DNA of 64,000 nucleotides from Rhodospirillales bacterium (GTDB taxonomy: Bacteria; Pseudomonadota; Alphaproteobacteria; ATCC43930; CGMCC-115725), in the NCBI GenBank assembly GCA_028288725.1, contig JAQGIC010000072.1, forward strand, positions 1 through 64,000. Direction: 5' to 3'. The notes beneath the pieces were generated by a model that did not search any database, was not told where the DNA came from, and saw nothing but the letters and a program-made list of their open reading frames with translations. Below, piece by piece: positions 1 through 64,000 of this stretch. The stretch's first letter is position 1, and every line of letters begins with the position of its first letter. A program made the position numbers and the translations under genes.

Positions 1-33
1 GCTTCGATTCCATCGAAGCGGAAAAGGCTCTAG
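1..33. repeat. Edge of a CTAG-bounded palindromic element / ldh terminator hairpin
   Basis: Positions 1-19 form a perfect inverted repeat (GCTTCGAT, 3-nt loop, ATCGAAGC). Read on the minus strand this lies just after the stop codon of the dehydrogenase gene, and the CTAG at 30-33 contains that stop. The minus-strand beginning CTAGAGCCT..TCCG resembles the end of the element at 32056-32172, so this is probably the edge of a related dispersed repeat that the window cuts. It may also act as the terminator. Confidence 0.45.
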
Positions 34-1079
34 GCTCCGAAGGGCAGTTTGTGCGCCAACTCCATGTCATGCGCCAGCTTGGTCAGATCCGCCACGGTGT
101 CCGCCGGGAGGAGCAAGCCATCCGCGCGGTTGTGTGCGTCGTTTCGCGCCTCGATTTCGCCGGGATAGAATACTTCCTCGGAGCCGGCCGCCAATTTCAC
201 CCCCTTGAGACCCGCGATCATCGCTTCGATGCGGGTATTGAACTCGGTCAGCGACTGGAACGCCGCGACATTGAGGGCAATGAGCAGATGGCCGGCGCCG
301 CTGCGTTTGTCGGGCTGATACGGCCCCGCCACACCCGGCCCGAAGGCGCTGCCGGTGAGTATGCCCGACAGCACATCCATGATGACGGAGATCGCATATC
401 CCTTATGGCCGGCCATCGGCTGGATGATGCCTGACAGCGCCTCGGCCGGATCGGTCGTCGGTTCGCCTTGCGCATTGATGGCCCAGCCGGGCGGGATCGG
501 GACGCCGTTCTGCCGTGCGAGATAGATCTTGCCCCGCGCCACGCTCGTGTTCGCGATGTCGAGCACCATCGGTGCATGCCGCCCGGCCGGCGCTGCCCAT
601 GACCAGGGATTATTGCCGACCAGTTTCTCGCGGCCGCCCCACGGCGCCATCGCCGGGCTGGCATTGGTCGACAAGAACATGATGCAGCCTTCGGGCGGCG
701 CCATCAGCGTGTAGTACATCGCCGTGCCGAAATGATTGGAATTGCGCACGGCGACGGCGCCGATGCCATGGGCCTTGGCGCGCCGGATCACATCGCGCGC
801 CGCCTGGGCGGTCACGACCTGGCCCATGCCGTCATGGCCGTCGATCACGCCGACCGCGCCGACATCGACCAGCAGCTCCGGCGCTGCGACCGGCTTGGCC
901 GTGCCGGCCTTGAGCCGCGCCACATACCAGGGCAGGCGCATCAGCCCGTGCGACTGATGGCCCCACAGATCGGCCTGGACCAGCGTATCGGCTGCCAACC
1001 GCGCGTCGTCCGGCGGCATGCCGACCGTTTCATAGGCGGCCGTGGCGAAGCTCAGCAGCCGGTCGGGGGAGAGCGCCAT
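30..1079 (-). CDS. Ldh-family malate/L-lactate-type NAD(P)-dependent dehydrogenase
   Basis: 349 aa, the usual length for the malate/lactate/ureidoglycolate dehydrogenase superfamily (COG2055), whose members oxidise 2-hydroxyacids with NAD(P). Family landmarks are visible: an N-terminal helix with DLWGHQSHGLMRLPWYV, the central VRNSNHFGTAMYY motif carrying the conserved histidine, GNNPWSWAAP, and MAGHKGYAISVIMDVLSG near residue 220. The start overlaps the stop of the upstream hydratase gene (TGATG), so the two are translationally coupled and probably serve one catabolic route for a 2-keto or 2-hydroxy acid. The substrate cannot be read from sequence; lactate, malate, ureidoglycolate and sulfolactate are all possible in this family. 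Confidence 0.88.
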   Translation of the reverse strand: MALSPDRLLSFATAAYETVGMPPDDARLAADTLVQADLWGHQSHGLMRLPWYVARLKAGTAKPVAAPELLVDVGAVGVIDGHDGMGQVVTAQAARDVIRRAKAHGIGAVAVRNSNHFGTAMYYTLMAPPEGCIMFLSTNASPAMAPWGGREKLVGNNPWSWAAPAGRHAPMVLDIANTSVARGKIYLARQNGVPIPPGWAINAQGEPTTDPAEALSGIIQPMAGHKGYAISVIMDVLSGILTGSAFGPGVAGPYQPDKRSGAGHLLIALNVAAFQSLTEFNTRIEAMIAGLKGVKLAAGSEEVFYPGEIEARNDAHNRADGLLLPADTVADLTKLAHDMELAHKLPFGA

Positions 1080-1852
1080 CAGGCGACCTTGGTGCTGAAA
1101 CCGACCGCCCGCCCCAGATAGCGCGCCTCGATCGCCACGGCGCCCTCGATGGTGAACGGCTTGGTCACCGTGCCGGTCGAGATGATCGAACCCTTGGGCA
1201 GGATCATGCCGCGCTGGCGCGCCGTGGCGACGAAATCGACATACGCCCGGACCGGGTCGGTCGCATCCTCGCCGGAGAGCCCGCGGGCGCGTTCCTCGCC
1301 GTCGACCAGCACCACGGCCGAGGCCGCAAGAGCGGCGAGATCGTTGCCGTCGATCATGTCGCCGACGACCAGCGCCTCGAATGCCGCATTGTCGGCGGCG
1401 AAGCTGGGCCAGCCCACCGCCCGGCGATCGATGAAGCGGGAGCGGACCAGCTCGAACGTGACGCGGGTCTCGCCGATCGCGGCCATCGGATCGGACGCGG
1501 GCTCGCCCGGCAGAATATCGCGGCCCAGCACATAGGCGATTTCGAATTCGATGGTGACCGGTGCCAGGTCGGGCAGCGCGATCGTGTCGCCCGGCGCATG
1601 GCTGCGGCCGGCGAAAATGCGGCCGGCGATCGAGGCGCCCGCGCCGGTCTCGGCCCGCTGCTTCGGGCTGCCGACGCCCAGCTTCCAGCCGGCGATGGGC
1701 AGGCCCAGGCCGGCGATGAAGCGATCCTGGATATCGTAGCCGTCGGCGATGGTGGCCGGGCGGAGGTCCGCCGGCAGTGCGGTCGCTTGCTGGCCGCTCC
1801 GCCAGAGATCGGTCATCCAGGCGGCGGCGGCGTCGGCGGCGGCGAAAGCCAT
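1079..1852 (-). CDS. 2-keto-4-pentenoate hydratase / fumarylacetoacetase-like hydratase (MhpD type)
   Basis: 257 aa from ATG at 1852, chosen because AAGGAG lies 6 nt upstream; the open frame extends further but the added residues do not look like the family. The sequence follows the MhpD/HpcG pattern: GWKLGVGSPKQRA near residue 55, an IEFEIAYVLGRDIL segment with metal-binding acidic residues, and a C-terminal GSIISTGTVTKPFTIEGA stretch. These enzymes hydrate 2-hydroxypenta-2,4-dienoates in meta-cleavage pathways or act as related decarboxylases. The gene is coupled to the dehydrogenase gene downstream. No extradiol dioxygenase or aldolase is next to it, so the aromatic-pathway role is an inference. 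Confidence 0.82.
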   Translation of the reverse strand: MAFAAADAAAAWMTDLWRSGQQATALPADLRPATIADGYDIQDRFIAGLGLPIAGWKLGVGSPKQRAETGAGASIAGRIFAGRSHAPGDTIALPDLAPVTIEFEIAYVLGRDILPGEPASDPMAAIGETRVTFELVRSRFIDRRAVGWPSFAADNAAFEALVVGDMIDGNDLAALAASAVVLVDGEERARGLSGEDATDPVRAYVDFVATARQRGMILPKGSIISTGTVTKPFTIEGAVAIEARYLGRAVGFSTKVA

Positions 1853-1901
1853 GGTCGCTCCTTCGTTCGGCCTCCGGGAAGCGGAGGCGTTCGAAGCGAG
1901 C

Positions 1902-2096
1902 TTAAGCCTTCCAGCGGTTCGGCTGGAAGCCCAGAGGATGGCGTTCCTGGATGCGGTATAGCGGCACACCATGGGCGTCGAGCAGGCCGGTATGGATCGG
2001 CTCGATCGGGGTTTCGTGAACCGTGATGTTCATTTCGGCTTCATACAGGCTGTCCCCATAGGCGCGGGGGCGAATCGCGACGTATTTCTGGCTCAA
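1902..2096 (-). CDS. Small protein of unknown function, first gene of the hydratase/dehydrogenase cluster
   Basis: 64 aa if translated from TTG at 2096, which has GAAAGAGG about 8 nt upstream; an ATG further in would give only about 43 aa. I do not recognise the family. The composition is that of a real soluble protein (YVAIRPRAYGDSLYEAEMNI at the N-terminus, HPLGFQPNRW at the C-terminus) with no membrane segment or signal peptide. It lies 49 bp upstream of the hydratase gene on the same strand and probably shares its transcript. The frame has no alternative longer gene on either strand at this position. Confidence 0.55.
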   Translation of the reverse strand: MSQKYVAIRPRAYGDSLYEAEMNITVHETPIEPIHTGLLDAHGVPLYRIQERHPLGFQPNRWKA

Positions 2097-2254
2097 GGGT
2101 GGCCTCTTTCCGGTGCAGGGTCTGGACGAGCGGCACCCTAGCAAGCGGAATTGAAGAAAATATTAGCAGCCGGGCGAAGGTGCCGGCCCTTGCCCTCAAT
2201 TTGGGCAAATGGAATGCTGGTCCCGGGGGTGACAATGGGCGAGGGGCAGCGGGC

Positions 2255-5200
2255 ATGAGCGGACGGCAGCGGATCGTTCGCGAGCGGCGGCAGTACAACC
2301 AGTGGGTCGCCAACCAGACGCTCGAGGATTACGCGCTCCGCTTCACCGCGAAGAAGGCGCGGCGCTGGTCGTCGTTCCGGGTCGCCAACACGGCCGTGGG
2401 CGCCATCTCGTTCCTGGCGTGCGAGGCGATCGGCGGCAGTCTGACGCTCAACTACGGCTTCACCAACACGGCGGCCGCGATCCTGGCGGTCGGGCTGCTG
2501 ATCTTCGCGACCGGCCTGCCGATCTGCTACTACGCCATCCGCCATGGCATCGACGTCGATCTGCTGACCCGCGGCGCCGGGTTCGGCTATATCGGCTCGA
2601 CCATCACCTCGCTGATCTACGCCTCGTTCACCTTCATCCTGTTCGCGGTCGAGGCCGTGATCATGTCGACGGCGCTCGAGACCTGTTTCGGGATTCCGCA
2701 GCCGGTGGGCTATGTGCTGGCCTCGGTCGCGGTCATCCCGATCGTGGCCTATGGCATCCGGATGATCAGCCGATTGCAGGTCTGGACCCAGCCGATCTGG
2801 CTGTTCTTCCAGATCGTCCCGCTGATCGTGATCGCGGTCGGCCATCCGACCGAGGTCGGCAACTGGACCGATTATCGCGGGCTCCTGGGCAATGGCAGCG
2901 GCGATTTCGACCTGCTGCTGTTCGGCATCGCCGCTTCGATCCTGCTGTCGCTCATCCCGCAGATCGGCGAGCAGGTCGATTACCTGCGTTTCCTGCCCAG
3001 CCGCACGGCCGGCAACCGGCTCGGCTGGTGGACGGCCCTGATCATGGCGGGGCCCGGCTGGATCTTCATGGGGGCGGCCAAGCTGTTCGCCGGCTCGTTC
3101 CTGGCCGTGCTGGTGCTGCAGCATGGCGTGCCCTACATCCACGCGACCGAGCCGGCGGAGCTCTATTCGGTCGCGTTCCAATATCTGGCGCTGTCGCCCA
3201 AGGCGGCGCTGATCCTGACCGGCATCTTCGTCGTCACCTGCCAGATGAAGATCAATGTCACCAACGCCTATGCCGGCTCGATCGCCTGGTCGAACTTCTT
3301 CTCGCGCCTGACCCACAGCCATCCGGGCCGCGTCGTCTGGGTGCTGTTCAACATCATCCTGTCGCTGACCCTGATGAACCTGGGCATCTTTGGGGTGATC
3401 GAGCGGATCCTCGGGCTCTATTCCAATTTCGCCGTCGCCTGGCTGGGCGCCATCGTCGCCGATCTGATCGTCAACAAGCCGCTGGGCTTGAGCCCGCCGG
3501 GCATCGAGTTCAAACGGGCGCATCTCTACGACATCAACCCGGTCGGTGTCGGCGCCATGCTGCTGGCGGTGGTGGCCTCGACGCTCGCCTTTTTCGGCAG
3601 CTTCGGTGCCACGGCCCAGGCGTTCGCGCCCTTCATCAGCCTGACCGTCGCCTTCGTCGCGGCACCGCTGATCGCCTGGGGCACCCGGGGGAAATATTAC
3701 ATCGCGCGGGCGCCCCAGATCGGCCTGGAGCCGGGCGCGGAAGTGCGCTGCTCGATCTGCGAGAACGTGTTCGAGCGCGAGGACATGGCCTATTGCCCGG
3801 CCTATGGCGGCGCCATCTGTTCGCTGTGCTGCACGCTCGACGCGCGCTGCCACGACAGCTGCAAGGAGGAGGCCCGGTTCGTCGAGCAGATCATGGCGCT
3901 GCTGCGCCGGCTGCTGCCGGCGCGGCTGGCGCTCGGCCTCAATTCCCGTATCGGCCATTTCATCGGCGTGCTGATCCTGTTCGCGCTCGTCATCGGCGGC
4001 GCGCTGACCTTCATCTATTACCTGGACGCGGTCGGACCGGCCTCCGACAAGGCGCTGATCGCCCGGACCCTGTGGCTGGTGTTCTTCAGCCTGCTGATCG
4101 TGTCCGGCGTCGCGGCCTGGCTCCTGGTGCTGGCGCACGAGAGCCGGCGCAAGGCCGAAGAGGAGTCCGACCGGCAGACCCATATGCTGATGCGCGAGAT
4201 CGAGGCGCACGAACGAACCGATCTGGAGCTGCAAAAGGCCAAGGAAGTGGCCGAGGCCGCCAATTTCGCCAAGAGCCGCTACGTCATCGGCATCAGCCAC
4301 GAGATCCGCGCGCCGCTGAACGCGATCTTCGGCTATGCCCAGCTGATGGAGCGGGACGGGGCGGCGGCGCCTTTGCGCCAGAACGCGATCCGCGTGATCC
4401 GGCGCAGTGCCGAGCATCTGTCGAACCTGATCGACGGGCTGCTCGACATCTCGAAGATCGAGGCCGGCCGCTTCATGCTCTATCGCGACCGGGTGCGCAT
4501 CCACGAGTTCCTCGACCAGATCGTCGACATGTTCCGCCTGCAGGCGCAGGCGCAAGGCATCGCATTCTATTACGAACAGCCGGATTGCCTGCCGCCTTAC
4601 GTCTATACCGACGAGAAGCGGCTGCGGCAGATCCTGATCAATCTCTTGTCGAACGCGGTGAAATATACCGAGCGCGGCCATGCGGCGCTGCGCATCTTCT
4701 ATCGCAGCCAGGTTGCCGAGTTCGAGATCGAGGATAGCGGCATCGGCATTCCCGAGGACGATATCGAACGCATCTTCGAACCGTTCGAGCGCGGCCAGAT
4801 GCCGAACGCGCGGACCGTGCCGGGCACCGGCCTCGGCCTCACCATCACCAAGCTGCTGACCGAGATGATGGGCGGCGCCATCTCGGTCGAGAGCGTGCCC
4901 GGCCAGGGCAGCGTCTTCCGCATCAAACTGTTTCTGTCCGAGGCGCCGGCACCCGATGCCCCGCCGGCGCCCCAGGCGCGCATCTCGGGCTATCGCGGCC
5001 GGCGCATCAAGGTGCTGATCGCCGACGACGACGCGGCGCATCTGGAACTGGTGCACGAGCTGCTGACGCCGCTGGGCTTCCTGATGTTCAGCGCGTCGGA
5101 CGGGCTGACCTGCCTGTCGCTGGCCGAGGAATGCCAGCCGGATCTGGTGCTGCTCGATATCTCGATGCCCGGGCTCGACGGCTGGAGCGTGGCGCGGCGC

Positions 5201-5626
5201 CTGCGCGAAGCGGGCCACACCGCGGCGCGCATCGTCATGATCTCGGCCAATGTCGATGAATTCCGCACGCGGCGCGAGGCGGAGCCGGCGCATGACGATT
5301 ACCTGATCAAGCCGATCGACGTGCAGCGGCTGATCGATCGCATCCAGGTGCTGCTCGGTCTCGACTGGATCGCGCAGGGCCAGGAAGAGGTGGCGCCGCC
5401 GCAGCCGCCGGCGGCGGCCCAGGCCGTTCCCGGCCGCCGCCATCTGGATGAACTGCACCAATTGGGACGGATCGGGTATATCAGGGGCATCGAGGCGAAA
5501 CTGGGCGAGATCGCGGCCGAAGCGCCGACGCTTGTCCCGTTCGCCGATCGGCTGGGCGAGATCGTCCGGCGCTTCGATCTCAAGCAATATATGAACATCC
5601 TCGAGGAGCTGCGCGCCGATGAGTGA
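2255..5626 (+). CDS. NCS1-permease-fused hybrid sensor histidine kinase/response regulator
   Basis: 1123 aa from ATG at 2255 (GAGGGG about 8 nt upstream); the frame is open from 2099 but the extra residues are not conserved-looking. Domain order: an NCS1 (purine/cytosine permease-like) membrane domain of roughly residues 30-490 with about 12 hydrophobic segments; a cysteine cluster at about 499-535 (CSIC, CPAYGGAICSLCC, CHDSC) resembling a zinc-binding module; two further membrane segments; HisKA with phospho-acceptor His682 in SHEIRAPLNAI; HATPase_c with LLSNAVKYTERG, DSGIGIPEDD and GTGLGLTITK; a REC domain with Asp968 in LLDISMPGLDG; and a tail of about 90 residues. The transporter domain probably works as a sensor for a nucleobase- or urea-like solute. 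It overlaps the response regulator gene by 8 nt. The ligand is unknown. Confidence 0.88.
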   Translation: MSGRQRIVRERRQYNQWVANQTLEDYALRFTAKKARRWSSFRVANTAVGAISFLACEAIGGSLTLNYGFTNTAAAILAVGLLIFATGLPICYYAIRHGIDVDLLTRGAGFGYIGSTITSLIYASFTFILFAVEAVIMSTALETCFGIPQPVGYVLASVAVIPIVAYGIRMISRLQVWTQPIWLFFQIVPLIVIAVGHPTEVGNWTDYRGLLGNGSGDFDLLLFGIAASILLSLIPQIGEQVDYLRFLPSRTAGNRLGWWTALIMAGPGWIFMGAAKLFAGSFLAVLVLQHGVPYIHATEPAELYSVAFQYLALSPKAALILTGIFVVTCQMKINVTNAYAGSIAWSNFFSRLTHSHPGRVVWVLFNIILSLTLMNLGIFGVIERILGLYSNFAVAWLGAIVADLIVNKPLGLSPPGIEFKRAHLYDINPVGVGAMLLAVVASTLAFFGSFGATAQAFAPFISLTVAFVAAPLIAWGTRGKYYIARAPQIGLEPGAEVRCSICENVFEREDMAYCPAYGGAICSLCCTLDARCHDSCKEEARFVEQIMALLRRLLPARLALGLNSRIGHFIGVLILFALVIGGALTFIYYLDAVGPASDKALIARTLWLVFFSLLIVSGVAAWLLVLAHESRRKAEEESDRQTHMLMREIEAHERTDLELQKAKEVAEAANFAKSRYVIGISHEIRAPLNAIFGYAQLMERDGAAAPLRQNAIRVIRRSAEHLSNLIDGLLDISKIEAGRFMLYRDRVRIHEFLDQIVDMFRLQAQAQGIAFYYEQPDCLPPYVYTDEKRLRQILINLLSNAVKYTERGHAALRIFYRSQVAEFEIEDSGIGIPEDDIERIFEPFERGQMPNARTVPGTGLGLTITKLLTEMMGGAISVESVPGQGSVFRIKLFLSEAPAPDAPPAPQARISGYRGRRIKVLIADDDAAHLELVHELLTPLGFLMFSASDGLTCLSLAEECQPDLVLLDISMPGLDGWSVARRLREAGHTAARIVMISANVDEFRTRREAEPAHDDYLIKPIDVQRLIDRIQVLLGLDWIAQGQEEVAPPQPPAAAQAVPGRRHLDELHQLGRIGYIRGIEAKLGEIAAEAPTLVPFADRLGEIVRRFDLKQYMNILEELRADE

Positions 5627-6527
5627 GCAGGGTATCCGGCGGGACATCGTCCTGATCGTGGATGATTCGCCGGAGACGCTGAGCTTTCTGACCGACGCGC
5701 TGGATCAATCGGGTCTGACCGTGCTGGTCGCGGTCGACGGCGCCGGCGCCTTGGAACTGTTGGACCAGATCACGCCGGATCTGGTGCTGATGGACGCGAT
5801 CATGCCGGGCATGGACGGGTTCGAATGCTGCCGCCGGCTGAAACGCCTCGGCCATCTGGCCCATGTGCCGGTCATCTTCATGACGGGCCTCAGCGAAACC
5901 GAGCATGTGGTCAAAGGGCTCGACGCCGGCGGGGTCGATTACGTGACCAAGCCGATCGTGGCCGAGGAGCTGATGGCGCGGATGCGCGTGCATCTGGCCA
6001 ATTCGCGCCTGACCCTGAGCGCGCGCATCGCGCTCGATGCGACCGGACGGTTCCTGCTGGCGATGGATCGCCAGGGCCGGCTGCTGTGGGCGACGCCCCA
6101 GGCGGCGTCGCTGCTGGCCGCCTCGTTCGACGGGTTCGAGGCCGAACGTTTCGCGCTGGCGCCCGAACTGGCCGAGCGGCTGGGCAACGCCCAGGACGGC
6201 CGGCTGGCGCTGGCGGGCGGCCGCCGGCGGCTGGAGCTGACCTATCTCAGCCGAACCGGGCCCGACGAGGTGCTGCTGCGCCTGACCGAGGTCGAGGAGG
6301 GCGGCGACGAGGGCTTCCTGAAGCAGCAGCTGGCGCTGACCGCGCGCGAGGCGGAGGTGCTCGTCTGGCTGGCGCGCGGCAAACCCAACCGCGATATCAG
6401 CGAGATCCTGGGCATCAGTCCGCGCACGGTGAACAAGCACCTGGAACAGATCTTTTCCAAGCTGGGCGTCGAGAACCGCGCCTCGGCCACGGCGCTGGCG
6501 GTGCGGGCCCTGGGGCAGCGGGGGTAG
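5619..6527 (+). CDS. Response regulator, REC plus LuxR-type HTH
   Basis: 302 aa. The N-terminal receiver has DDSPETLSFL and a phospho-acceptor Asp59 in LVLMDAIMPGMDGFECC, then the conserved Thr (FMTGLSE) and Lys (VTKPI). A middle region (about 130-225) resembles a divergent PAS-like segment (GRFLLAMDRQGRLLWATPQA). The C-terminus is a LuxR/GerE helix-turn-helix (LTAREAEVLVWLARGKPNRD, then TVNKHLEQIFSKLGV). It overlaps the kinase gene by 8 nt and is almost certainly its cognate regulator. Targets are unknown; the urea transporter genes 5 kb downstream are a reasonable guess. Confidence 0.93.
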   Translation: MSEQGIRRDIVLIVDDSPETLSFLTDALDQSGLTVLVAVDGAGALELLDQITPDLVLMDAIMPGMDGFECCRRLKRLGHLAHVPVIFMTGLSETEHVVKGLDAGGVDYVTKPIVAEELMARMRVHLANSRLTLSARIALDATGRFLLAMDRQGRLLWATPQAASLLAASFDGFEAERFALAPELAERLGNAQDGRLALAGGRRRLELTYLSRTGPDEVLLRLTEVEEGGDEGFLKQQLALTAREAEVLVWLARGKPNRDISEILGISPRTVNKHLEQIFSKLGVENRASATALAVRALGQRG

Positions 6528-6653
6528 GGTCGGAGGCCCGAGAAGCTGCACAAGTACAATTTCCAGACGCACAGGTGGACCTTCGACGATGCGCCGGCGG
6601 ACAGACCACAGATCCTGAAATGACCGTCCTGGGCCGCCGGTCGGGCTTCCTTC

Positions 6654-8189
6654 CTATGGCTTCGACAATCGGCGCACGGGCTCTATGGCGCTGTCATCGC
6701 CCAGTGCTACGGCTTGCCGATACAGTTCCAAGGCCTTGGCCGGCTCGCCACGGTTGCCGATTATACCCATATGATCCAGCACCAGCGGGTCATAAGTCCA
6801 GGCGACGGCGGTCATGGCCCTGGCGCTGCCGGCGCGAGCCGCTTGGACGTAGAAGAGGCGCGCCGATGCAAAATCGCCCGTTCGCAACAAGACGTTTCCC
6901 CGCTCGATGATGGCCTCAATCTCAATCTTCGACAGCGTGGTCGCCGGGCCGGGCGGCAGCGGCGATACCGCCTGCGTTGGCCGGGGCGTCGCCGATGGTG
7001 CCGCGAGCACCGGCTTGGGTTCCGGCTCGATCGTTGGTGCCGCGGCAGTTGCGGGTTCGACCGGGGACGGGATGGGCGGCGTTGCCGGCACCGGCTCGCC
7101 TTCGACGGCTGCGCTCGGCATTGGGATTGCGTCTTCCACGGGGTCAACAGGCTCGGGAGGGCGCTCGGCAGCGGATGGTTTCGATGGCTCGACCGGGCTT
7201 TGCGCCGGAGGGGCGGCCGCCGTCGTGGATGGGTCGGCCACGGCCGAGATCAGAATCGGGGCAAGTGATCGCCCCAGGCCCGACATGGCTAAGGTGCCGC
7301 CGGTCACCAACACGGCAAGTGCTGCCATCCCCGCGCCGAGGCGCCAGCGCGAGGACGAGCCTCGTCGATGTCCGTGCGGGCGGGCGGGCGGCACCAACGG
7401 CTTCGTGTCGCCTTCCGAGGAAATCAGGGGTGCTGCGGACGGGTCCCGATCCAGATGGGCGCCATCCAGGCGCCCGACTCGCAGAAATTCGTCCCTGGCC
7501 AGCCCCAGCATTCGCCGCGGATTTCCCCCCGCCGCCGCGGTGATCTGCCTCATGATCTCGTTGGTCAGCACTTCGGGCGGGGGCACCGCGGCGCACGAGG
7601 CGCGATAGCGCAGAAATGGGGCCACCGCCTCGTCCGGCCAGGGGGAAAGCCGCAGCACGACCGGCGCACTCCAATTGTTATGAAGTCGGCTAACCTCGAT
7701 CAGCATTCCCAGGTCGATGCCGCCGGTCATTAGGATGCGATGGCTGGGGATTGTCTGTTCATACCCGTTCGAGATTGCCACGAGCTGTTCCAGAAAGCGC
7801 GGCGCTACCGCGTCGGCATGCTCGACGATCAGCAGGTTGTCGCTGGGGCGGCGTTCCGTCTCGGCGCTTTTCGATCGCGCGACGATACCTCTCCAGCTTC
7901 CCGGATCGAAATCCCGGCGGCAGACGTCAACGACCTGTTTCAAATCGAGTTTTGGATGGCCTTCGAGCCAGGCCACATGGTAGCGGCCTTGCATACGGCG
8001 CGCCGCTTGCCGAACCAGCTCGGTCTTTCCGCCACCGCTGGCTCCCAATAGAAATGTCGGGCTGCCCATATCGATTGCGAGAATGATATCGAATAGTATC
8101 TCTTCCAGAAATGGCGCCCCATAGAACCAACCAGCCAGGGCCTCTGCCTTTGGTCGAGCCTTATCCGCCATCACTCCGATCATCGTCAT
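6654..8189 (-). CDS. ExeA-like AAA ATPase with one membrane segment and a periplasmic Sel1/TPR-like domain
   Basis: 511 aa from ATG at 8189, chosen because a run of seven G lies just upstream; the frame stays open to 8264. Domain order: AAA ATPase with Walker A GASGGGKT (49-56) and a variant Walker B LLIVEHAD (about 119-126), an ExeA/TniB-like arrangement; a C-terminal lid with GGNPRRMLGLA; one membrane segment (about 282-303); a 100-residue proline/alanine-rich linker; and a terminal TPR/Sel1-like repeat domain (420-510, with GNVLLRTGDFASARLFYVQA). By topology the ATPase is cytoplasmic and the repeat domain periplasmic. It is divergent from the TAXI gene. GspA/ExeA help assemble secretins, but no secretion genes are present here, so the role is unknown. 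Confidence 0.8.
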   Translation of the reverse strand: MTMIGVMADKARPKAEALAGWFYGAPFLEEILFDIILAIDMGSPTFLLGASGGGKTELVRQAARRMQGRYHVAWLEGHPKLDLKQVVDVCRRDFDPGSWRGIVARSKSAETERRPSDNLLIVEHADAVAPRFLEQLVAISNGYEQTIPSHRILMTGGIDLGMLIEVSRLHNNWSAPVVLRLSPWPDEAVAPFLRYRASCAAVPPPEVLTNEIMRQITAAAGGNPRRMLGLARDEFLRVGRLDGAHLDRDPSAAPLISSEGDTKPLVPPARPHGHRRGSSSRWRLGAGMAALAVLVTGGTLAMSGLGRSLAPILISAVADPSTTAAAPPAQSPVEPSKPSAAERPPEPVDPVEDAIPMPSAAVEGEPVPATPPIPSPVEPATAAAPTIEPEPKPVLAAPSATPRPTQAVSPLPPGPATTLSKIEIEAIIERGNVLLRTGDFASARLFYVQAARAGSARAMTAVAWTYDPLVLDHMGIIGNRGEPAKALELYRQAVALGDDSAIEPVRRLSKP

Positions 8190-8385
8190 ATCCCCCCCAA
8201 CCATAGGATGGAATGCATCTTGGCGGAGCCGAGAGATCTGGAATCGTGCCGCTTCGCCGATCATAAAAATACGGCTGGGTGATTATTATTAGATCACTTA
8301 TGCTGAGTTTCGGCAAATATATATAGAACCTTAGAGCGCATGGAATCCGTTCCCATTGCGTTCCGTCGTACAGATGGAGGTTCTA
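8190..8385. promoter_or_regulatory. AT-rich divergent promoter region between the AAA ATPase and TAXI genes
   Basis: 196 bp between the two divergent starts, clearly more AT-rich than the surroundings (8265-8335). It contains an inverted repeat GTGAT-N9-ATCAC at 8279-8297 and a TATATA-rich stretch at 8317-8325 that could be a -10 region for the TAXI gene. No convincing -35 hexamer was found. The palindrome could be an operator serving both genes. Confidence 0.4.
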
Positions 8386-9519
8386 TTGAAGAAAAATATG
8401 AACTTGATACTGTCTGTGGTGGTGATGATTTGTGGGATATCGGCACCACTTGCACGCGTTTATGCCGACGATCCGAACTCAAGCGCGCGGTTGCTGGCCA
8501 AACAGGGCGGCGTCGGCATCGTCGCAGGCGGAATAGACGGCACTTACTTGAGGATAGCGGCGGATCTTGCCGCGGTTCTGGATGGCGACAGCCAACTGCG
8601 GGTTCTCCCGATGATCGGCAAGGGCTCGGTGCAGAACCTGTTCGATCTCCGCTATCTGCGGAATGTGGATATCGCGATCGTCCAGTCCGATGCCTTGGCG
8701 TTCATTCGCCAGGATCCATCGACAGCCGACGTCTCCAACTACGTTCGTTATGTGACCAAGCTGTACAACGAAGAATTTCAGATCCTGGCATCGAAGGACA
8801 TTCAATCTTTAGCCGATCTACGCGGCAAGAAAGTCAACACCGACGTCGTCGGCAGCGGCACGGGAATGACCGCGAACATCGTCTTCCGCAAGCTCGAAAT
8901 TCCGATTGTGGAACAGCATCTGAACCAGGCCGACGCCATTCAGGCCCTCAAGTCCGGAGACGTCGCCGCCGTTGTTTTCGTCGCGGGCAAGCCGGTCAAG
9001 CTGTTCTCTTCTATCGATGGCGCCAGCGGCATGCATTTCCTGAGCGTGCCACCTACGCCCAACTTGCTCGCGACCTACCTGCCGGCCCAATTGTCTCACG
9101 ACGATTATCCGCAACTCATCCCAAATGGCGCCTCGATAGACACGGTTGCCGTCGGTGCCGTCATGGCGATCTACAACCTGAGTCCCGGCACCACGCGCTA
9201 TCGCCAGGCTGCGGCGTTCGTCGAAGCGTTCTTCGGCAAGTTCAATAAATTTCTTGAGCCGCAACGCCACCCGAAGTGGCACGAGGTCAGCCTCGCGGCC
9301 GACCTGCCCGGTTGGAAGCGCTTCCAACCCGCGGGCGACTGGCTGGCTCAGCATTCGAACAGCGCGGAAAGCGCCAACGACGGGGTGCGCGAGGCATTCG
9401 AAATCTATCTCAATGAGCAGGCGATCAAAGAAAAAGGCCCCCCGCTGACCAGCGAAGAAAAGGCGGCTCTCTACGCGAGCTTCCGGAAGTGGAAGAGGGA
9501 GACTGCAGCGGCCCGCTGA
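8386..9519 (+). CDS. TAXI-family TRAP-type periplasmic solute-binding protein
   Basis: 377 aa if it starts at TTG 8386, which has GGAGG 5 nt upstream and gives a standard signal peptide (KKN basic start, hydrophobic core, cleavage near VYA-DD). The mature protein has the TAXI pattern GIVAGGIDGTYLRIAADLA, then GKGSVQNLFDL and DIAIVQSDALAF, and an SLADLRGKKVNTDVVGSGTG segment. A lysine/glutamate-rich C-terminal extension (about residues 330-377) goes beyond the minimal fold. Classical TAXI proteins feed a DctM-type TRAP permease; none is present in this window. The divergent AAA ATPase gene is the obvious candidate partner. The ligand is unknown. Confidence 0.88.
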   Translation: MKKNMNLILSVVVMICGISAPLARVYADDPNSSARLLAKQGGVGIVAGGIDGTYLRIAADLAAVLDGDSQLRVLPMIGKGSVQNLFDLRYLRNVDIAIVQSDALAFIRQDPSTADVSNYVRYVTKLYNEEFQILASKDIQSLADLRGKKVNTDVVGSGTGMTANIVFRKLEIPIVEQHLNQADAIQALKSGDVAAVVFVAGKPVKLFSSIDGASGMHFLSVPPTPNLLATYLPAQLSHDDYPQLIPNGASIDTVAVGAVMAIYNLSPGTTRYRQAAAFVEAFFGKFNKFLEPQRHPKWHEVSLAADLPGWKRFQPAGDWLAQHSNSAESANDGVREAFEIYLNEQAIKEKGPPLTSEEKAALYASFRKWKRETAAAR

Positions 9520-9788
9520 GGATGATGGATTGTCCCGCTGATTGACCATATCCCGGCGAGGGGGGTACCGACCGGTGGGTGTTTTTACAGACGGGGAGTC
9601 AGCCCTGGTGACATGGGGAAGTGTTCCATCTCGATCGCCGTCACCACTACGGTGTCCCAAGGGTCACCACTACGGTGTCCCAAGGCAACAATACTTCGTT
9701 CGTGACGTCCAAAAGAAGCGCATGTCGGAACTCCTGCGGAAGCGAGCCCACGGCACCAGGGACAAAATCGCCTAGGGTCCCGAACCGG
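9520..9788. other. Intergenic region with a 23-bp tandem direct repeat
   Basis: 269 bp between the convergent TAXI and ArsB-like genes. It holds two tandem copies of a unit starting TCACCACTACGGTGTCCCAA at 9641-9662 and 9664-9685, exactly 23 bp apart. No convincing coding sequence or hairpin terminator was found. The repeat could be a slippage product or the scar of a lost mobile element. Confidence 0.55.
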
Positions 9789-11057
9789 TCAGAACAGGGC
9801 GGTCAATTGCACGCCGGCGAGCGCCAGGATCAAGGCCGGCGGCATGACGACGAAGCCGAGGCCGAGAAAGCGCCAGGTGCCGACATCCTGCCCCTCGCGG
9901 CGGATCGCCACCAGCCATAAGAGGGTGGCGAGCGAGCCCGTCACCGACAGGTTGGGACCGAGATCGATGCCGACCAGCAACGCGCTGCCGACCCTCGCCG
10001 GCAGATGCCCGGCGTCGAGCGAACCGGCGATCAGGCCGACCGGCAGGTTGTTCATCAGGTTGCAGGCGATGGCGGACAGGATGCCGGCCGACCAGGAGGC
10101 GTTCGTGACCGAGCGATCCGCGGCTGTCTGGAGCAACCCGGTCAGTCTGCCCAGGACGCCGGTATGGGCCAGGCCCTCGACCAGAACGAACAGGCCGGCG
10201 ACGAGCGGCAGCACGCTCCAGGACACGCCCCGCAGCAGTCGCCGGGGTGTCTCGCGCTTGCGCCAAAGCACGATAGCCGCGGTTGCCGTGCCGGCGAGCA
10301 GGGTCGGCAGGCCGAGCGGGAGATCGAAGGCGGAAGTCAGCAACAGCACGACGGCCGTGACCGCGATGCCGGCGGCGGCCAGGATGGCGTCGGGCGGCAG
10401 GTCGGGCACGGGCGTGTCCCGTTCGATCGCCTCCCGCAATGACCGTCGCTGGGAGAACCGCAGGCCGACATAGGTCGCGGTGATCGCCAGAACCGACGGG
10501 AGGGTGAACCGCATCAGCCAATGGGCGAGCGTCGGCATATGGCTGCCGAAGATCACCAGATTGGCCGGGTTGGAGATCGGCAGGACGAAGCTGGCGGCAT
10601 TCGCGATGAAGGCGCAGACGAACAGATAGGGCAATGGTTCCGCCCTGGCGGCTTTGGCGGCGGCATAGACCGCGGGGGTCAGCACGACGGCCGTGGCGTC
10701 GTTCGACAGAAACACCGTCACGAGGATGCCGACCAGATAGACCAGCGCGAACAGGCGCGGCGCGGAACCATGCGCGGCCCGCGTCGCCTGTGCGGCCAGC
10801 CAGTCGAACAAGCCTTCTTCCCGGGCGAGTTCCGCCAGCAGCATCATGCCGATCAGAAACAGATAGACGTCCGTGCCCTTGCCGATTGCGGCGAGCGCGT
10901 CGCGCCAGGGCAGCAGGGTCAGCACGACCAGCGCCGCGGCGCCGGCGACGGCCCAGATCGCCTCCGGCAGGCGCCAGGGACGCAGGATGACCCCGGCGGT
11001 GGCGAGTGCCGAAATGACCCAGGTCAGAGCATCAGGGTCCGACAGGATGCTGCCCAC
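9789..11057 (-). CDS. ArsB-like anion/arsenite permease (ArsB/NhaD superfamily)
   Basis: 422 aa, about 11 hydrophobic segments, consistent with the ArsB/NhaD ion transporter superfamily. Typical features are YLFLIGMMLLAELAREEGLF near residue 65, VFLSNDATAVVLTPAVYAA near 115, and NAASFVLPISNPANLVIFG near 150; the SNDATAVVLTP and PISNPAN segments match arsenite efflux pumps. The cytoplasmic loop around residues 205-215 is charged. No arsR, arsC or acr3 gene is adjacent, so the substrate could equally be another oxyanion or dicarboxylate. It is divergent from urtA. Confidence 0.8.
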   Translation of the reverse strand: MGSILSDPDALTWVISALATAGVILRPWRLPEAIWAVAGAAALVVLTLLPWRDALAAIGKGTDVYLFLIGMMLLAELAREEGLFDWLAAQATRAAHGSAPRLFALVYLVGILVTVFLSNDATAVVLTPAVYAAAKAARAEPLPYLFVCAFIANAASFVLPISNPANLVIFGSHMPTLAHWLMRFTLPSVLAITATYVGLRFSQRRSLREAIERDTPVPDLPPDAILAAAGIAVTAVVLLLTSAFDLPLGLPTLLAGTATAAIVLWRKRETPRRLLRGVSWSVLPLVAGLFVLVEGLAHTGVLGRLTGLLQTAADRSVTNASWSAGILSAIACNLMNNLPVGLIAGSLDAGHLPARVGSALLVGIDLGPNLSVTGSLATLLWLVAIRREGQDVGTWRFLGLGFVVMPPALILALAGVQLTALF

Positions 11058-11358
11058 GCGTCACGAGCCCGACGGTACGGGCGCCAGGATCGGAAGGACC
11101 AAGGGGCGGCGATGCATTCCCTATGATAGAGCGCAGTCGGCGCGGATATTCAAGCGAGGCCCGCCGCGCCGGGACGATCCGGGGCCTGCCGCAGTGCAAT
11201 ATACGTCAAACGCCCCATACCGGAGCCCTGGCCCGGGCCATAGGCTGCTATCCGGTCGGAAAGGCGAGGGCGCCGAAGTCCCATCCCTTCCGACCGGGGT
11301 TTCACCAGGGCGGTCGACGAGGGCTTTCGTCGGTGCCATGCGATCGAAGGGGATGGGG
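11058..11358. promoter_or_regulatory. Divergent region arsB-like / urtA with a long leader hairpin
   Basis: 301 bp without a gene. Its main structure is a perfect 10-bp inverted repeat, CCGGTCGGAA at 11252-11261 pairing with TTCCGACCGG at 11288-11297, ending about 60 nt upstream of the urtA start. There is no T-run after it, so it is not a standard terminator; a leader regulatory structure or operator is possible. I looked for a sigma-54 GG-N10-GC promoter, expected for a nitrogen-regulated gene, and did not find a good one. Confidence 0.45.
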
Positions 11359-12654
11359 ATGAGTTTCATTACCAGGCGGGCGGCACTCGCGGGTGCGACG
11401 GCCCTGATGACCGCTCTGACCTTGGCGGGTCAGGCGCGCGCGGCCGACGACACGATCAAGATCGGCGTGCTGCATTCGCTGTCGGGTACGATGGCGATCA
11501 GCGAGACCACGCTCAAGGACACGGTCCTGATGATGGTCGACGATCTGAACAAGAAGGGCGGTCTGCTCGGCAAGAAGGTCGAGGCCGTCGTGGTCGATCC
11601 GGCCTCGAACTGGCCGCTGTTCGCCGAAAAGGCGCGCGAGCTCATTTCCAAGGATCATGTCGCCGTCGTGTTCGGCTGCTGGACCTCGGTCAGCCGCAAG
11701 TCGGTGCTGCCGGTGTTCGAGGAGCTGAACGGCCTGTTGTTCTATCCCGTCCAGTATGAGGGCGAGGAAAGCTCGAACAACGTGTTCTACACCGGCGCCG
11801 CGCCCAATCAGCAGGCGATCCCGGCGGTCGAATATCTGATGAGCAAGGAAGGCGGCGAGGTGAAGCGCTGGGTGCTGGAAGGCACGGACTACGTTTATCC
11901 GCGCACGACCAACAAGATCCTCGAGGCGTTCCTGAAATCGAAGGGCGTTCCGGCCGAGGACATCAAGGTCAACTACACGCCGTTCGGCTTCAGCGATTGG
12001 CAGACCGAAGTGGCCGACATCAAGAAGTTCGCGTCGGCCGGCAAGAAGACTGCCGTCGTCTCGACCGTCAATGGCGACGCCAACGTGCCGTTCTACAAGG
12101 AACTGGCCAACGAGGGCATCAAGGCGACCGATATTCCGGTCGTGGCCTTCTCGGTCGGCGAGGAAGAGCTGGCCGGCATCGATACCAAGAACCTGGTCGG
12201 TCATCTGGCGGCCTGGAACTACTTCGAATCGGTCAAGAACTCGACCAACGAAGCCTTCATCAAGAAGTGGCACACCTACATCAAGAACGACAAGCGCGTG
12301 ACCAACGACCCGATGGAAGCGACCTATATCGGCTTCAAGATGTGGACCCAGGCCGTGCTGCAGGCCGGCACGACCAATGTCGACGCGGTCCGTCAGGCGA
12401 TGTATGGCCAGAAGGTGGCCGCTCCCGGCGGCTTCCAGGCAGTCATGAACACCAATCATCATCTATCCAAGCCGGTGATGATCGGTGAAATCCAGGCGAA
12501 CGGTCAGTTCGACATCGTCTGGCAGACCAAGGCGCCGATCAAGGCCGACGCCTGGAGCCCGTTCCTGCCGGAAGACAAGGGCAAGGTCGCCGATTGGACC
12601 TTCCCCTGGAATTGCGGCAATTGCACGAGCCCGAAAGCTGTCGCGTACGAATAA
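11359..12654 (+). CDS. urtA: Urea ABC transporter, periplasmic urea-binding protein UrtA
   Basis: 431 aa from ATG at 11359 with AAGGGG 6 nt upstream; ATGs at 11338 and 11353 are in frame and possible. A twin-arginine-like N-terminus (ITRRAALAG) with a hydrophobic core and an ARA-A cleavage site gives export. The mature protein carries the UrtA hallmarks IKIGVLHSLSGTMAISE, then VFGCWTSVSRKSVLPVFEE, LLFYPVQYEGEESSNNVFYT and WKRE-type C-terminal features, ending NCGNCTSPK. It binds urea (or short amides) for the UrtBC/DE pump. It is separated from urtB by 207 bp that contain a palindromic repeat, so its transcript may be partly uncoupled from the rest of the operon. Confidence 0.96.
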   Translation: MSFITRRAALAGATALMTALTLAGQARAADDTIKIGVLHSLSGTMAISETTLKDTVLMMVDDLNKKGGLLGKKVEAVVVDPASNWPLFAEKARELISKDHVAVVFGCWTSVSRKSVLPVFEELNGLLFYPVQYEGEESSNNVFYTGAAPNQQAIPAVEYLMSKEGGEVKRWVLEGTDYVYPRTTNKILEAFLKSKGVPAEDIKVNYTPFGFSDWQTEVADIKKFASAGKKTAVVSTVNGDANVPFYKELANEGIKATDIPVVAFSVGEEELAGIDTKNLVGHLAAWNYFESVKNSTNEAFIKKWHTYIKNDKRVTNDPMEATYIGFKMWTQAVLQAGTTNVDAVRQAMYGQKVAAPGGFQAVMNTNHHLSKPVMIGEIQANGQFDIVWQTKAPIKADAWSPFLPEDKGKVADWTFPWNCGNCTSPKAVAYE

Positions 12655-12731
12655 GCGGCTGCATGAAAAACTAGGAACCGCAGCGACGGACCGGATGGCA
12701 ATGCCGTCCGGTCCGGAGCAATTCTGATCTT

Positions 12732-12841
12732 CTAGTGGATAAATCAGACGGACCAGTCCGTCTGATTTTACCGCAACTCATTAATGTGATGGGCCGATTC
12801 ACCTAACGCTTGGAAATCAAGCGTCAGGATCGGACCACTAG
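12732..12841 (+). repeat. CTAG-bounded palindromic repeat, family A, full-length copy (urtA-urtB gap)
   Basis: 110 bp with inverted ends CTAGTGG (12732-12738) and CCACTAG (12834-12840). Inside are a first hairpin ATCAGACGGA-loop-TCCGTCTGAT (12743-12766) and a second, ACGCTTG-loop-CAAGCGT (about 12806-12824), flanked by matching GCCGAT and ATCGG segments. Related copies lie at 21858-21919, 23908-24019 and 56481-56558. Sitting between urtA and urtB, it could attenuate transcription or protect the urtA mRNA 3' end. Confidence 0.85.
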
Positions 12842-12861
12842 GCTGGCGGGGGTTCCTGACC

Positions 12862-14469
12862 GTGAGATTGATCCGTGCGCTGGTGATCCTCGGGCTGTTG
12901 CTGGTGCCGCTCATGGGCCGCGCCGCCAATCTGCCCGACGCCGAGCTTGCCAAGTTGGTCACCGGCCTCGCCGGCGACGGCTTCGACGATAAAATCGCCG
13001 CGATCGATGCGCTTGGCACGAGCGGCGACGCCCGGGCGGTCGCGATTCTGAAGGCGCTGACCGACGGCAAGCTCGCCGCGAGCGACGACAAGCAGATGCT
13101 GATCGAGGGGGCCGGCGGAAAATTTACCGATGCCGTGACCGGTGCGCCGGTGACGCCCGGTGCCGAACCCGAACGGATTCACGTCAACAACAGGCTGCGC
13201 GGCCTTATCGACGGGGCGCTGTCGCGCCTTACGCTCTACAGCGCCGATCCGGGTGATCGCCTGAGTGCCGCGACCGAGGCGCTGCATCATCCGTCGCTGG
13301 GCGCGGTGCCGTCGCTCGACAAGGCGCTGGCGACCGAGCAGGACAAGGGCGTCGCGGCCGCACTCAAGCTGGCGCGCGCCGCCGGTCTGTTGCAGAGCCC
13401 TGATGCGGCCGTGCGGCTCGCCGCGGTCGACGAATTGGCGGCTTCGACGGATTCCGAGGTGCGCGGTCTGCTGGGCGAACTGGTCGGCGGTCATGAGAGC
13501 GATCCCAAGGTGATCGCCGCCGCCAAGACGGCGCTGGCCAAGATCGAGCGGCAGCTTGCCTATATCGAGATCGGCATCAACCTGTTCCAGGGCCTCAGCC
13601 TCGGTTCGGTCCTGCTGCTGGCGGCGATGGGTCTCGCCGTGACCTTCGGCGTCATGGGCGTGATCAACATGGCCCATGGCGAGATGATCATGCTGGGCGC
13701 CTATACCACCTTCGTGGTGCAGGAGATCTTCCGCGCCTTTCTGCCGGCCGGCCTGTTCGATCTCTATCTGGTCGTCTCGGTCCCCGCGGCCTTCCTGGTC
13801 GCGGGCGCGGTCGGCGTGGCGCTGGAGCGGACCATCATCCGCTTTCTCTACGGCCGCCCGCTCGAAACGCTGCTGGCAACCTGGGGCATCAGCCTGATGC
13901 TGCAGCAGCTCGTCCGCAGCATTTTCGGCGCGCCCAACAAAGAGGTCGCCAATCCCAGCTGGATGACCGGCGGCTTCCAGATCCTGGGCGGTTTCACCGT
14001 CACCTGGAACCGGCTGGTCATCATCGCCTTCGGCTTCGTCGTGCTGGGGGCGCTGGTGCTGGTGCTGCGCCGGACCAACCTCGGCCTGCACATGCGCGCC
14101 GTCACCCAGAACCGCAAGATGGCGGCGATCATGGGCATTCCGACCGACAAGGTCGATGCGCTCACCTTCGGGCTGGGATCCGGTATCGCGGGCATGGCCG
14201 GCGTCGCGCTCAGCCAGATCGGCAATGTCAGTCCGAACCTGGGTACGATCTACATCATCGACAGCTTCATGGTCGTCGTGTTCGGCGGGGTCGGCAGTCT
14301 GGTCGGCACGCTGGCCGGCGCCATGGGGCTGGGCGTGGTCAACAAGTTCCTGGAGCCGTTCGCCGGCGCCGTGCTGGGCAAGATCCTGGTACTGGTCGCC
14401 ATCATCATCTTCATCCAGTTCCGGCCGCGCGGGCTGTTCGCGCTCAAGGGGCGGTCGGTGGAGGCGTAG
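12862..14469 (+). CDS. urtB: Urea ABC transporter permease UrtB
   Basis: 535 aa from GTG at 12862. As in other UrtB proteins, a signal-like segment and a periplasmic domain of about 225 residues (helical, HEAT-like, with two VAxAKTALAKI-type helices) precede a LivH-type permease domain. The permease part begins near GINLFQGLSLGSVLLLAAMG and includes FGVMGVINMAHGEMIMLGAY, RFLYGRPLETLLATWGISLM and MVVVFGGVGSLVGTLAGA. It forms the membrane channel with UrtC. The urtC start follows the stop codon directly. Confidence 0.95.
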   Translation: MRLIRALVILGLLLVPLMGRAANLPDAELAKLVTGLAGDGFDDKIAAIDALGTSGDARAVAILKALTDGKLAASDDKQMLIEGAGGKFTDAVTGAPVTPGAEPERIHVNNRLRGLIDGALSRLTLYSADPGDRLSAATEALHHPSLGAVPSLDKALATEQDKGVAAALKLARAAGLLQSPDAAVRLAAVDELAASTDSEVRGLLGELVGGHESDPKVIAAAKTALAKIERQLAYIEIGINLFQGLSLGSVLLLAAMGLAVTFGVMGVINMAHGEMIMLGAYTTFVVQEIFRAFLPAGLFDLYLVVSVPAAFLVAGAVGVALERTIIRFLYGRPLETLLATWGISLMLQQLVRSIFGAPNKEVANPSWMTGGFQILGGFTVTWNRLVIIAFGFVVLGALVLVLRRTNLGLHMRAVTQNRKMAAIMGIPTDKVDALTFGLGSGIAGMAGVALSQIGNVSPNLGTIYIIDSFMVVVFGGVGSLVGTLAGAMGLGVVNKFLEPFAGAVLGKILVLVAIIIFIQFRPRGLFALKGRSVEA

Positions 14470-15597
14470 ATGATGCGGCGCACCCCGCTCCTGACCGGCT
14501 CCGGCTGGCTCGTCTTCCTGGCGGCGATGCTGGTCGCCGCCGTGCTGATCCCGGTGCTGGCAACCCTGCCGCCGCCGGACTCGATGTTCCGCCTGCCGGC
14601 CTATCTGGTGCCGCTGTTCGGCAAATATCTCTGCTACGCCATCCTGGCGCTCGCCCTCGACCTGATCTGGGGTTATGCCGGCATCCTGAGCCTGGGGCAC
14701 GGCGCCTTCTTCGCGCTCGGCGGCTACGCCATGGGCATGTATCTGATGCGCCAGATCGGCACGCGCGGCGTCTATGGCGATCCGATCCTGCCGGATTTCA
14801 TGGTGTTCCTGAACTGGCGGGAATTGCCCTTCGCCTGGTGGGGCTTCCATAATTTCGCCTATGCCGCCTTCATGGCGCTGGCGGTGCCGGGCGCGCTCGC
14901 AGCCCTGTTCGGCTGGTTCGCCTTCCGCAGCCGCGTCACCGGCGTCTATCTGTCGATCATCACCCAGGCAATGACTTACGCCCTGTTGCTCGCCTTCTTT
15001 CGCAACGACATGGGCTTCGGCGGCAACAACGGCCTGACCGATTTCAAGGAAATCCTGGGCTACGAGGTCCAGGCGCCGTCGACCCGCCTCGGGCTCTATG
15101 TCATCACGGCCGTGGCGCTGGGCCTGTCGTTCCTCGTCTGCCGTTTCGTGGTGACGACCCGGTTCGGCCGGCTGCTGCTGGCGCTCAGGGATGCGGAAAG
15201 CCGGGTGCGCTTCATCGGCTATTCGACGACCGGGGCCAAGCTGTTCGTGTTCGTGCTGTCGGCCCTGTTGTGCGGCCTCGCCGGCGCGCTCTACGTGCCG
15301 CAGGTCGGCATCATCAATCCGAGCGAATTCCAGCCGGGCAATTCGATCGAGGTCGCGATCTGGGTCGCGGTCGGCGGGCGTGGCACGCTGGTCGGCGCCA
15401 TCCTGGGCGCGCTGGTGGTGAATTTCGTCAAGACCTGGCTGACCGGTGCTGCGCCCGAGCTCTGGCTGTTCGCGCTGGGCGCGCTGTTCATCGTCGTGAC
15501 GCTCGCGATGCCGAACGGCATCCTGGGCCTGGTCGCCCAGGCGAAGCAATGGCGCCGGACGCCGACGGCGCCTGTCGCGGAGACGGTCCATGACTGA
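14470..15597 (+). CDS. urtC: Urea ABC transporter permease UrtC
   Basis: 375 aa LivM-type permease starting directly after the urtB stop (a second ATG follows at 14473). Visible family motifs are ALALDLIWGYAGILSLGHGA near residue 55, the UrtC-typical long loop with YGDPILPDFMVFLNWRELPF, GFGGNNGLTDFKEILGY, and VGGRGTLVGAILGALVVNF near the C-terminus. It has about 8-9 membrane segments. The gene overlaps urtD by 8 nt. Confidence 0.95.
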   Translation: MMRRTPLLTGSGWLVFLAAMLVAAVLIPVLATLPPPDSMFRLPAYLVPLFGKYLCYAILALALDLIWGYAGILSLGHGAFFALGGYAMGMYLMRQIGTRGVYGDPILPDFMVFLNWRELPFAWWGFHNFAYAAFMALAVPGALAALFGWFAFRSRVTGVYLSIITQAMTYALLLAFFRNDMGFGGNNGLTDFKEILGYEVQAPSTRLGLYVITAVALGLSFLVCRFVVTTRFGRLLLALRDAESRVRFIGYSTTGAKLFVFVLSALLCGLAGALYVPQVGIINPSEFQPGNSIEVAIWVAVGGRGTLVGAILGALVVNFVKTWLTGAAPELWLFALGALFIVVTLAMPNGILGLVAQAKQWRRTPTAPVAETVHD

Positions 15598-16342
15598 CCC
15601 CCTTTCGACCGCCCAGCTCTATCTCGACGGCATCACCGTCTCGTTCGACGGGTTCAAGGCGCTGAACGCGCTGTCGCTGGTGATCGAGCCCGGCGAGTTG
15701 CGCACGATCATCGGGCCGAACGGCGCCGGCAAGACGACCATGATGGACGTCATCACCGGCAAGACCCGGCCCGACAGCGGCACGGCGATGTTCGAGGGGC
15801 GCCACGACCTGACGCGGCTCGACGAGCCGACGATCGCCAATCTGGGCATCGGCCGGAAATTCCAGAAGCCGACCGTGTTCGAGAACCTGACGGTCGAGGA
15901 AAATCTCGAGCTGGCACTCAAGGACGACCGGCGCATCCGCCACACGCTGTTCCGTCGCCTGGACGAGGAGCAGGAGGCGAAGCTGGAACGCGTGCTGGCC
16001 CAGGTCGGGCTGATGCGGCGCCGGACCGAACTGGCCGGGCTGTTGAGCCATGGTCAGAAGCAATGGCTCGAGATCGGCATGCTGCTGGTGCATGACCCGC
16101 GCCTGATCCTGCTCGACGAGCCGGTCGCCGGCATGACCGATGCCGAGACGGCGGCCACGGCCGATCTGATCACGCGGCTGGCGCGCGATCGCACGATCGT
16201 GGTGGTCGAGCACGACATGGTGTTCGTGCGCAGCCTGGGCGCCAAGGTCACGGTGCTGCATGAAGGCTCGGTTCTGGCCGAAGGCTCGATCGACGCGGTG
16301 CAGAACCACCCGCGCGTGATCGAGGTCTATCTGGGGCGATGA
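15590..16342 (+). CDS. urtD: Urea ABC transporter ATPase UrtD
   Basis: 250 aa LivG-type ATPase. Walker A GPNGAGKTT, a Q-loop region with GRKFQKPTVFENLTVEEN (UrtD-typical), an unusual signature LLSHGQKQWLEIG (LSHGQKQ replaces LSGGQ, normal for UrtD), Walker B LILLDEPVAGM and the H-loop VVEHDM are all present. It energises urea uptake together with UrtE. It starts inside the end of urtC and is followed by urtE after 4 nt. Confidence 0.95.
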   Translation: MTDPLSTAQLYLDGITVSFDGFKALNALSLVIEPGELRTIIGPNGAGKTTMMDVITGKTRPDSGTAMFEGRHDLTRLDEPTIANLGIGRKFQKPTVFENLTVEENLELALKDDRRIRHTLFRRLDEEQEAKLERVLAQVGLMRRRTELAGLLSHGQKQWLEIGMLLVHDPRLILLDEPVAGMTDAETAATADLITRLARDRTIVVVEHDMVFVRSLGAKVTVLHEGSVLAEGSIDAVQNHPRVIEVYLGR

Positions 16343-16346
16343 CAGC

Positions 16347-17039
16347 ATGTTGACCGTCGATGCGATCGATCTCTCCTACGGCGCCAGCCAGATCCTGCGC
16401 CGCGTCAGCCTGACCGCCAGGAAGGGCGAGGTAACCTGCGTGCTGGGCCGCAACGGCGTCGGCAAGACCAGCCTGATCCGCGGCATCTTCGGGCTGCAGC
16501 CGATCAAGGCCGGCCACATTCTGTGGGAGGGCCAGGCCATCGACAAGCTGCCGGCCCATCGCCGCGCCGCAGCGGGCCTCGCCCTGGTGCCGCAGGGCCG
16601 CGAGATCTTCCCGCGCCTGACGGTGCTGGAAAACCTCAAGACCGGCCTCGCCGCCGCCAAGGGCGCCAAGACCATTCCGGACGAGATCTTCGAGTTGTTT
16701 CCGGTGCTGGACCAGATGCTGCACCGGCGCGGCGGCGATCTGTCGGGCGGTCAGCAACAGCAATTGTCGATCGCCCGCGCGCTCGTCACCCGGCCGACCT
16801 GCCTGGTGCTGGACGAGCCGACCGAGGGCATCCAGCCCTCGATCATCAAGGACATCGGCCGCGTCATCACCCTGCTGGCCCAGCGCGGCGACATGGCGAT
16901 CCTGCTGGTCGAGCAATATCTTGATTTCGCCCGCGAACTGGCCGACCGCTTCGCCGTCATGGAACGCGGCGAGGTCGTGATCTCCGGCAATCGCGGCGAG
17001 CTGGACGACCAGGCGGTGCAGCGATATTTGGCGGTTTAA
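16347..17039 (+). CDS. urtE: Urea ABC transporter ATPase UrtE
   Basis: 230 aa LivF-type ATPase with Walker A GRNGVGKTS, signature LSGGQQQQLSIARAL, Walker B LVLDEPTEGIQPSII and a C-terminal VEQYLDFARELADRFAVMER segment typical of UrtE. It is the last gene of urtABCDE and is followed by a hairpin shared with the convergent UDG gene. No urease or urea amidolyase genes lie within the window. Confidence 0.95.
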   Translation: MLTVDAIDLSYGASQILRRVSLTARKGEVTCVLGRNGVGKTSLIRGIFGLQPIKAGHILWEGQAIDKLPAHRRAAAGLALVPQGREIFPRLTVLENLKTGLAAAKGAKTIPDEIFELFPVLDQMLHRRGGDLSGGQQQQLSIARALVTRPTCLVLDEPTEGIQPSIIKDIGRVITLLAQRGDMAILLVEQYLDFARELADRFAVMERGEVVISGNRGELDDQAVQRYLAV

Positions 17040-17048
17040 TTCTCAAAT

Positions 17049-17072
17049 CGTCCCGCTTTCGTGGGAGGGACG
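17049..17072. terminator. Hairpin between convergent urtE and UDG genes
   Basis: CGTCCC and GGGACG arms enclose a GCTTTCGTGGGAG loop that itself pairs partly. The sequence resembles a shortened GTCATTCCCGCTTTCGCGGGAATGAC-type repeat (family C), so it may be a repeat remnant that now serves as a bidirectional terminator. There is no clear T-run. Confidence 0.45.
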
Positions 17073-17078
17073 AAGAGG

Positions 17079-17729
17079 CTATCCCAGTACCGGCAGCAAC
17101 CCGCGAAACACCGCCTCGAACATCTCGGTCGTCAGCCGCCCGGTGTTCGTGTTGTAGCGCGAGCAATGATAGCTGTCGGCCAGCACCACGCCGTTCGGCA
17201 GCGCGTGCCGGGCCTCGTGGCCGAACTTGTAAGCGGTCTGCTTCAGGCCGAGCGTCGCCAGCACCTGGGTGTGGGCCAGCGTGCCCAGGGCCAGGATCGC
17301 CTTCAACTGGCCGAGTGACGCCATTTCCTCGATCAGGAAAGGGCGGCAGTTCTTGATCTCGGAGGGTTCCGGCTTGTTTTCCGGCGGCACGCAGCGCACC
17401 GCGTTGGTGATGCGGACGGATTTGAGCCGCAGGCCGTCGTCGGACCGCTCGCGGTAGGTCCCCTCGGCCAGGCCGAACTTGAGCAGGGTGGCGTAGAGCA
17501 GGTCGCCGGCATAATCGCCGGTGAAGGGGCGGCCCGTGCAGTTGGCGCCCTTCAGGCCCGGCGCCAGCCCGACGATCAGCAGGCGCGCGTCGTCGGTGCC
17601 GAACGACGGCACTGGCGCGTTATGCCAGTCGGGATGGGCGGCGCGGTGTCGTTCGCGAAACGCGACCAGCCGCGGACAGCGCGGGCAGTCGCGGGACGGG
17701 CCGGCCGGGTCGATGTCGAGCGCGATCAC
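17079..17729 (-). CDS. Uracil-DNA glycosylase, family 5 (UDGb)
   Basis: 216 aa from GTG at 17729 with GAGGA about 7 nt upstream; the longer open frame runs into the preceding NYN gene. Family landmarks are a cysteine pair CPRCPRL near residue 16, the active-site region GLAPGLKGANCTGRPFTGD, further cysteines in NAVRCVPPENKP and KNCRPF (four in total, the iron-sulfur ligands of family 4/5), and a C-terminal DSYHCSRYNTNTGRL. The GRPFTGD pattern fits family 5 better than family 4. These enzymes remove uracil and some other deaminated bases from DNA. The start lies 2 nt after the NYN stop, so the two are probably one operon. Confidence 0.88.
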   Translation of the reverse strand: MIALDIDPAGPSRDCPRCPRLVAFRERHRAAHPDWHNAPVPSFGTDDARLLIVGLAPGLKGANCTGRPFTGDYAGDLLYATLLKFGLAEGTYRERSDDGLRLKSVRITNAVRCVPPENKPEPSEIKNCRPFLIEEMASLGQLKAILALGTLAHTQVLATLGLKQTAYKFGHEARHALPNGVVLADSYHCSRYNTNTGRLTTEMFEAVFRGLLPVLG

Positions 17730-17731
17730 GC

Positions 17732-18334
17732 CTATTCCTCGTCGGTCTCGTCCTGGACGCCCTGGTTCGTCGGATGATCGTCGCGATGATAGTCTTCGCG
17801 GTGGACATGGGCGCGCATGATGCTGGGGGCCAGATCCTGCAGCTCCATGAAGGTGTCGCATTGGCGGCGCAGCTCGTCGGCCACCATCGGCGGGTTGGAG
17901 CGCACGGTCGAGACGACGGTGACGCGCACGCCCTTGCGTTGGACCGCGTCGACCAGCCGGCGGAAATCGCCGTCGCCGGAGAAGATCACGATGTGATCGA
18001 GATGTTCGGCCATCTCCATCACGTCGATCGCCAGCTCGATGTCCATGTTGCCTTTGAGCTTCCGGCGCCCGGTCGCGTCGGTGAACTCCTTGGTTGGCTT
18101 GGTGACCATGGTGTAGCCGTTGTAATCAAGCCAATCGACCAGCGGACGGATCGGCGAATATTCCTGATCTTCGATCAGGGCTGTATAATAGAATGCCCGA
18201 ATCAGCTGGCTATTCTTTCGGAATACATCAAGAAGTTTCTTGTAATCAATATCGAAACCAAGCGCTCGTGCGGCGGCATAGAGATTCGAGCCATCAATGA
18301 AGAGCCCTAGGCGCTCCTGTGGGTAGAAAACCAT
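17732..18334 (-). CDS. NYN-domain (LabA/DUF88, PIN-like) protein
   Basis: 200 aa from ATG at 18334. The NYN fold is clear: ERLGLFIDGSNLYAAARALG with the first catalytic aspartate, KGNMDIELAIDVMEMAEHLD with the central acidic pair, and IVIFSGDGDFRRLVDAVQRK with the third cluster, followed by a conserved GVRVTVVST strand. Such proteins are predicted or shown to be metal-dependent ribonucleases. The C-terminal 40 residues are histidine/aspartate-rich (HREDYHRDDHPTNQ) and probably disordered. The upstream 150 bp are AT-rich. It is followed immediately by the UDG gene. Confidence 0.85.
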   Translation of the reverse strand: MVFYPQERLGLFIDGSNLYAAARALGFDIDYKKLLDVFRKNSQLIRAFYYTALIEDQEYSPIRPLVDWLDYNGYTMVTKPTKEFTDATGRRKLKGNMDIELAIDVMEMAEHLDHIVIFSGDGDFRRLVDAVQRKGVRVTVVSTVRSNPPMVADELRRQCDTFMELQDLAPSIMRAHVHREDYHRDDHPTNQGVQDETDEE

Positions 18335-18517
18335 AATTTTAATGTCCCCAGGGGCGTAAACGCCAAAAAAACATGAAGATGAAAACAATAAATAGTTCCC
18401 ATCATTATGGATTGAGAAACCGGAACAAGGCAAGGCCGGTTTTGCTCGAAAGACGATAGAAATTTTGCTCGTTGTCAGGCGCCGATCCGAGTAGAGAAGT
18501 TGCCGTGAAACGGGGAG

Positions 18518-19018
18518 ATGACGCGTCCGATGATACTGGTGGCGTTGGGGGCCAATTTACCGAGCCCGGTCCATGGCAGTCCCCGGGAGACGCTGGAGGC
18601 TGCGCTCGTGGCTCTCGATCGGGCCGGGCTCCGCGTCGTCCGGCGCTCCGCCTGGTACGAGACCGCACCGGTGCCCGCGTCCGATCAGCCCTGGTTCGTC
18701 AATGGCGTTGCGATCGTGGCGACGCCGCTCGGGCCGGCCGATGTGCTGGGCGTCCTGCACGGGATCGAAGTCGCGTTTGGCCGCGTCCGGGGCGAGGTGA
18801 ACGCGCCGCGCGTGTTGGACCTCGATCTCCTGGCCTATGACGATGTCGTTTCGTCGGATTGGCCGGCGCTGCCGCATCCGCGTTTGCATGAACGCGCCTT
18901 CGTGCTCCGACCGCTGGCCGACGTGGCGCCGGATTGGCGCCACCCCGTATACGGCTCGGACGTTGCCGAAATGCTCGCCCGGATCGGGCCGGAGCAGACG
19001 ACGCGCCGGTTGCCATGA
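18518..19018 (+). CDS. folK: 2-amino-4-hydroxy-6-hydroxymethyldihydropteridine pyrophosphokinase (HPPK)
   Basis: 166 aa. Motifs of FolK are present: VALGANLPSP at the N-terminus, the YETAPVPASDQPWFVNGVA segment, GEVNAPRVLDLDLLAYDD (catalytic aspartates), and LPHPRLHERAFVLRPLADVA. It transfers pyrophosphate to 6-hydroxymethyl-dihydropterin in folate synthesis. The start is uncertain: GGGGAG abuts ATG 18518, so the in-frame ATG at 18530 (12 nt from it) may be used instead. It is the first gene of a plus-strand run leading to rpoZ. Confidence 0.93.
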   Translation: MTRPMILVALGANLPSPVHGSPRETLEAALVALDRAGLRVVRRSAWYETAPVPASDQPWFVNGVAIVATPLGPADVLGVLHGIEVAFGRVRGEVNAPRVLDLDLLAYDDVVSSDWPALPHPRLHERAFVLRPLADVAPDWRHPVYGSDVAEMLARIGPEQTTRRLP

Positions 19019-19138
19019 GCCGGCGACAGGGCTGCGCGGCAAGAGAAGCGGGGCAACTATGAATATCGCGGCATTGCACCATGACGTTCACCGTCGTATA
19101 TCTTGCGGCTCACCATTAATTCGTCGGGCTTGATCATA

Positions 19139-19570
19139 ATGGCGCGTGTAACGGTTGAAGATTGCGTGACGAGAGTGCCGAACCGCTTCGAGCTGGTTCT
19201 CGTTGCGGCGCAGCGGGCGCGGGACATTGCGTCCGGCGGCCTGATCACGGTCGACCGCGACAACGATAAGAATCCGGTCGTGGCGTTGCGCGAGATCGCG
19301 GACTACACGATCGAGGTCGATGCGTTGCAGAACGCCCTCGTGACCGGCCTGCAGAAGCAGCCGGAGATCGACGAGCCGGAAGAAGACACCGACCTGTCGA
19401 TCGGCGAGCAGACCTGGCCCGATGGCGCCGGCGCCGTGGTGCTCGAGGACGAGCTGAAGGACGACATGCAGTTCGTGGACGCCGAGGAAGGCGAAAGCGA
19501 GCTGGAAGGCGACACCGACGAGGTCTCCGAAGAGAAACTCGGCGAGGCCGATTTCTCCGACGAAATCTGA
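19139..19570 (+). CDS. rpoZ: RNA polymerase omega subunit
   Basis: 143 aa from ATG at 19139. The N-terminal 60 residues match omega ([20 protein letters not shown], then [12 protein letters not shown] and [10 protein letters not shown]). The C-terminal half is a long acidic extension, as is usual in Rhodospirillales and relatives. Omega stabilises beta-prime and forms part of a ppGpp site in proteobacteria; the ppGpp synthetase gene follows directly, the common rpoZ-spoT order. Confidence 0.95.
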
Positions 19571-19652
19571 TCGCCTCGGGCAAGCGTCAGGACGCGTGGC
19601 AAAGCTGCCGACCCTCCAGATGCATTGCCTGGCCGGTATCCTATCCTTGATG

Positions 19653-19679
19653 ACGGCCCGGCGCCCTGCGCCGGGCCGT
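19653..19679 (+). terminator. GC-rich hairpin between rpoZ and the RelA/SpoT gene
   Basis: A perfect 12-bp stem (left arm 19653-19664, right arm 19668-19679) with a 3-nt loop CCT, rich in GGCCCGGCGC. It ends 23 nt before the next start codon and is followed only by TTCGTCT, so it may act as a partial terminator or attenuator and not a full stop. Confidence 0.6.
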
Positions 19680-19702
19680 TCGTCTATGGGGGCTGTCGGC
19701 CC

Positions 19703-21838
19703 ATGATCCGACAATATGATCTGGTCGAGCGGGTCAAGGCCTACGATCCCAATGCGGACGAGGACGCGCTCAACCGCGCCTATGTCTTCTCGATGCATGC
19801 CCATGGCTCTCAGAAGCGCGCGTCGGGCGATCCCTATTTCTCCCATCCGGTCGAGGTCGCGGGCATCCTGGCCCAGATGAAGCTCGACTCGGCCTCGATC
19901 GTAACCGGCCTGCTGCATGACACGGTCGAGGATACGGTCGCGACGCTCGACGATATCGAGCGGCTGTTCGGCCGCGACATCTCGCGCCTGGTCGACGGCG
20001 TCACCAAGCTGTCGCGCCTGGAGCTGCAATCCGACCAGACCAAGCAGGCGGAGAATTTCCGCAAGCTGGTCCTGGCCATGTCCGAGGACATCCGGGTCCT
20101 GGTGGTGAAGCTGGCCGATCGTCTGCACAACATGACGACGCTTCATTACATCAAGAACGAGGACAAGCGCCGCCGGATCGCGCGCGAGACGCTGGAGATC
20201 TACGCGCCGCTGGCCGAGCGCATCGGCATCCATCGGATGAAGGACGAGCTCGAAGACCTGGCGTTCGCCGAATTGCATCCGGAAGGCCGGGAGTCGATCA
20301 AGACCCGCTTCGCCTTCCTCAAGGAGCAGGGCGGCAGTCTGGTCGACAAGGTCATCGAGCAGCTGACCGCCACGCTGAACGAGGGCGGCCTGCCGGCGGC
20401 GACGGTCACGGGGCGGGAAAAGACGCCCTATTCGATCTGGCGCAAGATGCAGCGCAAGAATGTCGGCTTCGAGCAACTGTCCGACATCATGGCGTTCCGC
20501 ATCACGGTCGAGACGGTCGGCGAGTGCTACCAGGCGCTCGGCGTCATCCACAGCCACTACCCGGTCGTGCCCGGCCGCTTCAAGGATTACATCTCGACGC
20601 CGAAGCCGAATGACTATCGTTCGCTGCATACCGGCATCATCGGGCCGGAGCGGCAGCGCATCGAGGTGCAGATCCGCACGCGCGAGATGCATGAGGTGGC
20701 CGAGCTCGGCGTCGCGGCCCATTGGAGCTACAAGCAGGACGGCGGCCGGACCGAGGGCAAGCAATATCGCTGGCTGCGCGAGCTGCTCGATATTCTGGAA
20801 CACGCATCGGGGCCGGAGGAGTTTCTCGAGAACACCAAGCTCGAGATGTTCCAGGACCAGGTGTTCTGCTTCACCCCCAAGGGCGATCTGATCGCGCTGC
20901 CGCGCGGTGCCACGCCGGTCGATTTCGCCTACGCGGTCCATAGCCAGGTCGGCGACACCTGCGTCGGCGCCAAGATCAACGGCCGCATCGTGCCGCTGCG
21001 CTCGCAGCTGGCGAACGGCGATCAGGTCGAGATCATCACGTCGAAGGCGCAGACGCCGTCGCCGACGTGGGAACGCTTCGTCGTCACGGGCAAGGCGCGT
21101 GCGCGCATCCGCCGCTTCATCCGCTCCCAGCAGCGCGCCCAGTATCTGGACCTGGGCAAGGCGATCCTCAGCAAGGCGTTCCGCCACGAGCATCAGGATC
21201 TGTCGGAAAAGGCGCTGGAGGCGGTCACCAAGAATTTCAGCGTCACCACGGTCGACGATCTCTATGCCGCTGTCGGCGAGGGGCTGGTCACCAAGGGCGA
21301 GGTGCTGAACGCGGTCTATCCCAACCGCATCGAGCCCAAGACCGCCAAGATCGTGCCGCTGTCCAGGCCGCGGTCCAAGGCGTCCGATAATGCGGTACCG
21401 ATCCGCGGCCTGATCCCGGGCATGGCGCTGCACTACGCCGGCTGCTGCCATCCGCTGCCGGGCGACCGCATCGTCGGCATCGTCACCACGGGCAAGGGCG
21501 TCACCATCCACACGATCGATTGCGACACGCTGGAAAGCTTCGCCGATACGCCGGAACGCTGGCTCGACGTCGCCTGGGATCAGGCCGATGACGGGCCGGG
21601 CCATATCGGCCGGATCTCGGTCATGCTGGGCAACGAGCCGGGCGCGCTCGGCAATTTGACGACGGTGATCGGCAAGAACGCCGGCAATATCACCAACCTC
21701 AAGATCACCAACCGGTCGAACGACTTCTTCGAGATCCTGGTGGATATCGAGGTCAAGGATGTGAAGCATCTGACCAACCTGATCGCGGCGCTGCGGGCGA
21801 TGCCGTCGATCAATTCGGTGGAACGCGCGCGCGGCTGA
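19703..21838 (+). CDS. Bifunctional (p)ppGpp synthetase/hydrolase (Rel/SpoT)
   Basis: 711 aa from ATG at 19703. Domain order: HD hydrolase with SHPVEVAGIL and LLHDTVEDT (about residues 50-80) and KLADRLHNMTT; synthetase with a YSIWRKMQRK lysine segment, DIMAFRI and EVQIRTREMHEVAELG; TGS (VFCFTPKGDLIALPRGATPVD); helical and zinc-finger-like regions with YAGCCHPLPGD; and a C-terminal ACT domain. Catalytic motifs of both activities look intact, as expected for the single long RSH enzyme of alphaproteobacteria. The start ATG falls just after a 12-bp hairpin. Confidence 0.95.
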   Translation: MIRQYDLVERVKAYDPNADEDALNRAYVFSMHAHGSQKRASGDPYFSHPVEVAGILAQMKLDSASIVTGLLHDTVEDTVATLDDIERLFGRDISRLVDGVTKLSRLELQSDQTKQAENFRKLVLAMSEDIRVLVVKLADRLHNMTTLHYIKNEDKRRRIARETLEIYAPLAERIGIHRMKDELEDLAFAELHPEGRESIKTRFAFLKEQGGSLVDKVIEQLTATLNEGGLPAATVTGREKTPYSIWRKMQRKNVGFEQLSDIMAFRITVETVGECYQALGVIHSHYPVVPGRFKDYISTPKPNDYRSLHTGIIGPERQRIEVQIRTREMHEVAELGVAAHWSYKQDGGRTEGKQYRWLRELLDILEHASGPEEFLENTKLEMFQDQVFCFTPKGDLIALPRGATPVDFAYAVHSQVGDTCVGAKINGRIVPLRSQLANGDQVEIITSKAQTPSPTWERFVVTGKARARIRRFIRSQQRAQYLDLGKAILSKAFRHEHQDLSEKALEAVTKNFSVTTVDDLYAAVGEGLVTKGEVLNAVYPNRIEPKTAKIVPLSRPRSKASDNAVPIRGLIPGMALHYAGCCHPLPGDRIVGIVTTGKGVTIHTIDCDTLESFADTPERWLDVAWDQADDGPGHIGRISVMLGNEPGALGNLTTVIGKNAGNITNLKITNRSNDFFEILVDIEVKDVKHLTNLIAALRAMPSINSVERARG

Positions 21839-21857
21839 CGGCGTTCGTCGCGCGTAG

Positions 21858-21919
21858 CCACCAGATCAATAAGTTGTGGTAAAATCAGACGGATTCATCC
21901 GCCTGATTTTACCCACTAG
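21858..21919 (-). repeat. Family A palindromic repeat, truncated copy upstream of pdxJ
   Basis: 62 bp in inverted orientation relative to the copy at 12732. It keeps the CTAGTGG end (21913-21919 on the minus strand) and the ATCAGGCGGAT/ATCCGTCTGAT hairpin but stops at CTGGTGG (21858-21864), lacking the second hairpin. It occupies most of the gap between the RelA/SpoT gene and pdxJ. Confidence 0.8.
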
Positions 21920-21932
21920 GACCAGAGAATCC

Positions 21933-22676
21933 ATGCCGTACGTCCATCAGCATCTGCGGCTCGGCGTCAATATCGACCATGTGGCGACCGTCCGGAACGC
22001 CCGCGGCGGGACGCATCCGGACCCGGTGCGCGCGGCGCTGCTCGCGGCCGAGGCCGGGGCCGACGGCATTACCGCGCATCTGCGCGAGGACCGGCGCCAC
22101 ATCGCCGACAGCGATATCGAGCGCCTGACGGCCGAGATCGGCCTGCCGCTCAATTTCGAGATGGCCGCGACCGGGGAAATGCTCGCGATCGCGCTGAAGC
22201 ACCGGCCCCACGCAGCCTGCCTGGTACCGGAACGGCGCGAGGAGCGTACGACCGAGGGCGGACTGGACGTGGTCGGCGGCCATAATCATCTGGCGCCGAT
22301 CATCGCCAAGCTGCGCGACGCCGGCATCCGCGTGTCCCTGTTCATCGCCCCCGACCGTCCGCAGCTCGACATGGCGGCACGCCTGGGCGCGCCGGTGGTC
22401 GAGCTGCATACCGGACCCTATTGCCACGCGGCGGCCGGGGCCCTGCGCGCGGCCGAACTGAAGCGCATGGCCGAGGCGGCGGCCCATGGCCATGGGTTGG
22501 GGCTGGAAATCCATGCCGGCCACGGCCTCGATTTCGAGACGGTCGGCGATGTCGCGGCCCTGCCGGAGGTGGCGGAGCTCAATATCGGCCATTTCCTGAT
22601 CGGCGAGGCGATCTTCGTCGGGCTCGGTCCCGCGATCCGGCGCATGCGCCTGACCATGAACGCGGCGCGCGCATGA
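21933..22676 (+). CDS. pdxJ: Pyridoxine 5'-phosphate synthase
   Basis: 247 aa from ATG at 21933. The PdxJ signature is clear: [19 protein letters not shown] at the N-terminus, [45 protein letters not shown], and [15 protein letters not shown]. It condenses 1-deoxyxylulose 5-phosphate with aminoacetone phosphate in the last step of the DXP-dependent vitamin B6 route. Its stop overlaps the acpS start (ATGA). Confidence 0.97.
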
Positions 22677-23080
22677 TGATCCTCGGCCTCGGCACGGATC
22701 TCATCGACATCCGCCGCATCGAAAAGACGCTGTCGCGCTACGGCAGCAAATTCACCGAGCGCTGTTTCACGCCGGTCGAGATCGAGAAGGCCGAGCGCCG
22801 TGCCCAGAAGGCTGCGACCTACGCCAAGCGCTATGCCGCCAAGGAGGCCTGCTCCAAGGCGCTCGGCACCGGCTTTCGCGCCGGGGTCTATTGGCGTGAC
22901 ATCGGCGTGGTCAATCTGCCCAGCGGCCAGCCGACCCTGCTGCTGACCGGAGGGGCCAAGGCGAGGCTCGATGCCATGACCCCACCCGGCATGATCGCCC
23001 AGATCCATCTGACCCTGACCGACGAGCCGCCGCTGGCCGAGGCGATGGTCATGATTGTCGCGGTCCCCGCGATTGCTTGA
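22673..23080 (+). CDS. acpS: Holo-[acyl-carrier-protein] synthase
   Basis: 135 aa from ATG at 22673, overlapping the pdxJ stop by 4 nt. It has the AcpS motifs [13 protein letters not shown] at the N-terminus and [17 protein letters not shown] in the middle, and a C-terminal [17 protein letters not shown]. It transfers 4'-phosphopantetheine from CoA to acyl carrier protein. The pdxJ-acpS coupling is widely conserved in proteobacteria. Confidence 0.97.
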
Positions 23081-23137
23081 CCTTCGGCCTTGCGCCGCGC
23101 TTGATGCAGCCTGATAACCCCGAACCCGCGAGTCCCG

Positions 23138-23911
23138 ATGGCCACCGTAAGTAACAGCAAGGCGAAGAGCGGCGAGAGCTTGTTCGAGATCATCAGGACC
23201 ATCGTCACCGTCGGTCTGGCGGTGCTGGTTTTACGCACCTTCGCCTTCGAGCCGTTCAACATTCCATCCGGCTCGATGATTCCGACCTTGCTGATCGGCG
23301 ACTACGTCTTCGTCTCGAAATATTCCTACGGCTTCAGCCGCTATTCCTTCCCGCTGTTCCACCCGCCGTTCTCGGGCCGGATCCTGGGCCGCCTGCCGGC
23401 GCGGGGCGATGTCGCCGTGTTCAAGCTGCCGCGCGATCCGTCGGTCGACTATATCAAGCGCATCATCGGACTGCCCGGCGACAAGATCCAGATGGTCGAT
23501 GGCGTGCTGAACGTGAACGGCAAGCCGGTCGAGCTGAAGCGGGCCGAAGACTTCTTCGATGACGAATATCAGCACAACGTGGTCACGCCGCAGTTCACCG
23601 AGACCCTGCCGGAAGGGTTGCAGCATCCGATCCTGAAGCTGCGCCAGCCGGGCACCGGGACCTACGACAACACGCCGGTGTTCGAAGTGCCGGCCGACAG
23701 CGTGTTCGCCATGGGCGACAATCGCGACAATTCGTTGGATAGCCGCGTGCCGCCGCGCAACGACGGCGTGGGCTTCGTGCCGCTGGAGAACCTGGTCGGC
23801 CGCGCCGAGTTCCGTTTCTTCTCCTACAACGACAACGTGGCGCCCTGGTACCAGTTCTGGGAATGGCCCTGGGCCATCCGCTTCTCGCGGATGTTCACCG
23901 CGGTCCGCTAG
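23138..23911 (+). CDS. lepB: Signal peptidase I, first copy
   Basis: 257 aa with one N-terminal membrane segment (about 20-38) and the catalytic dyad Ser46 in NIPSGSMIPTLL and Lys107 in VDYIKRIIGLPGDK. The box E motif FAMGDNRDNSLDSR is present. It cleaves signal peptides of exported proteins on the periplasmic face. A family A repeat begins exactly at its stop codon, and a second signal peptidase gene follows, making a tandem pair. Confidence 0.96.
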   Translation: MATVSNSKAKSGESLFEIIRTIVTVGLAVLVLRTFAFEPFNIPSGSMIPTLLIGDYVFVSKYSYGFSRYSFPLFHPPFSGRILGRLPARGDVAVFKLPRDPSVDYIKRIIGLPGDKIQMVDGVLNVNGKPVELKRAEDFFDDEYQHNVVTPQFTETLPEGLQHPILKLRQPGTGTYDNTPVFEVPADSVFAMGDNRDNSLDSRVPPRNDGVGFVPLENLVGRAEFRFFSYNDNVAPWYQFWEWPWAIRFSRMFTAVR

Positions 23912-24019
23912 CGGTCCGATCCTAAACGCTTGCTTCCCAAGCATGAGGTGAATCGGTCCACCTGATTAATGGGTTGTGCTAAAATCAAACTGAAGAATCC
24001 GTCTGATTTTACCCACCAG
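23908..24019 (-). repeat. Family A palindromic repeat, full-length inverted copy between the two lepB genes
   Basis: 112 bp, the reverse complement of the arrangement at 12732-12841, with all sub-parts: outer ends CTAGCGG and CCACCAG, the CGCTTGC/GCAAGCG-like hairpin and a diverged ATCAGACGGA hairpin. Its CTAG end at 23908-23911 contains the TAG stop codon of the first lepB. It fills 112 of the 154 bp between the paralogues. Confidence 0.85.
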
Positions 24020-24065
24020 GCCGCCGGCGCTTGACGCCGCCGGGCGCCGTCGGCTTGATGGCCGC

Positions 24066-24812
24066 ATGACCAGACGCCGACGGACACGGGATAATAGGCC
24101 GGCCGATACGCTGCGCACGATCCTGTGGGCGGTGCTGCTGGCGCTGGTATTCCGCAGCTTGGTCTATCAGCCGTTTTCGATCCCGTCCGGCTCGATGGTG
24201 CCGACCTTGCTGGTCGGCGACTATGTCTTCGTCGCCAAGTTCGCCTATGGCTTCAACCGCTTTTCGCTGCCGTTCTGGGCACCGCCGATCGGCGGCCGGC
24301 TGTTCGGCCGTCTGCCGACGCGGGGCGACGTTGCGGTCTTCCGGCTACCTGCCGACCCCGAGCAGGACTATATCAAGCGAATTATCGGCTTGCCGGGCGA
24401 TCAGGTGCAGATGATCGGCGGCGTGCTCAACATCAATGGCGAACCGGTCCGGCGCGAGCCGATGGCCGATCTTGTGGTCGAAGACGGCCAGACCCGGCTC
24501 GCGTTCCGGCGCTTTGTCGAGACGCTGCCGAACGGCGTCGCCCACGAGATCATGCAGGAGAAAGACGACGGCCCGCTCGACGATACCAGCTCCTATGTCG
24601 TGCCCGACGGCCATGTCTTCGCCATGGGCGACAACCGCGAACATTCCCAGGACAGCCGCATGCTGACCAAGGTCGGTTATATCCCGCTCGAAAACATCGT
24701 CGGTCGCGCCGATCTGCGCTTTCTGTCGATCGTGCCGCACGAGGCCTGGTGGAAGATCTGGGAATGGCCGGCGCGCGTCCGCTGGGAGCGCGTCATGCGG
24801 ATCGTGCGATGA
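24066..24812 (+). CDS. lepB: Signal peptidase I, second copy
   Basis: 248 aa, clearly paralogous to the preceding protein (for example PSGSMxPTLLxGDYVFV in both). The catalytic dyad is intact: Ser43 in SIPSGSMVPTLL and Lys104 in QDYIKRIIGLPGDQ. The N-terminus is shorter and more basic (TRRRRTRD), and the C-terminal half has diverged. It ends by overlapping the RNase III start (ATGA), placing it in the rnc-era-recO operon. The two copies may have different substrate sets. Confidence 0.95.
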   Translation: MTRRRRTRDNRPADTLRTILWAVLLALVFRSLVYQPFSIPSGSMVPTLLVGDYVFVAKFAYGFNRFSLPFWAPPIGGRLFGRLPTRGDVAVFRLPADPEQDYIKRIIGLPGDQVQMIGGVLNINGEPVRREPMADLVVEDGQTRLAFRRFVETLPNGVAHEIMQEKDDGPLDDTSSYVVPDGHVFAMGDNREHSQDSRMLTKVGYIPLENIVGRADLRFLSIVPHEAWWKIWEWPARVRWERVMRIVR

Positions 24813-25549
24813 GCGGGCAGGTGACGGCCCCCGGCCTCCGCTCGACGCTGGAGGCGACGCTCGCCCATCCCTTCGCCGATCCCGATCTGCTGGAAGAGGC
24901 GCTGACCCACCGCAGCGCCGCCTATGTCGCCGGCGGGCGGCGCGATCGCCGCGGCACGCGCCGGTCGTTGGGCTATGAGCGCCTGGAATTCCTGGGCGAT
25001 CGGGTGCTGGGTCTGCTGGTGGCCGAGATGCTGATGGCGGCATTCCCGCGCGAACCGGAGGGGGCGCTGGCGCGCCGCCATGCCGAGCTGGTGCGCAAGG
25101 AAACCCTGGCGTCGATCGCCGATGAAATCGACCTGGCCCAGCATGTCCGGCTGCCCACGCTGGAAGACGGCGTCGGCCGCTATAATCCCAGCCTGTTGGC
25201 GGATGTGTGCGAGGCGATCATCGCGGCGCTCTATGTCGATGGCGGGCTGGAGACGGCGCGGCGCTTCGTGACGCAGCATTGGAGCGGCCGGATGAATGCG
25301 ACGCTGTCGCCGCCCAAGGACGCCAAGACCGGACTGCAGGAATGGGCGCAGGCACGAGGCCGCCCCTTGCCGATCTATCGCCTGATCAAGACCGATGGCC
25401 CGCCGCATCAGCCCATCTTCACCGTCTCGGCCTCGGTCGAGGGCGAGGGCGAGGAAATGGCGAGCGGTGCCTCCAAACGCCTGGCCGAATCGGCCGCCGC
25501 CGGACTATTGCTGGCCCGCATCCGCGGTGCCCAAGGAGAGACCCCATGA
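24809..25549 (+). CDS. rnc: Ribonuclease III
   Basis: 246 aa. The RNase III signature YERLEFLGDRVLGLLVAEML is at about residues 52-71, the second catalytic patch in LLADVCEAIIAALYVDGG, and a C-terminal dsRNA-binding domain begins near DAKTGLQEWAQARG. Ahead of the signature there is a basic insertion (GGRRDRRGTRRS) that lengthens the usual HRSA-to-ERLEFLGD spacing. It processes rRNA precursors and structured mRNAs. The gene overlaps both neighbours by 4 nt. Confidence 0.96.
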   Translation: MSGQVTAPGLRSTLEATLAHPFADPDLLEEALTHRSAAYVAGGRRDRRGTRRSLGYERLEFLGDRVLGLLVAEMLMAAFPREPEGALARRHAELVRKETLASIADEIDLAQHVRLPTLEDGVGRYNPSLLADVCEAIIAALYVDGGLETARRFVTQHWSGRMNATLSPPKDAKTGLQEWAQARGRPLPIYRLIKTDGPPHQPIFTVSASVEGEGEEMASGASKRLAESAAAGLLLARIRGAQGETP

Positions 25550-26487
25550 CGACCGAACCGACGGGCGTCCCGCCGTCCGACGAGACGCCCCGCGGCCCGA
25601 CCAAATGCGGCTATGTCGCCATTCTGGGCGCGCCCAATGCCGGAAAATCGACGCTGCTCAACCGGCTGGTCGGCGCCAAGCTGTCGATCGTCTCACCCAA
25701 GGTGCAGACGACGCGGACCCGCGTGCTCGGCATCCAGGTGCTCGATGCGGCCCAGATCATCTATATCGATACGCCCGGCATCTTCCGCCCCAAGCGCCGG
25801 CTCGACCGCGCCATGGTCGCGGCCGCCTGGAGCGGGGCCGCCGATGCCGACGTGGTGCTGTTGCTGATCGATGCCGAGGACGGCCTGACCGACGAGGTGA
25901 AGTCGATCGTTTCGGGGCTGAAGGAGGCCGGCCGCCGCGCCGTGCTGGCGCTCAACAAGATCGACGCCACGCGCCATGAAAAGCTGCTGCAGCTGGCCGG
26001 CACGCTCGATCTGGAAGGCATTTTCGACCGGATCTTCATGATCTCGGGCCTGAGCGGCGACGGCGTCGCCGATATCGAGAAATACCTGCTGGACCGCCTG
26101 CCGACCGGCCCGTGGCTGTTCCCCGGCGATCAATTGTCGGACATCCCGCAGCGCCTGCTGGCGGCTGAAGTCACGCGCGAGCAATTGTTCCTGCAACTCC
26201 ATGACGAGCTGCCGTACGAGACGACGGTCGAGACGGAGAGCTGGGAAGAGCTCAAGGACGGCAGCGTCAAGATTTCCCAGGTCGTCTATGTCCAGCGCGC
26301 CAGTCAGAAGGCGATCGTGCTGGGCAAGGGCGGCCGGCAGATCAAGCGCCTGGGCGAACGGTCCAGGCTCGAATTCGAAAAGATGCTGGAGCGCAAGGTC
26401 CATCTGTTCCTGTTCATCAAGGTGCGCGAGGATTGGGCCGAGGACCGCGAGCGCTATGCCGCCATCGGACTCGAATTCGATCACTGA
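25546..26487 (+). CDS. era: GTPase Era
   Basis: 313 aa. G motifs are intact: GAPNAGKST (P-loop), TTRTR (G2), DTPGIF (G3) and NKID (G4). The C-terminal KH domain has VLGKGGRQIKRLGERSR, the RNA-binding loop that contacts the 3' end of 16S rRNA. It supports 30S assembly. It starts at ATG 25546 within the end of rnc, with AAGGAG about 8 nt upstream. An N-terminal extension of some 18 residues precedes the G domain. Confidence 0.96.
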   Translation: MTTEPTGVPPSDETPRGPTKCGYVAILGAPNAGKSTLLNRLVGAKLSIVSPKVQTTRTRVLGIQVLDAAQIIYIDTPGIFRPKRRLDRAMVAAAWSGAADADVVLLLIDAEDGLTDEVKSIVSGLKEAGRRAVLALNKIDATRHEKLLQLAGTLDLEGIFDRIFMISGLSGDGVADIEKYLLDRLPTGPWLFPGDQLSDIPQRLLAAEVTREQLFLQLHDELPYETTVETESWEELKDGSVKISQVVYVQRASQKAIVLGKGGRQIKRLGERSRLEFEKMLERKVHLFLFIKVREDWAEDRERYAAIGLEFDH

Positions 26488-26499
26488 TAGCCGAAGCTG

Positions 26500-27246
26500 A
26501 TGGACTGGACCGATCAGGCCATCGTGCTGGGCGCCCGCAAACAAGGCGAGGGCAGCCTGATCGTGACGCTGCTGACCCGCACGCAAGGCCGTCAGCGCGG
26601 TCTGGTGCGCGGCGGGGCGAAAAGCCGGCAGCGCGGCGCCTATGAGCCGGGCACGCTGGTCACCGCGACCTGGCGCGCGCGGCTCGAGGAACATCTGGGC
26701 CATCTGACGATCGACCCCGGCACCAGCTATGTCGCGGGCCTGCTCGACGATCCGCTGCGGCTCGGCTGCCTGGAGGCGGCGGTCTCGCTCGCCGAACTGA
26801 CCCTGCCGGAGCGCGAACCGCATCCGGCGGCGTTCGACGGGCTGGTGCGCCTGCTGGGCCATCTCGACCGCGACGACGGTTATGCCGCCGCCCATCTGCA
26901 TTGGGAACTCGAGCTCCTGACCGAACTCGGCTACGGCCTGGACCTCACCGTCTGCGCCGTGACCGGCACGACCGACGATCTCGCCTGGGTCTCGCCGCGC
27001 ACGGGCCGGGCGGTCAGCCGGGCAGCGGGCTTTGCCTATCGCGACAAGCTCCTGACCCTGCCGCGTCTGTTGGGCGGGCAGGGGCGCGAGGGATCGGATA
27101 TCGAGGATCTGCTGGACGGGCTGACCCTGACCGCAAGCTTCCTCGAACGCCAGGCCCTGGCGCCGCGCGGGCAGGGATTGCCGCCGGCCCGCACACGATA
27201 TGTTGACCGAATCGGGCGGCTCGTGGCCATATCTCGTAGTACATGA
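26500..27246 (+). CDS. recO: DNA repair protein RecO
   Basis: 248 aa. The N-terminal OB fold is recognisable (DQAIVLGARKQGEGSLIVTL, then GGAKSRQRGAYEPGTLVTAT), followed by the helical domain with LHWELELLTELGYGLDLTVC and AVTGTTDDLAWVSPRTG. RecO loads RecA on SSB-coated DNA with RecR. It lies 12 bp after era in the conserved rnc-era-recO order. Confidence 0.94.
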   Translation: MDWTDQAIVLGARKQGEGSLIVTLLTRTQGRQRGLVRGGAKSRQRGAYEPGTLVTATWRARLEEHLGHLTIDPGTSYVAGLLDDPLRLGCLEAAVSLAELTLPEREPHPAAFDGLVRLLGHLDRDDGYAAAHLHWELELLTELGYGLDLTVCAVTGTTDDLAWVSPRTGRAVSRAAGFAYRDKLLTLPRLLGGQGREGSDIEDLLDGLTLTASFLERQALAPRGQGLPPARTRYVDRIGRLVAISRST

Positions 27247-27251
27247 CTTGT

Positions 27252-27367
27252 TCCGTCATTCCCGCGAAAGCGGGAATCCAGCGATGAGCCGCGTCTGCGG
27301 CGACAAGACTCCTTGTCCGCGCTGTCGCGCGTAAGTGCTGGATTTCCGCTTTCGCGGGAATGACGGA
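27252..27367. repeat. Family C palindromic repeat (GTCATTCCCGCG type) between recO and parC
   Basis: 116 bp whose two ends are inverted copies of about 30 bp starting TCCGTCATTCCCGCGAAAGC. The centre contains smaller GC-rich hairpins (GCCGCGTCTGCGGCG, CCGCGCTGTCGCGCG). A second copy with the same layout lies at 52331-52440. Similar GTCATTCCCGCGAAAGCGGGAATCC repeats are widespread in proteobacteria. Confidence 0.9.
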
Positions 27368-27409
27368 GAAAAAATCGTCCGACCGCCTGTTTCAAGCACA
27401 AGAGCACCC

Positions 27410-29635
27410 ATGGCCTCGACTTCTCTCGCCGGCGAAATCCGCGATACCGAACTGCACGATGCCTTGTCGGAGCGGTATCTGTCCTATGCGCTGTCCACCA
27501 TCATGGCGCGCTCGCTGCCGGACGTGCGCGACGGGCTGAAACCGGTCCATCGCCGCATCCTGTGGGCGATGCGTCAGCTGAAGCTCGACCCCGGTTCCGG
27601 CTATAAGAAATGCGCCCGCGTCGTCGGCGACGTCATCGGCAAATACCATCCGCACGGCGACGCCTCGATCTATGAGGCGCTGGTGCGCCTGGCCCAGGAT
27701 TTCGCGGTGCGCTATCCGCTGATCGACGGCCAGGGCAATTTCGGCAATGTCGACGGCGATAACGCCGCGGCCATGCGATACACCGAGAGCCGGCTCACCA
27801 CCGTCGCGCGCGCGCTGATGGATGGCATCGAGAGCGACACGGTCGATTTCCGGGACACCTACGACGGCGAGGGCGAAGAGCCGGTCGTGCTGCCGTCGCG
27901 CTTCCCGAATCTGCTGGCCAATGGCTCGACCGGCATCGCGGTCGGCATGGCGACCAGCATCCCGCCGCACAATGTCGGTGAGCTGTGCGACGCCATGCGG
28001 CTGATCATCGCCCAGCCCGATTGCTCGATCGACGCGCTGGCGACGGCGGTGCAAGGACCCGATTTTCCGACCGGCGGCGTGCTGGTCGAGACGGCGGAGA
28101 ACATCCGCCAGGCCTACGCCACCGGCCGCGGCAGCTTCCGCCTGCGCGCGCGCTGGGAAAAGGAGGCGCTGCCGCTCGGCGCCTATCAGATCGTCGTCAC
28201 CGAGATCCCCTACATGGTCCCCAAGGCCCGGCTGATCGAGAAGATCGCCGAGCTGCTGGAGGAGAAGAAGCTGCCGCTCTTGGCCGATATCCGCGAGGAA
28301 TCGGCCGAACAGATCCGCCTGGTATTCGAGCCCAAGACCCGCAATGTCGATCCCGATGTGCTGATGGAGTCGCTGTTCCGCTCGACCGATCTCGAAGTCC
28401 GCATCCCGCTCAATCTCAACGTCATCGATTCCAAGGGCGTGCCCCGGGTCTTGAGCCTGAAGGAGGCGCTGCGCGAGTTCCTCGACCATCGCCTGGTCGT
28501 GCTGGAACGCCGGTCGCGCAACCGCCTGGACGAAATCAGCCGCCGGATGGAGATCCTGCGCGGCCAGATGGTGGTCTATCTGAACGTCGACGAGGTGATC
28601 AGGATCATCCGCGAGGCGGATGCACCGAAGCCGGCGCTGATCGAGCGGTTCGACCTGACCGACCTGCAGGCCGAGGCGATCCTGAACCTCCGGCTCCGTG
28701 CCCTGCACAAGCTCGAACAGATCGCGATCCAGCAGGAACTGGACGCGCTGGCGCTCGAGGCGACCGGCATCGAGACGCTGCTGGCCGACGAGGGCCTGCG
28801 CTGGCAGGCGATCGACCGGGAAGTGGTCGAGATCAACGAGGAATTCGGCCGGCAGACCGAACTCGGCCGGCGCCGCACCGAACTGGGCGGTGCACCGTCC
28901 GCCATCATCGTGCCGGTCCATGCGCTCGTCGAGCGCGAGCCGGTCACCGTGCTCTGCTCCGACAAGGGCTGGATCCGCGCGGTCAAGGGTCACAACGTGC
29001 CCCTGGCCGACCAGCGCTACAAGGAGGGCGACGGGCCGCGCTTCGCGCTCGAAACCCAGACGACCGACCGGCTGCTGATCTTCGCCTCCAACGGCCGGTT
29101 CTTCACGCTCGGCATCGACAAGCTGCCCGGCGGTCGCGGCCATGGCGAACCGTTGAAGCTGATGATCGACCTGCCGAACGAGGCGGAGATCGTGGCGCTT
29201 CGGATCTATCGGCCCGGCGAGAAGATGATGCTGGTCTCGACCGACGGCCGCGGCTTCATCGTGAACCAGGACGAGGCCCAGGCCCAGACCCGCGCCGGCA
29301 AGCAGGTGATGAACCCGGCCGAGAAGGTGACGGCGCGCTTCTGCCTGCCGTTCACCGGCGACGCGCTGGCGCTGGTCGGCGAGAACCGCAAACTGCTGAT
29401 CCTGCCGCTCGCCGACATCCCGGAGATGACCAGGGGGCGCGGCGTCATCCTGCAGAAATACAAGGATGGCGGCCTGGCCGACGCCAAGATCATCACGCTG
29501 GCCGAGGGGCTGAACTGGCCGTCCGGCTCGCGCGTGCGGACCGAGCCGGACCTGACCGCCTGGAAGACCGGACGGGGCTCGTCCGGCCGCATGGTGCCGA
29601 ACGGCTTCCCGCGGCCGACAAGATTCGAAGGCTAG
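27410..29635 (+). CDS. parC: DNA topoisomerase IV subunit A
   Basis: 741 aa from ATG at 27410; the open frame reaches into the upstream repeat but those residues are repeat-derived. The catalytic tyrosine is Tyr124 in [10 protein letters not shown]. The fork region has [11 protein letters not shown], so alanine (85) occupies the position of the quinolone-anchoring serine and Glu89 is kept. The C-terminal domain is a short propeller with [17 protein letters not shown]-like blades, fitting ParC better than GyrA, whose tail is longer and has the GyrA box. It decatenates chromosomes with ParE, whose gene is at 60060. Confidence 0.94.
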
Positions 29636-29640
29636 TTTTC

Positions 29641-29661
29641 TTCGTCATTCCCGCTTTCGCG
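29641..29661. repeat. Half-copy remnant of family C
   Basis: CGTCATTCCCGCTTTCGCG matches one end of the family C repeats but the inverted partner is missing; the match breaks at a CTAG at 29662. It lies just after the parC stop codon. Confidence 0.6.
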
Positions 29662-29714
29662 CTAGGCTATGTACATATCTTTCTGTTTCATTTCAGATGG
29701 TTGGTCTTTTACAT

Positions 29715-29827
29715 CGTCATGGCCGGGCTTGACCCGGCCATCCACGCGGTTGGGCAAGGCGATTTCACGGCAGAACAGGGCTCAGGCGGAGGGGCGTGGA
29801 TGCCCGGGTCAAGCCCGGGCATGACGG
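29715..29827. repeat. Family D palindromic repeat (GGGCTTGACCC type)
   Basis: 113 bp with inverted ends of about 33 bp: CGTCATGGCCGGGCTTGACC at 29715 and its near complement ending GGGCATGACG at 29826. Each arm also contains an internal GGGCTTGACCC palindrome. This repeat type is common in alphaproteobacterial intergenic regions. It separates the convergent parC and oxygenase genes. Confidence 0.88.
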
Positions 29828-29868
29828 AGCGTTAGGGTAACCTGCTGATTTCAATAGACGAAAGAAAT

Positions 29869-30501
29869 CTAGATCCCCAGATTGAACGCCACCGAGATCC
29901 GCACGCTGTCACCCAGATAGGGCTGCACGGCGTGGAACAGCCAAGCCGGGAACAGCACCATGTTGCCGGTCCGGGGCTGGAAGGTCTCGGAGCCGCCGGC
30001 GGTGATGCAGCCCTTGATGCCGATGCGGATGAGCGGGGCATACATCATCGGCGTGACGCCGCGCGGGTCCATCAGTTCCAAGGCACCGCCGACCTCGACG
30101 CCGCCGTCATCGACGTAATAGACGCCGGACCAATAGGCGCCGGCATGGGTATGCATGTCGTTGGTGTTGCCGGCTCGATTGACGTTGGCCCAGGCGTTCA
30201 TCTTCCAGGGGAAGGCTGCCGGTGCGAAGCCGTCCGCGGTCTGGGTCGCGCTGATCTTGGTCGCGGTCTCGCTGGCGACGGTCAGCATCGCCTCGCCGTC
30301 GGGTCCGGCCCAGTCGGTGAAATCCGTGTCCGACTGCCAGCCGCCGCGATTGCTCTTCAGCACCGAGGGATGACTCTCCGCCCGCGCCAGGATGCGCTGC
30401 TTCAGCCGCTCGTTCGCGCCGTCCTCGCTGGCGAGCTGCAGGATGATCAGCGGCGTCGGAAACAGTGAATTGATTTCCAGATTCTGAGTGGCGAAAGGCA
30501 T
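29869..30501 (-). CDS. Putative 2OG-Fe(II) oxygenase (TIGR02466-like)
   Basis: 210 aa. The sequence follows the TIGR02466 family: an N-terminal LFPTPLIILQL, a WANVNRAGNTNDMHTHAGAY segment with the first iron ligand histidine, SGVYYVDDGGV, and a C-terminal PRTGNMVLFPAWLFHAVQPY with the second histidine, followed by an arginine (VRISVAFN) expected to bind 2-oxoglutarate. These residues suggest an active non-haem iron dioxygenase. The substrate is unknown. It is a single gene between parC and the lactonase gene. Confidence 0.82.
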   Translation of the reverse strand: MPFATQNLEINSLFPTPLIILQLASEDGANERLKQRILARAESHPSVLKSNRGGWQSDTDFTDWAGPDGEAMLTVASETATKISATQTADGFAPAAFPWKMNAWANVNRAGNTNDMHTHAGAYWSGVYYVDDGGVEVGGALELMDPRGVTPMMYAPLIRIGIKGCITAGGSETFQPRTGNMVLFPAWLFHAVQPYLGDSVRISVAFNLGI

Positions 30502-30817
30502 GGGCGAGGGTCCGTTCCGGCTGCGGCAATGGGGCGAGCCTAAGGCGGCTTGGTTAATGCCCGGCTAAGGCCTTCGGCGACGCGAATCGAATAGAACCGC
30601 CAAGCAACCTTCGCGGGTGACGATTGACGCCACGCCCGCTGCACGCTAGCATATCCGGCATACCGGAGTTATGTCCGATATTTCGGACACCAAGGCCTGG
30701 CAGCATGTTCGCGAGCACATGACCCGCAAAGGGGCAGGGCCAACATCAAATCCGGTTTCGTCCGCATCTTCCCTGCGCAGAACCAAGGCCGAGAGGTCGA
30801 CAGCGGAGGGATGGATC
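30502..30817 (+). promoter_or_regulatory. Promoter region of the lactonase gene
   Basis: 316 bp without a gene. A sigma-70-like promoter TTGACG (30624-30629), 17-bp spacer, TAGCAT (30647-30652) predicts transcription starting near 30659, inside the double palindrome described separately. A GGAGGG ribosome-binding site lies at 30805-30810 directly before the lactonase start. The remaining leader of about 130 nt shows no other strong structure. Confidence 0.5.
30653..30690 (+). promoter_or_regulatory. Double palindromic operator upstream of the lactonase gene
   Basis: Two inverted repeats with centres exactly 20 bp apart: TCCGG-CATA-CCGGA (30654-30667) and TGTCCGA-TATT-TCGGACA (30672-30689). 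They lie at or just after the predicted transcription start, which would suit repression. A 38-bp segment here matches the minus strand of 34101-34138 at 31 of 38 positions by manual alignment, upstream of the FAD oxidase gene. Confidence 0.7.
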
Positions 30818-32059
30818 ATGACCAAGAACACTCGAAACGACTCGGTGCTCAAAGGTTTCTCGCGTCGCGAACTGATCGCCGGCGCGGCGGCGGTGACGGC
30901 GGCGAGCCTGGCGCCGAAGACATTGTATGCGGCTGCGGCCGCACCGCAGCTCTACGGCGGCGGCGTGCTGGCCTATGCCGGCTGTTATACGCCCAACGGC
31001 GGCGGCATCTACCTGTTCAACGTCAACCTCCGGACCGGGGGCCTGACACAGCTGAAACTGTTCGCCGGTATCGCCAACCCGTCCTGGATCAGTTTCGATC
31101 TCAGCCGCCGGTATCTTTATGCCGCCAACGAGATCGCCAATTTCAACGGGACGACCAGCGGCTCGGTCAGCGCCTTTCGCATCGATCGCCAGAATGGCGA
31201 TCTGACGCCGCTGAATGCGGTGAGCTCCCAGGGGGCCTCGCCGGTCCATCTCAACCCGCACCCGTCGGGTAAATTCCTGTTCGTCGCGAACTACGGCGGC
31301 GGCTCGATCGCGGTGCTGCCGATCCGGTCCGACGGCAGTCTGGGAGCGGCGACCGACGTCAAGCTCGACAGCGGCAATATCGGGCCGACGACGCCGACCG
31401 GCGCGCCGCCGGGCAGTTTCGCCGACAGCGGCCATGATGCGCCCCATGCCCACTTCATCCATAGCGATCCCTCGGGCCAGTTCGTGCTGCACGTCGATCT
31501 GGGACAGGACCGGATCTATTCCTGGCGCTTCAACGAGGCGGCCGGCACCCTGTCGCCGGCCGCGGTGCCCTTCACCAGCCTGCCGCCCGGCGCCGGCCCG
31601 CGCCATCTGGCGTTTCATCCCAATGGCCGCCAGGTCTATGTCCTGACCGAGGAAAGCTCGACCCTGTCCGCCTATGGCTATAACGGCCGCACGGGCGCCC
31701 TGACCCCGCTGCAGACCGTATCGGCGTTGCCGTCCGGCTTCGTCGGCACCAGCTATGGCTCGGAAGTCGGTCTGTCGGCCGATGGCCGCTTTCTCTATGC
31801 CGCCAACCGTCTCCACGACAGCATCGCCACGTTCGCCATCGACGCGGGCGGGGGCCTGACCCTGGTCGGCCATACCCAGACCGAAGGCGACTATCCGCGC
31901 AGCTTCGCGATCGACCCGACCGGCCATTTCTTCTACGCGACGAACCAGCGCAGCGACGCGATCACCATCTTCCGGCTCGACCCCGAGACCGGCAGGCCCG
32001 TGTTCACCGGTCAATATGTTCCGGTCGGCAGCCCGGCGCGGCTGGCCTTTCTGATCTAG
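30818..32059 (+). CDS. Lactonase family protein (6-phosphogluconolactonase-like beta-propeller), Tat-exported
   Basis: 413 aa from ATG at 30818 (GGAGGG upstream). The N-terminus has a twin-arginine signal, SRRELIAGAAAVTAAS, with an AAA-type cleavage region. The rest is a seven-bladed propeller of the COG2706/YbhE lactonase family: YAGCYTPNGGGIYLFNVN, LSRRYLYAANEIANF, NPHPSGKFLFVANYGGGSI, DAPHAHFIHSDPSGQFV and RHLAFHPNGRQVYVLTEES. It probably hydrolyses sugar lactones in the periplasm. The convergent FAD oxidase gene shares its operator, which suggests they act on the same substrate. Confidence 0.88.
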   Translation: MTKNTRNDSVLKGFSRRELIAGAAAVTAASLAPKTLYAAAAAPQLYGGGVLAYAGCYTPNGGGIYLFNVNLRTGGLTQLKLFAGIANPSWISFDLSRRYLYAANEIANFNGTTSGSVSAFRIDRQNGDLTPLNAVSSQGASPVHLNPHPSGKFLFVANYGGGSIAVLPIRSDGSLGAATDVKLDSGNIGPTTPTGAPPGSFADSGHDAPHAHFIHSDPSGQFVLHVDLGQDRIYSWRFNEAAGTLSPAAVPFTSLPPGAGPRHLAFHPNGRQVYVLTEESSTLSAYGYNGRTGALTPLQTVSALPSGFVGTSYGSEVGLSADGRFLYAANRLHDSIATFAIDAGGGLTLVGHTQTEGDYPRSFAIDPTGHFFYATNQRSDAITIFRLDPETGRPVFTGQYVPVGSPARLAFLI

Positions 32060-32172
32060 AGCCTGATCCGATCAAACCGGCTCGGTTTGATCGGTGAATC
32101 AGTCTCTAAATATATGATTTAGAGGGCGATTCAGACATGAGGTCGGTCCGACCTCATGTCATCGCGCTCTAG
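32056..32172. repeat. CTAG-bounded palindromic repeat, family B
   Basis: 117 bp with inverted ends CTAGAGC (32056) and GCTCTAG (32172). Inside are three hairpins: GATCAAACCG-GCT-CGGTTTGATC, TCTAAAT-N4-ATTTAGA, and GACATGAGGTCGG-TCCGACCTCATGTC. The left CTAG contains the TAG stop of the lactonase gene. It fills the gap between convergent genes and could act as a bidirectional terminator. Confidence 0.85.
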
Positions 32173-32211
32173 GACAAGGCGCGGGCGACCAAGTCGCCCG
32201 CGCTTCCCCCG

Positions 32212-33885
32212 TCAGGCCACCGGGATGGATTGGCTGTGATGGAAGCGGTTGTTCGGGTCCCAGGCGTGTTTGGCTTGGATCAGCCGGGGCAGGTTGCCGC
32301 CGTAATAAAGCCGAAGCGCCGTCGATGGCCCCGCTCGGTTGAGATCGACGTCCGGATAGTTCACGTAACAGCCGTCGACATTGTTGGTCGGGTCCCTGGC
32401 GGGATCGGGGATGCCGCCATAGGCGCCGTACATCTCGCCATAGAAGTCGCGGATCCAGGCGATGTGATTGTCGCCATTGGCGCTCGGGCCCTCGGTCTGG
32501 TCCTGCCAATAGGTCTGGTATTGCAGCTTGAAGATCGAGCTGCGCTGCCACACCGCCGTCGCCGTGGGCGCCACGGCATTGATCTGGCCGGCGTAGCTAT
32601 CGACCTGAACCAGCGAGGCGGAAAGGTCGACCGCCTTGCCGGATCCGTCGGTGCGGGTCTGGGTCAGGTATTTGTAGATCGTCTGGATCTGGGCCGCCGG
32701 AAAGCCGGCGCGCATGTAGGCGGACTTGTACTTGCCTTTCTGATTGTCGCCGGAGCCGTTCAGGTCCTGCACGACTTCCCACCAGCGATAGTTGACATAG
32801 GCCTCGGAACTGGGCGCCGCGACCGGATGGCCGATGACCGCACCCCGGGGCGCCACGACGTTGGCGACGCCGTGTTTCGCCAGCAGGCCGTTCACCTGGG
32901 GCATGACCGTGCTCGATCCGATCGGGCCGTCGTAGTTGGCCTGGACGATGATCTTCACCTGTCCGGCGCTAGCGTGGTTGAGCTTCAGCAGGCCGAAGAT
33001 GCTGTTGCCGCCGTTCCGTGTCAGATCCTCGAAGAACGTGAGAATGCCGCCCAGATAGGAGGCGCCGCCGCCGGCGATGATGTCGGTCCAGTTCCAGGCC
33101 AGCACGATCAGTTCGGCGTTCTGCGGTGCTGTCGGCAGGGTCTGGAATTCATAGCGGGTGATGATGCCGAAATTGCCGCCGCCGCCGCCGGTATGTGCCC
33201 AATAGAGCAGCTGATCATTGGGATCGGTCGATTTATTCGTGACCTGATTGAGCTGGACCTTGTCGCCCTGGCCGACGGTCGCGACCGTCACCCCGGTCAG
33301 CCAGTCGACCGTCAGGCCGAAGGCGCGGGACATCAGCCCGTAGCCGCCGCCGCAGATATGGCCGCCGAGGCCGACCGAGTAGCAGGAGCCGGCCGGCAGG
33401 GTCTTGCCGAATTGCCAGTAGAGGTGCCGATAGAGATCCCAGGTCGTCCCGCCGGCCTGAGCGAAATAGCAGCCGCGGGCCTGGTCATAGCCGATGGCAT
33501 TCAGCAGGCTGACGTCGATGATCGCCCGCGTGTCGGCGTTGAAGACGAAATCCTCGTAGCAATGCCCGCCGCCGCGCACGCGGAAGTTCTGCGCCCAGCC
33601 GCCGCCGATCACATTGGCGAGCGCTTCGGCCGCGCCATGTTCGGTCAAAGGCACGAAGACGACCGCGGCATTGGGCGCGGTCCAGCGGCGGTTGAACCCC
33701 TGGGTGAGGCCGCGGAACTGCGGGCTCGACGGGTTGAGGATCAAGAGATCCGTCCCGGCCGAGCCGCCTGCCGCCGCGACGAGTTCGGCCTTGGCCTGTG
33801 CCTGCGACTTGCCGCTGAGGGCCAGCAGCCCGGCCATGGTGCCGGCGCCCGCAGCACCGGCTTTCAGGAAATGACGTCGTTCCAT
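32212..33885 (-). CDS. Berberine-bridge-type FAD-linked oxidase, bicovalent flavin, Tat-exported
   Basis: 557 aa from ATG at 33885 with a strong AGGAGG 7 nt upstream. A twin-arginine-like signal (MERRHFLKAGAAGAGTMAGL) precedes an FAD_binding_4 domain. RGGGHCYED places the 8-alpha-histidyl ligand at about His108, and PAGSCYSVGLGGHICGGGYG carries the cysteine (about 168) of the bicovalent flavin seen in berberine bridge and glucooligosaccharide oxidases. The C-terminus has the BBE motif (YVNYPDVDL, then YYGGNLPRLIQAKHAWDPNN). Known relatives oxidise sugars to lactones or modify alkaloids. The shared operator with the lactonase gene favours a sugar substrate. Confidence 0.88.
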   Translation of the reverse strand: MERRHFLKAGAAGAGTMAGLLALSGKSQAQAKAELVAAAGGSAGTDLLILNPSSPQFRGLTQGFNRRWTAPNAAVVFVPLTEHGAAEALANVIGGGWAQNFRVRGGGHCYEDFVFNADTRAIIDVSLLNAIGYDQARGCYFAQAGGTTWDLYRHLYWQFGKTLPAGSCYSVGLGGHICGGGYGLMSRAFGLTVDWLTGVTVATVGQGDKVQLNQVTNKSTDPNDQLLYWAHTGGGGGNFGIITRYEFQTLPTAPQNAELIVLAWNWTDIIAGGGASYLGGILTFFEDLTRNGGNSIFGLLKLNHASAGQVKIIVQANYDGPIGSSTVMPQVNGLLAKHGVANVVAPRGAVIGHPVAAPSSEAYVNYRWWEVVQDLNGSGDNQKGKYKSAYMRAGFPAAQIQTIYKYLTQTRTDGSGKAVDLSASLVQVDSYAGQINAVAPTATAVWQRSSIFKLQYQTYWQDQTEGPSANGDNHIAWIRDFYGEMYGAYGGIPDPARDPTNNVDGCYVNYPDVDLNRAGPSTALRLYYGGNLPRLIQAKHAWDPNNRFHHSQSIPVA

Positions 33886-34229
33886 CTTGTTTCCTCCTGT
33901 GACGAAGCCTCCTTTCCGCACCCTCTAGAGCTGCGGATGTCCGAACGTTCCAGGCAAGCGGGTTCGACAACCCTAGAGAGATTTCTCTCGATTGGTGGGA
34001 AGCGATAAATGCAAGACCGGGCCCTCGGCGCGGGTCATTGCATCGGATAGATTCGGACGATCGGCCAAACGCTATCGGTTCGGCCAAAGCAACGACCGTG
34101 TGTCCGGTATATCGGACTTAAATCCTGTATAGCGGATGACAGAGAGGTTAAGCGCGACACCTGAAGGTTGCAACAACTTTTGGCGGTCGACCGTCTATCC
34201 CGCTTTACGCCGTTCCGCGCGCGCACGCG
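33886..34229. other. Intergenic region upstream of the FAD oxidase gene
   Basis: 344 bp without an intact gene. It holds the AGGAGG ribosome-binding site of the oxidase (about 33892-33897) and the double palindrome at 34101-34138. No clear sigma-70 hexamers were recognised for the minus strand. The leader from the palindrome to the start is about 215 nt, longer than for the lactonase gene. Confidence 0.5.
34101..34138 (-). promoter_or_regulatory. Double palindromic operator upstream of the FAD oxidase gene
   Basis: Read on the minus strand: a distal imperfect palindrome TCCGCTATACAGGA (34123-34136) and a proximal one GTCCGATATACCGGAC (34102-34117), centres 20 bp apart. The order, spacing and sequence match the site upstream of the lactonase gene (30653-30690), including a longer GTCC/GGAC arm on the gene-proximal palindrome in both. 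Confidence 0.7.
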
Positions 34230-34501
34230 TTGTGGGTGCGACGATCAGCAGGGCATCGTCGCCGCGACTACATCGCCGCCCATTTCAAGGACAAGAGGGT
34301 CGCGGTCCTGAATGACAAGAGTTCCCACGGCCCGGGGCTGGCCCAGGAGACGCAGAAGCGTTTGAAGGCGCTGGGCATCGAGCCGGCAAGGCCGATACCG
34401 TGCTGGGCACCATAGGCTTCGCCGCCAAGGGCGATGTGACCGCACGCGGCTATGTCGTTTATCGTTGGCACGCCGGCAACTACGACTACGCGGTGGATTG
34501 A
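34230..34501 (+). pseudogene. Remnant of a LivK-type branched-chain amino acid ABC binding protein
   Basis: Three pieces of one protein family survive in two or more frames. A CGCDDQQGIVAA-like piece at about 34231-34265 is followed after a frameshift by DYIAAHFKDKRVAVLNDKSS and GPGLAQETQKRLKALGIEP (to about 34390); after a large internal deletion comes DTVLGTIGFAAKGDVTARGY plus VVYRWHAGNYDYAVD, ending at a TGA at 34499-34501. These match the middle and the C-terminal end of periplasmic LivK proteins. No start, signal peptide or central region remains. Its 3' end overlaps the VOC gene by 16 nt. Confidence 0.75.
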
Positions 34502-34872
34502 AGCAGATCCCACCGGTTGCCGTAGAGATCCTCGAACACCGCGACGGTGCCGTAGGACTCCGTTCGCGGTGCGTCGAGGAAGCGTACGCCTTGGGCGCTC
34601 ATCCGTTGATGGTCGCGCTGAAAATCGTCGGTGTGCAGAAACAGAAAGACGCGTCCGCCGGTCTGGTCGCCGATCCGCGCCGCCTGGTCCGGCGTCGCCG
34701 CCTTGGCCAGCAGCAGCCGGGCCTCGGCGCTGCCCGGTGGGGCGACGAGGACCCAACGCTTGTCGGGTCCTTGCACCGTGTCTTCGATCAGGGTGAAGCC
34801 CAGCTTGCCGACATAGAACGCCAGCGCCTCGTCATAGTCGCGGACGACGAGGGCAAGGGCGCCGATATGCAT
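34486..34872 (-). CDS. VOC (glyoxalase/bleomycin resistance-like) family protein
   Basis: 128 aa with the paired beta-alpha-beta-beta-beta modules of the VOC fold: IGALALVVRDYDEALAFYVG and KLGFTLIEDT in the first half, GGRVFLFLHTDDFQRDHQRM and GTVAVFEDLYGNRWDLLQ in the second. Metal-ligand positions are His2 and Glu in VFEDLYGNRWDL. The start overlaps the stop of the SDR gene by one base (TGATG), so the two are coupled. Substrate unknown. Confidence 0.85.
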   Translation of the reverse strand: MHIGALALVVRDYDEALAFYVGKLGFTLIEDTVQGPDKRWVLVAPPGSAEARLLLAKAATPDQAARIGDQTGGRVFLFLHTDDFQRDHQRMSAQGVRFLDAPRTESYGTVAVFEDLYGNRWDLLQSTA

Positions 34873-35636
34873 CAGATGCAGCGGCCGCCATCGACCTCGA
34901 GCGCCACGCCGGTCAGGAACGACCCCTCGTCGGACGCGAGATAGAGCGCCGCGTTGGCGATGTCGGTCGGTGTCGACAGGCGGCCGATCGGAACGCTGGC
35001 GCGGAATTTCTCGCGCAGCTCCGGTGTGTCGCCGCCCATGAATTGGCCCAGCAGCGGCGTCTCGCCGGCGACCGGGCAGATCGCATTGACGCGGATATTT
35101 TCCGGCGCCAGCTCGATCGCCATCGCCTTGGTCAGCGAGATCGCGGCGCCTTTGGAGCCGTTGTACCAGGCGAGGCCGGGCCTGGGCCTGAGGCCGGCGG
35201 TCGACGCGGTATTGATGATCACGCCGCCGCCGCCCTGGCGCCGGAATACCGGCAGGACATGGATGGCCGACAGATAGATCGATTTGACGTTGACCGCGAA
35301 GATCCGGTCGAACTCGGCCTCGCCGACTTCGGTCATCGGCCGGTTGAGATGGGTGATGCCGGCATTGTTGATCATGATGTCGATGCGGCCGTGATAATCG
35401 AGCGCCGCCGCGATCAGGCCCGCGACGGAGGCATCGGACGCGACATCGGTCTGATGGAAGCAGGCGGTCGCCGCGCGATGTTTCTTGTCGATTTCGGCAC
35501 AGACGCGCATGCCGCCCTGGGCCTGGATGTCGGCGATGACCAGCCTGGCACCCTCGTCGGCGAAGCGCTTGGCGATGCCCTCGCCGAAGCCCGAACCGCC
35601 GCCGGTCACGATGGCGACCTTGTCTTTCAACCGCAT
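34872..35636 (-). CDS. SDR-family NAD(P)-dependent oxidoreductase
   Basis: 254 aa classical short-chain dehydrogenase. The cofactor motif VTGGGSGFGEGIAKRFADEG begins at residue 10, NNAG is at about 92, the catalytic Ser is in IINTASTAGL, and the YNGSKGA segment carries the Tyr-x-x-x-Lys pair. The C-terminal LASDEGSFLTGVALEVDGG is typical of 3-oxoacyl-ACP reductase or glucose dehydrogenase-like members. An acidic residue after strand 2 (VIADIQ) suggests NAD. It is followed directly by the VOC gene. Confidence 0.9.
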   Translation of the reverse strand: MRLKDKVAIVTGGGSGFGEGIAKRFADEGARLVIADIQAQGGMRVCAEIDKKHRAATACFHQTDVASDASVAGLIAAALDYHGRIDIMINNAGITHLNRPMTEVGEAEFDRIFAVNVKSIYLSAIHVLPVFRRQGGGGVIINTASTAGLRPRPGLAWYNGSKGAAISLTKAMAIELAPENIRVNAICPVAGETPLLGQFMGGDTPELREKFRASVPIGRLSTPTDIANAALYLASDEGSFLTGVALEVDGGRCI

Positions 35637-35722
35637 GCCGTTTTCCTCCCGCTCATTTCGTCTGAGTATGGAGCCATCTGGTGGAATGGTGAAGCGGCGG
35701 GATCACTCCGCGTCGACGCGGA

Positions 35723-36448
35723 TCAGCCCCCGACGAACGGCGCCCAACCCTTGGCGCCCAGCGCCTCCAAAGGCTGGAAGCGGGTCTTGTAGGCCATCTT
35801 GCGGCTGCCGGCGATCCAGTAGCCCAGATAGACATAGGGTCGGCCGAGCGCCTGGGCGCGCCGGATCAGCTCGACCACCAGCCAGGTCCCCAGGCTGCGC
35901 TTGGGCTGATCCGGGTCGTAGAAACTATAGACGGCCGAGGCGCCGTCATCGAGGTCGTCGGTCAGGCAGACGCCGACCAGATTGCCGGTGCGCTCGCGCA
36001 GCGTCACGAGCCGGGTCGAAACCGGGCTGTCCTCGATCATCGCGCGATAATCGCTGAAGCCCATGTTGGCCATGTCGCTTTCGGCGTGCCGGGCGAGCTG
36101 GTAGCGGGTGAACAGCCGGAACTGCTCGACCGAGCCGTGGGGGGCGACCGTCTCGACCATGAGGTCGGCATTGGCGGCGGCCAGCCGCTTGATCGAGCGG
36201 CCCTGGACGAAGCCGGCGACATCGACCCGGACCGGCACGCAGGCGGTACAGGTCGGGCAGGCCGGCCGATAGGCCAGCTGATGCGACCGGCGAAACCCGG
36301 CGCGGGACAGATCGTTATAGAGCGCCTGCGGTGCGGCGCCGCCCAGTTCGGTGATGACCTTGCGCTCGATGAACCCGTCCAGATAAGGGCAGGGCTGTGA
36401 ACTCGTCCGGTAAAAATGATGCAGCGGAGAGACGAGCGGCTTGTTCAT
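35723..36448 (-). CDS. bpt: Aspartate/glutamate leucyltransferase (Bpt)
   Basis: 241 aa from ATG at 36448. It matches the bacterial Ate1-like Bpt family: FYRTSSQPCPYLDGFIERKV, the CPTCTACVPVRVDV cysteine cluster, YQLARHAESDMANMGFSDY, and a C-terminal YVYLGYWIAGSRKMAYKTRF. The enzyme adds leucine from Leu-tRNA to proteins with N-terminal Asp or Glu, marking them for ClpS/ClpAP. It lies 13 bp after the alpha-E gene on the same strand. Confidence 0.93.
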   Translation of the reverse strand: MNKPLVSPLHHFYRTSSQPCPYLDGFIERKVITELGGAAPQALYNDLSRAGFRRSHQLAYRPACPTCTACVPVRVDVAGFVQGRSIKRLAAANADLMVETVAPHGSVEQFRLFTRYQLARHAESDMANMGFSDYRAMIEDSPVSTRLVTLRERTGNLVGVCLTDDLDDGASAVYSFYDPDQPKRSLGTWLVVELIRRAQALGRPYVYLGYWIAGSRKMAYKTRFQPLEALGAKGWAPFVGG

Positions 36449-36461
36449 CGTGGGGCAATGC

Positions 36462-37451
36462 CTATTGCGACGGTGACAGGGCCTCGGCATCGGGCACCGT
36501 CGGCAGCGCGCCGAAGAAGGCGACCGCCAGATGGTTCGTGATGTCGGACAATTGGCATTGTATCAGATCGATGAACTCATGCAGCCCCGCGTGCAGAATC
36601 TCGTCGATCGTCTTGGTCGAGAGGATGGCGTGCAACTCGTCGACGGAACTGCAGGCATCCGTGCCGCCGCGCAGCGAATAGCGCGAGCGGAGTTCGCTGA
36701 GATTGGTATCGACCTCGCGCAGGCAGAGATAGACCGAGCGGGGGAAACGGTGGTTCAGCAGCAGGAAGCCCGCGACGCGCGCCGGCGTGATGCCGTTCGA
36801 ATGCAGTCGCCGGAAGGCATGATAGCCCGCGGCCGAGCGCAGCAGCGCGCTCCATTGGCTGGCGTCGATCGGCGAGCCGACATCGGCCGTCTTCGGCAGC
36901 AGCAGGTGGTATTTGATGTCGAGCAGGCGCGTCGTCTGATCGGCGCGCTCGATATAGCGGCCGAGCTGATAGAAATACCAACCCTGGTCCCGGAAGAACG
37001 TGCCCTCGGTAATGCCGGTATGGGTCTGGCAGGATTCCTTGATCCAGGACAGCAGCCGGGTCATGGCGCCGGGCGCCAGCTCGGCTTTGTCGATTGCCTT
37101 CAGGCGGTTGTAGAAGACGTTGAGCTGGACCCACATCTCGGTCGAGATCAGGGGCCGCAGCGTGCGCGCATTCTCGCGCGCCGCCCGGATCGCCCAGATG
37201 ATCGAGGTCGGGTTCTCGATGTCGGTCACATAGAACCGGATCACCGCGTCGGCGGTGGCGATCGGGTGCTTTTCGAAGAATCGCTTCTCGTCGGCGTGCA
37301 ACTGGACGATCGACAGCCAGTTCTGGCTGCCGCGCGCATCGCGGCTGAACGTCTCGTTGACGTCGAGAATGCGGGCAAGGTCCTCGGCGCGCTCGACGAA
37401 GCGAGCGAGCCAGAAGATGCATTCGGCATAGCGGGAGAGGAGGCTACTCAA
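36462..37451 (-). CDS. Alpha-E domain protein (DUF403)
   Basis: 329 aa if it begins at TTG 37451, inside the end of the ATP-grasp gene, which yields the typical start SSLLSRYAECIFWLARFVER; the frame is open to an ATG at 37499. The protein is almost wholly helical, with the family motif ERAEDLARILDVNETF, the NARTLRPLISTEMW segment, FYQLGRYIERADQTTRLLDI and NHRFPRSVYLCLREVD. Alpha-E proteins occur next to cyclically permuted ATP-grasp enzymes and are predicted to take part in peptide-ligase systems. It has no assigned enzymatic activity. Confidence 0.88.
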   Translation of the reverse strand: MSSLLSRYAECIFWLARFVERAEDLARILDVNETFSRDARGSQNWLSIVQLHADEKRFFEKHPIATADAVIRFYVTDIENPTSIIWAIRAARENARTLRPLISTEMWVQLNVFYNRLKAIDKAELAPGAMTRLLSWIKESCQTHTGITEGTFFRDQGWYFYQLGRYIERADQTTRLLDIKYHLLLPKTADVGSPIDASQWSALLRSAAGYHAFRRLHSNGITPARVAGFLLLNHRFPRSVYLCLREVDTNLSELRSRYSLRGGTDACSSVDELHAILSTKTIDEILHAGLHEFIDLIQCQLSDITNHLAVAFFGALPTVPDAEALSPSQ

Positions 37452-38880
37452 GGACCCACGTGTCTTTCGACCCGCCCCCCTGCGAAGAATTGACGACAAG
37501 CGAGCCGCGTCTCAGAGCGACGCGGGTGAGGCCCCCGGGCAGGACCCAGGTCTTTTCGCCGGTGATTGCGAAGGGTCGCAGATCGACGTGGCGCCCTTCG
37601 ATGCCGCCATCGACCAGGGTCGGCGACACCGACAGGCTGATCACGGGTTGACTGATGTAGTTGGACGGATCGGCGATCAGCTTTGCCCGCGCCTCGGCCA
37701 ACTCGTCCTTGGTCGCCTTCGGCCCGATGGTGATGCCGTAGCCGCCGGCCTCGCCGACCGGCTTCACCACCAGGTTATGCATGTTGTCGAGCGTATATTG
37801 GAGCGCGTCCGGCTCCCGGCAGATATTGGTCTCGACATTCGGCAGGATCGCTTCCTCGCCGAGGTAATATTGGATGATGCGCGGCATGTAGGCATAGACC
37901 GCCTTGTCGTCCGAGACACCGGTGCCGACCGCGTTGGCGAGCGAGACCTTGCCGGCGCGATAGGCTCGCATCAGGCCCGGCACGCCCAGCATGCTGTCGG
38001 CCAGAAACGCCTCCGGATCCAGGAAGTCGTCGTTCAGGCGGCGGTAGATCACGTCGACCCGCGACAGGCCGCTGATCGTCCGCATATAGACCTGGTCGTT
38101 CTCGACCAGCAGATCGCGGCCCTCGACCAGCGGCACGCCCATCTCGCGCGCCAGGAAGACATGCTCGAAATAGGCCGAGTTGTAGGTGCCGGGTGACAGC
38201 AGCACGACCTGCGGATCGTCGACGCCGGCCGGTGCGATCTCCTGCATGGCCGCCTGGAGCATCAGGCCGTAATTATCGACCGGGCGGATGCCGATGCCGT
38301 TCATCAGGTCGGGAAAGGCGCGCGCCATCATGTGGCGGTTCTCGATGACGTAGCTGACGCCTGACGGCGTGCGGGCATTGTCCTCCAGCACCATGAACGT
38401 GCCGTCGGCGCCCCGCACGATGTCGGTCCCGCAGATGTTCACATAGGATTTGTGAGGCACCTTCACGCCCTGCATGATCGGGCGGTAGTTGGCATTGCCC
38501 TTGATCAGTTCCGCCGGGACGATGCCGTCCTTCAGGATCTTTTCGTCGTGATAGATGTCGTCGAGCAGATGGTTGATGGCGGCGACCCGCTGGATCACGC
38601 CGCGTTCGATATGGTCCCACTCCGACGACGACAGCACGCGCGGGATCACGTCGAACGGCAGGATGCGGTCGATCGCGTCCTTGTCCGAATAGACGGTAAA
38701 GGTAATGCCGAGGTTGTAGAGCTCGGCCTCGGCATCGGCCGAACGGCGCTGTAATGCGTCGATCGTCAGGTCGGCGAGCCGATCGCGAATGGGTTGATTG
38801 GCGGCACTGCGCAACATCTCGCAGTAAAACCCGTTAGGGTCGTAACCGTTTAGAACAGAATCGCCGCGTTCATCCGCCAT
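37444..38880 (-). CDS. Cyclically permuted type 2 ATP-grasp protein (DUF404/DUF407)
   Basis: 478 aa. Landmarks are the N-terminal DVIPRVLSSSEWDHIERGVI and RVAAINHLLDDIYHDEKILK, the EDNARTPSGVSYVIENRHMM motif, LLSPGTYNSAYFEHVFLARE, and LVVKPVGEAGGYGITIGP, where the KPVGEAGGYG loop is the permuted ATP-grasp nucleotide site. Predicted activity is ATP-dependent amide bond formation. It is paired with the alpha-E gene (8-nt overlap); the transglutaminase-like and protease genes that often follow are absent, and bpt follows instead. Confidence 0.9.
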   Translation of the reverse strand: MADERGDSVLNGYDPNGFYCEMLRSAANQPIRDRLADLTIDALQRRSADAEAELYNLGITFTVYSDKDAIDRILPFDVIPRVLSSSEWDHIERGVIQRVAAINHLLDDIYHDEKILKDGIVPAELIKGNANYRPIMQGVKVPHKSYVNICGTDIVRGADGTFMVLEDNARTPSGVSYVIENRHMMARAFPDLMNGIGIRPVDNYGLMLQAAMQEIAPAGVDDPQVVLLSPGTYNSAYFEHVFLAREMGVPLVEGRDLLVENDQVYMRTISGLSRVDVIYRRLNDDFLDPEAFLADSMLGVPGLMRAYRAGKVSLANAVGTGVSDDKAVYAYMPRIIQYYLGEEAILPNVETNICREPDALQYTLDNMHNLVVKPVGEAGGYGITIGPKATKDELAEARAKLIADPSNYISQPVISLSVSPTLVDGGIEGRHVDLRPFAITGEKTWVLPGGLTRVALRRGSLVVNSSQGGGSKDTWVLE

Positions 38881-39024
38881 GCTACGCGTCCCGTATTCTT
38901 CCGTGCCACGTAATCGCCTGATCGATCGAAATAATTCCCGGCGATCAGCCTGTCTCCACTGATTATTGCCTGCGGTATTGAGAATAAGCCAGCAGGAAGA
39001 TTGCCCATGATTTGGGCTTGATCC

Positions 39025-39498
39025 TCAGGGTAGTGGCACGTCCGAACGGAGGATCACCAGACCCGATAACAGGTCGTGAACCGCGCGTTTTCGGGGTGTT
39101 ACCAGGGCGACCAGAAGAATGAGCCAACTGGTCAGCGCGATCGTTGCATAAAAGAGCAGCGAAAAGATCAGCGCCTGGGCGAAATCGGGGCGGCCGCCGT
39201 CGGTGCGTCGGACCGTCAGCGAGACGAGGCGCATGCCCCAGGTCGCCGAATTGGCGCCGCCGATCGTGAGCGCGCCGTAGAGCACGCCGACGGCGGGCAG
39301 CATGAAGAACAGCACGCTCAACAGACCGAAGCTGAGAATGGCGAGAAAGGTCAGCAGGATGCCCAGCAGACCGCCGATGATCGCGATGAAGACCAGGTCC
39401 AGCAGATAGGCCGCGACCCGCCGGGTCAGGACGTCGCGGAACGGATCGATCATGGGCATGCCGCGCGCGGGGCCGAAGTCGCGCCTGAGATCACGCAT
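39025..39498 (-). CDS. RDD-family membrane protein
   Basis: 157 aa with the RDD signature (RRVAAYLLDLVFIAIIGGLL near residue 25) and three to four hydrophobic segments. The second half contains ATWGMRLVSLTVRRTDGG, the conserved GM-x-L motif of the family. Function of RDD proteins is generally unknown. It starts 3 bp after the motB stop and is probably in the same transcript. Confidence 0.85.
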   Translation of the reverse strand: MRDLRRDFGPARGMPMIDPFRDVLTRRVAAYLLDLVFIAIIGGLLGILLTFLAILSFGLLSVLFFMLPAVGVLYGALTIGGANSATWGMRLVSLTVRRTDGGRPDFAQALIFSLLFYATIALTSWLILLVALVTPRKRAVHDLLSGLVILRSDVPLP

Positions 39499-39501
39499 GG
39501 T

Positions 39502-40668
39502 CTAGTTCGGTGCCGCCGCGGCGGGGCGCGCGGGTGCCACGCCGCCGGTCTGGCCGGCAGGGGCGCCAGCGGGGGCCGGCGGCGGCTTGTTGTCGCGCAG
39601 CACGACGATGCTGATCCGGCGGTTCTGCGGCGAGCCCGGGTCGCCCTTGACCATCGGGTCGGTATCGGCCTTGCCGACCACCGTCTCGATCCGATCCGGC
39701 GGCAGGCCGGCCGCCTCGAGCGCGCGCCGACTGGCGTTCGCGCGGTCGGTCGACAATTCCCAGTTCGAATAATTCCCGGGCCGGATGAAGGGCGTCGAGT
39801 CCGTATGCCCGGTGATGGCGATCTTGTTCGGCAGCTTTTCGATCGCCTGGGCGACGGCGCCCATCAGCTCGCGGGCCTTGTCGTTCATGGCGGTGCCGCC
39901 GAGCTGGAACATCGAATTCTTGTCCTGGTCGACCAGCTGGATGCGCAGACCTTCCTGGGTCCGCTCCACCACCAGATTCTGCGCCAGCTGCTTCAGGTCC
40001 GGAACCTGCTGGATCGCCTGCCGCAATTCCTGCTCGGCCTTGGCGAACTGCGATTCCTCGCGCGCCGTCTTCAGCTTCTCGAATTGTTCCTGGGTCATCT
40101 TGCTCGGATCGACCTTGCTGAGATCGAGCTTGGAGAGATCCAGCTTGGACACGTCGACCTTGGCCAGATCGACCTTGGTCGGATCGAGCAGGGCCGCATC
40201 CTGCTTTGCCTGGTTCGGCTTCAGGGCATTGGCGCGGTCGTTCGGATTGTCCTGCGATTTGTCGGCGTTGGCGAAGCCGGACGAGTTCGCGTTCGTGTCC
40301 TTGTCGTTCTGTGCCTTGCCCGGCTCGTCGGCATTGTCGTCGTCGTCGAAATCCTGCGGCTGGTTGAGCGCCGTCGCGACACCGGGCGGGGCCGAGGTCG
40401 AGACCTGGGATCCCGGGGCGGTCATGGTCAGGCCGCCCAGCACGCCGCCGGCGCCCGATGTCAGGGATTTGGTCGCGAGCGACGGCGAGAAATAATCGGC
40501 GATGCCGCGCTTCTGCGCGTCGGTCGTCGCGTTCAACAGCCAGAGCAGCAGGAAGAATGCCATCATCGCGGTCACGAAGTCGGCGTAGGCCACCTTCCAG
40601 GCGCCACCATGGTGACCGGCGGCGACCTTCTTGATCTTCTTGATGATGACCGAGTTCGACTTTGCCAT
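39502..40668 (-). CDS. motB: Flagellar motor stator protein MotB
   Basis: 388 aa. The N-terminus is that of MotB: basic start, then AWKVAYADFVTAMMAFFLLL with the proton-binding Asp30, and the plug-like region ATTDAQKRGIADYFSPS. A long linker contains about six five-residue repeats of the form D-L/V-S/A-K-V/L between roughly residues 155 and 185. The C-terminal OmpA-like peptidoglycan-binding domain has TGHTDSTPFIRPGNYSNWEL and STDRANASRRALEAAGLP. It anchors the stator to peptidoglycan. No motA is in the window. Confidence 0.92.
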   Translation of the reverse strand: MAKSNSVIIKKIKKVAAGHHGGAWKVAYADFVTAMMAFFLLLWLLNATTDAQKRGIADYFSPSLATKSLTSGAGGVLGGLTMTAPGSQVSTSAPPGVATALNQPQDFDDDDNADEPGKAQNDKDTNANSSGFANADKSQDNPNDRANALKPNQAKQDAALLDPTKVDLAKVDVSKLDLSKLDLSKVDPSKMTQEQFEKLKTAREESQFAKAEQELRQAIQQVPDLKQLAQNLVVERTQEGLRIQLVDQDKNSMFQLGGTAMNDKARELMGAVAQAIEKLPNKIAITGHTDSTPFIRPGNYSNWELSTDRANASRRALEAAGLPPDRIETVVGKADTDPMVKGDPGSPQNRRISIVVLRDNKPPPAPAGAPAGQTGGVAPARPAAAAPN

Positions 40669-40765
40669 GCTCGCGTCCGAGATCCGATGCCGATCGACGC
40701 GTCTTCAAGACGGCCGGGTAGGGGCGGGCGACCTGGGCTGCCCACCTCTCCCTATGGCAGTGTGA

Positions 40766-40784
40766 GCTTAATATACCATTAAGC
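40766..40784. terminator. AT-rich hairpin after the MscS gene
   Basis: GCTTAAT and ATTAAGC arms with a 5-nt loop, directly after the MscS stop codon on the minus strand (which is itself in a CTAG). There is no T-run. It also lies about 100 bp upstream of motB and could be part of its control region. Confidence 0.4.
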
Positions 40785-42266
40785 CTAGTGGTGAATTTCC
40801 GCGGGAATCCTCGGCTTTTCGGCCGTGACGCCCAGGCCGAAAAAGCTGCGCATGCGGCCCAACAGCTGGCCGGCCAGCGTCTGGTGCGCGATTTTGGCCT
40901 CCGCCGAACTCGCGCCCTCGAACGCCGCCCGATCGTTATGAAGCTGGCGTTCGGCCAGCGCATTGCTCATGGCCTCGACCACGGCCTCGCGGCGCGACAG
41001 GATCGGCTGCAGCGCCTCCTTGGCGATCTCGATGACCATGCTGTCGACCACGGCGCGCACGGTGGCGCTGCGGGGCGCGCCGGTCAGCAGCGACATCTCG
41101 CCGAAGAAAGCGCCGGGCTTCAGGTGGGCGACGCTTCTTTCGGTGCCGTCGCCGTCCGGGATCAACACCTCGCAGAGGCCTTCCTTGACGAGGAACAGCG
41201 AGGCGCCGGCCTCATTGCGCCGGACCACGGCCGTGCCCGCGAGCGCCAGTCGAAAAGCGACGCTTTGGGTCAGCTCCGCCACTTCTTCCGCTTCGAGCAT
41301 GTTGAACAGGCTCACGCGACCGAGAAACGCCTCAGTGCCGCGGCTCGACAGATTGGCGGCGGTCGGGTGACTGACACGGGCATCGATCCGGGCGACGGGC
41401 GTTTCGATGCCGGAGAAATGCAGGTTTCGCAGGACGTTGCGCTGAACGGCGTAGCGGATCGGACCCTGGTTCGGATAGTCCGGGACCCAGAAGCGCAGCC
41501 GCCATTTGACCCCATTGTCGCCGAACTCGATGATCCGGACGTCGGGCGCCTTCGGTTGGGCCGCCACTTGCGGAACATCCATGGCGGCGGACAGCAGAAT
41601 GCGCTCGACCTGATAGGCGGTGACGTCGTAGCCGAGCGTGATGTCGATCTCGTCGCGCCACGGCGTCGCCGGCCGGTCGTAGACTTTGATGACCATCTCC
41701 GACAGGCGTCCGTTCGGAACCACCACGTAGTTGCCGTTGCCGAGCAGCAGCCCCGTCGCCCGCCAGGAAATATTCAGGACCTTTCCGACGGTGCCGCCGG
41801 TGATCTCGATCCAGTCGCCCATGCGGAACGGGCGTTCCAGCGTGATGGCGATGCCCGAGAACAGGTCGGAAATCATGCTTTTCAGCGCAAAGCCGACCAC
41901 CGCGACCGCCACGCCGGAGGTCGCGATCAGCCCGGTCACCGGCTTGTCGAGCACGAAGGCGATGATCGCCGCGAAGGCGGAGACCAGAATAAGCCCATTG
42001 ACCAGATCGGTCAGCAGGCGTGTCGCCGCGCTGCCGGTCCGGCGCAGGATGACGCCGTTCCACACCAGAATGTTCAGCAGTCGCATGACGAACACCGCGC
42101 CCGCCAGCCAGACGGAGCCCTCGGCGATGACCCGGATCACTTCCGACGCGAGCCCGCCGTCCGACAACCCCGACGCCGCGGCACCGTCGCGCCAGGTGAC
42201 GCTCGCCGTCCAGGCGACGATCAGCACCGCGACCGGTCCGATCGTCCGCCGCCATCCGATACGCAT
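40785..42266 (-). CDS. MscS-type mechanosensitive channel with cyclic-nucleotide-binding domain
   Basis: 493 aa from ATG at 42266 with GGAGG 5 nt upstream. Four hydrophobic segments lead to the MscS pore helix and beta domain (GFALKSMISDLFSGIAITLE, then PFRMGDWIEITGGTVGKVL), the alpha-beta vestibule (YDRPATPWRDEIDITLGYDV), and a C-terminal cNMP-binding domain with LFLVKEGLCEVLIPDGDG and FGEMSLLTGAPRSATVRA, where the arginine of the phosphate-binding cassette is kept. This architecture suggests a channel gated by both tension and a cyclic nucleotide. Confidence 0.92.
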   Translation of the reverse strand: MRIGWRRTIGPVAVLIVAWTASVTWRDGAAASGLSDGGLASEVIRVIAEGSVWLAGAVFVMRLLNILVWNGVILRRTGSAATRLLTDLVNGLILVSAFAAIIAFVLDKPVTGLIATSGVAVAVVGFALKSMISDLFSGIAITLERPFRMGDWIEITGGTVGKVLNISWRATGLLLGNGNYVVVPNGRLSEMVIKVYDRPATPWRDEIDITLGYDVTAYQVERILLSAAMDVPQVAAQPKAPDVRIIEFGDNGVKWRLRFWVPDYPNQGPIRYAVQRNVLRNLHFSGIETPVARIDARVSHPTAANLSSRGTEAFLGRVSLFNMLEAEEVAELTQSVAFRLALAGTAVVRRNEAGASLFLVKEGLCEVLIPDGDGTERSVAHLKPGAFFGEMSLLTGAPRSATVRAVVDSMVIEIAKEALQPILSRREAVVEAMSNALAERQLHNDRAAFEGASSAEAKIAHQTLAGQLLGRMRSFFGLGVTAEKPRIPAEIHH

Positions 42267-42307
42267 CGCTTCCTCCAAGGTTCTTGTCTATCCGCACTCG
42301 ACCCGTA

Positions 42308-43477
42308 TCAGCCGAGCGCGTGCTTCAGATCGGCCTTCAGATCCTCGATGTCCTCGATGCCGACCGACAGGCGGCACAGCGTATCGGAAATGCCGAGTGC
42401 CGCGCGCTGCGGCGCGGGGATCGAGGCGTGGGTCATGATCGCCGGATGCTCGATCAGGCTTTCGACGCCGCCCAGGCTCTCGGCCAGCGCGAACAGATGG
42501 GTCCGTTCCAGGAAGCGCCGCGCGTCGCTGATGTCACCCTTGAGCGTCAGCGTGATCATGCCGCCGAAACCGCTCATCTGCCGCTTGGCCAGTGCGTGCT
42601 GCGGATGGCTTTCGAGCCCCGGATAGATCACGCGCTCGACCTTCGGATGGGCCTCGAGCCAATGGGCCAGTTCGGTCGCGGACGCGCAATGCTGGCGCAT
42701 GCGCAGCGGCAGGGTCTTCAGGCCGCGCAGTGCCAGAAAGCTGTCGAACGGCCCGGCGATGGCGCCGACCGCGTTCTGCAGGAAGCCCAGGCGATCGGCC
42801 ACGTCCTGATTGTCGCCGACCACGACGATGCCGCCGACCATGTCGGAATGACCGTTCAGATACTTGGTCGCCGAATGCATCACCAGGTCGAAGCCATGCT
42901 CGATCGGCCGCTGCACGATCGGCGAGGCGAAGGTATTGTCGGCGGCCGAGATGATGCCGTGGCGCTTGGCGAGAGCCGCCACCGCCTCGATATCGATCAG
43001 CTTCAGCATCGGGTTCGACGGGGTCTCGATCCAGATCAGCTTGGTCTCCGGCCGGATCGCCGCTTCGATCGCGGCGATATTGCCCATGTCGACCAGGGTG
43101 AACTTGAGGCCGGCCGACCGCTGACGGACCTTGTGCAGCAGGCGATAGGTCCCGCCATAGAGGTCGTCGGACGCGATGACGTGATCGCCGCTGTCCAAGA
43201 GGTCGAGCACGGTCGCGATGCCGGCGAGGCCCGAGGCGAAGGCGTAGCCGTGCTGGCCGCTCTCCAGATCCGCGATGCAGCGCTCGTAGGCCATGCGCGT
43301 CGGGTTCTGCGAGCGGGAATATTCATAGCCCTTATGCTTGCCCGGGCTTTCCTGGACATAGGTCGAGGTCTGGTAGATCGGCGGCATGATGGCGCCGGTC
43401 GAGGGGTCGGGCTCCTGGCCGGCATGGATCGCGCGGGTGGCCAAGCCCAGGCGGTTTTTATTATTGATAACAGTCAT
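42308..43477 (-). CDS. Cystathionine gamma-lyase/gamma-synthase (Cys/Met metabolism PLP enzyme)
   Basis: 389 aa. The PLP lysine is in LVMHSATKYLNGHSDMVGG. Other family marks are TRAIHAGQEPDPSTGAIMPP, YEYSRSQNPTRMAYERCIAD, FASGLAGIATVLDLLDSGD and WIETPSNPMLKLID. Because it follows a cystathionine beta-synthase gene on the same strand (137 bp gap), it most likely works as cystathionine gamma-lyase in reverse transsulfuration (homocysteine to cysteine), though gamma-synthase activity cannot be excluded from sequence. GAGGAG precedes the start by about 11 nt. Confidence 0.9.
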   Translation of the reverse strand: MTVINNKNRLGLATRAIHAGQEPDPSTGAIMPPIYQTSTYVQESPGKHKGYEYSRSQNPTRMAYERCIADLESGQHGYAFASGLAGIATVLDLLDSGDHVIASDDLYGGTYRLLHKVRQRSAGLKFTLVDMGNIAAIEAAIRPETKLIWIETPSNPMLKLIDIEAVAALAKRHGIISAADNTFASPIVQRPIEHGFDLVMHSATKYLNGHSDMVGGIVVVGDNQDVADRLGFLQNAVGAIAGPFDSFLALRGLKTLPLRMRQHCASATELAHWLEAHPKVERVIYPGLESHPQHALAKRQMSGFGGMITLTLKGDISDARRFLERTHLFALAESLGGVESLIEHPAIMTHASIPAPQRAALGISDTLCRLSVGIEDIEDLKADLKHALG

Positions 43478-43614
43478 TTGCCGAAGACTCCTCGGGAGTT
43501 TGTCAAGAGGCGGGCACCGCCGGGTGCGCCGAGTTTAGCCCCGCGGTTCCCGCCAGGTTTCCCAAATCTCGATCGGTTTGGCCGCGCCGTTGGGAGAATT
43601 TCCCATCGGGCGCC

Positions 43615-44982
43615 TCAGGCGACCTTATGGCGCAGATGATTGAGCAGGTCGATACGGGTGATGATGCCGAAGAAGCGGCCGTCCTCTTCGACCACCGCGA
43701 CGCGGTCCTGGGCGAAGATCGGCAGCAGGGCGGTGATGTCGGCATTGGGCGCGATGGTTTCGACCCGGGCGACCATGGCGCCCTTAACCGGCTGATTGAA
43801 GCCTTTGGGATCGCGGGTGACGGCCAGCAGCAGATCGGATTCGTCGATGATGCCGATCAGCTTGCCGGCCTCGATCACCGGCAATTGGGAGACCTCGTAC
43901 AGCTTCATGCGGCGATAGACGATCGCCAGGCTGTCCTCGGGAGCGACGGTGATGGTGCCGCCGTCCTCGTAGCGCCGGCTGATCAGATCCTTGAGATTGC
44001 CCTCGCTCGGCCGGTCGAGCAGGCCCTGATCGATCATCCAATAATCATTGTACATCTTGGACAGGTACTTGTTGCCCGTGTCGCAGATGAAGGTCAGCAC
44101 GCGCTTCGGCACGGTCTGCTCGCGGCAATATTTCAGCGCGGCGGCGAACAATGTGCCGGCGGACGAGCCGCCCAGGATGCCTTCGGTCCGCAGCAGTTCG
44201 CGGGCGGCGAAGAAGCTTTCCTTGTCCGAGATGGCATAGGCCGACCCGACCAGCGAGATGTCGCAATTGTTCGGCACGAAATCCTCGCCGATGCCCTCGA
44301 CCAGCCAGCTGCCGGGCTCGGTCATGCGCCCGGTCTTGACCAGCTCGGTCAGGATCGAGCCGACCGGATCGGCCAGGACCATCTCGATGCCCGGATTGAC
44401 CCGCTTGAAGAAGCGGCCGAGGCCGGTGAGCGTGCCCCCGGAACCGACGCCGACCACGACCGCGTCCAGCTTATGTCCCATCTGGGCCCAGGCCTCGGGC
44501 CCGGTCCACGTCTCGTGCGCCAGCGGGTTGGCCGGATTCTGGAACTGGTTGATGTAGAACGAGTTCGGAATCTCGCGCGCCAGCCGCTCGGCGATATCCT
44601 GGTAATAGGCCGGATGGCCCTTGACCACGTCGGACCGGGTCAGCCGCACCTCGGCGCCCAGCGCCTTCAGATGGAATACCTTGTCCTGGCTCATCTTGTC
44701 GGGCACCACCAGGATCAGCTTGTAGCCCTTCTGGGCCGCGACCAGCGCCAGCGCCAGGCCGGTATTGCCGGCGGTCGCCTCGATCAGTGTGCCGCCGGGC
44801 TTGATCTTGCCCTCGCGTTCGGCCGCCTCGATCATCACGACGCCGATCCGGTCCTTGATCGAACCGCCCGGGTTCTGGTTCTCCAGCTTGACGAACAATC
44901 GGCACGGGCCGGTTTCGATCTGCTTGATCTCGATCACCGGCGTATCGCCGATCGATTCCAGAATATTGCCGTTGATGGCCAT
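43615..44982 (-). CDS. Cystathionine beta-synthase with C-terminal CBS domains
   Basis: 455 aa from ATG at 44982. The catalytic domain has the PLP lysine in ENQNPGGSIKDRIGVVM, the substrate loop TLIEATAGNTGLALAL, and the glycine-rich VVGVGSGGTLTGLGRFF. Two CBS domains follow from about residue 335 (ISRRYEDGGTITVAPEDSLA and the terminal GFFGIITRIDLLNHL-like strand). The N-terminal haem domain of animal enzymes is absent, as normal in bacteria. It condenses serine with homocysteine, feeding the downstream lyase. It is divergent from marR. Confidence 0.92.
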   Translation of the reverse strand: MAINGNILESIGDTPVIEIKQIETGPCRLFVKLENQNPGGSIKDRIGVVMIEAAEREGKIKPGGTLIEATAGNTGLALALVAAQKGYKLILVVPDKMSQDKVFHLKALGAEVRLTRSDVVKGHPAYYQDIAERLAREIPNSFYINQFQNPANPLAHETWTGPEAWAQMGHKLDAVVVGVGSGGTLTGLGRFFKRVNPGIEMVLADPVGSILTELVKTGRMTEPGSWLVEGIGEDFVPNNCDISLVGSAYAISDKESFFAARELLRTEGILGGSSAGTLFAAALKYCREQTVPKRVLTFICDTGNKYLSKMYNDYWMIDQGLLDRPSEGNLKDLISRRYEDGGTITVAPEDSLAIVYRRMKLYEVSQLPVIEAGKLIGIIDESDLLLAVTRDPKGFNQPVKGAMVARVETIAPNADITALLPIFAQDRVAVVEEDGRFFGIITRIDLLNHLRHKVA

Positions 44983-45160
44983 CGCGGTTCTCCGAAACGG
45001 AATTGAACGGGGCGTCGTTGGAGCGCGTCCCCTTGTCCCTGCCTGATAGCAGCTTTGGACCCCGTTGGAGAACCCCGCAAGGGTCACCATGCGGAAATCC
45101 CGCTGGACGAGGTCCTATCGCCAGCATATAAACAGCTACTATATGATAAGGTACCTAAGC
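44983..45160. promoter_or_regulatory. Divergent promoter region, CBS gene / marR efflux operon
   Basis: 178 bp. The marR-proximal part (45121-45160) is AT-rich and has a possible -10 TATGAT at 45142-45147, without a good -35. The stretch CATATAAACAGCTACTATATG contains imperfect inverted symmetry (CATATA/TATATG at 45125-45145) and is a plausible MarR autoregulatory operator. Confidence 0.4.
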
Positions 45161-45664
45161 ATGTCCGGCGACCAGCCCCCCGAACTCACGATGCAGACCC
45201 TGGGCTTCCTGATGCACGACGTGGCGCGGATGCATCGCAAGCGCTTCGAGCAGCGGGCGCGCGCGGCGCAGCTGGAGCTGACCCGGGCGCATTATTCGGT
45301 GCTGGCGCATCTGGCGCGCCATGAAGGCTGCAATCAGAGCTTCCTCGCCCAGGTGCTGGAGGTCGAGCCGATCACGCTGATGAAACAGCTCGATCGGCTG
45401 GAGGAGCTGGCGTTGATCGAACGGCGCGCGGCCCCGGCCGATCGGCGCACCCGGCATCTGTTCCTGACCGCGGCGGCGCGGCCGGTGCTGGATCGCATCC
45501 ACGCGATCGGTGCCGACGTGCGCGAAGAGGCTCTGGCCGGCATCGGCCCGGCCGACTGCAAGCGCCTGTGCGAAATCCTGCAGGCAATGAAACTCAATCT
45601 GGCCGGTACCGTCGATCTGGACATGGCCGGCACGACACCCGAGGCACGAGGCATTCATGGTTGA
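45161..45664 (+). CDS. MarR-family transcriptional regulator of the efflux operon
   Basis: 167 aa from ATG at 45161. It has the winged-helix pattern of MarR: LELTRAHYSVLAHLARHEGC, then QSFLAQVLEVEPITLMKQLD as the recognition helix region, and ERRAAPADRRTRHLFLTAAA as the wing with the conserved DRR. As first gene of a MarR-HlyD-DHA2-TolC operon it probably represses it and is released by a drug or phenolic ligand. It overlaps the HlyD gene by 8 nt. Confidence 0.92.
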   Translation: MSGDQPPELTMQTLGFLMHDVARMHRKRFEQRARAAQLELTRAHYSVLAHLARHEGCNQSFLAQVLEVEPITLMKQLDRLEELALIERRAAPADRRTRHLFLTAAARPVLDRIHAIGADVREEALAGIGPADCKRLCEILQAMKLNLAGTVDLDMAGTTPEARGIHG

Positions 45665-46754
45665 CGACGGCTCCGTCGGCACGCGCGCGAAAATTTCCCT
45701 GGCGCCGGCGAAATCCCCCACGCGGTTCGTGCGTCCGGTTCTGCTGGTACTGGGCCCGATGGTCGCCGTCGTCGCGGCCGTCGGGTTCTATCTGACGGGC
45801 GGTCGTTTCGTGTCGATCGACAATGCTTATGTCCAGGTCGACAAGGTCGCGGTCGCGACCGACGTGTCCGGTCTGGTCGCTACGGTCGATGTCGCCGAGC
45901 ATCAGACTGTCAAGCAGGGCCAAGTGTTGTTCCGCCTGGATGACGCCCCGTTCAGGATCGCGGTCGACCGTGCCGCCGCCGGGTTGGCCAGCGCCCGCAA
46001 CGAGCTTGAAGCGCAGAAGTCGAGCTATCGGCAGAAGCAGGACGAAATCCAGCTGCTGCAGGCCGATCAGGCGTTCTTCGATCGCGAATTCAAACGCCAG
46101 GCCGAGCTGTCGTCCCATGGCGCCGCGACCAACCAGCAATTGGACCTGTCGCAGCATCAGGCCGACACGGCCCGGCGCAAGCTCGCGGCGTCCCAGCACG
46201 AGCTGGCGGCGCTGGGGGCCGAGCTGAGCGGCCAACCCGATCTGGCCGTGGAGCAGCAGCCGCGCTATCTCGCCGCCAAGGCGATGCTCGATACGGCGCA
46301 ATATAATCTCAGCCGGACCATCGTGCAGGCGCCGGACAATGGCGTCGTCGCCAATGTGTCGAGCCTGCGCCCCGGCCAGTATCTGGCGGCCGGCACGCCC
46401 GGCTTCAGCCTGATCGAAACGGACCGCATCTGGGTGTCGGCCAATCCCAAGGAGACCGAACTCACCTATGTGCAGCCGAACCAGCCGGTCGATGTGACGG
46501 TCGATACCTATCCGGACGTGGTCTGGAAGGGCACGGTCGAGAGCGTCAGCCCGGCGAGTGCCGCCGAGTTTTCCATGCTGCCGGCCCAGAACAGCTCGGG
46601 CAATTGGGTCAAGGTGGTGCAGCGCATCCCGATGCGCGTGCGCATCCAACGCCAGGAGGGTCAACCGATCCTGCGCGCCGGCATGAGCGTCGAGACCGAT
46701 ATCGACACCGGCCACAAGCGCCATTTGTCCGACCTGTTCGGCGGCCTGTTCTAA
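45657..46754 (+). CDS. HlyD/EmrA-family membrane fusion protein
   Basis: 365 aa with one N-terminal membrane segment (about residues 27-46), the barrel-sandwich lipoyl halves (SIDNAYVQVDKVAVATDVSG and LSRTIVQAPDNGVVANVSSL), and a helical hairpin between them (about 95-200). The C-terminal beta-barrel has VDVTVDTYPDVVWKGTVESV. It links the inner-membrane DHA2 pump to the outer-membrane factor encoded downstream. Confidence 0.92.
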   Translation: MVDDGSVGTRAKISLAPAKSPTRFVRPVLLVLGPMVAVVAAVGFYLTGGRFVSIDNAYVQVDKVAVATDVSGLVATVDVAEHQTVKQGQVLFRLDDAPFRIAVDRAAAGLASARNELEAQKSSYRQKQDEIQLLQADQAFFDREFKRQAELSSHGAATNQQLDLSQHQADTARRKLAASQHELAALGAELSGQPDLAVEQQPRYLAAKAMLDTAQYNLSRTIVQAPDNGVVANVSSLRPGQYLAAGTPGFSLIETDRIWVSANPKETELTYVQPNQPVDVTVDTYPDVVWKGTVESVSPASAAEFSMLPAQNSSGNWVKVVQRIPMRVRIQRQEGQPILRAGMSVETDIDTGHKRHLSDLFGGLF

Positions 46755-46770
46755 GCGGATCCGACAAGCG

Positions 46771-48297
46771 ATGACGGCCAAAGCGAACCATCGCGGCGCC
46801 ATCACGGTCTGCGTCATGCTGGCGACGATCATGCAGGCGCTCGACACCACGATCGCCAATGTGGCGCTGCCCTATATGCAGGGCAGCCTGTCGGCGTCCC
46901 AGGATCAGATCAACTGGGTACTGACATCCTATATCGTCGCGGCCGCGATCATGACGCCGCCGACCGGCTGGCTCGCCGGCCGGTTCGGGCGCAAGCGCCT
47001 GTTCCTGGTCGCAGTCGTCGGCTTCACCATCGCCTCGATCCTATGCGCGGTCGCGACCTCGCTGCCGCAGATCGTGCTCTATCGGCTGCTGCAAGGCGTG
47101 TTCGGTGCCTCGCTGGTGCCCTTGAGCCAGGCGGTGCTGCTCGACATCTATCCGCGCGAACAACAGGGCTCGGCCATGGCGCTCTGGGGCGTCGGCGTGA
47201 TGGTCGGGCCGATCCTGGGGCCGACGCTCGGCGGCTGGCTGACCGAGCATTATGATTGGCGCTGGGTGTTCTACATCAACCTGCCGATCGGCATCCTGAC
47301 CTTCCTCGGGCTGTCGACCTTTTTGAGCGAGACTCCGCGCAACGCCTTGGCAAAGCTCGATTGGATGGGCTTCGGCATGCTCAGCTTGGGGATCGGCGCG
47401 CTCCAGATGATGCTGGATCGCGGCGAGCAGCTGGACTGGTTCAGCTCGGTCGAGATCCTGACCGAGACGACGGTCTCGATCGTCGCCTTCTATCTGTTCT
47501 TCGTCCATAGCTTCACGGCCAAGAACCCGTTCATCCCGCTGCGGCTGTTCCGCGACCGGAATTTCGCGACCGGCATCGGCTTCATCTTCGTGGTCGGCAT
47601 CATCCTGCTGGCCACGCTGGCGCTGCTGACCCCGTTCCTGCAAACCCTGATGGGCTATCCGGTCGTGACCGCCGGCCTGGTCCTGGCACCGCGCGGTGTC
47701 GGCACGATGCTGGCGATGATGGCGGTCGGCAAGATGATCGCCCGCGTCGACACGCGCTATCTGATCCTGGGCGGCCTGACCCTGACCGCGATCGCGCTGT
47801 GGCAGATGACCCACTTCACCCAGGACGTCTCCCAGGCGACGCTGATCGAGAGCGGCTTCATCCAGGGCGCCGGGTTGGGCTTCATCTTCGTGCCGCTCAG
47901 CACCAATACCTTCGGCACGCTGGCGCCGGCCGACCGGGCCCAGGGCACCGGCCTGTTCAGCCTGATGCGCAATCTGGGCAGCAGCATCGGCATCTCGGTC
48001 GTCTCCAGCCTGCTGACCAGCGAGACCCAGATCAACCACGCCAACTTGGCCACGCTCGTCACGCCTTACAACCGGCTGCTGCAGGCACCGCCCTATGCCC
48101 AGATCTGGAATCCGACCAGCGTGGCCGGCCGCGCGATGCTCGATGCCGAAATTACCCGCCAGGCGACGCTGATCGGCTATATCGACGCGTTCAAGCTGAT
48201 GCTGATCGTCTCCATTCTGGCCATGCCGCTGGTGCTGCTGCTGCGCAAGCCCAAGAGCGCCCCCGATGCCCATGCCGCCGCGGCGGCGATGGATTGA
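46771..48297 (+). CDS. DHA2-family MFS drug transporter (EmrB type)
   Basis: 508 aa, 14 membrane segments expected. Signature motifs of the DHA2 family are present: MQALDTTIANVALPYMQGSL (motif D1), TGWLAGRFGRKRLFLVAVVG (motif A), and WGVGVMVGPILGPTLGGWLT (motif C). It exports hydrophobic drugs by proton antiport, together with the HlyD and TolC-like proteins of this operon. Confidence 0.95.
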   Translation: MTAKANHRGAITVCVMLATIMQALDTTIANVALPYMQGSLSASQDQINWVLTSYIVAAAIMTPPTGWLAGRFGRKRLFLVAVVGFTIASILCAVATSLPQIVLYRLLQGVFGASLVPLSQAVLLDIYPREQQGSAMALWGVGVMVGPILGPTLGGWLTEHYDWRWVFYINLPIGILTFLGLSTFLSETPRNALAKLDWMGFGMLSLGIGALQMMLDRGEQLDWFSSVEILTETTVSIVAFYLFFVHSFTAKNPFIPLRLFRDRNFATGIGFIFVVGIILLATLALLTPFLQTLMGYPVVTAGLVLAPRGVGTMLAMMAVGKMIARVDTRYLILGGLTLTAIALWQMTHFTQDVSQATLIESGFIQGAGLGFIFVPLSTNTFGTLAPADRAQGTGLFSLMRNLGSSIGISVVSSLLTSETQINHANLATLVTPYNRLLQAPPYAQIWNPTSVAGRAMLDAEITRQATLIGYIDAFKLMLIVSILAMPLVLLLRKPKSAPDAHAAAAAMD

Positions 48298-48311
48298 CGA
48301 AGGACCGATCG

Positions 48312-49667
48312 ATGCCGAATGCCCGGGCGCTCTGCGTCCTGTTGCCCCTGTTCACGGCTTCGCCGGCGTTGGCCGAGAGCCTGACCGATACCTTGGCCGA
48401 CACCTACGCCGGTAACGCCACGATCCAGGCCCAGCGCTACAGCCTGCGCGGAACCGACGAGCGGCTGCCTCAAGCGGAATCCGGCTGGCGACCGTCGGTC
48501 ACCCTGAACGGATCGATCAGCCGGGGTCCGCAGGAATTCGTGTTCGTGCCGGTCCATGACCAATGGCTGACCGCGCGCAATGTCACTCTTCAGATCCTGC
48601 AGCCGCTCTATCGCGGCGGCGGCACGGTCGCGGGCATCGCCCAGGCCAACGCGGAGATCGGCGCGGGCCAGGCCGAACTGAGCGATGTCGAGCAGCAGCA
48701 GCTCTATGCCGCGGCATCGGCCTATCTCGACGTCTATCGCGACCAGAGTCTGGTCGAGCTCAGCCGCAATCTGGTCGACGTGCTGGACGTCAACGAGAAG
48801 AATGTCCGCTCGACCTTCCGGGCCGGTGCCGCAACCGAAACCGACACGTCCCAGGCGGCCGCCCGCCTGGAAGGCGCGATCGCCAGCCGGCTCGCCGCCG
48901 AAGGCGAATTCGCCACGTCCCGGGCGGGTTTCAAGGCGGTCGTCGGCCGGGATCCGGGCGCGCTGGCCGCACCGACGCTGATCGGCCAATTGCCGGCCAA
49001 CGAGGCCGACGCCCAGGCCGTCGCGGCGACCCAGCATCCGGCCCTGATCGCCGCCCGCCGGCGCGTCGAGGCGGCGGTGCAGAAGGTCGATGTCGCGCGC
49101 GCCCAACTGCTGCCCAAGGTCGACGCGGTCGGCCTCTTGAGCCATGAGGACGATGCGTTTACCCGGGGCGATCGGATGAATTCGGCGACCGTGGGCTTCC
49201 AGGCGAGCATTCCGCTGTATGAATCCGGCAGTGCCTACGCCGAGATCCGGGCGGCGCGCGAAGCGGTCGCACAGCAGCAGAAGGCCGAGTTGCAGACCGA
49301 ACGCGATGTCGCCCGTCAGGTCACCGCCGCCTGGAACCGCCTGGCGGCGGCCCGCGCCCAGCAGGATCAGTTCCGGGCCCAGATCGAGGCCAACCAGGTG
49401 GCGCTGCGCACGACGCGCGACCAGGTCACCGCCGGCACGCGCACGCGGCTCGATCTGCTGAATGCGGAACAGGAATTATTTTCCAGCCGCGTCAATCTGG
49501 TCGCGGCCCAGCACGATACATACGCGGCGAGCTTTCGCCTGGAGTTGGCCGCCGGCGTGTTCACGCCCAGGGCCTTGGGCCTGGCGGTCGAGACTTACGA
49601 CCCGACCCGTCATCTGGATCAGGTCAAGGGCAAGTGGATCGGCACCATGCCGCCGGCGGCCGAGTAG
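48312..49667 (+). CDS. TolC-family outer-membrane efflux protein
   Basis: 451 aa from ATG at 48312. A signal peptide (ALCVLLPLFTASPALA-ES) is followed by the two internally repeated OEP halves: ESLTDTLADTYAGNATIQAQ and LQPLYRGGGTVAGIAQANAE in the first, AATQHPALIAARRRVEAAVQ and ASIPLYESGSAYAEIRAARE in the second. It completes a tripartite pump with the two preceding genes. The stop codon is inside the loop of a strong terminator hairpin. Confidence 0.94.
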   Translation: MPNARALCVLLPLFTASPALAESLTDTLADTYAGNATIQAQRYSLRGTDERLPQAESGWRPSVTLNGSISRGPQEFVFVPVHDQWLTARNVTLQILQPLYRGGGTVAGIAQANAEIGAGQAELSDVEQQQLYAAASAYLDVYRDQSLVELSRNLVDVLDVNEKNVRSTFRAGAATETDTSQAAARLEGAIASRLAAEGEFATSRAGFKAVVGRDPGALAAPTLIGQLPANEADAQAVAATQHPALIAARRRVEAAVQKVDVARAQLLPKVDAVGLLSHEDDAFTRGDRMNSATVGFQASIPLYESGSAYAEIRAAREAVAQQQKAELQTERDVARQVTAAWNRLAAARAQQDQFRAQIEANQVALRTTRDQVTAGTRTRLDLLNAEQELFSSRVNLVAAQHDTYAASFRLELAAGVFTPRALGLAVETYDPTRHLDQVKGKWIGTMPPAAE

Positions 49668-49682
49668 CCGCCGGCGGTCTTT
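49650..49682 (+). terminator. Strong hairpin terminator overlapping the tolC-like stop codon
   Basis: A perfect 11-bp stem CCGCCGGCGGC (49650-49660) / GCCGCCGGCGG (49667-49677) with loop CGAGTA, followed by TCTTT. The TAG stop of the outer-membrane protein gene spans the loop and the first base of the right arm (49665-49667). It lies between convergent genes. Confidence 0.75.
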
Positions 49683-49691
49683 GGCCGGCGC

Positions 49692-50933
49692 TTAGCCCTT
49701 GGTATGCACGAAGGCCGGGAACTCGATCTTCGCGTCCGTGCCGGGTTTCGGCCAGAGCGTGACCTGCTTGCCGTCCTGCCATTGCAGCGTGACGCCGGTG
49801 ACGAAGTCGGGGCCGTATTTCATCGCATGGGTGAATTCGCTGTCCTTGCCGTAGAACTGCACCCGGCCGATCGTGCCGACATAATCGGTCTGTTCGAGCG
49901 CATCGACCAGCTTCTCCGGATCGCTCGACCCGGCACGCTTTACCGCGGCGGCGACCACATTGATGGCATCGTGGGTGGTGAAACCGGTATAGGCCGGCGG
50001 CTCGCCGTATTTCTTGGCATAGGCCGCCATGAACGGCTGTGTGTTCGGCGTCAGCTGGGCGCCCGGCGAGGCGGCCGACTGGGTCATCACGCCGGCGGCG
50101 GCGCCGTTGGTATCCTTCCAGAACGTGCCGGACGTGGCCTGGGACGATTGCCCCATCATCGGGATCGGTACCTGCTGCTGGGCCGCCTGCACCGTGGGCT
50201 GCACACCGACATGACTGATGCCGGTCACGATGATGTCCGGCTTTTCGCCTTCGATCTTGTTGAAGATCGGCGTGAAGTCGGTCGTATCCGGCGAGAAGCG
50301 GATATGGTCCAGCACCTTGACCCCGACCTTGGGCAGGCAATTGATGTATTCGGCATCGAGCGGCGTCGTCCAGGCGGCGTCCTCGCTGAAGATCACCGCC
50401 GTTTCGATATGATATTTCGGAATCATCAGCGTCTTCATCGAATCGCACACGGAATCCGCGATGAAGGCCGAGGTCATCCACTCGTGGAACGTGTAGCGGT
50501 TATGCGCATAATCCTCGTGGACATGCCGGCTGATTTCGTTGCTGGCGGCCCCCGTCGTGATGAACGGCGTCTTGAGGCGCGCGGCCCAGGGCTGCAGGGC
50601 GAGCGCCACCTCGCTGATATAAGTGCCGACCACGGCCACGACCTTGTCGTCGCTGACGGCGCGCTGGAACGCGCGCACCGCGTCGGACGAGGAGGAATGA
50701 TCGTCGTAGAGCACCAGCTCGATCTTGCGGCCGTCGACGCCGCCGGCGGCGTTGATCTCGTCGGCGGCCATTTGGGCGCCCTTGCTGATGCCGGCACCGG
50801 CGATCGCCGATTCCTCGGAAATGACGCCGATCCTGATCGGGTCCTTCGATTGCGCCAATGCCGGCGCGGACGCGGTCAGCGCCACGGCGGTCGTGGCCAG
50901 AAGATAGAGTTTTGCTGCTGATATGCTGCGCAT
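49692..50933 (-). CDS. Branched-chain-type ABC transporter substrate-binding protein, orphan
   Basis: 413 aa with a signal peptide (SISAAKLYLLATTAVALTAS, cleavage near ALA-QS). It is a Peripla_BP_6 protein: KDPIRIGVISEESAIAGAGI, ADEINAAGGVDGRKIELVLY, VGTYISEVALALQPWAARLK, and AQQQVPIPMMGQSSQATSGT. No permease or ATPase genes are adjacent, so it must use a transporter encoded elsewhere or have a sensory role. The ligand is unknown. Confidence 0.88.
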   Translation of the reverse strand: MRSISAAKLYLLATTAVALTASAPALAQSKDPIRIGVISEESAIAGAGISKGAQMAADEINAAGGVDGRKIELVLYDDHSSSSDAVRAFQRAVSDDKVVAVVGTYISEVALALQPWAARLKTPFITTGAASNEISRHVHEDYAHNRYTFHEWMTSAFIADSVCDSMKTLMIPKYHIETAVIFSEDAAWTTPLDAEYINCLPKVGVKVLDHIRFSPDTTDFTPIFNKIEGEKPDIIVTGISHVGVQPTVQAAQQQVPIPMMGQSSQATSGTFWKDTNGAAAGVMTQSAASPGAQLTPNTQPFMAAYAKKYGEPPAYTGFTTHDAINVVAAAVKRAGSSDPEKLVDALEQTDYVGTIGRVQFYGKDSEFTHAMKYGPDFVTGVTLQWQDGKQVTLWPKPGTDAKIEFPAFVHTKG

Positions 50934-51046
50934 GATGCCTCCCTGGAACGCCCGGGCCGTTGGGTGCGGGGCACCGTCGGCGGGCAGGTTAGGAGAGGAT
51001 CATCACATAGTTTGAGCCCTAAGTAATCTGGCGATGCGCCGCAGTC

Positions 51047-52309
51047 TCAGGCGAATCCGACGCCGAGCGAGGCGAGTGCTTGCCAATAGCCCGGATAGGT
51101 CTTGGCGACGCAGCCGGGGTCCAGGATGGTGATGCCGTGGGTCTTGAGCCCGGCCAGCGCGAAGCTCATGGCGATGCGGTGGTCGGCGTAGGTCTCGATC
51201 CGCGTCGGCAGGTGCTGACCGGCGAGCGACGGATCGGACGCGACGATCAGGTCGTCGCCGTCCTCGCGGCCGAGGCCCGGCCGGATGCGCGACAGTTCGG
51301 TCGCGAGTGCGGCGACCCGGTCGCATTCCTTGACGCGCAGGTTGGCGATGCCGACGAAGCGGACCGGCGTCGCGTTGAACATCGCCAGCACGGCCAGGGT
51401 CGGCACGGCGTCCTGCATCTGCGCGCCGTCGATGATTGCGGGCAGGTGCGGGAAGGCGGCAATCAACGCGTGGGCCCGGGCGTCGGGTTGCGTAAATGCG
51501 TCGGCCCTGGTGCCCTGATCGATGGCGCCCCCGGTCAGCGCTTCCGCCGCCCAGAGATAGGTGGCCGCCGAGGCATCGGGCTCGACCGCGAAATCACTCG
51601 CGACATAGCCGGTCGGCGCGACCCGCCAGGACGCTTCGCTCGGTCGATCAACTTTGGCACCGAAGCTCGCCATGGCGGCCAGCGTCAGATCCACATAGCC
51701 GCGCGCGCCGATTTCCGGGCCGGTCAAGGCGACCTCGATCGGCCCCCGGCCGCAGGCGGCGGCCATCAGCAGGGCCGAGACATATTGGCTGGACAGGCCG
51801 GCGTCGATCTCGACCCGGCCGCCGGGAAGGGGGCCGCGACCGTGGATCGTGACCGGCGGGCAGCCGGTCTCGGCCGTGGCGTCGACGCCCAGCGTGCGCA
51901 GCGCGTCCACCAGCGGTCGGATCGGCCGCTTGCGCATGTGCGGATCGCCGTCGACCACGACCGTGCCCTCGACCATGGCGGCGGCGGCGGTTAGGAACCG
52001 CGTCGCGGTGCCGGCATTGCCGAGGAACAGCGGCCGGGCCGGCGCGCCCAACCGACCCGTGCCGGTGACGGTGAAGCTGGTCGCGTCCGGCTCCTCGACG
52101 CGCACACCCATCTCGCGCAGTGCCTCGGCCATGCGGGCGGTATCGTCGCTCTTGAGCGCACCGGTCAGGCGGCTGGTGCCGTCGGCGAGTGCCGCCAGCA
52201 GCAGCGCGCGGTTGGTGATGGATTTCGAGCCCGGCGGGGCCACGCGGCCGCGCAACGGGCGCGTCGGCGGAATGATGGTCAGTTCACTGCGGTCGAGGAG
52301 GGAAGTCAT
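51047..52309 (-). CDS. aroA: 3-phosphoshikimate 1-carboxyvinyltransferase (EPSP synthase)
   Basis: 420 aa from ATG at 52309 (TTG at 52315 is also possible). Motifs are GRVAPPGSKSITNRALLLAA, LFLGNAGTATRFLTAAAAMV, DGDPHMRKRPIRPLVDALR, LSSQYVSALLMAA and LRVKECDRVAALATEL. It makes EPSP in the shikimate pathway. In the glyphosate loop Gly100 and Thr101 correspond to E. coli Gly96 and Thr97, while Phe105 replaces Pro101. A family C repeat lies upstream, between this gene and the RAM-domain gene on the same strand. Confidence 0.95.
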   Translation of the reverse strand: MTSLLDRSELTIIPPTRPLRGRVAPPGSKSITNRALLLAALADGTSRLTGALKSDDTARMAEALREMGVRVEEPDATSFTVTGTGRLGAPARPLFLGNAGTATRFLTAAAAMVEGTVVVDGDPHMRKRPIRPLVDALRTLGVDATAETGCPPVTIHGRGPLPGGRVEIDAGLSSQYVSALLMAAACGRGPIEVALTGPEIGARGYVDLTLAAMASFGAKVDRPSEASWRVAPTGYVASDFAVEPDASAATYLWAAEALTGGAIDQGTRADAFTQPDARAHALIAAFPHLPAIIDGAQMQDAVPTLAVLAMFNATPVRFVGIANLRVKECDRVAALATELSRIRPGLGREDGDDLIVASDPSLAGQHLPTRIETYADHRIAMSFALAGLKTHGITILDPGCVAKTYPGYWQALASLGVGFA

Positions 52310-52330
52310 CTGCAAACCCGGCCTTTTAAG

Positions 52331-52440
52331 CCGTCATTCCCGCGGAGGGAATCCAGCAAGAGCCGCGTCTGCGGCGACATAGTTCTTTTCCGCGCTGCCG
52401 CGCGTAAGCGCTGGATTCCCGCGTTCGCGGGAATGACGGA
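52331..52440. repeat. Family C palindromic repeat between aroA and the RAM-domain gene
   Basis: 110 bp with inverted ends CCGTCATTCCCGCG (52331) and CGCGGGAATGACGG (52439). It shares with the copy at 27252-27367 the inner stretches AGCCGCGTCTGCGGCGACA and CCGCGCTG-CGCGCGTAAG, and thus the whole element, not only the ends. Confidence 0.9.
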
Positions 52441-52445
52441 ACAGG

Positions 52446-52703
52446 CTAATGCGACTTGTCTTCCGAGAACGCCTTGTAGGCGATGACCGTGAAGGTGTCC
52501 TTCACGCCCGGCAGGGTCTGCAGCTTCTCGGTGACGAAGCGGCCGATATCGGTCTCTTCGTCCAGATAGCACTTCATCATCAGGTCCCACTGGCCCGAGG
52601 TCGAATAGACCTCGGAGACCTGCTCGACCGCCTGCACGGCCTCGTCGGCCACGATATAGGCCTTGCCGAGGTCGCACTTCACATTGACGAAGATGGTCTT
52701 CAT
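52446..52703 (-). CDS. Stand-alone Lrp/AsnC ligand-binding (RAM) domain protein
   Basis: 85 aa containing only the RAM/Lrp effector domain: MKTIFVNVKCDLGKAYIVAD, VSEVYSTSGQWDLMMKCYLD, and LPGVKDTFTVIAYKAF at the C-terminus. The helix-turn-helix half of Lrp/AsnC regulators is missing, and no degraded HTH is visible upstream because the helicase gene ends 14 bp away. Such proteins form decamers that bind amino acids. Being between the helicase gene and aroA, it may sense an amino acid linked to aromatic synthesis; that is speculation. Confidence 0.9.
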   Translation of the reverse strand: MKTIFVNVKCDLGKAYIVADEAVQAVEQVSEVYSTSGQWDLMMKCYLDEETDIGRFVTEKLQTLPGVKDTFTVIAYKAFSEDKSH

Positions 52704-52717
52704 GGTCGCACCGGAAC

Positions 52718-54301
52718 TCAGGCGCCGCGGGCGCTGATCTTGACCGGCCGGGCGAGGAAGGCCGGCAGATGATCGCCGAAGCCCACGACGCGCTCATCAT
52801 CTTCCTCGTCGCGTCGGCGATGGTGGCCGCGGGCGTTCGAGATCGGCGTGATCGTCGCGGTGTTGGCATTGGTCGGGCCGCCCATCTGAATGGGGGCGGG
52901 GCCGGACCGATCCGGACGCGGCTCATGCTTCGCGGGCTTGCGATCGCGATCGCGGCTGCGCTCGCGCTTCGCCGGACGCTCGGCGGCGACCTCATGTTCG
53001 ACTACGGTCTCGACCGGCTGCTCGACGACCGCTTCCACGGCCGCTGGCGCCGTCTCATGGCGCGTGGCACCCCGACGCGGACGCTCGCCGCGACCGGCGG
53101 ACGCGCCGCCGCGACCGCTGCCTTCGCTCCGACCGCCACGACGACGCGGGGCATCGTCGGCATCGAATTCCGGATGCTCGAACCCTTCGACCGCCAGCAC
53201 GGGGATCGGCTGATTGATCAGCCGCTCGACCGCCCGCAGCGCCTTGCCTTCTTCCGGCGTGGCGATGGTGAAGGCACGGCCCTGGTTGCCGGCGCGGCCG
53301 GTGCGGCCGATACGGTGGACATAATCCTCGGGATGGATCGGCACGTCGAAATTGAACACATGGCTCAAGCCCTGCACGTCGAGCCCGCGGGCCGCGACAT
53401 CGCTCGCGACCAGGATGCGGACCTCGCCGGCGCGGAACTTGTCGAGCGTCGCCGTGCGCAGCGACTGCGCCAGATCGCCATGGATCGGCAGCGCGTCGAA
53501 GCCGTGGCGAGCCAGCGACTTGTGCAGGATATCGACGTCTTTCTTGCGATTGCAGAAGATGATCGCGTTCTTGACGTCTTCGGTCTCGATGAACTTGCGC
53601 AGCAGGCGGCGCTTTTCCTCGGCGAACACGACGCTAACCGATTGGGTCACGGTGATCGCGGTCGTCGCCGGCCGGGCGACGGTGATTTCCTTGGGATTGG
53701 TCAGGAACGCGTCGGCCAGGCGGCGGATTTCCGGCGGCATCGTCGCGGAGAAGAACAGGGTCTGTCGGATCTTGGGCAGCAGCGAGACGATCCGCTCGAT
53801 ATCCGGAATGAAGCCCATGTCGAGCATGCGGTCGGCTTCGTCGATCACCAGGATGCGCACGTCCGACAGCAGGATCTTGCCGCGGTCGAACAGGTCCATC
53901 AGGCGACCCGGCGTGGCGATCAGCACATCGACGCCGCGATCGAGCTTGCGCTCCTGGTCGGAGAAGCTCTCGCCGCCGATCAGCAGGGCCATGGTCAGCT
54001 TATGCTGCTTGCCATAGGTCTCGAACGCGTTCGAGACCTGGGCGGCCAGTTCGCGCGTCGGCTCCAGGATCAGCGTGCGCGGCATGCGCGCCCGGGCCCG
54101 ACCCGAAGCCAGGATGTCGATCATGGGGAGCGTGAAGCCCGCCGTCTTGCCCGTGCCCGTCTGGGCGCAGCCCAGCACGTCCCGCCCCTGGAGAACATAG
54201 GGGATGGCCTGCTCCTGGATCGGCGTCGGCGTGGTGTAGCCGGCGTCGGTGATAGCTTTCAGCAGGTCCGGCGAGAGACCAAGGTCAGCAAAGTCGGTCA
54301 A
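52718..54301 (-). CDS. DEAD-box RNA helicase (RhlE type)
   Basis: 527 aa if it starts at TTG 54301, giving the family-typical start TDFADLGLSPDLLKAITDAG; the frame is open to TTG 54382 and has no ATG in this part. Helicase motifs are complete: Q motif TPTPIQEQAIP, I AQTGTGKT, Ia PTRELA, II DEAD in VIDEADRML, III SAT, and VI HRIGRTGRAG. The C-terminal 140 residues are low-complexity, rich in Arg, Gly, Glu and Pro, and probably bind RNA. It unwinds short RNA duplexes. Confidence 0.94.
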   Translation of the reverse strand: MTDFADLGLSPDLLKAITDAGYTTPTPIQEQAIPYVLQGRDVLGCAQTGTGKTAGFTLPMIDILASGRARARMPRTLILEPTRELAAQVSNAFETYGKQHKLTMALLIGGESFSDQERKLDRGVDVLIATPGRLMDLFDRGKILLSDVRILVIDEADRMLDMGFIPDIERIVSLLPKIRQTLFFSATMPPEIRRLADAFLTNPKEITVARPATTAITVTQSVSVVFAEEKRRLLRKFIETEDVKNAIIFCNRKKDVDILHKSLARHGFDALPIHGDLAQSLRTATLDKFRAGEVRILVASDVAARGLDVQGLSHVFNFDVPIHPEDYVHRIGRTGRAGNQGRAFTIATPEEGKALRAVERLINQPIPVLAVEGFEHPEFDADDAPRRRGGRSEGSGRGGASAGRGERPRRGATRHETAPAAVEAVVEQPVETVVEHEVAAERPAKRERSRDRDRKPAKHEPRPDRSGPAPIQMGGPTNANTATITPISNARGHHRRRDEEDDERVVGFGDHLPAFLARPVKISARGA

Positions 54302-54517
54302 GGGCGTTTCGATCCCCGGTTCAAAAACAAGTGTGCGAGCGTGAATAGCGCTGTAATTGGTCCGGTTTGGAGCAAAAGTCAAAGCAGATCATTGCTCCTC
54401 CAAGGAAGCCCAGCCATGCGAACGTCGATTCGTCGTTGAACTCGGGGTCGGCTGCCCGTCACATGGCGCCTTGTCCACGGCGCCGGTGCAGGACCGGCGT
54501 GGCGGCGGGAGGCTTCC

Positions 54518-55216
54518 ATGGCAGAAAAGCAACGGCTCTTACTTTTACCCGGGCTGTTGTGCGACGCGGCGCTCTGGCAGTTCCAAAGCGAGGCGTTGGC
54601 TGACATTGCCGAGGTGACGGTCGCGGATTTCACCCGGTCGGACTCGATCGCCGCCATGGCGGAGGACGCGCTCGCCGCGGCGCCGGACCGCTTCGCGCTC
54701 GCCGGCCTGTCGATGGGCGGCTATGTGGCGCTCGAGATCATGCGGCGGGCACCCGACCGGGTGACCCATCTGGCGTTGCTCGATACCTCCGCGCGGCCCG
54801 ATACGCCCGAGTTGACCGAGCGGCGCAAGGCGCTGATCGAACTCGCGTCCCATGGCAAGTTCAAGGGCGTCACGCCGCGCCTGCTGCCCCTGCTACTGCA
54901 CAAGGCCCATCAGTTTCCGCCCTTGAGCGACATCGTGATCGAGATGGCGGCCCGCATCGGCCAACCGGCCTTCATCCGCCAGGAGACCGCGATCATGGGG
55001 CGGCAGGATAGCCGACCCTTCCTCAAGGACATCAAGGTGCCCACCCTGGTGCTGGTCGGGGAGGACGATCAACTGACGCCGGTTCACCTGCACGAAGAGC
55101 TGGCAGACGGCATCAAGGGCTCGGAATTCCAGATCATCGCCCGGTCAGGGCATCTGACCCCGCTGGAACAGCCGGACATGGTCAATCGGGCGCTGTTCGA
55201 TTGGTTGACCGCCTGA
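54518..55216 (+). CDS. Alpha/beta-hydrolase
   Basis: 232 aa. The nucleophile elbow is GLSMGG (Ser about 69) in FALAGLSMGGYVALEIMRRA; the acid is in LVLVGEDDQLTP and the histidine in IARSGHLTPLEQPD. The length and the cap-poor layout fit a small esterase or lactonase of the RsbQ/PcaD-like group. It overlaps the following MFS gene by one base (TGATG), suggesting coupled expression and perhaps a joint detoxification role. Substrate unknown. Confidence 0.88.
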   Translation: MAEKQRLLLLPGLLCDAALWQFQSEALADIAEVTVADFTRSDSIAAMAEDALAAAPDRFALAGLSMGGYVALEIMRRAPDRVTHLALLDTSARPDTPELTERRKALIELASHGKFKGVTPRLLPLLLHKAHQFPPLSDIVIEMAARIGQPAFIRQETAIMGRQDSRPFLKDIKVPTLVLVGEDDQLTPVHLHEELADGIKGSEFQIIARSGHLTPLEQPDMVNRALFDWLTA

Positions 55217-56484
55217 TGAGCACGCTCCACGCGACCGCCGTCGCCAGCCCGCATCCGGGCATGGGCTTTCGCCAGTTCGTGGCGCTGATCGCCGCGATCA
55301 TGGCCGTCAACGCGCTGGCGGTCGACACCATGCTGCCGGCCCTGCCGCAGATCGGCAATTCCATCGGCATTCCGACCGAAAACGCCCGGCAATGGGTCGT
55401 GACCGCCTATCTGCTGGGCTTCGGCGTGGCGCAGATCGTCTATGGACCGCTCGCCGACCATTTCGGCCGCAAGCCGGTCCTGCTGGTCGGTCTCGCCGCC
55501 TATACGATCTTCAGCCTGGCGGCCGGCCTGTCGATCTCGTTCGAGATGATGTTGGTCGCGCGCGTGCTCCAGGGCATCGCCGCGGCCTCGTCGCGGGTGC
55601 TGGTCATCTCGATCGTGCGCGACTGCTATTCGGGCCGGAAGATGGCGCGGGTAATGTCGCTCGCCTTCATCGTGTTCCTGGCCGTGCCGATCCTGGCGCC
55701 GTCGATCGGCCAGATCATCATGCTGGTCCTGCCCTGGCGCGCGATCTTCGTCGGCCTCGCGCTGTTCGGCGCGCTGGTCTTCATCTGGGCGGCACTCCGC
55801 CTGCCGGAGACGCTGCATAGCGAGGATCGGGTCGCGACCTCGGTCGCGAGCATCGCCCATGCCTTCCGCTTGACGCTCTCGAGCCGGATCGCGGTCGGCT
55901 ACATGCTGGGTCAGACCCTGATGTATGGCGCGCTCGTCGGCTTCATCAATTCGGCCGAGCAGATCTTCGTCGACGTATTCGAAGCGCCGCGCCTGTTCAC
56001 CACGATCTTCGCGCTGGCCGCCAGTTTCATGGGCTTGTCGTCGCTGCTGAACGCCCGCATCGTCGGTCGGTTCGGGACGCGGGTGATCTCGCATACCGCG
56101 CTCATCGGCTACATCCTGGTCAGCGCCCTGCACGCGACCGTCGCGATCAGCGGGCACGAGACGCTCTGGAGCTTCGCGCTGCTGCAATCCTGCATGATGT
56201 TCTGCTTCGGTCTCGTCGGGCCGAACTTCGGCTCGATGGCGATGGAGCCGCTCGGCCATGTCGCCGGCACCGCCTCGTCGGTCCAGGGCTTCGTCAGCAC
56301 GGTCGGCGGCGCGCTGGTCGGGTTCTACATCGGCCAGCATTTCGACGGCACGGTCATCCCGCTGACGCTCGGCTTCACGCTCTGCAGCGCTGCAGCGCTC
56401 GTCGTCGTGCTGGTGACCGAGAAGGGCAAGCTGCTCCAACCGACCGCCGGCGGCATCGCCAGCGTCGCCGATGGCGGGCACTAG
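55216..56484 (+). CDS. Bcr/CflA-type MFS multidrug transporter
   Basis: 422 aa, 12 membrane segments. The Bcr/CflA (DHA1) marks are NALAVDTMLPALPQIGNSIG, QIVYGPLADHFGRKPVLLVG (motif A), and QGIAAASSRVLVISIVRDCY (motif B region). It starts at ATG 55216, sharing a base with the stop of the hydrolase gene. A family A repeat begins at its stop codon. Confidence 0.92.
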   Translation: MSTLHATAVASPHPGMGFRQFVALIAAIMAVNALAVDTMLPALPQIGNSIGIPTENARQWVVTAYLLGFGVAQIVYGPLADHFGRKPVLLVGLAAYTIFSLAAGLSISFEMMLVARVLQGIAAASSRVLVISIVRDCYSGRKMARVMSLAFIVFLAVPILAPSIGQIIMLVLPWRAIFVGLALFGALVFIWAALRLPETLHSEDRVATSVASIAHAFRLTLSSRIAVGYMLGQTLMYGALVGFINSAEQIFVDVFEAPRLFTTIFALAASFMGLSSLLNARIVGRFGTRVISHTALIGYILVSALHATVAISGHETLWSFALLQSCMMFCFGLVGPNFGSMAMEPLGHVAGTASSVQGFVSTVGGALVGFYIGQHFDGTVIPLTLGFTLCSAAALVVVLVTEKGKLLQPTAGGIASVADGGH

Positions 56485-56558
56485 TGGGTAAAATCAGACG
56501 GATTCATCGTCTGATTTTACCACAACTCATTGGTCTGGTGGACCGATCGGATCACTAG
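56481..56558 (+). repeat. Family A palindromic repeat, internally deleted copy
   Basis: 78 bp with CTAGTGG at 56481 and CACTAG at 56558. It has the ATCAGACGGAT/ATCGTCTGAT hairpin and both outer ends, but lacks the second (ACGCTTG) hairpin present at 12732 and 23908. The left CTAG contains the stop codon of the MFS gene. Confidence 0.85.
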
Positions 56559-56654
56559 GCTAGAAGGTTACCAACGGGGAACGCCCGCCTAAGTGCATGC
56601 GACACCGCGCGATTTCCAAGGCGGTATTGCGAGCGCCACCGAAGTGAGCCACCA

Positions 56655-58313
56655 CTAACCCTCGGTCCTGACCCGGCTGCGCAGCAGCTCGCCCTGTTCC
56701 TTCAGGACCGGATAGGCCGCCGCCGCGACCAGGTGGGCATTCACCCGCTTCAGGTCCCGGATCAGGTCCAGATGCAGGGAGCTGGTTTCGGCTGAGGTGC
56801 TGCCGCCGGTGCGCAGGCGGGCGAAATGGGCCTGGGACGCCGCCGCCTCGATATCGCGAAATGCTTCCTTCTCGTCGACCAGCAGGCGCGCGGTCCGGGC
56901 ATCCTCGGTCATGAACACCGCGCTGGATGAGCGTAGATTGCGGCAGAGCCGCTCGATCATGGCCAACACCTCTGCCTGGCCGTCCTTGGACAGCCGCAGG
57001 CCGCGCTTCAGCTGCCGATTGACGATGCCCAGGATGTCGCGGCCCAGCACCTCGCCGGCATGCTCGATATTCGTGGCGAAGGTCAGGATTTCCAGCAGGC
57101 GCTTGTTGTCGCCGTTCGACATGGATTCCGGATCGAACGCCGCCAGATATTCCTCGATGGCGGTATTGAGGCCGTTGAGCATGTCGTCGATCCGCTTGGT
57201 TTCGGCGATCTTCATCCGGTCGCCTTTTTCCACCACTTCGGACGCGCTGCGCAGCATGGCCTCCAGCCCGTCGGCCATGCGCAGCGCCTCGCGCGCAGCA
57301 CCGGCGAGTGCGACCGACGGGATCTCGCGCGCGGCCGGGTCCAGATAGAGCGGCAGCGCCGGATCGGCCGCGTCGAGCCGGTTCGGGACCCAGCGGCGCA
57401 GCAGCCGCGAGAACGGCTCCAGGAATGGGAAGAACAGTAAAGCCAGCAGGATGTTGAAGGCCGTGTGGAAATCGGCCACGGCGCGCGACGCGTCGGGCTC
57501 GATCGACATCAGGGCCGGACCGATCCAATCGAGGCAGGACAGCGCCACGACGCAGCCGATCAGGCGATTGAGCAGATTGCCCAGCGGCACGCGCTTGGCG
57601 GCCGGGTCATTGCCGGCCGCCCCTTCCAGCACCGGATTGATCGCGGTGCCCAGATTGGCGCCCAGCACCAGGGCGAAGGCGGCATGGGGCGGAACGGCGC
57701 CGGTGGCGGCGAAGGACATGATCAGCAGGATCACCGCGACGCTCGAATGGGCCGCCCAGGTCAGCGCCGCCGAGACGAGCACGGCCACGAACGGCACGGT
57801 CGCGACTATGCCCAGCAGCAGGCGGAAGCTCGGCACATCCTCGAACGGGGCCAGCACATGCAGGAGCTGACTGAGCGCGATCAGCATCAGCCCCAGGCCG
57901 ATGCCGACCCGGCCCAGATCGCGCGTCCGGGTCATGGTGCCGCGCCGGAACATCAGTACGCCGATCAGCACGAACAGAGGCGCCACGCGGGACACGTCGA
58001 ACGACAGCACCTGCACGATCAGCGTCGTGCCGACATTGGCGCCCAGCATGACGGTCAGGCCCGAGACCAGATCGATGAAGCCGCCCGCGGCGAACGAGGA
58101 GACCATCAGCCCGGTTGCCGTACTGCTCTGCAGGATCGCGGTCACGCCCATGCCGGCCAGGAACGCCTTGAAGCGGTTGCCGAGTGCTGCACCCAGGATG
58201 CGCCGCAGATCGGGGCCGAAGGTTCGCTGGATGCCGGTTTGCACCATATGGACGCCCCACAGCAGGAGCGCGATCGAACCAGCGAGATCGATGAAGGTGA
58301 GGGTGGTATCCAA
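56655..58313 (-). CDS. Na/Pi cotransporter family protein with PhoU-like domain
   Basis: 552 aa. The N-terminal half is an Na/Pi symporter with the duplicated motifs GMGVTAILQSSTATGLMVSS and GANVGTTLIVQVL in repeat 1, and AAHSSVAVILLIMSF and GANLGTAINPVLEGA in repeat 2 (the QSSTATG / HSSVAV pair). After about residue 330 comes a cytoplasmic PhoU-like helical domain (SEVVEKGDRMKIAETKRIDD, then NIEHAGEVLGRDI). It probably imports phosphate with sodium. The upstream gene is divergent. Confidence 0.9.
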   Translation of the reverse strand: MDTTLTFIDLAGSIALLLWGVHMVQTGIQRTFGPDLRRILGAALGNRFKAFLAGMGVTAILQSSTATGLMVSSFAAGGFIDLVSGLTVMLGANVGTTLIVQVLSFDVSRVAPLFVLIGVLMFRRGTMTRTRDLGRVGIGLGLMLIALSQLLHVLAPFEDVPSFRLLLGIVATVPFVAVLVSAALTWAAHSSVAVILLIMSFAATGAVPPHAAFALVLGANLGTAINPVLEGAAGNDPAAKRVPLGNLLNRLIGCVVALSCLDWIGPALMSIEPDASRAVADFHTAFNILLALLFFPFLEPFSRLLRRWVPNRLDAADPALPLYLDPAAREIPSVALAGAAREALRMADGLEAMLRSASEVVEKGDRMKIAETKRIDDMLNGLNTAIEEYLAAFDPESMSNGDNKRLLEILTFATNIEHAGEVLGRDILGIVNRQLKRGLRLSKDGQAEVLAMIERLCRNLRSSSAVFMTEDARTARLLVDEKEAFRDIEAAASQAHFARLRTGGSTSAETSSLHLDLIRDLKRVNAHLVAAAAYPVLKEQGELLRSRVRTEG

Positions 58314-58467
58314 AGGAACGGGAGCTCCGATCGTCGAGGGCAGAATCGCTAGTTTAAGGCGATCAAGGCGAATTGAAACGCGTTTCTATGGACTCAAGGA
58401 AGTCACGGCCGGACGAGGGCGAATCGCGGCATGTTGGCGCACCATCATCAGTAAGGAGTCCGATCCC

Positions 58468-58926
58468 ATGCGATATCCCCTGCTGGCGCTGGGCGCCATG
58501 GCGCTGGTCGCCCCCGTCATGGCTTCGGCTCAGACCGCGCCCGACCATCCGCACTACACCAAGGCGCTGACCGATCTGCGGCTTGCCCGCGCGCTGCTCA
58601 TGGTGCCCGACGATACCGGCGCCAAGAAATTCGCGGCGACGGCGGTGAGTGACATCGACCAGGCCATGGCCGAGATCAAGCACGCCTCGATCGACGACGG
58701 AAAATCGCTCGACGATCACCCGCCGATCGACGCGAACGTGTCCCATCGCGATCGGCTGCACGAGGTTCAGGCGCTGATCGAAAGCGCCAGCCGCGATCTG
58801 AATGCCGAGGAGGACGACAAGAAGGCGCTGGGCTGGCGCGCCAAGGCGATCAAGGACGTCGCCGACGCCCATGCCTTCGTGCTGGCGGCCGAGAACAATG
58901 AGAAGGACGTAAAGAAGAAGTCTTAG
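58468..58926 (+). CDS. Secreted helical protein of unknown function
   Basis: 152 aa from ATG at 58468 with AAGGAG 9 nt upstream. A clear signal peptide (RYPLLALGAMALVAPVMASA-QT) precedes a helical domain: HYTKALTDLRLARALLMVPD, FAATAVSDIDQAMAEIKHAS, LHEVQALIESASRDLNAEED, and a lysine-rich end. No catalytic motif was recognised; the helices suggest a small periplasmic bundle of the kind often annotated as hypothetical. It is divergent from the Na/Pi transporter gene. Confidence 0.85.
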   Translation: MRYPLLALGAMALVAPVMASAQTAPDHPHYTKALTDLRLARALLMVPDDTGAKKFAATAVSDIDQAMAEIKHASIDDGKSLDDHPPIDANVSHRDRLHEVQALIESASRDLNAEEDDKKALGWRAKAIKDVADAHAFVLAAENNEKDVKKKS

Positions 58927-58932
58927 CGCGAT

Positions 58933-59541
58933 TTAGAGGTCGAGTAGGATTTCCCGCTCGCCCAGCGCCGCGCGGAAGCGCGCCGTATCGGTGAACAGGA
59001 TGCCGTCGAAGCCGAGCGCCATCGCGGCATCCACGTTCTCGGCGCGGTCGTCGATGAAGATCGCGTCTTCCGCCCGGCAGCCCTCGAGTTCCAGCACCCG
59101 CCGGAACGAGTCCGGAGCGGGTTTTGTCAGGCCCAGCTCGTGCGACAGATAGGCGTGATGGCCATGGGCCAGCACCGGGTAATGCGCGGTCACATGCGCC
59201 CAGTGCGCCGCATTGGTGTTCGAAAAGAACACGGTGCGATAGCGCGCGGCCAGCACGCGGATGATCGGCTCCATCGCGGGCTCCTCGCTGAAATGGCTGC
59301 TCCAGATCGCGAGGAAGGCGTCGTAACGGGCTGAGAAGCCGTAGTCTTCGATCAGGCGCAGGTGAAGGCCGGCGATATCGAGGCGGCCGGTGCCGACGAT
59401 CTGGTCATGCGTGCCGTCGGCGAGGCGCGGCCGGGCCTCGATCGGATCGGCGCAATAGGCCGCCAAACGGTCGAGCAGCAGCCCGTTGTCGTGGCGGATC
59501 AACACGCCGCCCACGTCGAAGATGAAGGTCGGCGGGGTCAT
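58933..59541 (-). CDS. HAD-superfamily phosphatase (YihX-like)
   Basis: 202 aa. HAD motifs: I FIFDVGGVLIRHD with the nucleophile aspartate at residue 9, II FFSNTNAAHW, III lysine in LGLTKPAPDSF, and IV IFIDDRAENVDAA. The single-helix cap of subfamily I places it near YihX and epoxide-hydrolase-type HADs. The substrate is unknown, probably a sugar phosphate or similar. Its start overlaps the GNAT stop by 4 nt. Confidence 0.88.
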   Translation of the reverse strand: MTPPTFIFDVGGVLIRHDNGLLLDRLAAYCADPIEARPRLADGTHDQIVGTGRLDIAGLHLRLIEDYGFSARYDAFLAIWSSHFSEEPAMEPIIRVLAARYRTVFFSNTNAAHWAHVTAHYPVLAHGHHAYLSHELGLTKPAPDSFRRVLELEGCRAEDAIFIDDRAENVDAAMALGFDGILFTDTARFRAALGEREILLDL

Positions 59542-60053
59542 GTCGGCTCCGGTGCTAGCGGCCGCATCAGATACCGCACCGTCTTGCGGCCGCCATGAAT
59601 GACGGCCTCGCCGACTTCCGTGAAGCCGAGCGCGGCATGAAACGCATCCGATGCGGGATTAGGCGGCTCGGAATTCACTTCGCAGACGATCTTGCTGTGG
59701 CCATGGGCCGTCGCCGCCTCGATCAGGTCGAGATACAGGCGCCGGGCATGGCCGCGTCCGCGCGCGGCGGGGGCGACCGCGACGCGATCGATATAGACGA
59801 AACGCGCATCGCGCTCGCGGAACCAGAGGTAGTTCGGGCTGTCGTAGTCGGCCGCCTGGTCGAATGCCAGCAGGAAGGCCTCGGCGTGCCCGATCCGCCT
59901 GGCACGGAACGCCCGGCCGATCAGCGAGGTCAGGCGGGCCGGCTCCAGCCACGACAGTTCGGTCGCATGGGCATTGTTGAGCGCGAGGATCGCAGCCTCG
60001 CTGTCCGGCGAAATCGCCCGCACGACCGCGATCCGTTCGTCATCCGGCCGCAT
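59538..60053 (-). CDS. GNAT-family N-acetyltransferase
   Basis: 171 aa. The acetyl-CoA site is VAVAPAARGRGHARRLYLDL (motif A, R/Q-x-x-G-x-G/A). The C-terminus has SDAFHAALGFTEVGEAVIHG, as in RimI-like members. The acceptor is unknown. It lies 6 bp downstream of parE and overlaps the HAD gene, so it may be transcribed with both. Confidence 0.88.
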   Translation of the reverse strand: MRPDDERIAVVRAISPDSEAAILALNNAHATELSWLEPARLTSLIGRAFRARRIGHAEAFLLAFDQAADYDSPNYLWFRERDARFVYIDRVAVAPAARGRGHARRLYLDLIEAATAHGHSKIVCEVNSEPPNPASDAFHAALGFTEVGEAVIHGGRKTVRYLMRPLAPEPT

Positions 60054-60059
60054 CGACGT

Positions 60060-62018
60060 TCAGATATCCAGATCGTGCGCGAACTGGGCGTTGTCCTGAA
60101 TGAAGTTGTAGCGCAGCTCCGGCTTGCGCCCCATCAGGCTTTCGACCAGATCCGGCGTGCGCAAGTCTTTCTGGCCGACGCGCAACAGCGTGCGGCTGGC
60201 GGCATCCATGGTCGTGACCTTGAGGTCAGACGGCGGCATTTCGCCCAGGCCCTTGAACCGGCTGATCTCGACCTTCTTGTTCTTGAAGGTCGTCGCCAGC
60301 AGTTCGTCCTTGTGCGCGTCGTCGCGGGCGTAGATGCGGGTCTCGCCGGCGGTGATGCGATAGAGCGGCGGTTGCGCCAGATGCAGGTGGCCGTTCTCGA
60401 TCAGGGCCGGCATCTCGCGATAGAAGAAGGTCATCAGGAGCGAGGCGATATGGGCGCCGTCGACATCGGCGTCGGTCATGATGATGACCCGCTCGTAACG
60501 CAGCTTGTCTTCCTGATAATGCTTGCCGGTGCCGCAGCCCAAGGCCAGCACCAGGTCCGACAGTTCCTGGTTCGCCTTCAGCTTGTCGGCGGTGGCGCTG
60601 GCCACGTTCAGGATCTTGCCCCTCAAGGGCAGGATCGCCTGGGTGTCGCGCTGGCGCGCTTGCTTGGCGGAGCCGCCGGCGCTGTCGCCCTCGACCAGGA
60701 AGATCTCGGTGCCGATGGCGCTGTCGCGCGTGCAGTCGGCCAGCTTGCCCGGCAGGCGCAGCTTGCGGGTGGCACTCTTGCGCTGCAGCTCCTTCTGCTG
60801 CTTGCGGCGCTGCCGTTCCTCGGCCTTCTCGACCAGGCTTTCCAACAGCAGCTTGGCGGACGCGCCGTCGTCGGACAGCCAATGGTCGAAGCGGTCCTTG
60901 ACCGCCTGCTCGACCAGCTTCTGCGCCTCTTGGCTGACCAGGCGATCCTTGGTCTGACCCTGGAACTGCGGGTCGCGCATGAACAGCGACAGCATGATCG
61001 CGGCACCGCCGACCACGTCTTCGGCCGCGACGATGCTGGCGCGGCGATTGCCGACCAGCTCGCCATAGGCCCTGAGCGAACGGGTGAGCGCCGCGCGCAG
61101 GCCCAGCTCGTGGGTGCCGCCGTCGGGTGTCGGGATGGTGTTGCAATAGTAGGACGCGAAGCCGTCGGTATCCTCGGGCCAGGAAATCGCCCATTCGACC
61201 CGGGCATGGTCGCCCAGCTCGACCTCGCCGGCGAACGGGTTCGCCGTCACGGTCGCGCGATCGGCAATGACGGAACCCAGATAGTCGGCGAGACCGCCGG
61301 GGAAATGCAGCACTTCCTTGTCGGGCACGCCGTCCGGCAGCGGGATGCCCTCGGCACAGCTCCAGCGCAGCTCCACGCCCTTGAACAGATAGGCCTTGGA
61401 ACGGCACATGCGGTAGAGCGTGCCGGGATTGAGCTGATTGCCGGGGCCGAAGATGTCGGCGTCGGGATGGAAGGTGACGCTGGTGCCGCGCCGGTTGGCG
61501 ACCGCGCCCAGATTGGCGATCGGCCCCTGGGGCACCCCGCGGGAATATTCCTGGCGGTAGAGCTGCTTGTCGCGGGCGACCTCGACCACCAGACGATCGG
61601 AGAGCGCATTCACCACCGAACTGCCGACGCCGTGCAGGCCGCCGGAGGTCTTATAGGCGTCGCCGCCGAACTTGCCGCCCGAATGCAGCATGGTCATGAT
61701 GACTTCGAGCGCCGATTTGTCGGGAAAACGGGGATGCGGATCGACCGGAATGCCGCGGCCATTATCCCGGATGGTCAGCGACAGATCGGCGGCGAGCTCG
61801 ATCTCGATCCGGCTGGCATAGCCGGCGACGGCCTCGTCCATGGCATTGTCGAGCACTTCGGCGGCCAGATGATGCAGCGCGCGCGTATCGGTGCCGCCGA
61901 TATACATGCCGGGCCGGCGCCGGACCGGCTCCAGGCCTTCCAGAACCTCGATATCCTTGGCAGAGTAGCCGTCGGATTTGCGCGCCGTCGAATCGAATAA
62001 ATCCACCATACGCCGCAC
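60060..62018 (-). CDS. parE: DNA topoisomerase IV subunit B
   Basis: 652 aa from GTG at 62018; the ATG at 62009 is also possible but has a poorer ribosome-binding site. The GHKL ATPase has VLDNAMDEAVAGY, DNGRGIPVDPHPRFPDKSAL and TSGGLHGVGSSVVNALS; the TOPRIM part has VEGDSAGGSAKQARQRDTQA and MTDADVDGAHI. The length and the PRFPDKSAL segment fit ParE better than GyrB. The partner parC gene is 30 kb away in this window. It is divergent from yciA. Confidence 0.94.
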   Translation of the reverse strand: MRRMVDLFDSTARKSDGYSAKDIEVLEGLEPVRRRPGMYIGGTDTRALHHLAAEVLDNAMDEAVAGYASRIEIELAADLSLTIRDNGRGIPVDPHPRFPDKSALEVIMTMLHSGGKFGGDAYKTSGGLHGVGSSVVNALSDRLVVEVARDKQLYRQEYSRGVPQGPIANLGAVANRRGTSVTFHPDADIFGPGNQLNPGTLYRMCRSKAYLFKGVELRWSCAEGIPLPDGVPDKEVLHFPGGLADYLGSVIADRATVTANPFAGEVELGDHARVEWAISWPEDTDGFASYYCNTIPTPDGGTHELGLRAALTRSLRAYGELVGNRRASIVAAEDVVGGAAIMLSLFMRDPQFQGQTKDRLVSQEAQKLVEQAVKDRFDHWLSDDGASAKLLLESLVEKAEERQRRKQQKELQRKSATRKLRLPGKLADCTRDSAIGTEIFLVEGDSAGGSAKQARQRDTQAILPLRGKILNVASATADKLKANQELSDLVLALGCGTGKHYQEDKLRYERVIIMTDADVDGAHIASLLMTFFYREMPALIENGHLHLAQPPLYRITAGETRIYARDDAHKDELLATTFKNKKVEISRFKGLGEMPPSDLKVTTMDAASRTLLRVGQKDLRTPDLVESLMGRKPELRYNFIQDNAQFAHDLDI

Positions 62019-62083
62019 TATAGGGGCCTTGCCGCTCCTGGCAAGCGGCCCCGGAACATGGCCGGGAAAACGGGAGTATCCCT

Positions 62084-62482
62084 ATGAATCACAAGGATTT
62101 CGCGGTGGAGACGCCGCCCTCGATCGAGGCGGCGCTGAGCACGATCGCCATGCCGGGCGACGCGAATCCAGCGGGGGACATCTTCGGCGGCTGGCTTTTG
62201 TCGCAGATGGATCTGGCCGGCAGCATTCCCGCCTGCGAGCGGGCCAAGGGCCGGGTCGCCACCATCGCGATCGAGGCGATGAAATTTCATCGGGCCGTGC
62301 TGGTCGGCGATCGGGTCCGCTGCTACGCCGAGGTGCAGCGGGTCGGTCGGACCTCGATGAACGTCAAGATCGAGACCTGGGTCTCCCGGCTGGGCGTGCC
62401 GGGCATGCTGAAGGTGACCGAGGGGGTGTTCACCTATGTCGCGATCGACGGCAACCGCCATCCGCGACCGGTGGATTTGTAG
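62084..62482 (+). CDS. Acyl-CoA thioesterase (YciA-type hotdog)
   Basis: 132 aa with the hotdog motif PGDANPAGDIFGGWLLSQMD, including the catalytic aspartate, then IAIEAMKFHRAVLVGDRVRC and VGRTSMNVKIETWV. It matches YciA, which hydrolyses a broad range of acyl-CoAs. It is convergent with the RlpA-like gene (4-bp gap). Confidence 0.92.
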   Translation: MNHKDFAVETPPSIEAALSTIAMPGDANPAGDIFGGWLLSQMDLAGSIPACERAKGRVATIAIEAMKFHRAVLVGDRVRCYAEVQRVGRTSMNVKIETWVSRLGVPGMLKVTEGVFTYVAIDGNRHPRPVDL

Positions 62483-62486
62483 GCGA

Positions 62487-62939
62487 TCAGTTCGAACCCG
62501 GCGGCAGCGACGGGGGCAGGGCGTCGGCTTCCTGGATCACGGGTTCGGGCTCCGGCCGGATCTCGACCCTGGCGATGCCCTGATGACGCATATCCAGTGC
62601 CTGGGCCGCGCGCGGCGTCAGGTCGATGACCCGGCCGCGAACATACGGGCCGCGGTCGTTGATCGTCACATGGACGATCCGGCCGTTTTCCAGATTGGTC
62701 ACTTGGACCCTGGTCCCGAGCGGCAGCGTCTTCGATGCCGCGGTCAGCTGATTTGGATTCATCCGTTCGCCGCTGGCGGTCTTCCTGCCGTTGAAGTGCC
62801 GGGCGTAATAGGAGGCCTTGCCGATGACCGGGCGAGCAGTGTTTTCCGCGTCTGCAGTCTCGGTCGCATGGGCGTTCGGCACGGATGAATATCCCGTCAC
62901 AAGCAGTGCCAACAGGGCTCCCGTAATTTGTAATTTCAC
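62487..62939 (-). CDS. RlpA-like double-psi beta-barrel protein
   Basis: 150 aa from GTG at 62939. The DPBB domain has GKASYYARHFNGRKTASGER, TLPLGTRVQVTNLENGR and VTINDRGPYVRGRVIDLTP, the RlpA pattern. Unlike typical RlpA there is no lipobox cysteine in the signal peptide (GALLALLVTGYSSVPNAHA) and no SPOR domain, so it is probably a soluble periplasmic protein. RlpA proteins cut or bind denuded glycan strands at the septum; activity here is inferred. Confidence 0.87.
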   Translation of the reverse strand: MKLQITGALLALLVTGYSSVPNAHATETADAENTARPVIGKASYYARHFNGRKTASGERMNPNQLTAASKTLPLGTRVQVTNLENGRIVHVTINDRGPYVRGRVIDLTPRAAQALDMRHQGIARVEIRPEPEPVIQEADALPPSLPPGSN

Positions 62940-63338
62940 CTGTGAAATTTCCTAGCCCTCGGTCCGAATGCGTCGCTCGATTGCACGAGATCGCGGAATG
63001 TCTAGGCGGACTAACGGACAGAATTGTGGCAATGTTCCAGCAGACAGGCGAAATGCCGCATCAATGTCACGGATGTGGCAATTTCTGGGCGCAGTCCCGG
63101 CCTGGCGCACAAAATTTGCGCGCTTGTGATCGCGATCACAGCGCGCTGGTTTGTTTCGATCGTAGGTTCGGCGCGGACAATTGAAACACTCGGGGCGCAC
63201 AATGAAACGAGGTGCCTTCAAAAGGCCTCATATCCGCCAAGTGGGCGCCGCGGAGCATATGCACTCTAACTTTCATGAAAGCCCCCGGACGTGATCGTCG
63301 GGATATCGTCGGGGGTTTGGATCAGAGGAGCGTCCGTC
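62940..63338. other. 399-bp intergenic region with a perfect CRP-type palindrome
   Basis: No convincing gene. Contents: an inverted repeat at the RlpA-like start (AATTTCAC/GTGAAATT about 62932-62949); two direct repeats TGTGGCAAT at about 63025 and 63078; a perfect palindrome TGTGATCGCGATCACA at 63125-63140; CTTTCATGAAAG at 63270-63281; and a hairpin-like CCCCCG/CGGGGG stretch at 63282-63315 before the next gene. Confidence 0.55.
63125..63140. promoter_or_regulatory. Candidate CRP/FNR-family binding site
   Basis: TGTGATCGCGATCACA, a perfect 16-bp palindrome that fits the CRP consensus TGTGA-N6-TCACA exactly. It lies 186 bp upstream of the RlpA-like start and 199 bp upstream of the 59-aa gene, so it could control either. 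Alphaproteobacterial CRP-like proteins often use this motif. Confidence 0.6.
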
Positions 63339-63518
63339 ATGCGGTGCCAGTGCGAAGAGCCAAGCCTCAACGATCTGTTCGCCGACCCAATGGTACGTGC
63401 GCTGATGGCGCGCGACGCGGTCGCCGAGGCGGATCTCCGCCGGTTGATCGATCGGGTGCGCGCTCGCTTTGGCGATGGATCCCGGATTCCGGGTCACGCG
63501 TTCAGTAAGGCACATTGA
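63339..63518 (+). CDS. Small conserved-looking protein of unknown function
   Basis: 59 aa from ATG at 63339 with GAGGAG 8 nt upstream, a strong ribosome-binding site. The core LFADPMVRALMARDAVAEAD and LRRLIDRVRARF resembles the short alphaproteobacterial proteins with a D-P-x-V-R-x-L-M pattern. Two N-terminal cysteines (RCQCEE) are notable. A strong terminator 73 bp after the stop supports it as an independent transcription unit. Function unknown. Confidence 0.7.
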   Translation: MRCQCEEPSLNDLFADPMVRALMARDAVAEADLRRLIDRVRARFGDGSRIPGHAFSKAH

Positions 63519-63590
63519 GAGTTTCCTGACACCCGCACGCTGCGCGCGGGTCCCCTCGAAGCGCAGCAGATCCCCCAAGAACAAACTTGA

Positions 63591-63621
63591 ACCCCCGCCG
63601 GGCAACCGGCGGGGGTTTTTT
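63591..63621 (+). terminator. Strong intrinsic terminator
   Basis: A perfect stem CCCCCGCCGG/CCGGCGGGGG with loop GCAA (63592-63615), extended by an A-T pair and followed by TTTTTT. It terminates the plus-strand transcript of the 59-aa gene before the convergent threonine-rich protein gene. Confidence 0.9.
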
Positions 63622-63646
63622 CTCGTTCTTCGCGGTCGCCGGCGGG

Positions 63647-63940
63647 TTACTGCGGCGCGACCGTGGTCGTCCGCTCGACCGTCGTGGTCTGCGTCGTGGG
63701 GGGCGCCACGATGACCGGCGGCGGGGCCTGGTAAGTCACGGTCGGGGCGCTCGTCTCGGTCGTGCGCGTCGTGGTCCGGCTGGTCGGCGGCGTGGTGCCG
63801 AGCTGCTGGCCGGTCTGCATGTTGTAGACCGGAATGCCGGGGGTGGTGGTCGTGGTGGTCGTGCTGGTGGTGTCCTGAGCCTGAGCGACCGCGGCGGTCA
63901 GCAGCAGACAGGCGACAGCGGCGGCAAAGCTCTTAACCAT
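63647..63940 (-). CDS. Secreted threonine-rich low-complexity protein
   Basis: 97 aa with a signal peptide (VKSFAAAVACLLLTAAVAQA-QD). The mature part is dominated by Thr and Pro: runs of threonine around residues 25-33, repeated TTRTTET and TTTVERTTTV segments, and a PPPVIVAPP stretch. One segment, IPVYNMQTGQQLGTTPP, is less repetitive. No known domain was recognised; it may be a disordered periplasmic or cell-surface peptide. Confidence 0.75.
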   Translation of the reverse strand: MVKSFAAAVACLLLTAAVAQAQDTTSTTTTTTTPGIPVYNMQTGQQLGTTPPTSRTTTRTTETSAPTVTYQAPPPVIVAPPTTQTTTVERTTTVAPQ

Positions 63941-64000
63941 TTTTCAGCTCCTTCGAACAGGGCAGGGCCGACGGCCTCTGCATGCGACAGGGAACGGCAT

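Follow-up and report, generated by a model that had tools for sequence, protein, structure and literature searches.

Several described systems join a transporter-like domain to a histidine kinase. In the CrbS/CrbR system, as set out in the available sections of PMC5715377, a transporter-like domain and a hybrid kinase act with a LuxR-type regulator, and an imperfect inverted repeat is found in the promoters of uptake and assimilation genes. CbrA, the histidine transceptor kinase, also carries its transporter domain and kinase on one chain; it has SLC5, STAC and PAS domains and CbrB as a partner, and the available sections of its source do not mention a Cys module (PMC13022988). The ammonium sensor kinase of Kuenenia, an anammox organism, is likewise a fusion of a nitrogen-source transporter domain with a kinase, but its domain is an ammonium transporter and its ligand ammonium (excerpts of PMC5764959). 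On the side of the transporters, MetT is an NCS1 protein able to take a non-ring guanidine compound (excerpts of PMC13390362). As for urea and amide uptake genes, a LuxR-type two-component pair adjoins a second urtABCDE (PMC13296017), an amiE-fmdA-fmdB-urtABCDE cluster has been described (PMC13209695), and an amidase-linked Urt type of Bradyrhizobium was argued to carry amides (PMC3098086); the available parts of these three papers describe no permease-like sensor domain, Cys module or box.

Here, we analysed a window of 64 kb, that is the whole 64,000-nucleotide stretch of a Rhodospirillales contig, which encodes a sensor related to these kinases in layout. Where CrbS has SLC5 and STAC domains, this sensor has an NCS1-like domain, an 8-Cys module and a transmembrane (TM) hairpin; acetate utilisation genes are replaced by urea/amide genes, and the box differs. 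Its likeliest identity is a transceptor kinase resembling CrbS/CbrA, with an NCS1 in place of an SLC5 domain, which would turn uptake genes on upon sensing urea or a short-chain amide. With its regulator it would, fairly likely, form a two-component system of the transceptor type whose signal is urea or a urea-like short-chain amide. A literature search covering the fusion, the regulator and comparable transceptors, with most subscription journals outside its reach, found no description of the fusion in the titles and abstract openings listed.

The sensor gene (+ strand) is an open frame in the ORF list of the window, uninterrupted over 1123 residues from an ATG at 2255 to a stop at 5626, and a same-genus relative has an ORF with identical first residues. 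From N- to C-terminus, the single chain comprises the NCS1-like membrane domain, the 8-Cys module, two extra TM helices, a HisKA-HATPase kinase and a receiver. Pfam matches HisKA at residues 673-738 (4271..4468, E 5.5e-17), HATPase_c at 785-894 (4607..4936, E 7.5e-28) and Response_reg at 920-1031 (5012..5347, E 5.3e-21). The phospho-accepting His 682 and the receiver Asp 968 are unchanged in 72/72 sensors, window counted in, among rows picked for a length of 1050-1300 aa; the fusion ORF is thus not a chance one. On the minus strand, a long ORF that covers the gene (2138-5647) was discarded as a GC-rich shadow, the + frame being favoured by GC3 and bearing the Pfam domains. The two further TM helices (residues 565-659, 3947..4231) appear in the AlphaFold2 model as helices 565-591 and 596-659 and are also seen as a pair by hydropathy; the second continues as a signalling helix. 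The short C-terminal part (residues 1036-1123, 5360..5623) has no conserved His in the sensor alignment and was ruled out as an evident Hpt.

Overlapping the end of the sensor gene by 8 nt, a LuxR-type response regulator of 302 aa (5619..6527, + strand) carries Response_reg (E 1.6e-28) with Asp 59 and GerE (E 5.6e-19); a regulator lies at most 300 nt downstream of the sensor in 71/74 relatives. By its HisKA histidine, HATPase_c, receiver aspartate and adjoining regulator, the sensor is, as predicted from these domains, a hybrid histidine kinase of a two-component system. The fusion of permease, cysteine module, kinase and receiver in one 1123-residue protein, proposed in a preliminary description, is confirmed; of the range 2255-6527 which it assigned to this protein, 2255-5626 is one fusion and the rest includes the second gene, that of the regulator.

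The NCS1-like membrane domain (LeuT fold, residues 1-480, 2255..3694, + strand), the putative ligand-binding part, escapes family searches. No Pfam or NCBIfam model matches residues 1-542, and PF02133 gave no match to this region of the sensor even at E up to 10, nor a match in five relatives; a PF02133 search of its own genome at E 0.001 did not reach the sensor. With regard to a possible STAC domain, a general Pfam scan at E up to 0.001 placed nothing in residues 1-672, and PDB sequence searches with the sensor, its profile and a permease of locus L133 returned nothing meaningful. For the AlphaFold2 model of residues 1-660 (pLDDT 84.7, pTM 0.85), structure comparison ranked CodB highest (Z 35.1, rmsd 3.3, 397 aligned), with Mhp1 entries at Z 30.7, 28.1 and 27.5 (4d1a: rmsd 4.0, 433 aligned) and AgcS as the next family (Z 24.2), and ranks 1-5 of Foldseek were all CodB or Mhp1. 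The best SSS-type row, DUR3, reached Z 23.7, below CodB and Mhp1, and the domain does not qualify as an SLC5 (SSS) transporter domain. A profile of 52 sensors aligned by hhalign with a cytosine permease at E 8.5e-5 (probability 60%, 342 columns). Moreover, a chain of homology leads from the sensor to an Acinetobacter paralogue (45%) and on to the L133 permease (30%, E 9.6e-36), which itself matches PF02133 at E 3.6e-9. The predicted fold, this bridging permease and hhalign point to an NCS1 kinship. The earlier family name, which searches with the protein and its close relatives do not give, is thereby borne out, and so is the idea of a CbrA-like fusion that joins an NCS1-like transporter domain to a kinase.

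While the model gives the domain the same fold as CodB and Mhp1, it differs from them and from MetT by the lack of a PF02133 match, of kept stacking aromatics and of the Na2-site threonines, and by its fusion to a kinase. Two base-stacking aromatics are conserved throughout NCS1 according to the available part of the CodB paper. In our alignment mapping, CodB W108 and F204 correspond to L129 and L233/I234 of the window sensor. Position 233 is L in 72/72 sensors and position 129 is F in 51/52 amide-linked and 11/20 urea-linked ones; only the second stacking aromatic is lost family-wide, 129 being still aromatic in most relatives. The Na2-site hydroxyls T278/T279 of CodB map to K332/I333, both kept in 52/52 sensors, and since these hydroxyls are not kept we file the domain as divergent NCS1-like, apparently not a canonical NCS1 symporter. 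Pocket residues E57, T126, E133, L233, Q236, E239, Q240, Q330, K332, N334 and N337, whose positions come from a sequence alignment with about 20% identity and not from coordinates, are identical in 52/52 amide-linked and 20/20 urea-linked sensors. The replacement F129L tracks urea linkage (L in 9/20 urea-linked and 1/52 amide-linked sensors), but only 2/6 independent pairs support the association (p 0.5), and as a residue separating urea from amide it is a lead only. In these counts, urea-linked means a urease or window-type UrtA (at least 60% identical) on the sequence piece without formamidase or amide-type UrtA, and amide-linked means a formamidase or amide-type UrtA (less than 60% identical to that of the window) without urease or window-type UrtA. 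Locus L140 was left out of the urea-linked set, its genome (G399) having amide-type UrtA and formamidase beside urease; with or without it, linkage type needs 7 changes on a quick 85-row tree.

Between the membrane domain and the TM pair lies a zinc-finger-like 8-Cys module (residues 496-537, 3740..3865), the cysteine cluster of the preliminary description, which proves conserved: Cys 499, 502, 514, 522, 525, 526, 532 and 536 are invariant in 52/52 aligned sensors, window counted in. The model places strands at 496-522. In structure comparison of the module all matches were weak, the best having Z 3.3 (rmsd 7.4, 68 aligned), and the zinc-binding RING, FYVE and LIM folds were among them, and Foldseek at E 0.001 gave no match, leaving no convincing fold. 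A kinase-less Acinetobacter paralogue keeps a four-Cys form and a kinase-less Arthrobacter paralogue has lost the module.

The urea transporter operon that had been reported about 5 kb away is indeed complete: urtA (11359..12654) starts 4.8 kb past the regulator end and is followed by urtB (12862..14469), urtC (14470..15597), urtD (15590..16342) and urtE (16347..17039), all on the + strand. UrtA was named by TIGR03407 (570.3 bits, cut-off 492.75), urtB by gene order and similarity to relatives' annotated urtB, and urtC to urtE by gene order and similarity to relatives. TIGR03407 does not separate urea from amide, because two amide-linked UrtA also pass its cut-off (556 and 537.6 bits), while the fifth protein scanned, from L019, had no match, probably owing to a wrong frame; NCBIfam gives both UrtA kinds the same name, and the urea/amide split therefore rests on gene context and identity. 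The intervening segment (6528..11100), with ORFs 6654-8264(-), 8356-9519(+) and 9789-11057(-), is absent from that place in the same-genus genome G001, in which only 285 nt separate the match to the regulator from that to urtA; the gap of about 5 kb is, by this comparison, a local feature of the window genome. Neither urease nor formamidase adjoins the window's urt operon. A urease alpha is encoded elsewhere in the genome, and a search of that genome for a formamidase like those of the relatives found only a more distant PF03069 protein.

Across relatives, the link with urt genes is strong. Of 80 named loci, the 59 with enough flank were counted (21 short-flank loci left out): UrtA is present in 58/59, all five Urt genes in 54/59, formamidase in 50/59, AmiE in 18/59 and urease in 6/59. 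Relatives with the system include Sinorhizobium meliloti and Pseudomonas putida. The sensor itself occurs in 52/398 sampled Pseudomonadota genomes; 54 matched, and G214 and G425, with weak permease matches only, were left out of the linkage work (four weak kinase-less matches, G232:C40, G236:C8, G425 and G214, were not counted as sensors). In this spread sample, 51/57 sensors have a UrtA-type or formamidase (FmdA) gene no more than 15 kb away, for a rough chance expectation of 0.009 UrtA-like genes per sensor; this used 86 UrtA places of at least 36% identity and 41/43 FmdA places, weaker rows being dropped. Urease genes adjoin four of the six unlinked sensors, the other two being G150:C125, near a contig end, and G263:C31. 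Five genomes have two sensors: in G197, G264, G285 and G418 one sits by urease or window-type urt and one by a formamidase operon, and in G130 both sit by formamidase.

An 18-bp palindrome, ATACGTCAnnTGACGTAT, is located between the sensor and transporter genes. With up to 3 mismatches it occurs in 33/43 intergenic regions versus 0/430 shuffles. The 43 dereplicated regions served as building set and 40 loci were held out; 29/40 of the latter have the box at a score of at least 10 and 30/40 when no score limit is set. For these two counts, 200 column-shuffled matrices gave averages of 0.745 and 3.28, with maxima of 4 and 9. Among 20 genomes, the box stands in 20/20 sensor-linked promoters and in 1/20 unlinked urtA promoters; 12/20 linked sites are identical to a building-set site, which makes the 20/20 not fully independent, and the linked/unlinked contrast is within genomes. 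At the tested genes, 11/40 held-out loci have no site scoring at least 10: three urease- or urt-linked loci (L139, L140, L147), the amide-linked L162, two of a variant without LuxR regulator (L138, L164), and five (L010, L011, L039, L059, L100) for which the sequence piece examined shows neither UrtA nor urease. Locus L044 has neither Urt gene nor box site.

In the window, the predicted regulator box ATACGTCAAACGCCCCAT (11201..11218, + strand) stands 140 nt before urtA and is the best matrix match of the 64 kb (17.7, next-best 10.6). Its palindrome is imperfect, one of the halves being strong, and consensus searches of the window with up to 3 mismatches missed it, both with the full consensus and with the core TACGTCANNTGACGTA, whose single match (12389, inside urtA) is at chance level (0.63 expected). 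The pattern used for a genome-wide box search had been modelled on the site of the window itself, so that its single match says little. A sigma-54 promoter consensus with up to 1 mismatch matched 0/69 sensor-transporter intergenic regions (0.5 expected). The control of nitrogen uptake through urt suggested earlier is supported by the relatives' neighbourhoods and this predicted box; absence of a urt link across relatives, named beforehand as evidence against it, was looked for with the opposite outcome.

In the scheme that we infer for ligand, metal, phosphotransfer and DNA binding alike, the NCS1-like domain would bind a small H2N-C(=O)- ligand in its polar pocket, with no nucleobase-type aromatic sandwich and probably no sodium. 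The conformational change would be relayed via the Cys module, probably a zinc-holding structural coupler, then via the additional hairpin of TM helices and the signalling helix. The kinase, whose domains are seen, would autophosphorylate on H682 and pass the phosphate to D59 of the regulator, D968 acting as relay or brake. Finally, the regulator would activate the uptake operon from the palindrome, a site defined by comparison; in the window, the target would be urtABCDE. Most relatives have a related ABC operon as neighbour, one that includes formamidase and often amidase; for this reason the ligand would be urea in part of the lineages and probably formamide or a different amide in the rest.

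The preliminary description had instead proposed that a purine, or a product of its breakdown such as allantoin, is what the permease domain detects, nitrogen uptake being the downstream response. Urease, formamidase and aliphatic amidase as recurrent neighbours speak against this, as do the replaced sodium ligands and L129 and L233/I234 in the places of the stacking aromatics, although 129 is F in most relatives. In its favour, the nearest folds are those of CodB, which transports nucleobases, and Mhp1, which transports hydantoins, purine catabolism has urea as an end product, and at locus L016 an annotated cytosine permease gene lies about 13 kb from the sensor. Given the gene context and the family-wide loss of the second aromatic, we rejected purine sensing as the best reading and consider it very improbable. 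It is improbable as well that the Cys module reads a metal or redox state as the input, for instance how much zinc or nickel is available to amidohydrolases or urease, with the NCS1-like domain as a mere anchor. Eight invariant cysteines and the nickel requirement of urease would fit, but the polar core is equally invariant, and the four-Cys and Cys-less forms of the Acinetobacter and Arthrobacter paralogues suit a module with a structural role in the tail of the permease.

With the same ligand, the domain might still be an active transporter and the kinase might read transport flux rather than occupancy. We hold this to be rather unlikely: the sodium-binding T278/T279 of CodB are K332/I333 in 52/52 sensors, and activation of the regulator was reported to be independent of transport for CrbS/CbrA (available sections of PMC5715377), even if CbrA was reported to have both transport and kinase activity (excerpts of PMC7096432), the transporter residues are strongly conserved, and in Acinetobacter (L017) a kinase-less NCS1-like paralogue adjoins the sensor with a predicted box between them.

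If the urea/amide reading is true, bacteria would have a membrane protein dedicated to sensing urea and short amides, and the conversion of a LeuT-fold transporter into the input of a kinase could be studied in a second transceptor class next to SLC5-STAC. The predicted operator, the candidate ligand set and the natural pairs of urea- and amide-linked paralogues make the system testable. With a little less than an even chance, it may represent a widespread receptor class, in which an NCS1-fold urea/amide receptor has lost both base stacking and, with Lys at the Na2 position, its coupling to sodium, signals through a zinc module to a kinase, and governs a one-palindrome regulon interchangeable between urea and amide operons. 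The front part of the sensor also matches 342 Klebsiella plasmid records; among the matches listed, annotations read 'ATP-binding protein', 'ArcB' and 'response regulator'.

The system described here, a transceptor for urea or amides (the ligand being putative), is real and widespread and, as far as the literature searched shows, has no name; the available text of two genome papers (PMC13209695, PMC13296017) mentions parts of the cluster and does not describe the nature of the sensor. The sensor is a single protein of 1123 residues (2255-5626, + strand), and the 302-residue regulator (5619-6527, +) overlaps its end by 8 nt. Pfam identified HisKA, HATPase_c and receiver domains in the sensor, and a receiver with a LuxR-type helix-turn-helix in the regulator. 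No Pfam model matched sensor residues 1-542, no NCBIfam model exceeded its cut-off in residues 1-572, and no relevant Pfam family matched the front parts of five relatives.

The preliminary description had named this front part an NCS1 permease. An AlphaFold2 model of residues 1-660, built on an alignment of 52 sensors, was good (pLDDT 84.7, pTM 0.85), and Foldseek placed CodB and Mhp1 at ranks 1-5. VIA-align Z scores against the model were 35.1 for CodB and 27.5-30.7 for Mhp1, versus 24.2 for the next family. With hhalign, the sensor alignment matched a plasmid cytosine permease over 342 columns (E 8.5e-5, probability 60%). Homology could also be followed stepwise, from the sensor to an Acinetobacter kinase-less paralogue (45%), then to a 497-aa permease of genome G232 (30%, E 9.6e-36), which matches PF02133 at 3.6e-9. 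Altogether, the structure matches, hhalign and this permease chain indicate that the NCS1 call was right as to fold, and that the front part is a divergent NCS1 branch. The gene of this PF02133-matching permease (locus L133, 9949-11442) lies directly before an ORF judged by eye to be nitrilase-like (11324-13168) and an AmiC-like gene (35% to AmiC).

According to the accessible part of the CodB paper, the base is contacted by Q105, W108, F204 and N280, while sodium is bound through the side chains of T278/T279. Through a HMMER alignment of CodB with the cytosine permease followed by hhalign, the contacts map to sensor T126, L129, L233 or I234, and N334, and the sodium ligands to K332 and I333. 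Residues E57, T126, E133, L233, Q236, E239, Q240, Q330, K332, N334 and N337 are identical in 52/52 amide-linked sensors (formamidase or an amide-type UrtA nearby, <60% identical to that of the window, and no urease or window-type UrtA) and in 20/20 urea-linked ones (urease or window-type UrtA, ≥60% identical, and neither of the amide-type markers). Position 129, L in the window, is F in 51/52 and 11/20 of them, respectively. From sequence, the pocket reads as conserved and polar, with neither the full aromatic sandwich nor the usual sodium site. Behind it, eight cysteines (residues 499-536) are invariant in 52/52 sensors; a CxxC...CxxC form is retained in the Acinetobacter kinase-less paralogue and the module is gone from the Arthrobacter one. 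Modelled in isolation, it forms short strands and a helix (pLDDT 76.5). It resembles known folds no more than weakly, among them several that bind zinc, and zinc is the likely ligand of this predicted metal-binding module.

Among 80 named loci, the kinase is in frame with the sensor front in 75/76 having a complete ORF, and the regulator lies within 300 nt of the sensor in 71/74. Where flanks sufficed (n=59), we found UrtA in 58, all five Urt genes in 54, formamidase in 50, AmiE in 18 and urease in 6. Because these loci were the best 80 of at least 591 and Bradyrhizobium-rich, the survey was repeated on a spread sample of 398 Pseudomonadota genomes, 54 of which matched, with 57 sensors in 52 genomes. 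There, 36 sensors lie by an amide-type UrtA and formamidase, 13 by a window-type UrtA and 2 by formamidase alone; 6 have none of these within 15 kb, and urease genes adjoin four of the six (G059, G264, G418, G428). Urease is also next to one of the 36 (G399). Four of five two-sensor genomes (G197, G264, G285, G418) have one sensor in each kind of neighbourhood. The available text of the SIMBAL paper (PMC3098086) argues that amides rather than urea are the cargo of the formamidase/amidase-linked Urt type in Bradyrhizobium; the two types are not split by NCBIfam.

In the window's genus (G001, L008), 285 nt separate the regulator and urtA matches. The distance is 4.6 kb greater in the window, which reflects either an insertion there or a loss in the same-genus relative. 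This interval holds a 536-aa protein (6654-8264, −), P-loop-like by eye in its N-terminal part and TPR-like in its C-terminal part (TPR_2, under cut-off, is the single Pfam match), and a TAXI-type solute-binding protein (8356-9519, +; TIGR02122, 82.0 bits, slightly below the cut-off of 84.35).

We also searched 43 dereplicated sensor-urtA/fmdD intergenic regions for a regulator box. The inverted repeat TACG-N8-CGTA occurs in 28/43 (shuffles reach 6 at most), and its 18-bp form ATACGTCAnnTGACGTAT, with up to 3 mismatches, in 33/43 versus 0/430 shuffles. A matrix scan placed the window's top site at 11201-11218, 140 nt upstream of urtA (score 17.7; the second-best site scored 10.6, and shuffling the window five times gave at most 12.5). 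Since a consensus search of the window with up to 3 mismatches does not recover it, this site is, at the sequence level, a degenerate copy of the predicted box; the identical 18 bp precede urtA in G001 and G012. In held-out loci, where tested genes include UrtA, urease and the sensor, 29/40 have their locus-wide best site, scoring ≥10, within 450 nt upstream of a tested start, versus a mean of 0.745 and a maximum of 4 for 200 column-shuffled matrices (without score limit: 30 versus 3.28 and 9). In 20 genomes also having an unlinked urtA, sites scoring ≥10 occur in 20/20 sensor-linked and 1/20 unlinked promoters. Counting against the box, no site scoring ≥10 was found at held-out L139, L140 and L147 (urease-/urt-linked) or L162 (amide-linked). 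L138 (7502-10156) and L164 (7166-9847) carry a variant in which the kinase fused to the same NCS1-Cys front lacks a receiver; the next ORF encodes a receiver-kinase protein, and formamidase is close by. Neither locus has a LuxR-type regulator match or a site ≥10 near the sensor-variant genes; a box used by the LuxR regulator would be expected to be missing there.

As in CrbS/CrbR and CbrA, according to the accessible portions of PMC5715377 and PMC13022988, a transporter domain feeds a kinase, and like CrbR (PMC5715377) the regulator is of LuxR type and would act on an inverted repeat, box binding being predicted here. Unlike in the SLC5-STAC family, the transporter domain is NCS1-like, so the sensor is not a member.

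In Acinetobacter (L017), a paralogue divergent from the sensor (13147-14793) is NCS1-like, has no kinase and ends in a tail with four cysteines; it is a candidate urea/amide transporter. The predicted box lies between the two, and this position suggests that at L017 the transporter under regulation is this permease. An Acinetobacter plasmid (L021) carries a C-terminal remnant of such a permease (5025-5282) next to a urease operon. The sensor front matches 533 plasmid records, 342 of them Klebsiella, and the one record analysed, L014 (NZ_CP022926.1), carries the sensor with urtABCDE and formamidase beside insertion sequences and resistance genes.

Follow-up and report, generated by a model that had tools for sequence, protein, structure and literature searches.

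An exported oxidase and an exported lactonase of a Rhodospirillales bacterium share a paired-palindrome operator with a putative IclR-type regulator and a D-amino-acid-type operon

The window, a stretch of 64,000 nucleotides from a Rhodospirillales bacterium (GCA_028288725.1 JAQGIC010000072.1:1-64000), contains two convergent genes coding for a lactonase and a FAD-dependent oxidase. Both genes are preceded by a copy of the same double palindrome:

30624..30652, plus strand: sigma-70-like promoter of the lactonase gene, TTGACG-N17-TAGCAT, with the -10 hexamer ending 1 bp before the operator core
30654..30687, plus strand: double-palindrome operator core of the lactonase gene (distal palindrome 30654-30667, proximal palindrome 30674-30687)
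30818..32059, plus strand: exported 7-bladed beta-propeller lactonase (PF10282) with a Tat-type N-terminus; closest solved relative PpgL (6igb)
32212..33885, minus strand: exported BBE-type FAD oxidase with a Tat signal; closest solved relative N-acetyl-D-hexosamine oxidase (7zzk)
34103..34136, minus strand: double-palindrome operator core of the oxidase gene

The segments 30653-30690 (plus strand) and 34101-34138 (minus strand) match at 31 of 38 positions. Each is composed of two palindromes of the type TCCG-N6-CGGA with centres exactly 20 bp apart, and the order of the palindromes relative to the respective gene is identical; all these features had been described in an earlier sequence-only reading and were reproduced. 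A 36-bp pattern drawn from both sites had no further match in the window and none in 100 shuffles. Genome-wide searches were conducted with a consensus pattern allowing up to 3 mismatches, hits on the opposite strand representing the same sites. They revealed exactly three sites in the source genome (G000; 5.5 Mb, 146 contigs, 99.66% complete) and three in its sole same-genus relative (G001; 7.4 Mb), the latter at positions orthologous to the former and with the oxidase and lactonase sites kept as a convergent pair. With three sites per genome, all adjoining genes, an origin of the element as a dispersed repeat or by chance was ruled out. Many copies at unrelated, non-promoter places or a lack of conservation in close relatives would have spoken against the operator common to both genes that the sequence-only reading had proposed; neither was observed, and the proposal is supported. 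When a loose 16-base pattern was searched allowing 3 mismatches, about 100 places matched, mostly by chance, and the result was uninformative.

The promoter proposed for the lactonase gene was located at the lactonase site. One match of this type is expected by chance in a region of this size; a similar box, TTGACG-N17-TACCAT, precedes the lactonase site of G001 at equal distance. With 30652 as the last base of the -10 hexamer and the operator core starting at 30654, the palindromes cover the likely transcription start, which fits repression by blocked initiation. An ATG at position 30671 falls inside the operator. The lactonase likely starts at the ATG at 30818 instead, as judged from the Tat motif SRREL encoded there and common to the G001 orthologue. 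The operator is situated about 130 bp upstream of this start codon. The start of the oxidase lies at 33885. A similar promoter and operator layout was readable by eye in G305 and G469, two genomes described below.

The lactonase matched the PF10282 profile with an E value of 1.3e-109, and the closest solved structure was the periplasmic gluconolactonase PpgL of Pseudomonas aeruginosa (6igb, E 4e-53), from which the present system differs in the pairing of the lactonase with an oxidase under one operator. The oxidase carries the domains FAD_binding_4 (PF01565) and BBE (PF08031). Among solved structures 7zzk was the best match (E 7e-103; next 4e-74); the motifs GGHC and GGHICGGG of the oxidase align with the bicovalent FAD anchors His64 and Cys123 of 7zzk, and the substrate-domain motifs are kept as well. 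The Tat-like signals claimed earlier for both proteins held up: the profile PF10518 scored just under its own cut-off, and the oxidase, with its N-terminal RRHFLK motif, exceeded the cut-off of TIGR01409. No Tat signal was evident in the reading frames of the Ralstonia and Variovorax oxidases.

The enzyme of structure 7zzk (A3RXB7, Ralstonia solanacearum) oxidises C1 of GlcNAc and GalNAc to the lactone, with Km values of about 0.3 mM for GlcNAc/GalNAc versus about 216 mM for glucose, and the cellular role of this HexNAc type of BBE oxidase was given as unclear (PMC9299179). In Ralstonia, as in Paraburkholderia and Achromobacter, an oxidase gene adjoins a lactonase gene. In the phylogenetic tree, the oxidase of the source genome was placed outside the characterised HexNAc-oxidase clade of the Ralstonia enzyme, in a separate clade with full support, together with a Xanthobacteraceae MAG and Bacteroidota and not with Ralstonia or Variovorax. 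Membership in the HexNAc-oxidase clade was thereby ruled out, and the same combination of enzymes may have originated twice.

The third operator (G000:C72:9812-9847, orthologous to G001:C3:268889-268924) is located between two divergent transcription units on another contig:

G000:C72:9895-10674 (locus L039), outside the window: gene of an IclR-family regulator
G000:C72, about 985-9763 (locus L039), outside the window, divergent from iclR: ABC-deacylase-PLP operon

The sequence-only reading had noted that no regulator gene is adjacent to the oxidase and lactonase genes, assigned these two to a sugar-oxidation regulon and suggested a search for a regulator gene carrying the same site. Such a gene was found in iclR, and the regulon appears to be wider than two genes. 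The regulator possesses an IclR-type HTH domain (PF09339, E 2.9e-13) and a C-terminal ligand domain (PF01614, E 5.1e-19) and shares 88% identity with its G001 orthologue. None of the named NCBIfam subfamilies came near its cut-off, the best score being that for PcaR/PcaU/PobR (75.7 of 284.75 bits), with BhcR at 65.6 of 350. The divergent operon encodes a family-5 substrate-binding protein, permeases, a D-aminoacylase-like amidohydrolase (89% identity between G000 and G001), a fold-III PLP enzyme with the domains Ala_racemase_N and D-ser_dehydrat, and oligopeptide-type ATPases. The closest solved relative of the PLP enzyme was the D-threonine aldolase 4v15. A second dipeptide-type ABC gene set follows iclR. 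The catabolic regulators PcaR/PobR, BhcR, BlcR and IclR have the same HTH and ligand domains and likewise a gene divergent from a catabolic operon, the site being located between the two; the present system differs from them in its paired TCCG-N6-CGGA sites 20 bp apart and in its three targets, which include an exported oxidase and an exported lactonase.

The distribution of regulator and operator was compared across genomes. Only two of 61 relatives, G000 and G001, contained the operator, and only the same two encoded an IclR orthologue when the threshold was set at E 1e-35. In a phylum-wide sample of 398 genomes, 19 others encoded IclR homologues at E 1e-59 or better. A symmetric weight matrix derived from the six G000 and G001 sites only was applied to the iclR loci with 1.5 kb on either side. 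The double palindrome, its spacing unchanged, was located next to iclR in five genomes (G676, 23.3 bits; G410, 30.2; G655, 33.3; G530, 37.1; G602, 25.8); none of the 30 shuffles per locus scored above 11.4 bits. With wider flanks and a matrix including these first five homologue sites, a site was detected at the head of an ABC-iclR run in G667; wider flanks also revealed a weaker site, with 14 of 16 key positions, heading an ABC-RidA-iclR run in G305. The double site thus occurs at iclR or the head of its operon in seven other Pseudomonadota genomes, which brings the genomes with paired palindromes at an iclR gene to nine. When eight of these genomes were scanned completely, the site was found in five (3.6-7.8 Mb each), once each and always at the iclR locus. 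No clear site was present within 1.5 kb of the more distant IclR homologues (L135-L145).

The phyletic match, the autoregulatory position and the genome-wide uniqueness of the site indicate that the IclR protein is very probably the regulator acting at the 38-bp element. A regulator gene may itself be under the control of another regulator, and IclR binding is predicted here, so that a different protein might bind the double palindrome and also control iclR. This is highly improbable, as the site is found at the iclR locus in seven divergent genomes, is the sole genomic site in five, and coincides with IclR in its presence among the relatives. The regulator and its operator are thereby assigned to an IclR group found across Pseudomonadota. 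The open literature yielded nothing on an IclR regulator with paired palindromes or on one associated with an N-acyl-D-amino-acid deacylase.

IclR-family regulators bind palindromic operators, usually as a dimer of dimers, and are released by small molecules. The paired palindromes agree with such binding, in which one dimer would occupy each palindrome on the same face of the DNA, two turns apart. The IclR protein is predicted to control three targets: iclR itself together with the divergent operon, the gene of the exported BBE oxidase and that of the exported lactonase. It may act as a repressor which covers the transcription start until a catabolite releases it. The sign of control, the oligomer and the ligand are proposed by analogy: release by a catabolite is found in IclR and AllR, and BhcR demonstrates that activation is possible (PMC11323563).

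In the other genomes the iclR loci contain RidA, amino-acid ABC, MFS or SSS transporters, D-aminoacylases (G469, with 733 bits against the source-genome protein, G410 and G655) and D-serine-deaminase-like PLP enzymes. RidA and the transporters were identified by eye from their N-terminal sequences, and the D-aminoacylases and PLP enzymes by phmmer comparison with the source-genome proteins. These neighbours point to the catabolism of D-amino acids or N-acyl-D-amino acids. At E 1e-30 the oxidase was absent from all 12 genomes with this IclR clade, including the seven that bear the operator; the same query detected it in G000 and G001, both outside this set of 12. The oxidase and the lactonase therefore look like genus-level recruits to the regulon, which would have grown from one site to three as further genes acquired the operator.

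Oxidation of an N-acetylhexosamine at C1 gives an N-acetyl-D-alpha-amino acid, and one chemistry could join all the steps. The oxidase would convert GlcNAc or GalNAc to the lactone, and the lactonase would open the latter to N-acetyl-hexosaminate, formally an N-acetyl-D-amino acid. After import by the ABC transporter, the amidohydrolase would deacetylate this compound and the PLP enzyme would eliminate ammonia from the product or cleave it. The reading is based on the closest solved oxidase, which makes GlcNAc lactone, on the closest solved lactonase, a periplasmic gluconolactonase, on a gene cluster in Variovorax and on the ong pathway of Pseudoalteromonas prydzensis. In this pathway the D-aminoacylase-like OngB deacetylates GlcNAc1A, and OngC, which resembles D-serine/D-threonine deaminases, then forms KDG (PMC9537276; PMC12017989). 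The ong pathway (OngB, OngC, KdgK) resembles the proposed route in its enzyme classes for deacetylation and deamination and in its D-amino-acid-like logic. It differs in the source of the aldonate (an LPMO there, oxidase and lactonase here), in transport (SSS/TonB versus a dipeptide-type ABC transporter) and in regulation (the RpiR-type OngR versus IclR); the combination of an RpiR-type OngR and an SSS transporter that marks ong clusters was not found at the source-genome locus. The amidohydrolase keeps Ser292 of OngB (PpOngB numbering; YPYPAGSST versus YPYAASSST), a position occupied by Thr in D-aminoacylases (PMC12017989). It lacks Gln298, with Leu in the ungapped register and Gln two residues earlier, and its insertion is longer by about 50 residues. 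Both signature residues are kept in the deacylase of G655; in the Variovorax enzyme these positions are of the D-aminoacylase type. With a D-threonine aldolase as its nearest solved relative, the PLP enzyme may just as well split its substrate into glycine and a tetrose as deaminate it to KDG. The absence of nagA, which would have supported an alternative to the ordinary GlcNAc route, was ruled out, the gene being present in both G000 and G001.

In seven Variovorax loci (among them L103, L107, L114 and L116), the oxidase and lactonase genes are followed by a D-aminoacylase gene and a gene for a D-Ser-dehydratase-like PLP enzyme; where the flanks are long enough, dipeptide ABC genes and another lactonase gene are present as well. 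The same set of enzyme families thus occurs in one place, which supports a single pathway independently of the IclR protein. The Variovorax cluster differs from the present regulon in its oxidase, which is of the Ralstonia clade, and in the RpiR/HexR-like regulator profiled in one locus.

Three readings of the substrate were weighed. The preferred one, an IclR regulon in which the oxidase and the lactonase belong to an N-acetylhexosamine pathway, is rather probable as the best explanation of the whole. A second reading keeps the same IclR regulon and assigns it to an N-acyl-D-amino acid or a D-amino-acid peptide, the oxidase and lactonase acting on a co-released, unrelated sugar and being merely co-induced. 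It is consistent with the RidA, D-aminoacylase and D-Ser-deaminase-like genes that accompany the IclR clade elsewhere without an oxidase, with the peptide type of the source-genome transporter and with the missing Gln298. The independent clustering of all four enzyme families in Variovorax and the single chemistry that joins the steps make it the unlikely choice, albeit one with some weight. In the third reading, a plain aldose or an oligosaccharide is oxidised in the periplasm, the D-amino-acid operon having a separate purpose. BBE enzymes do include hexose and oligosaccharide oxidases, and PpgL is a gluconolactonase. This reading is improbable, given the approximately thousand-fold preference in Km of the closest solved oxidase for N-acetylated sugars over glucose; it also gives no account of an operator common with the deacylase and PLP genes. 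The sugar-oxidation pair suggested by the sequence-only reading remains likely, with N-acetylhexosamines favoured over free aldoses such as glucose.

The full route from N-acetylhexosamine to a D-amino-acid-type pathway, as predicted from homology and gene context, has roughly an even chance of being correct. Slightly short of even is our estimate for an LPMO-independent amino-sugar route which arose as two genes gained operator copies of an IclR D-amino-acid regulator. If the substrate assignment is true, it would explain the role of HexNAc-type BBE oxidases in cells and link sugar oxidation to D-amino-acid catabolism.

In G655, another Pseudomonadota genome with an IclR homologue, the IclR gene with its predicted operator is adjoined by an ong-like cluster (locus L152, 14233-15762 and neighbours). 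The cluster comprises an RpiR-type regulator, a deacylase, RidA and an SSS transporter, and the deacylase carries both signature residues of OngB, the GlcNAc1A deacetylase of Pseudoalteromonas prydzensis (Ser292 and Gln298 in PpOngB numbering). Given this adjacency, the IclR homologue may contribute to the control of a GlcNAc1A pathway in G655. The OngB signature (SSS...Q) is also present in a solved structure that bears only the generic name 'amidohydrolase family protein' (PDB 9g5m / 9gv8) and may represent an enzyme of the GlcNAc1A-deacetylase type.

At L039, the iclR locus of the window's genome, the run of ABC transporter and deacylase genes is terminated by a CHAP-domain protein of the peptidase/amidase type (162-842). 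The IclR protein of the same-genus relative G001 (L040, 10126-10260) contains an N-terminal repeat, three times AAGEQ, which is absent from the IclR of the window's genome. In G001, the interval between the glyoxalase and oxidase genes (L041, 6658-8469) includes one gene resembling those for substrate-binding proteins and another of the ABATE/CGNR zinc-finger type; the window lacks both at the equivalent position. The gap between the convergent lactonase and oxidase genes (window 32056-32175) is occupied by an interspersed repeat of approximately 117 bp composed of inverted repeats, of which about 40 near-full copies with 87-100% identity were scored across the window's genome.
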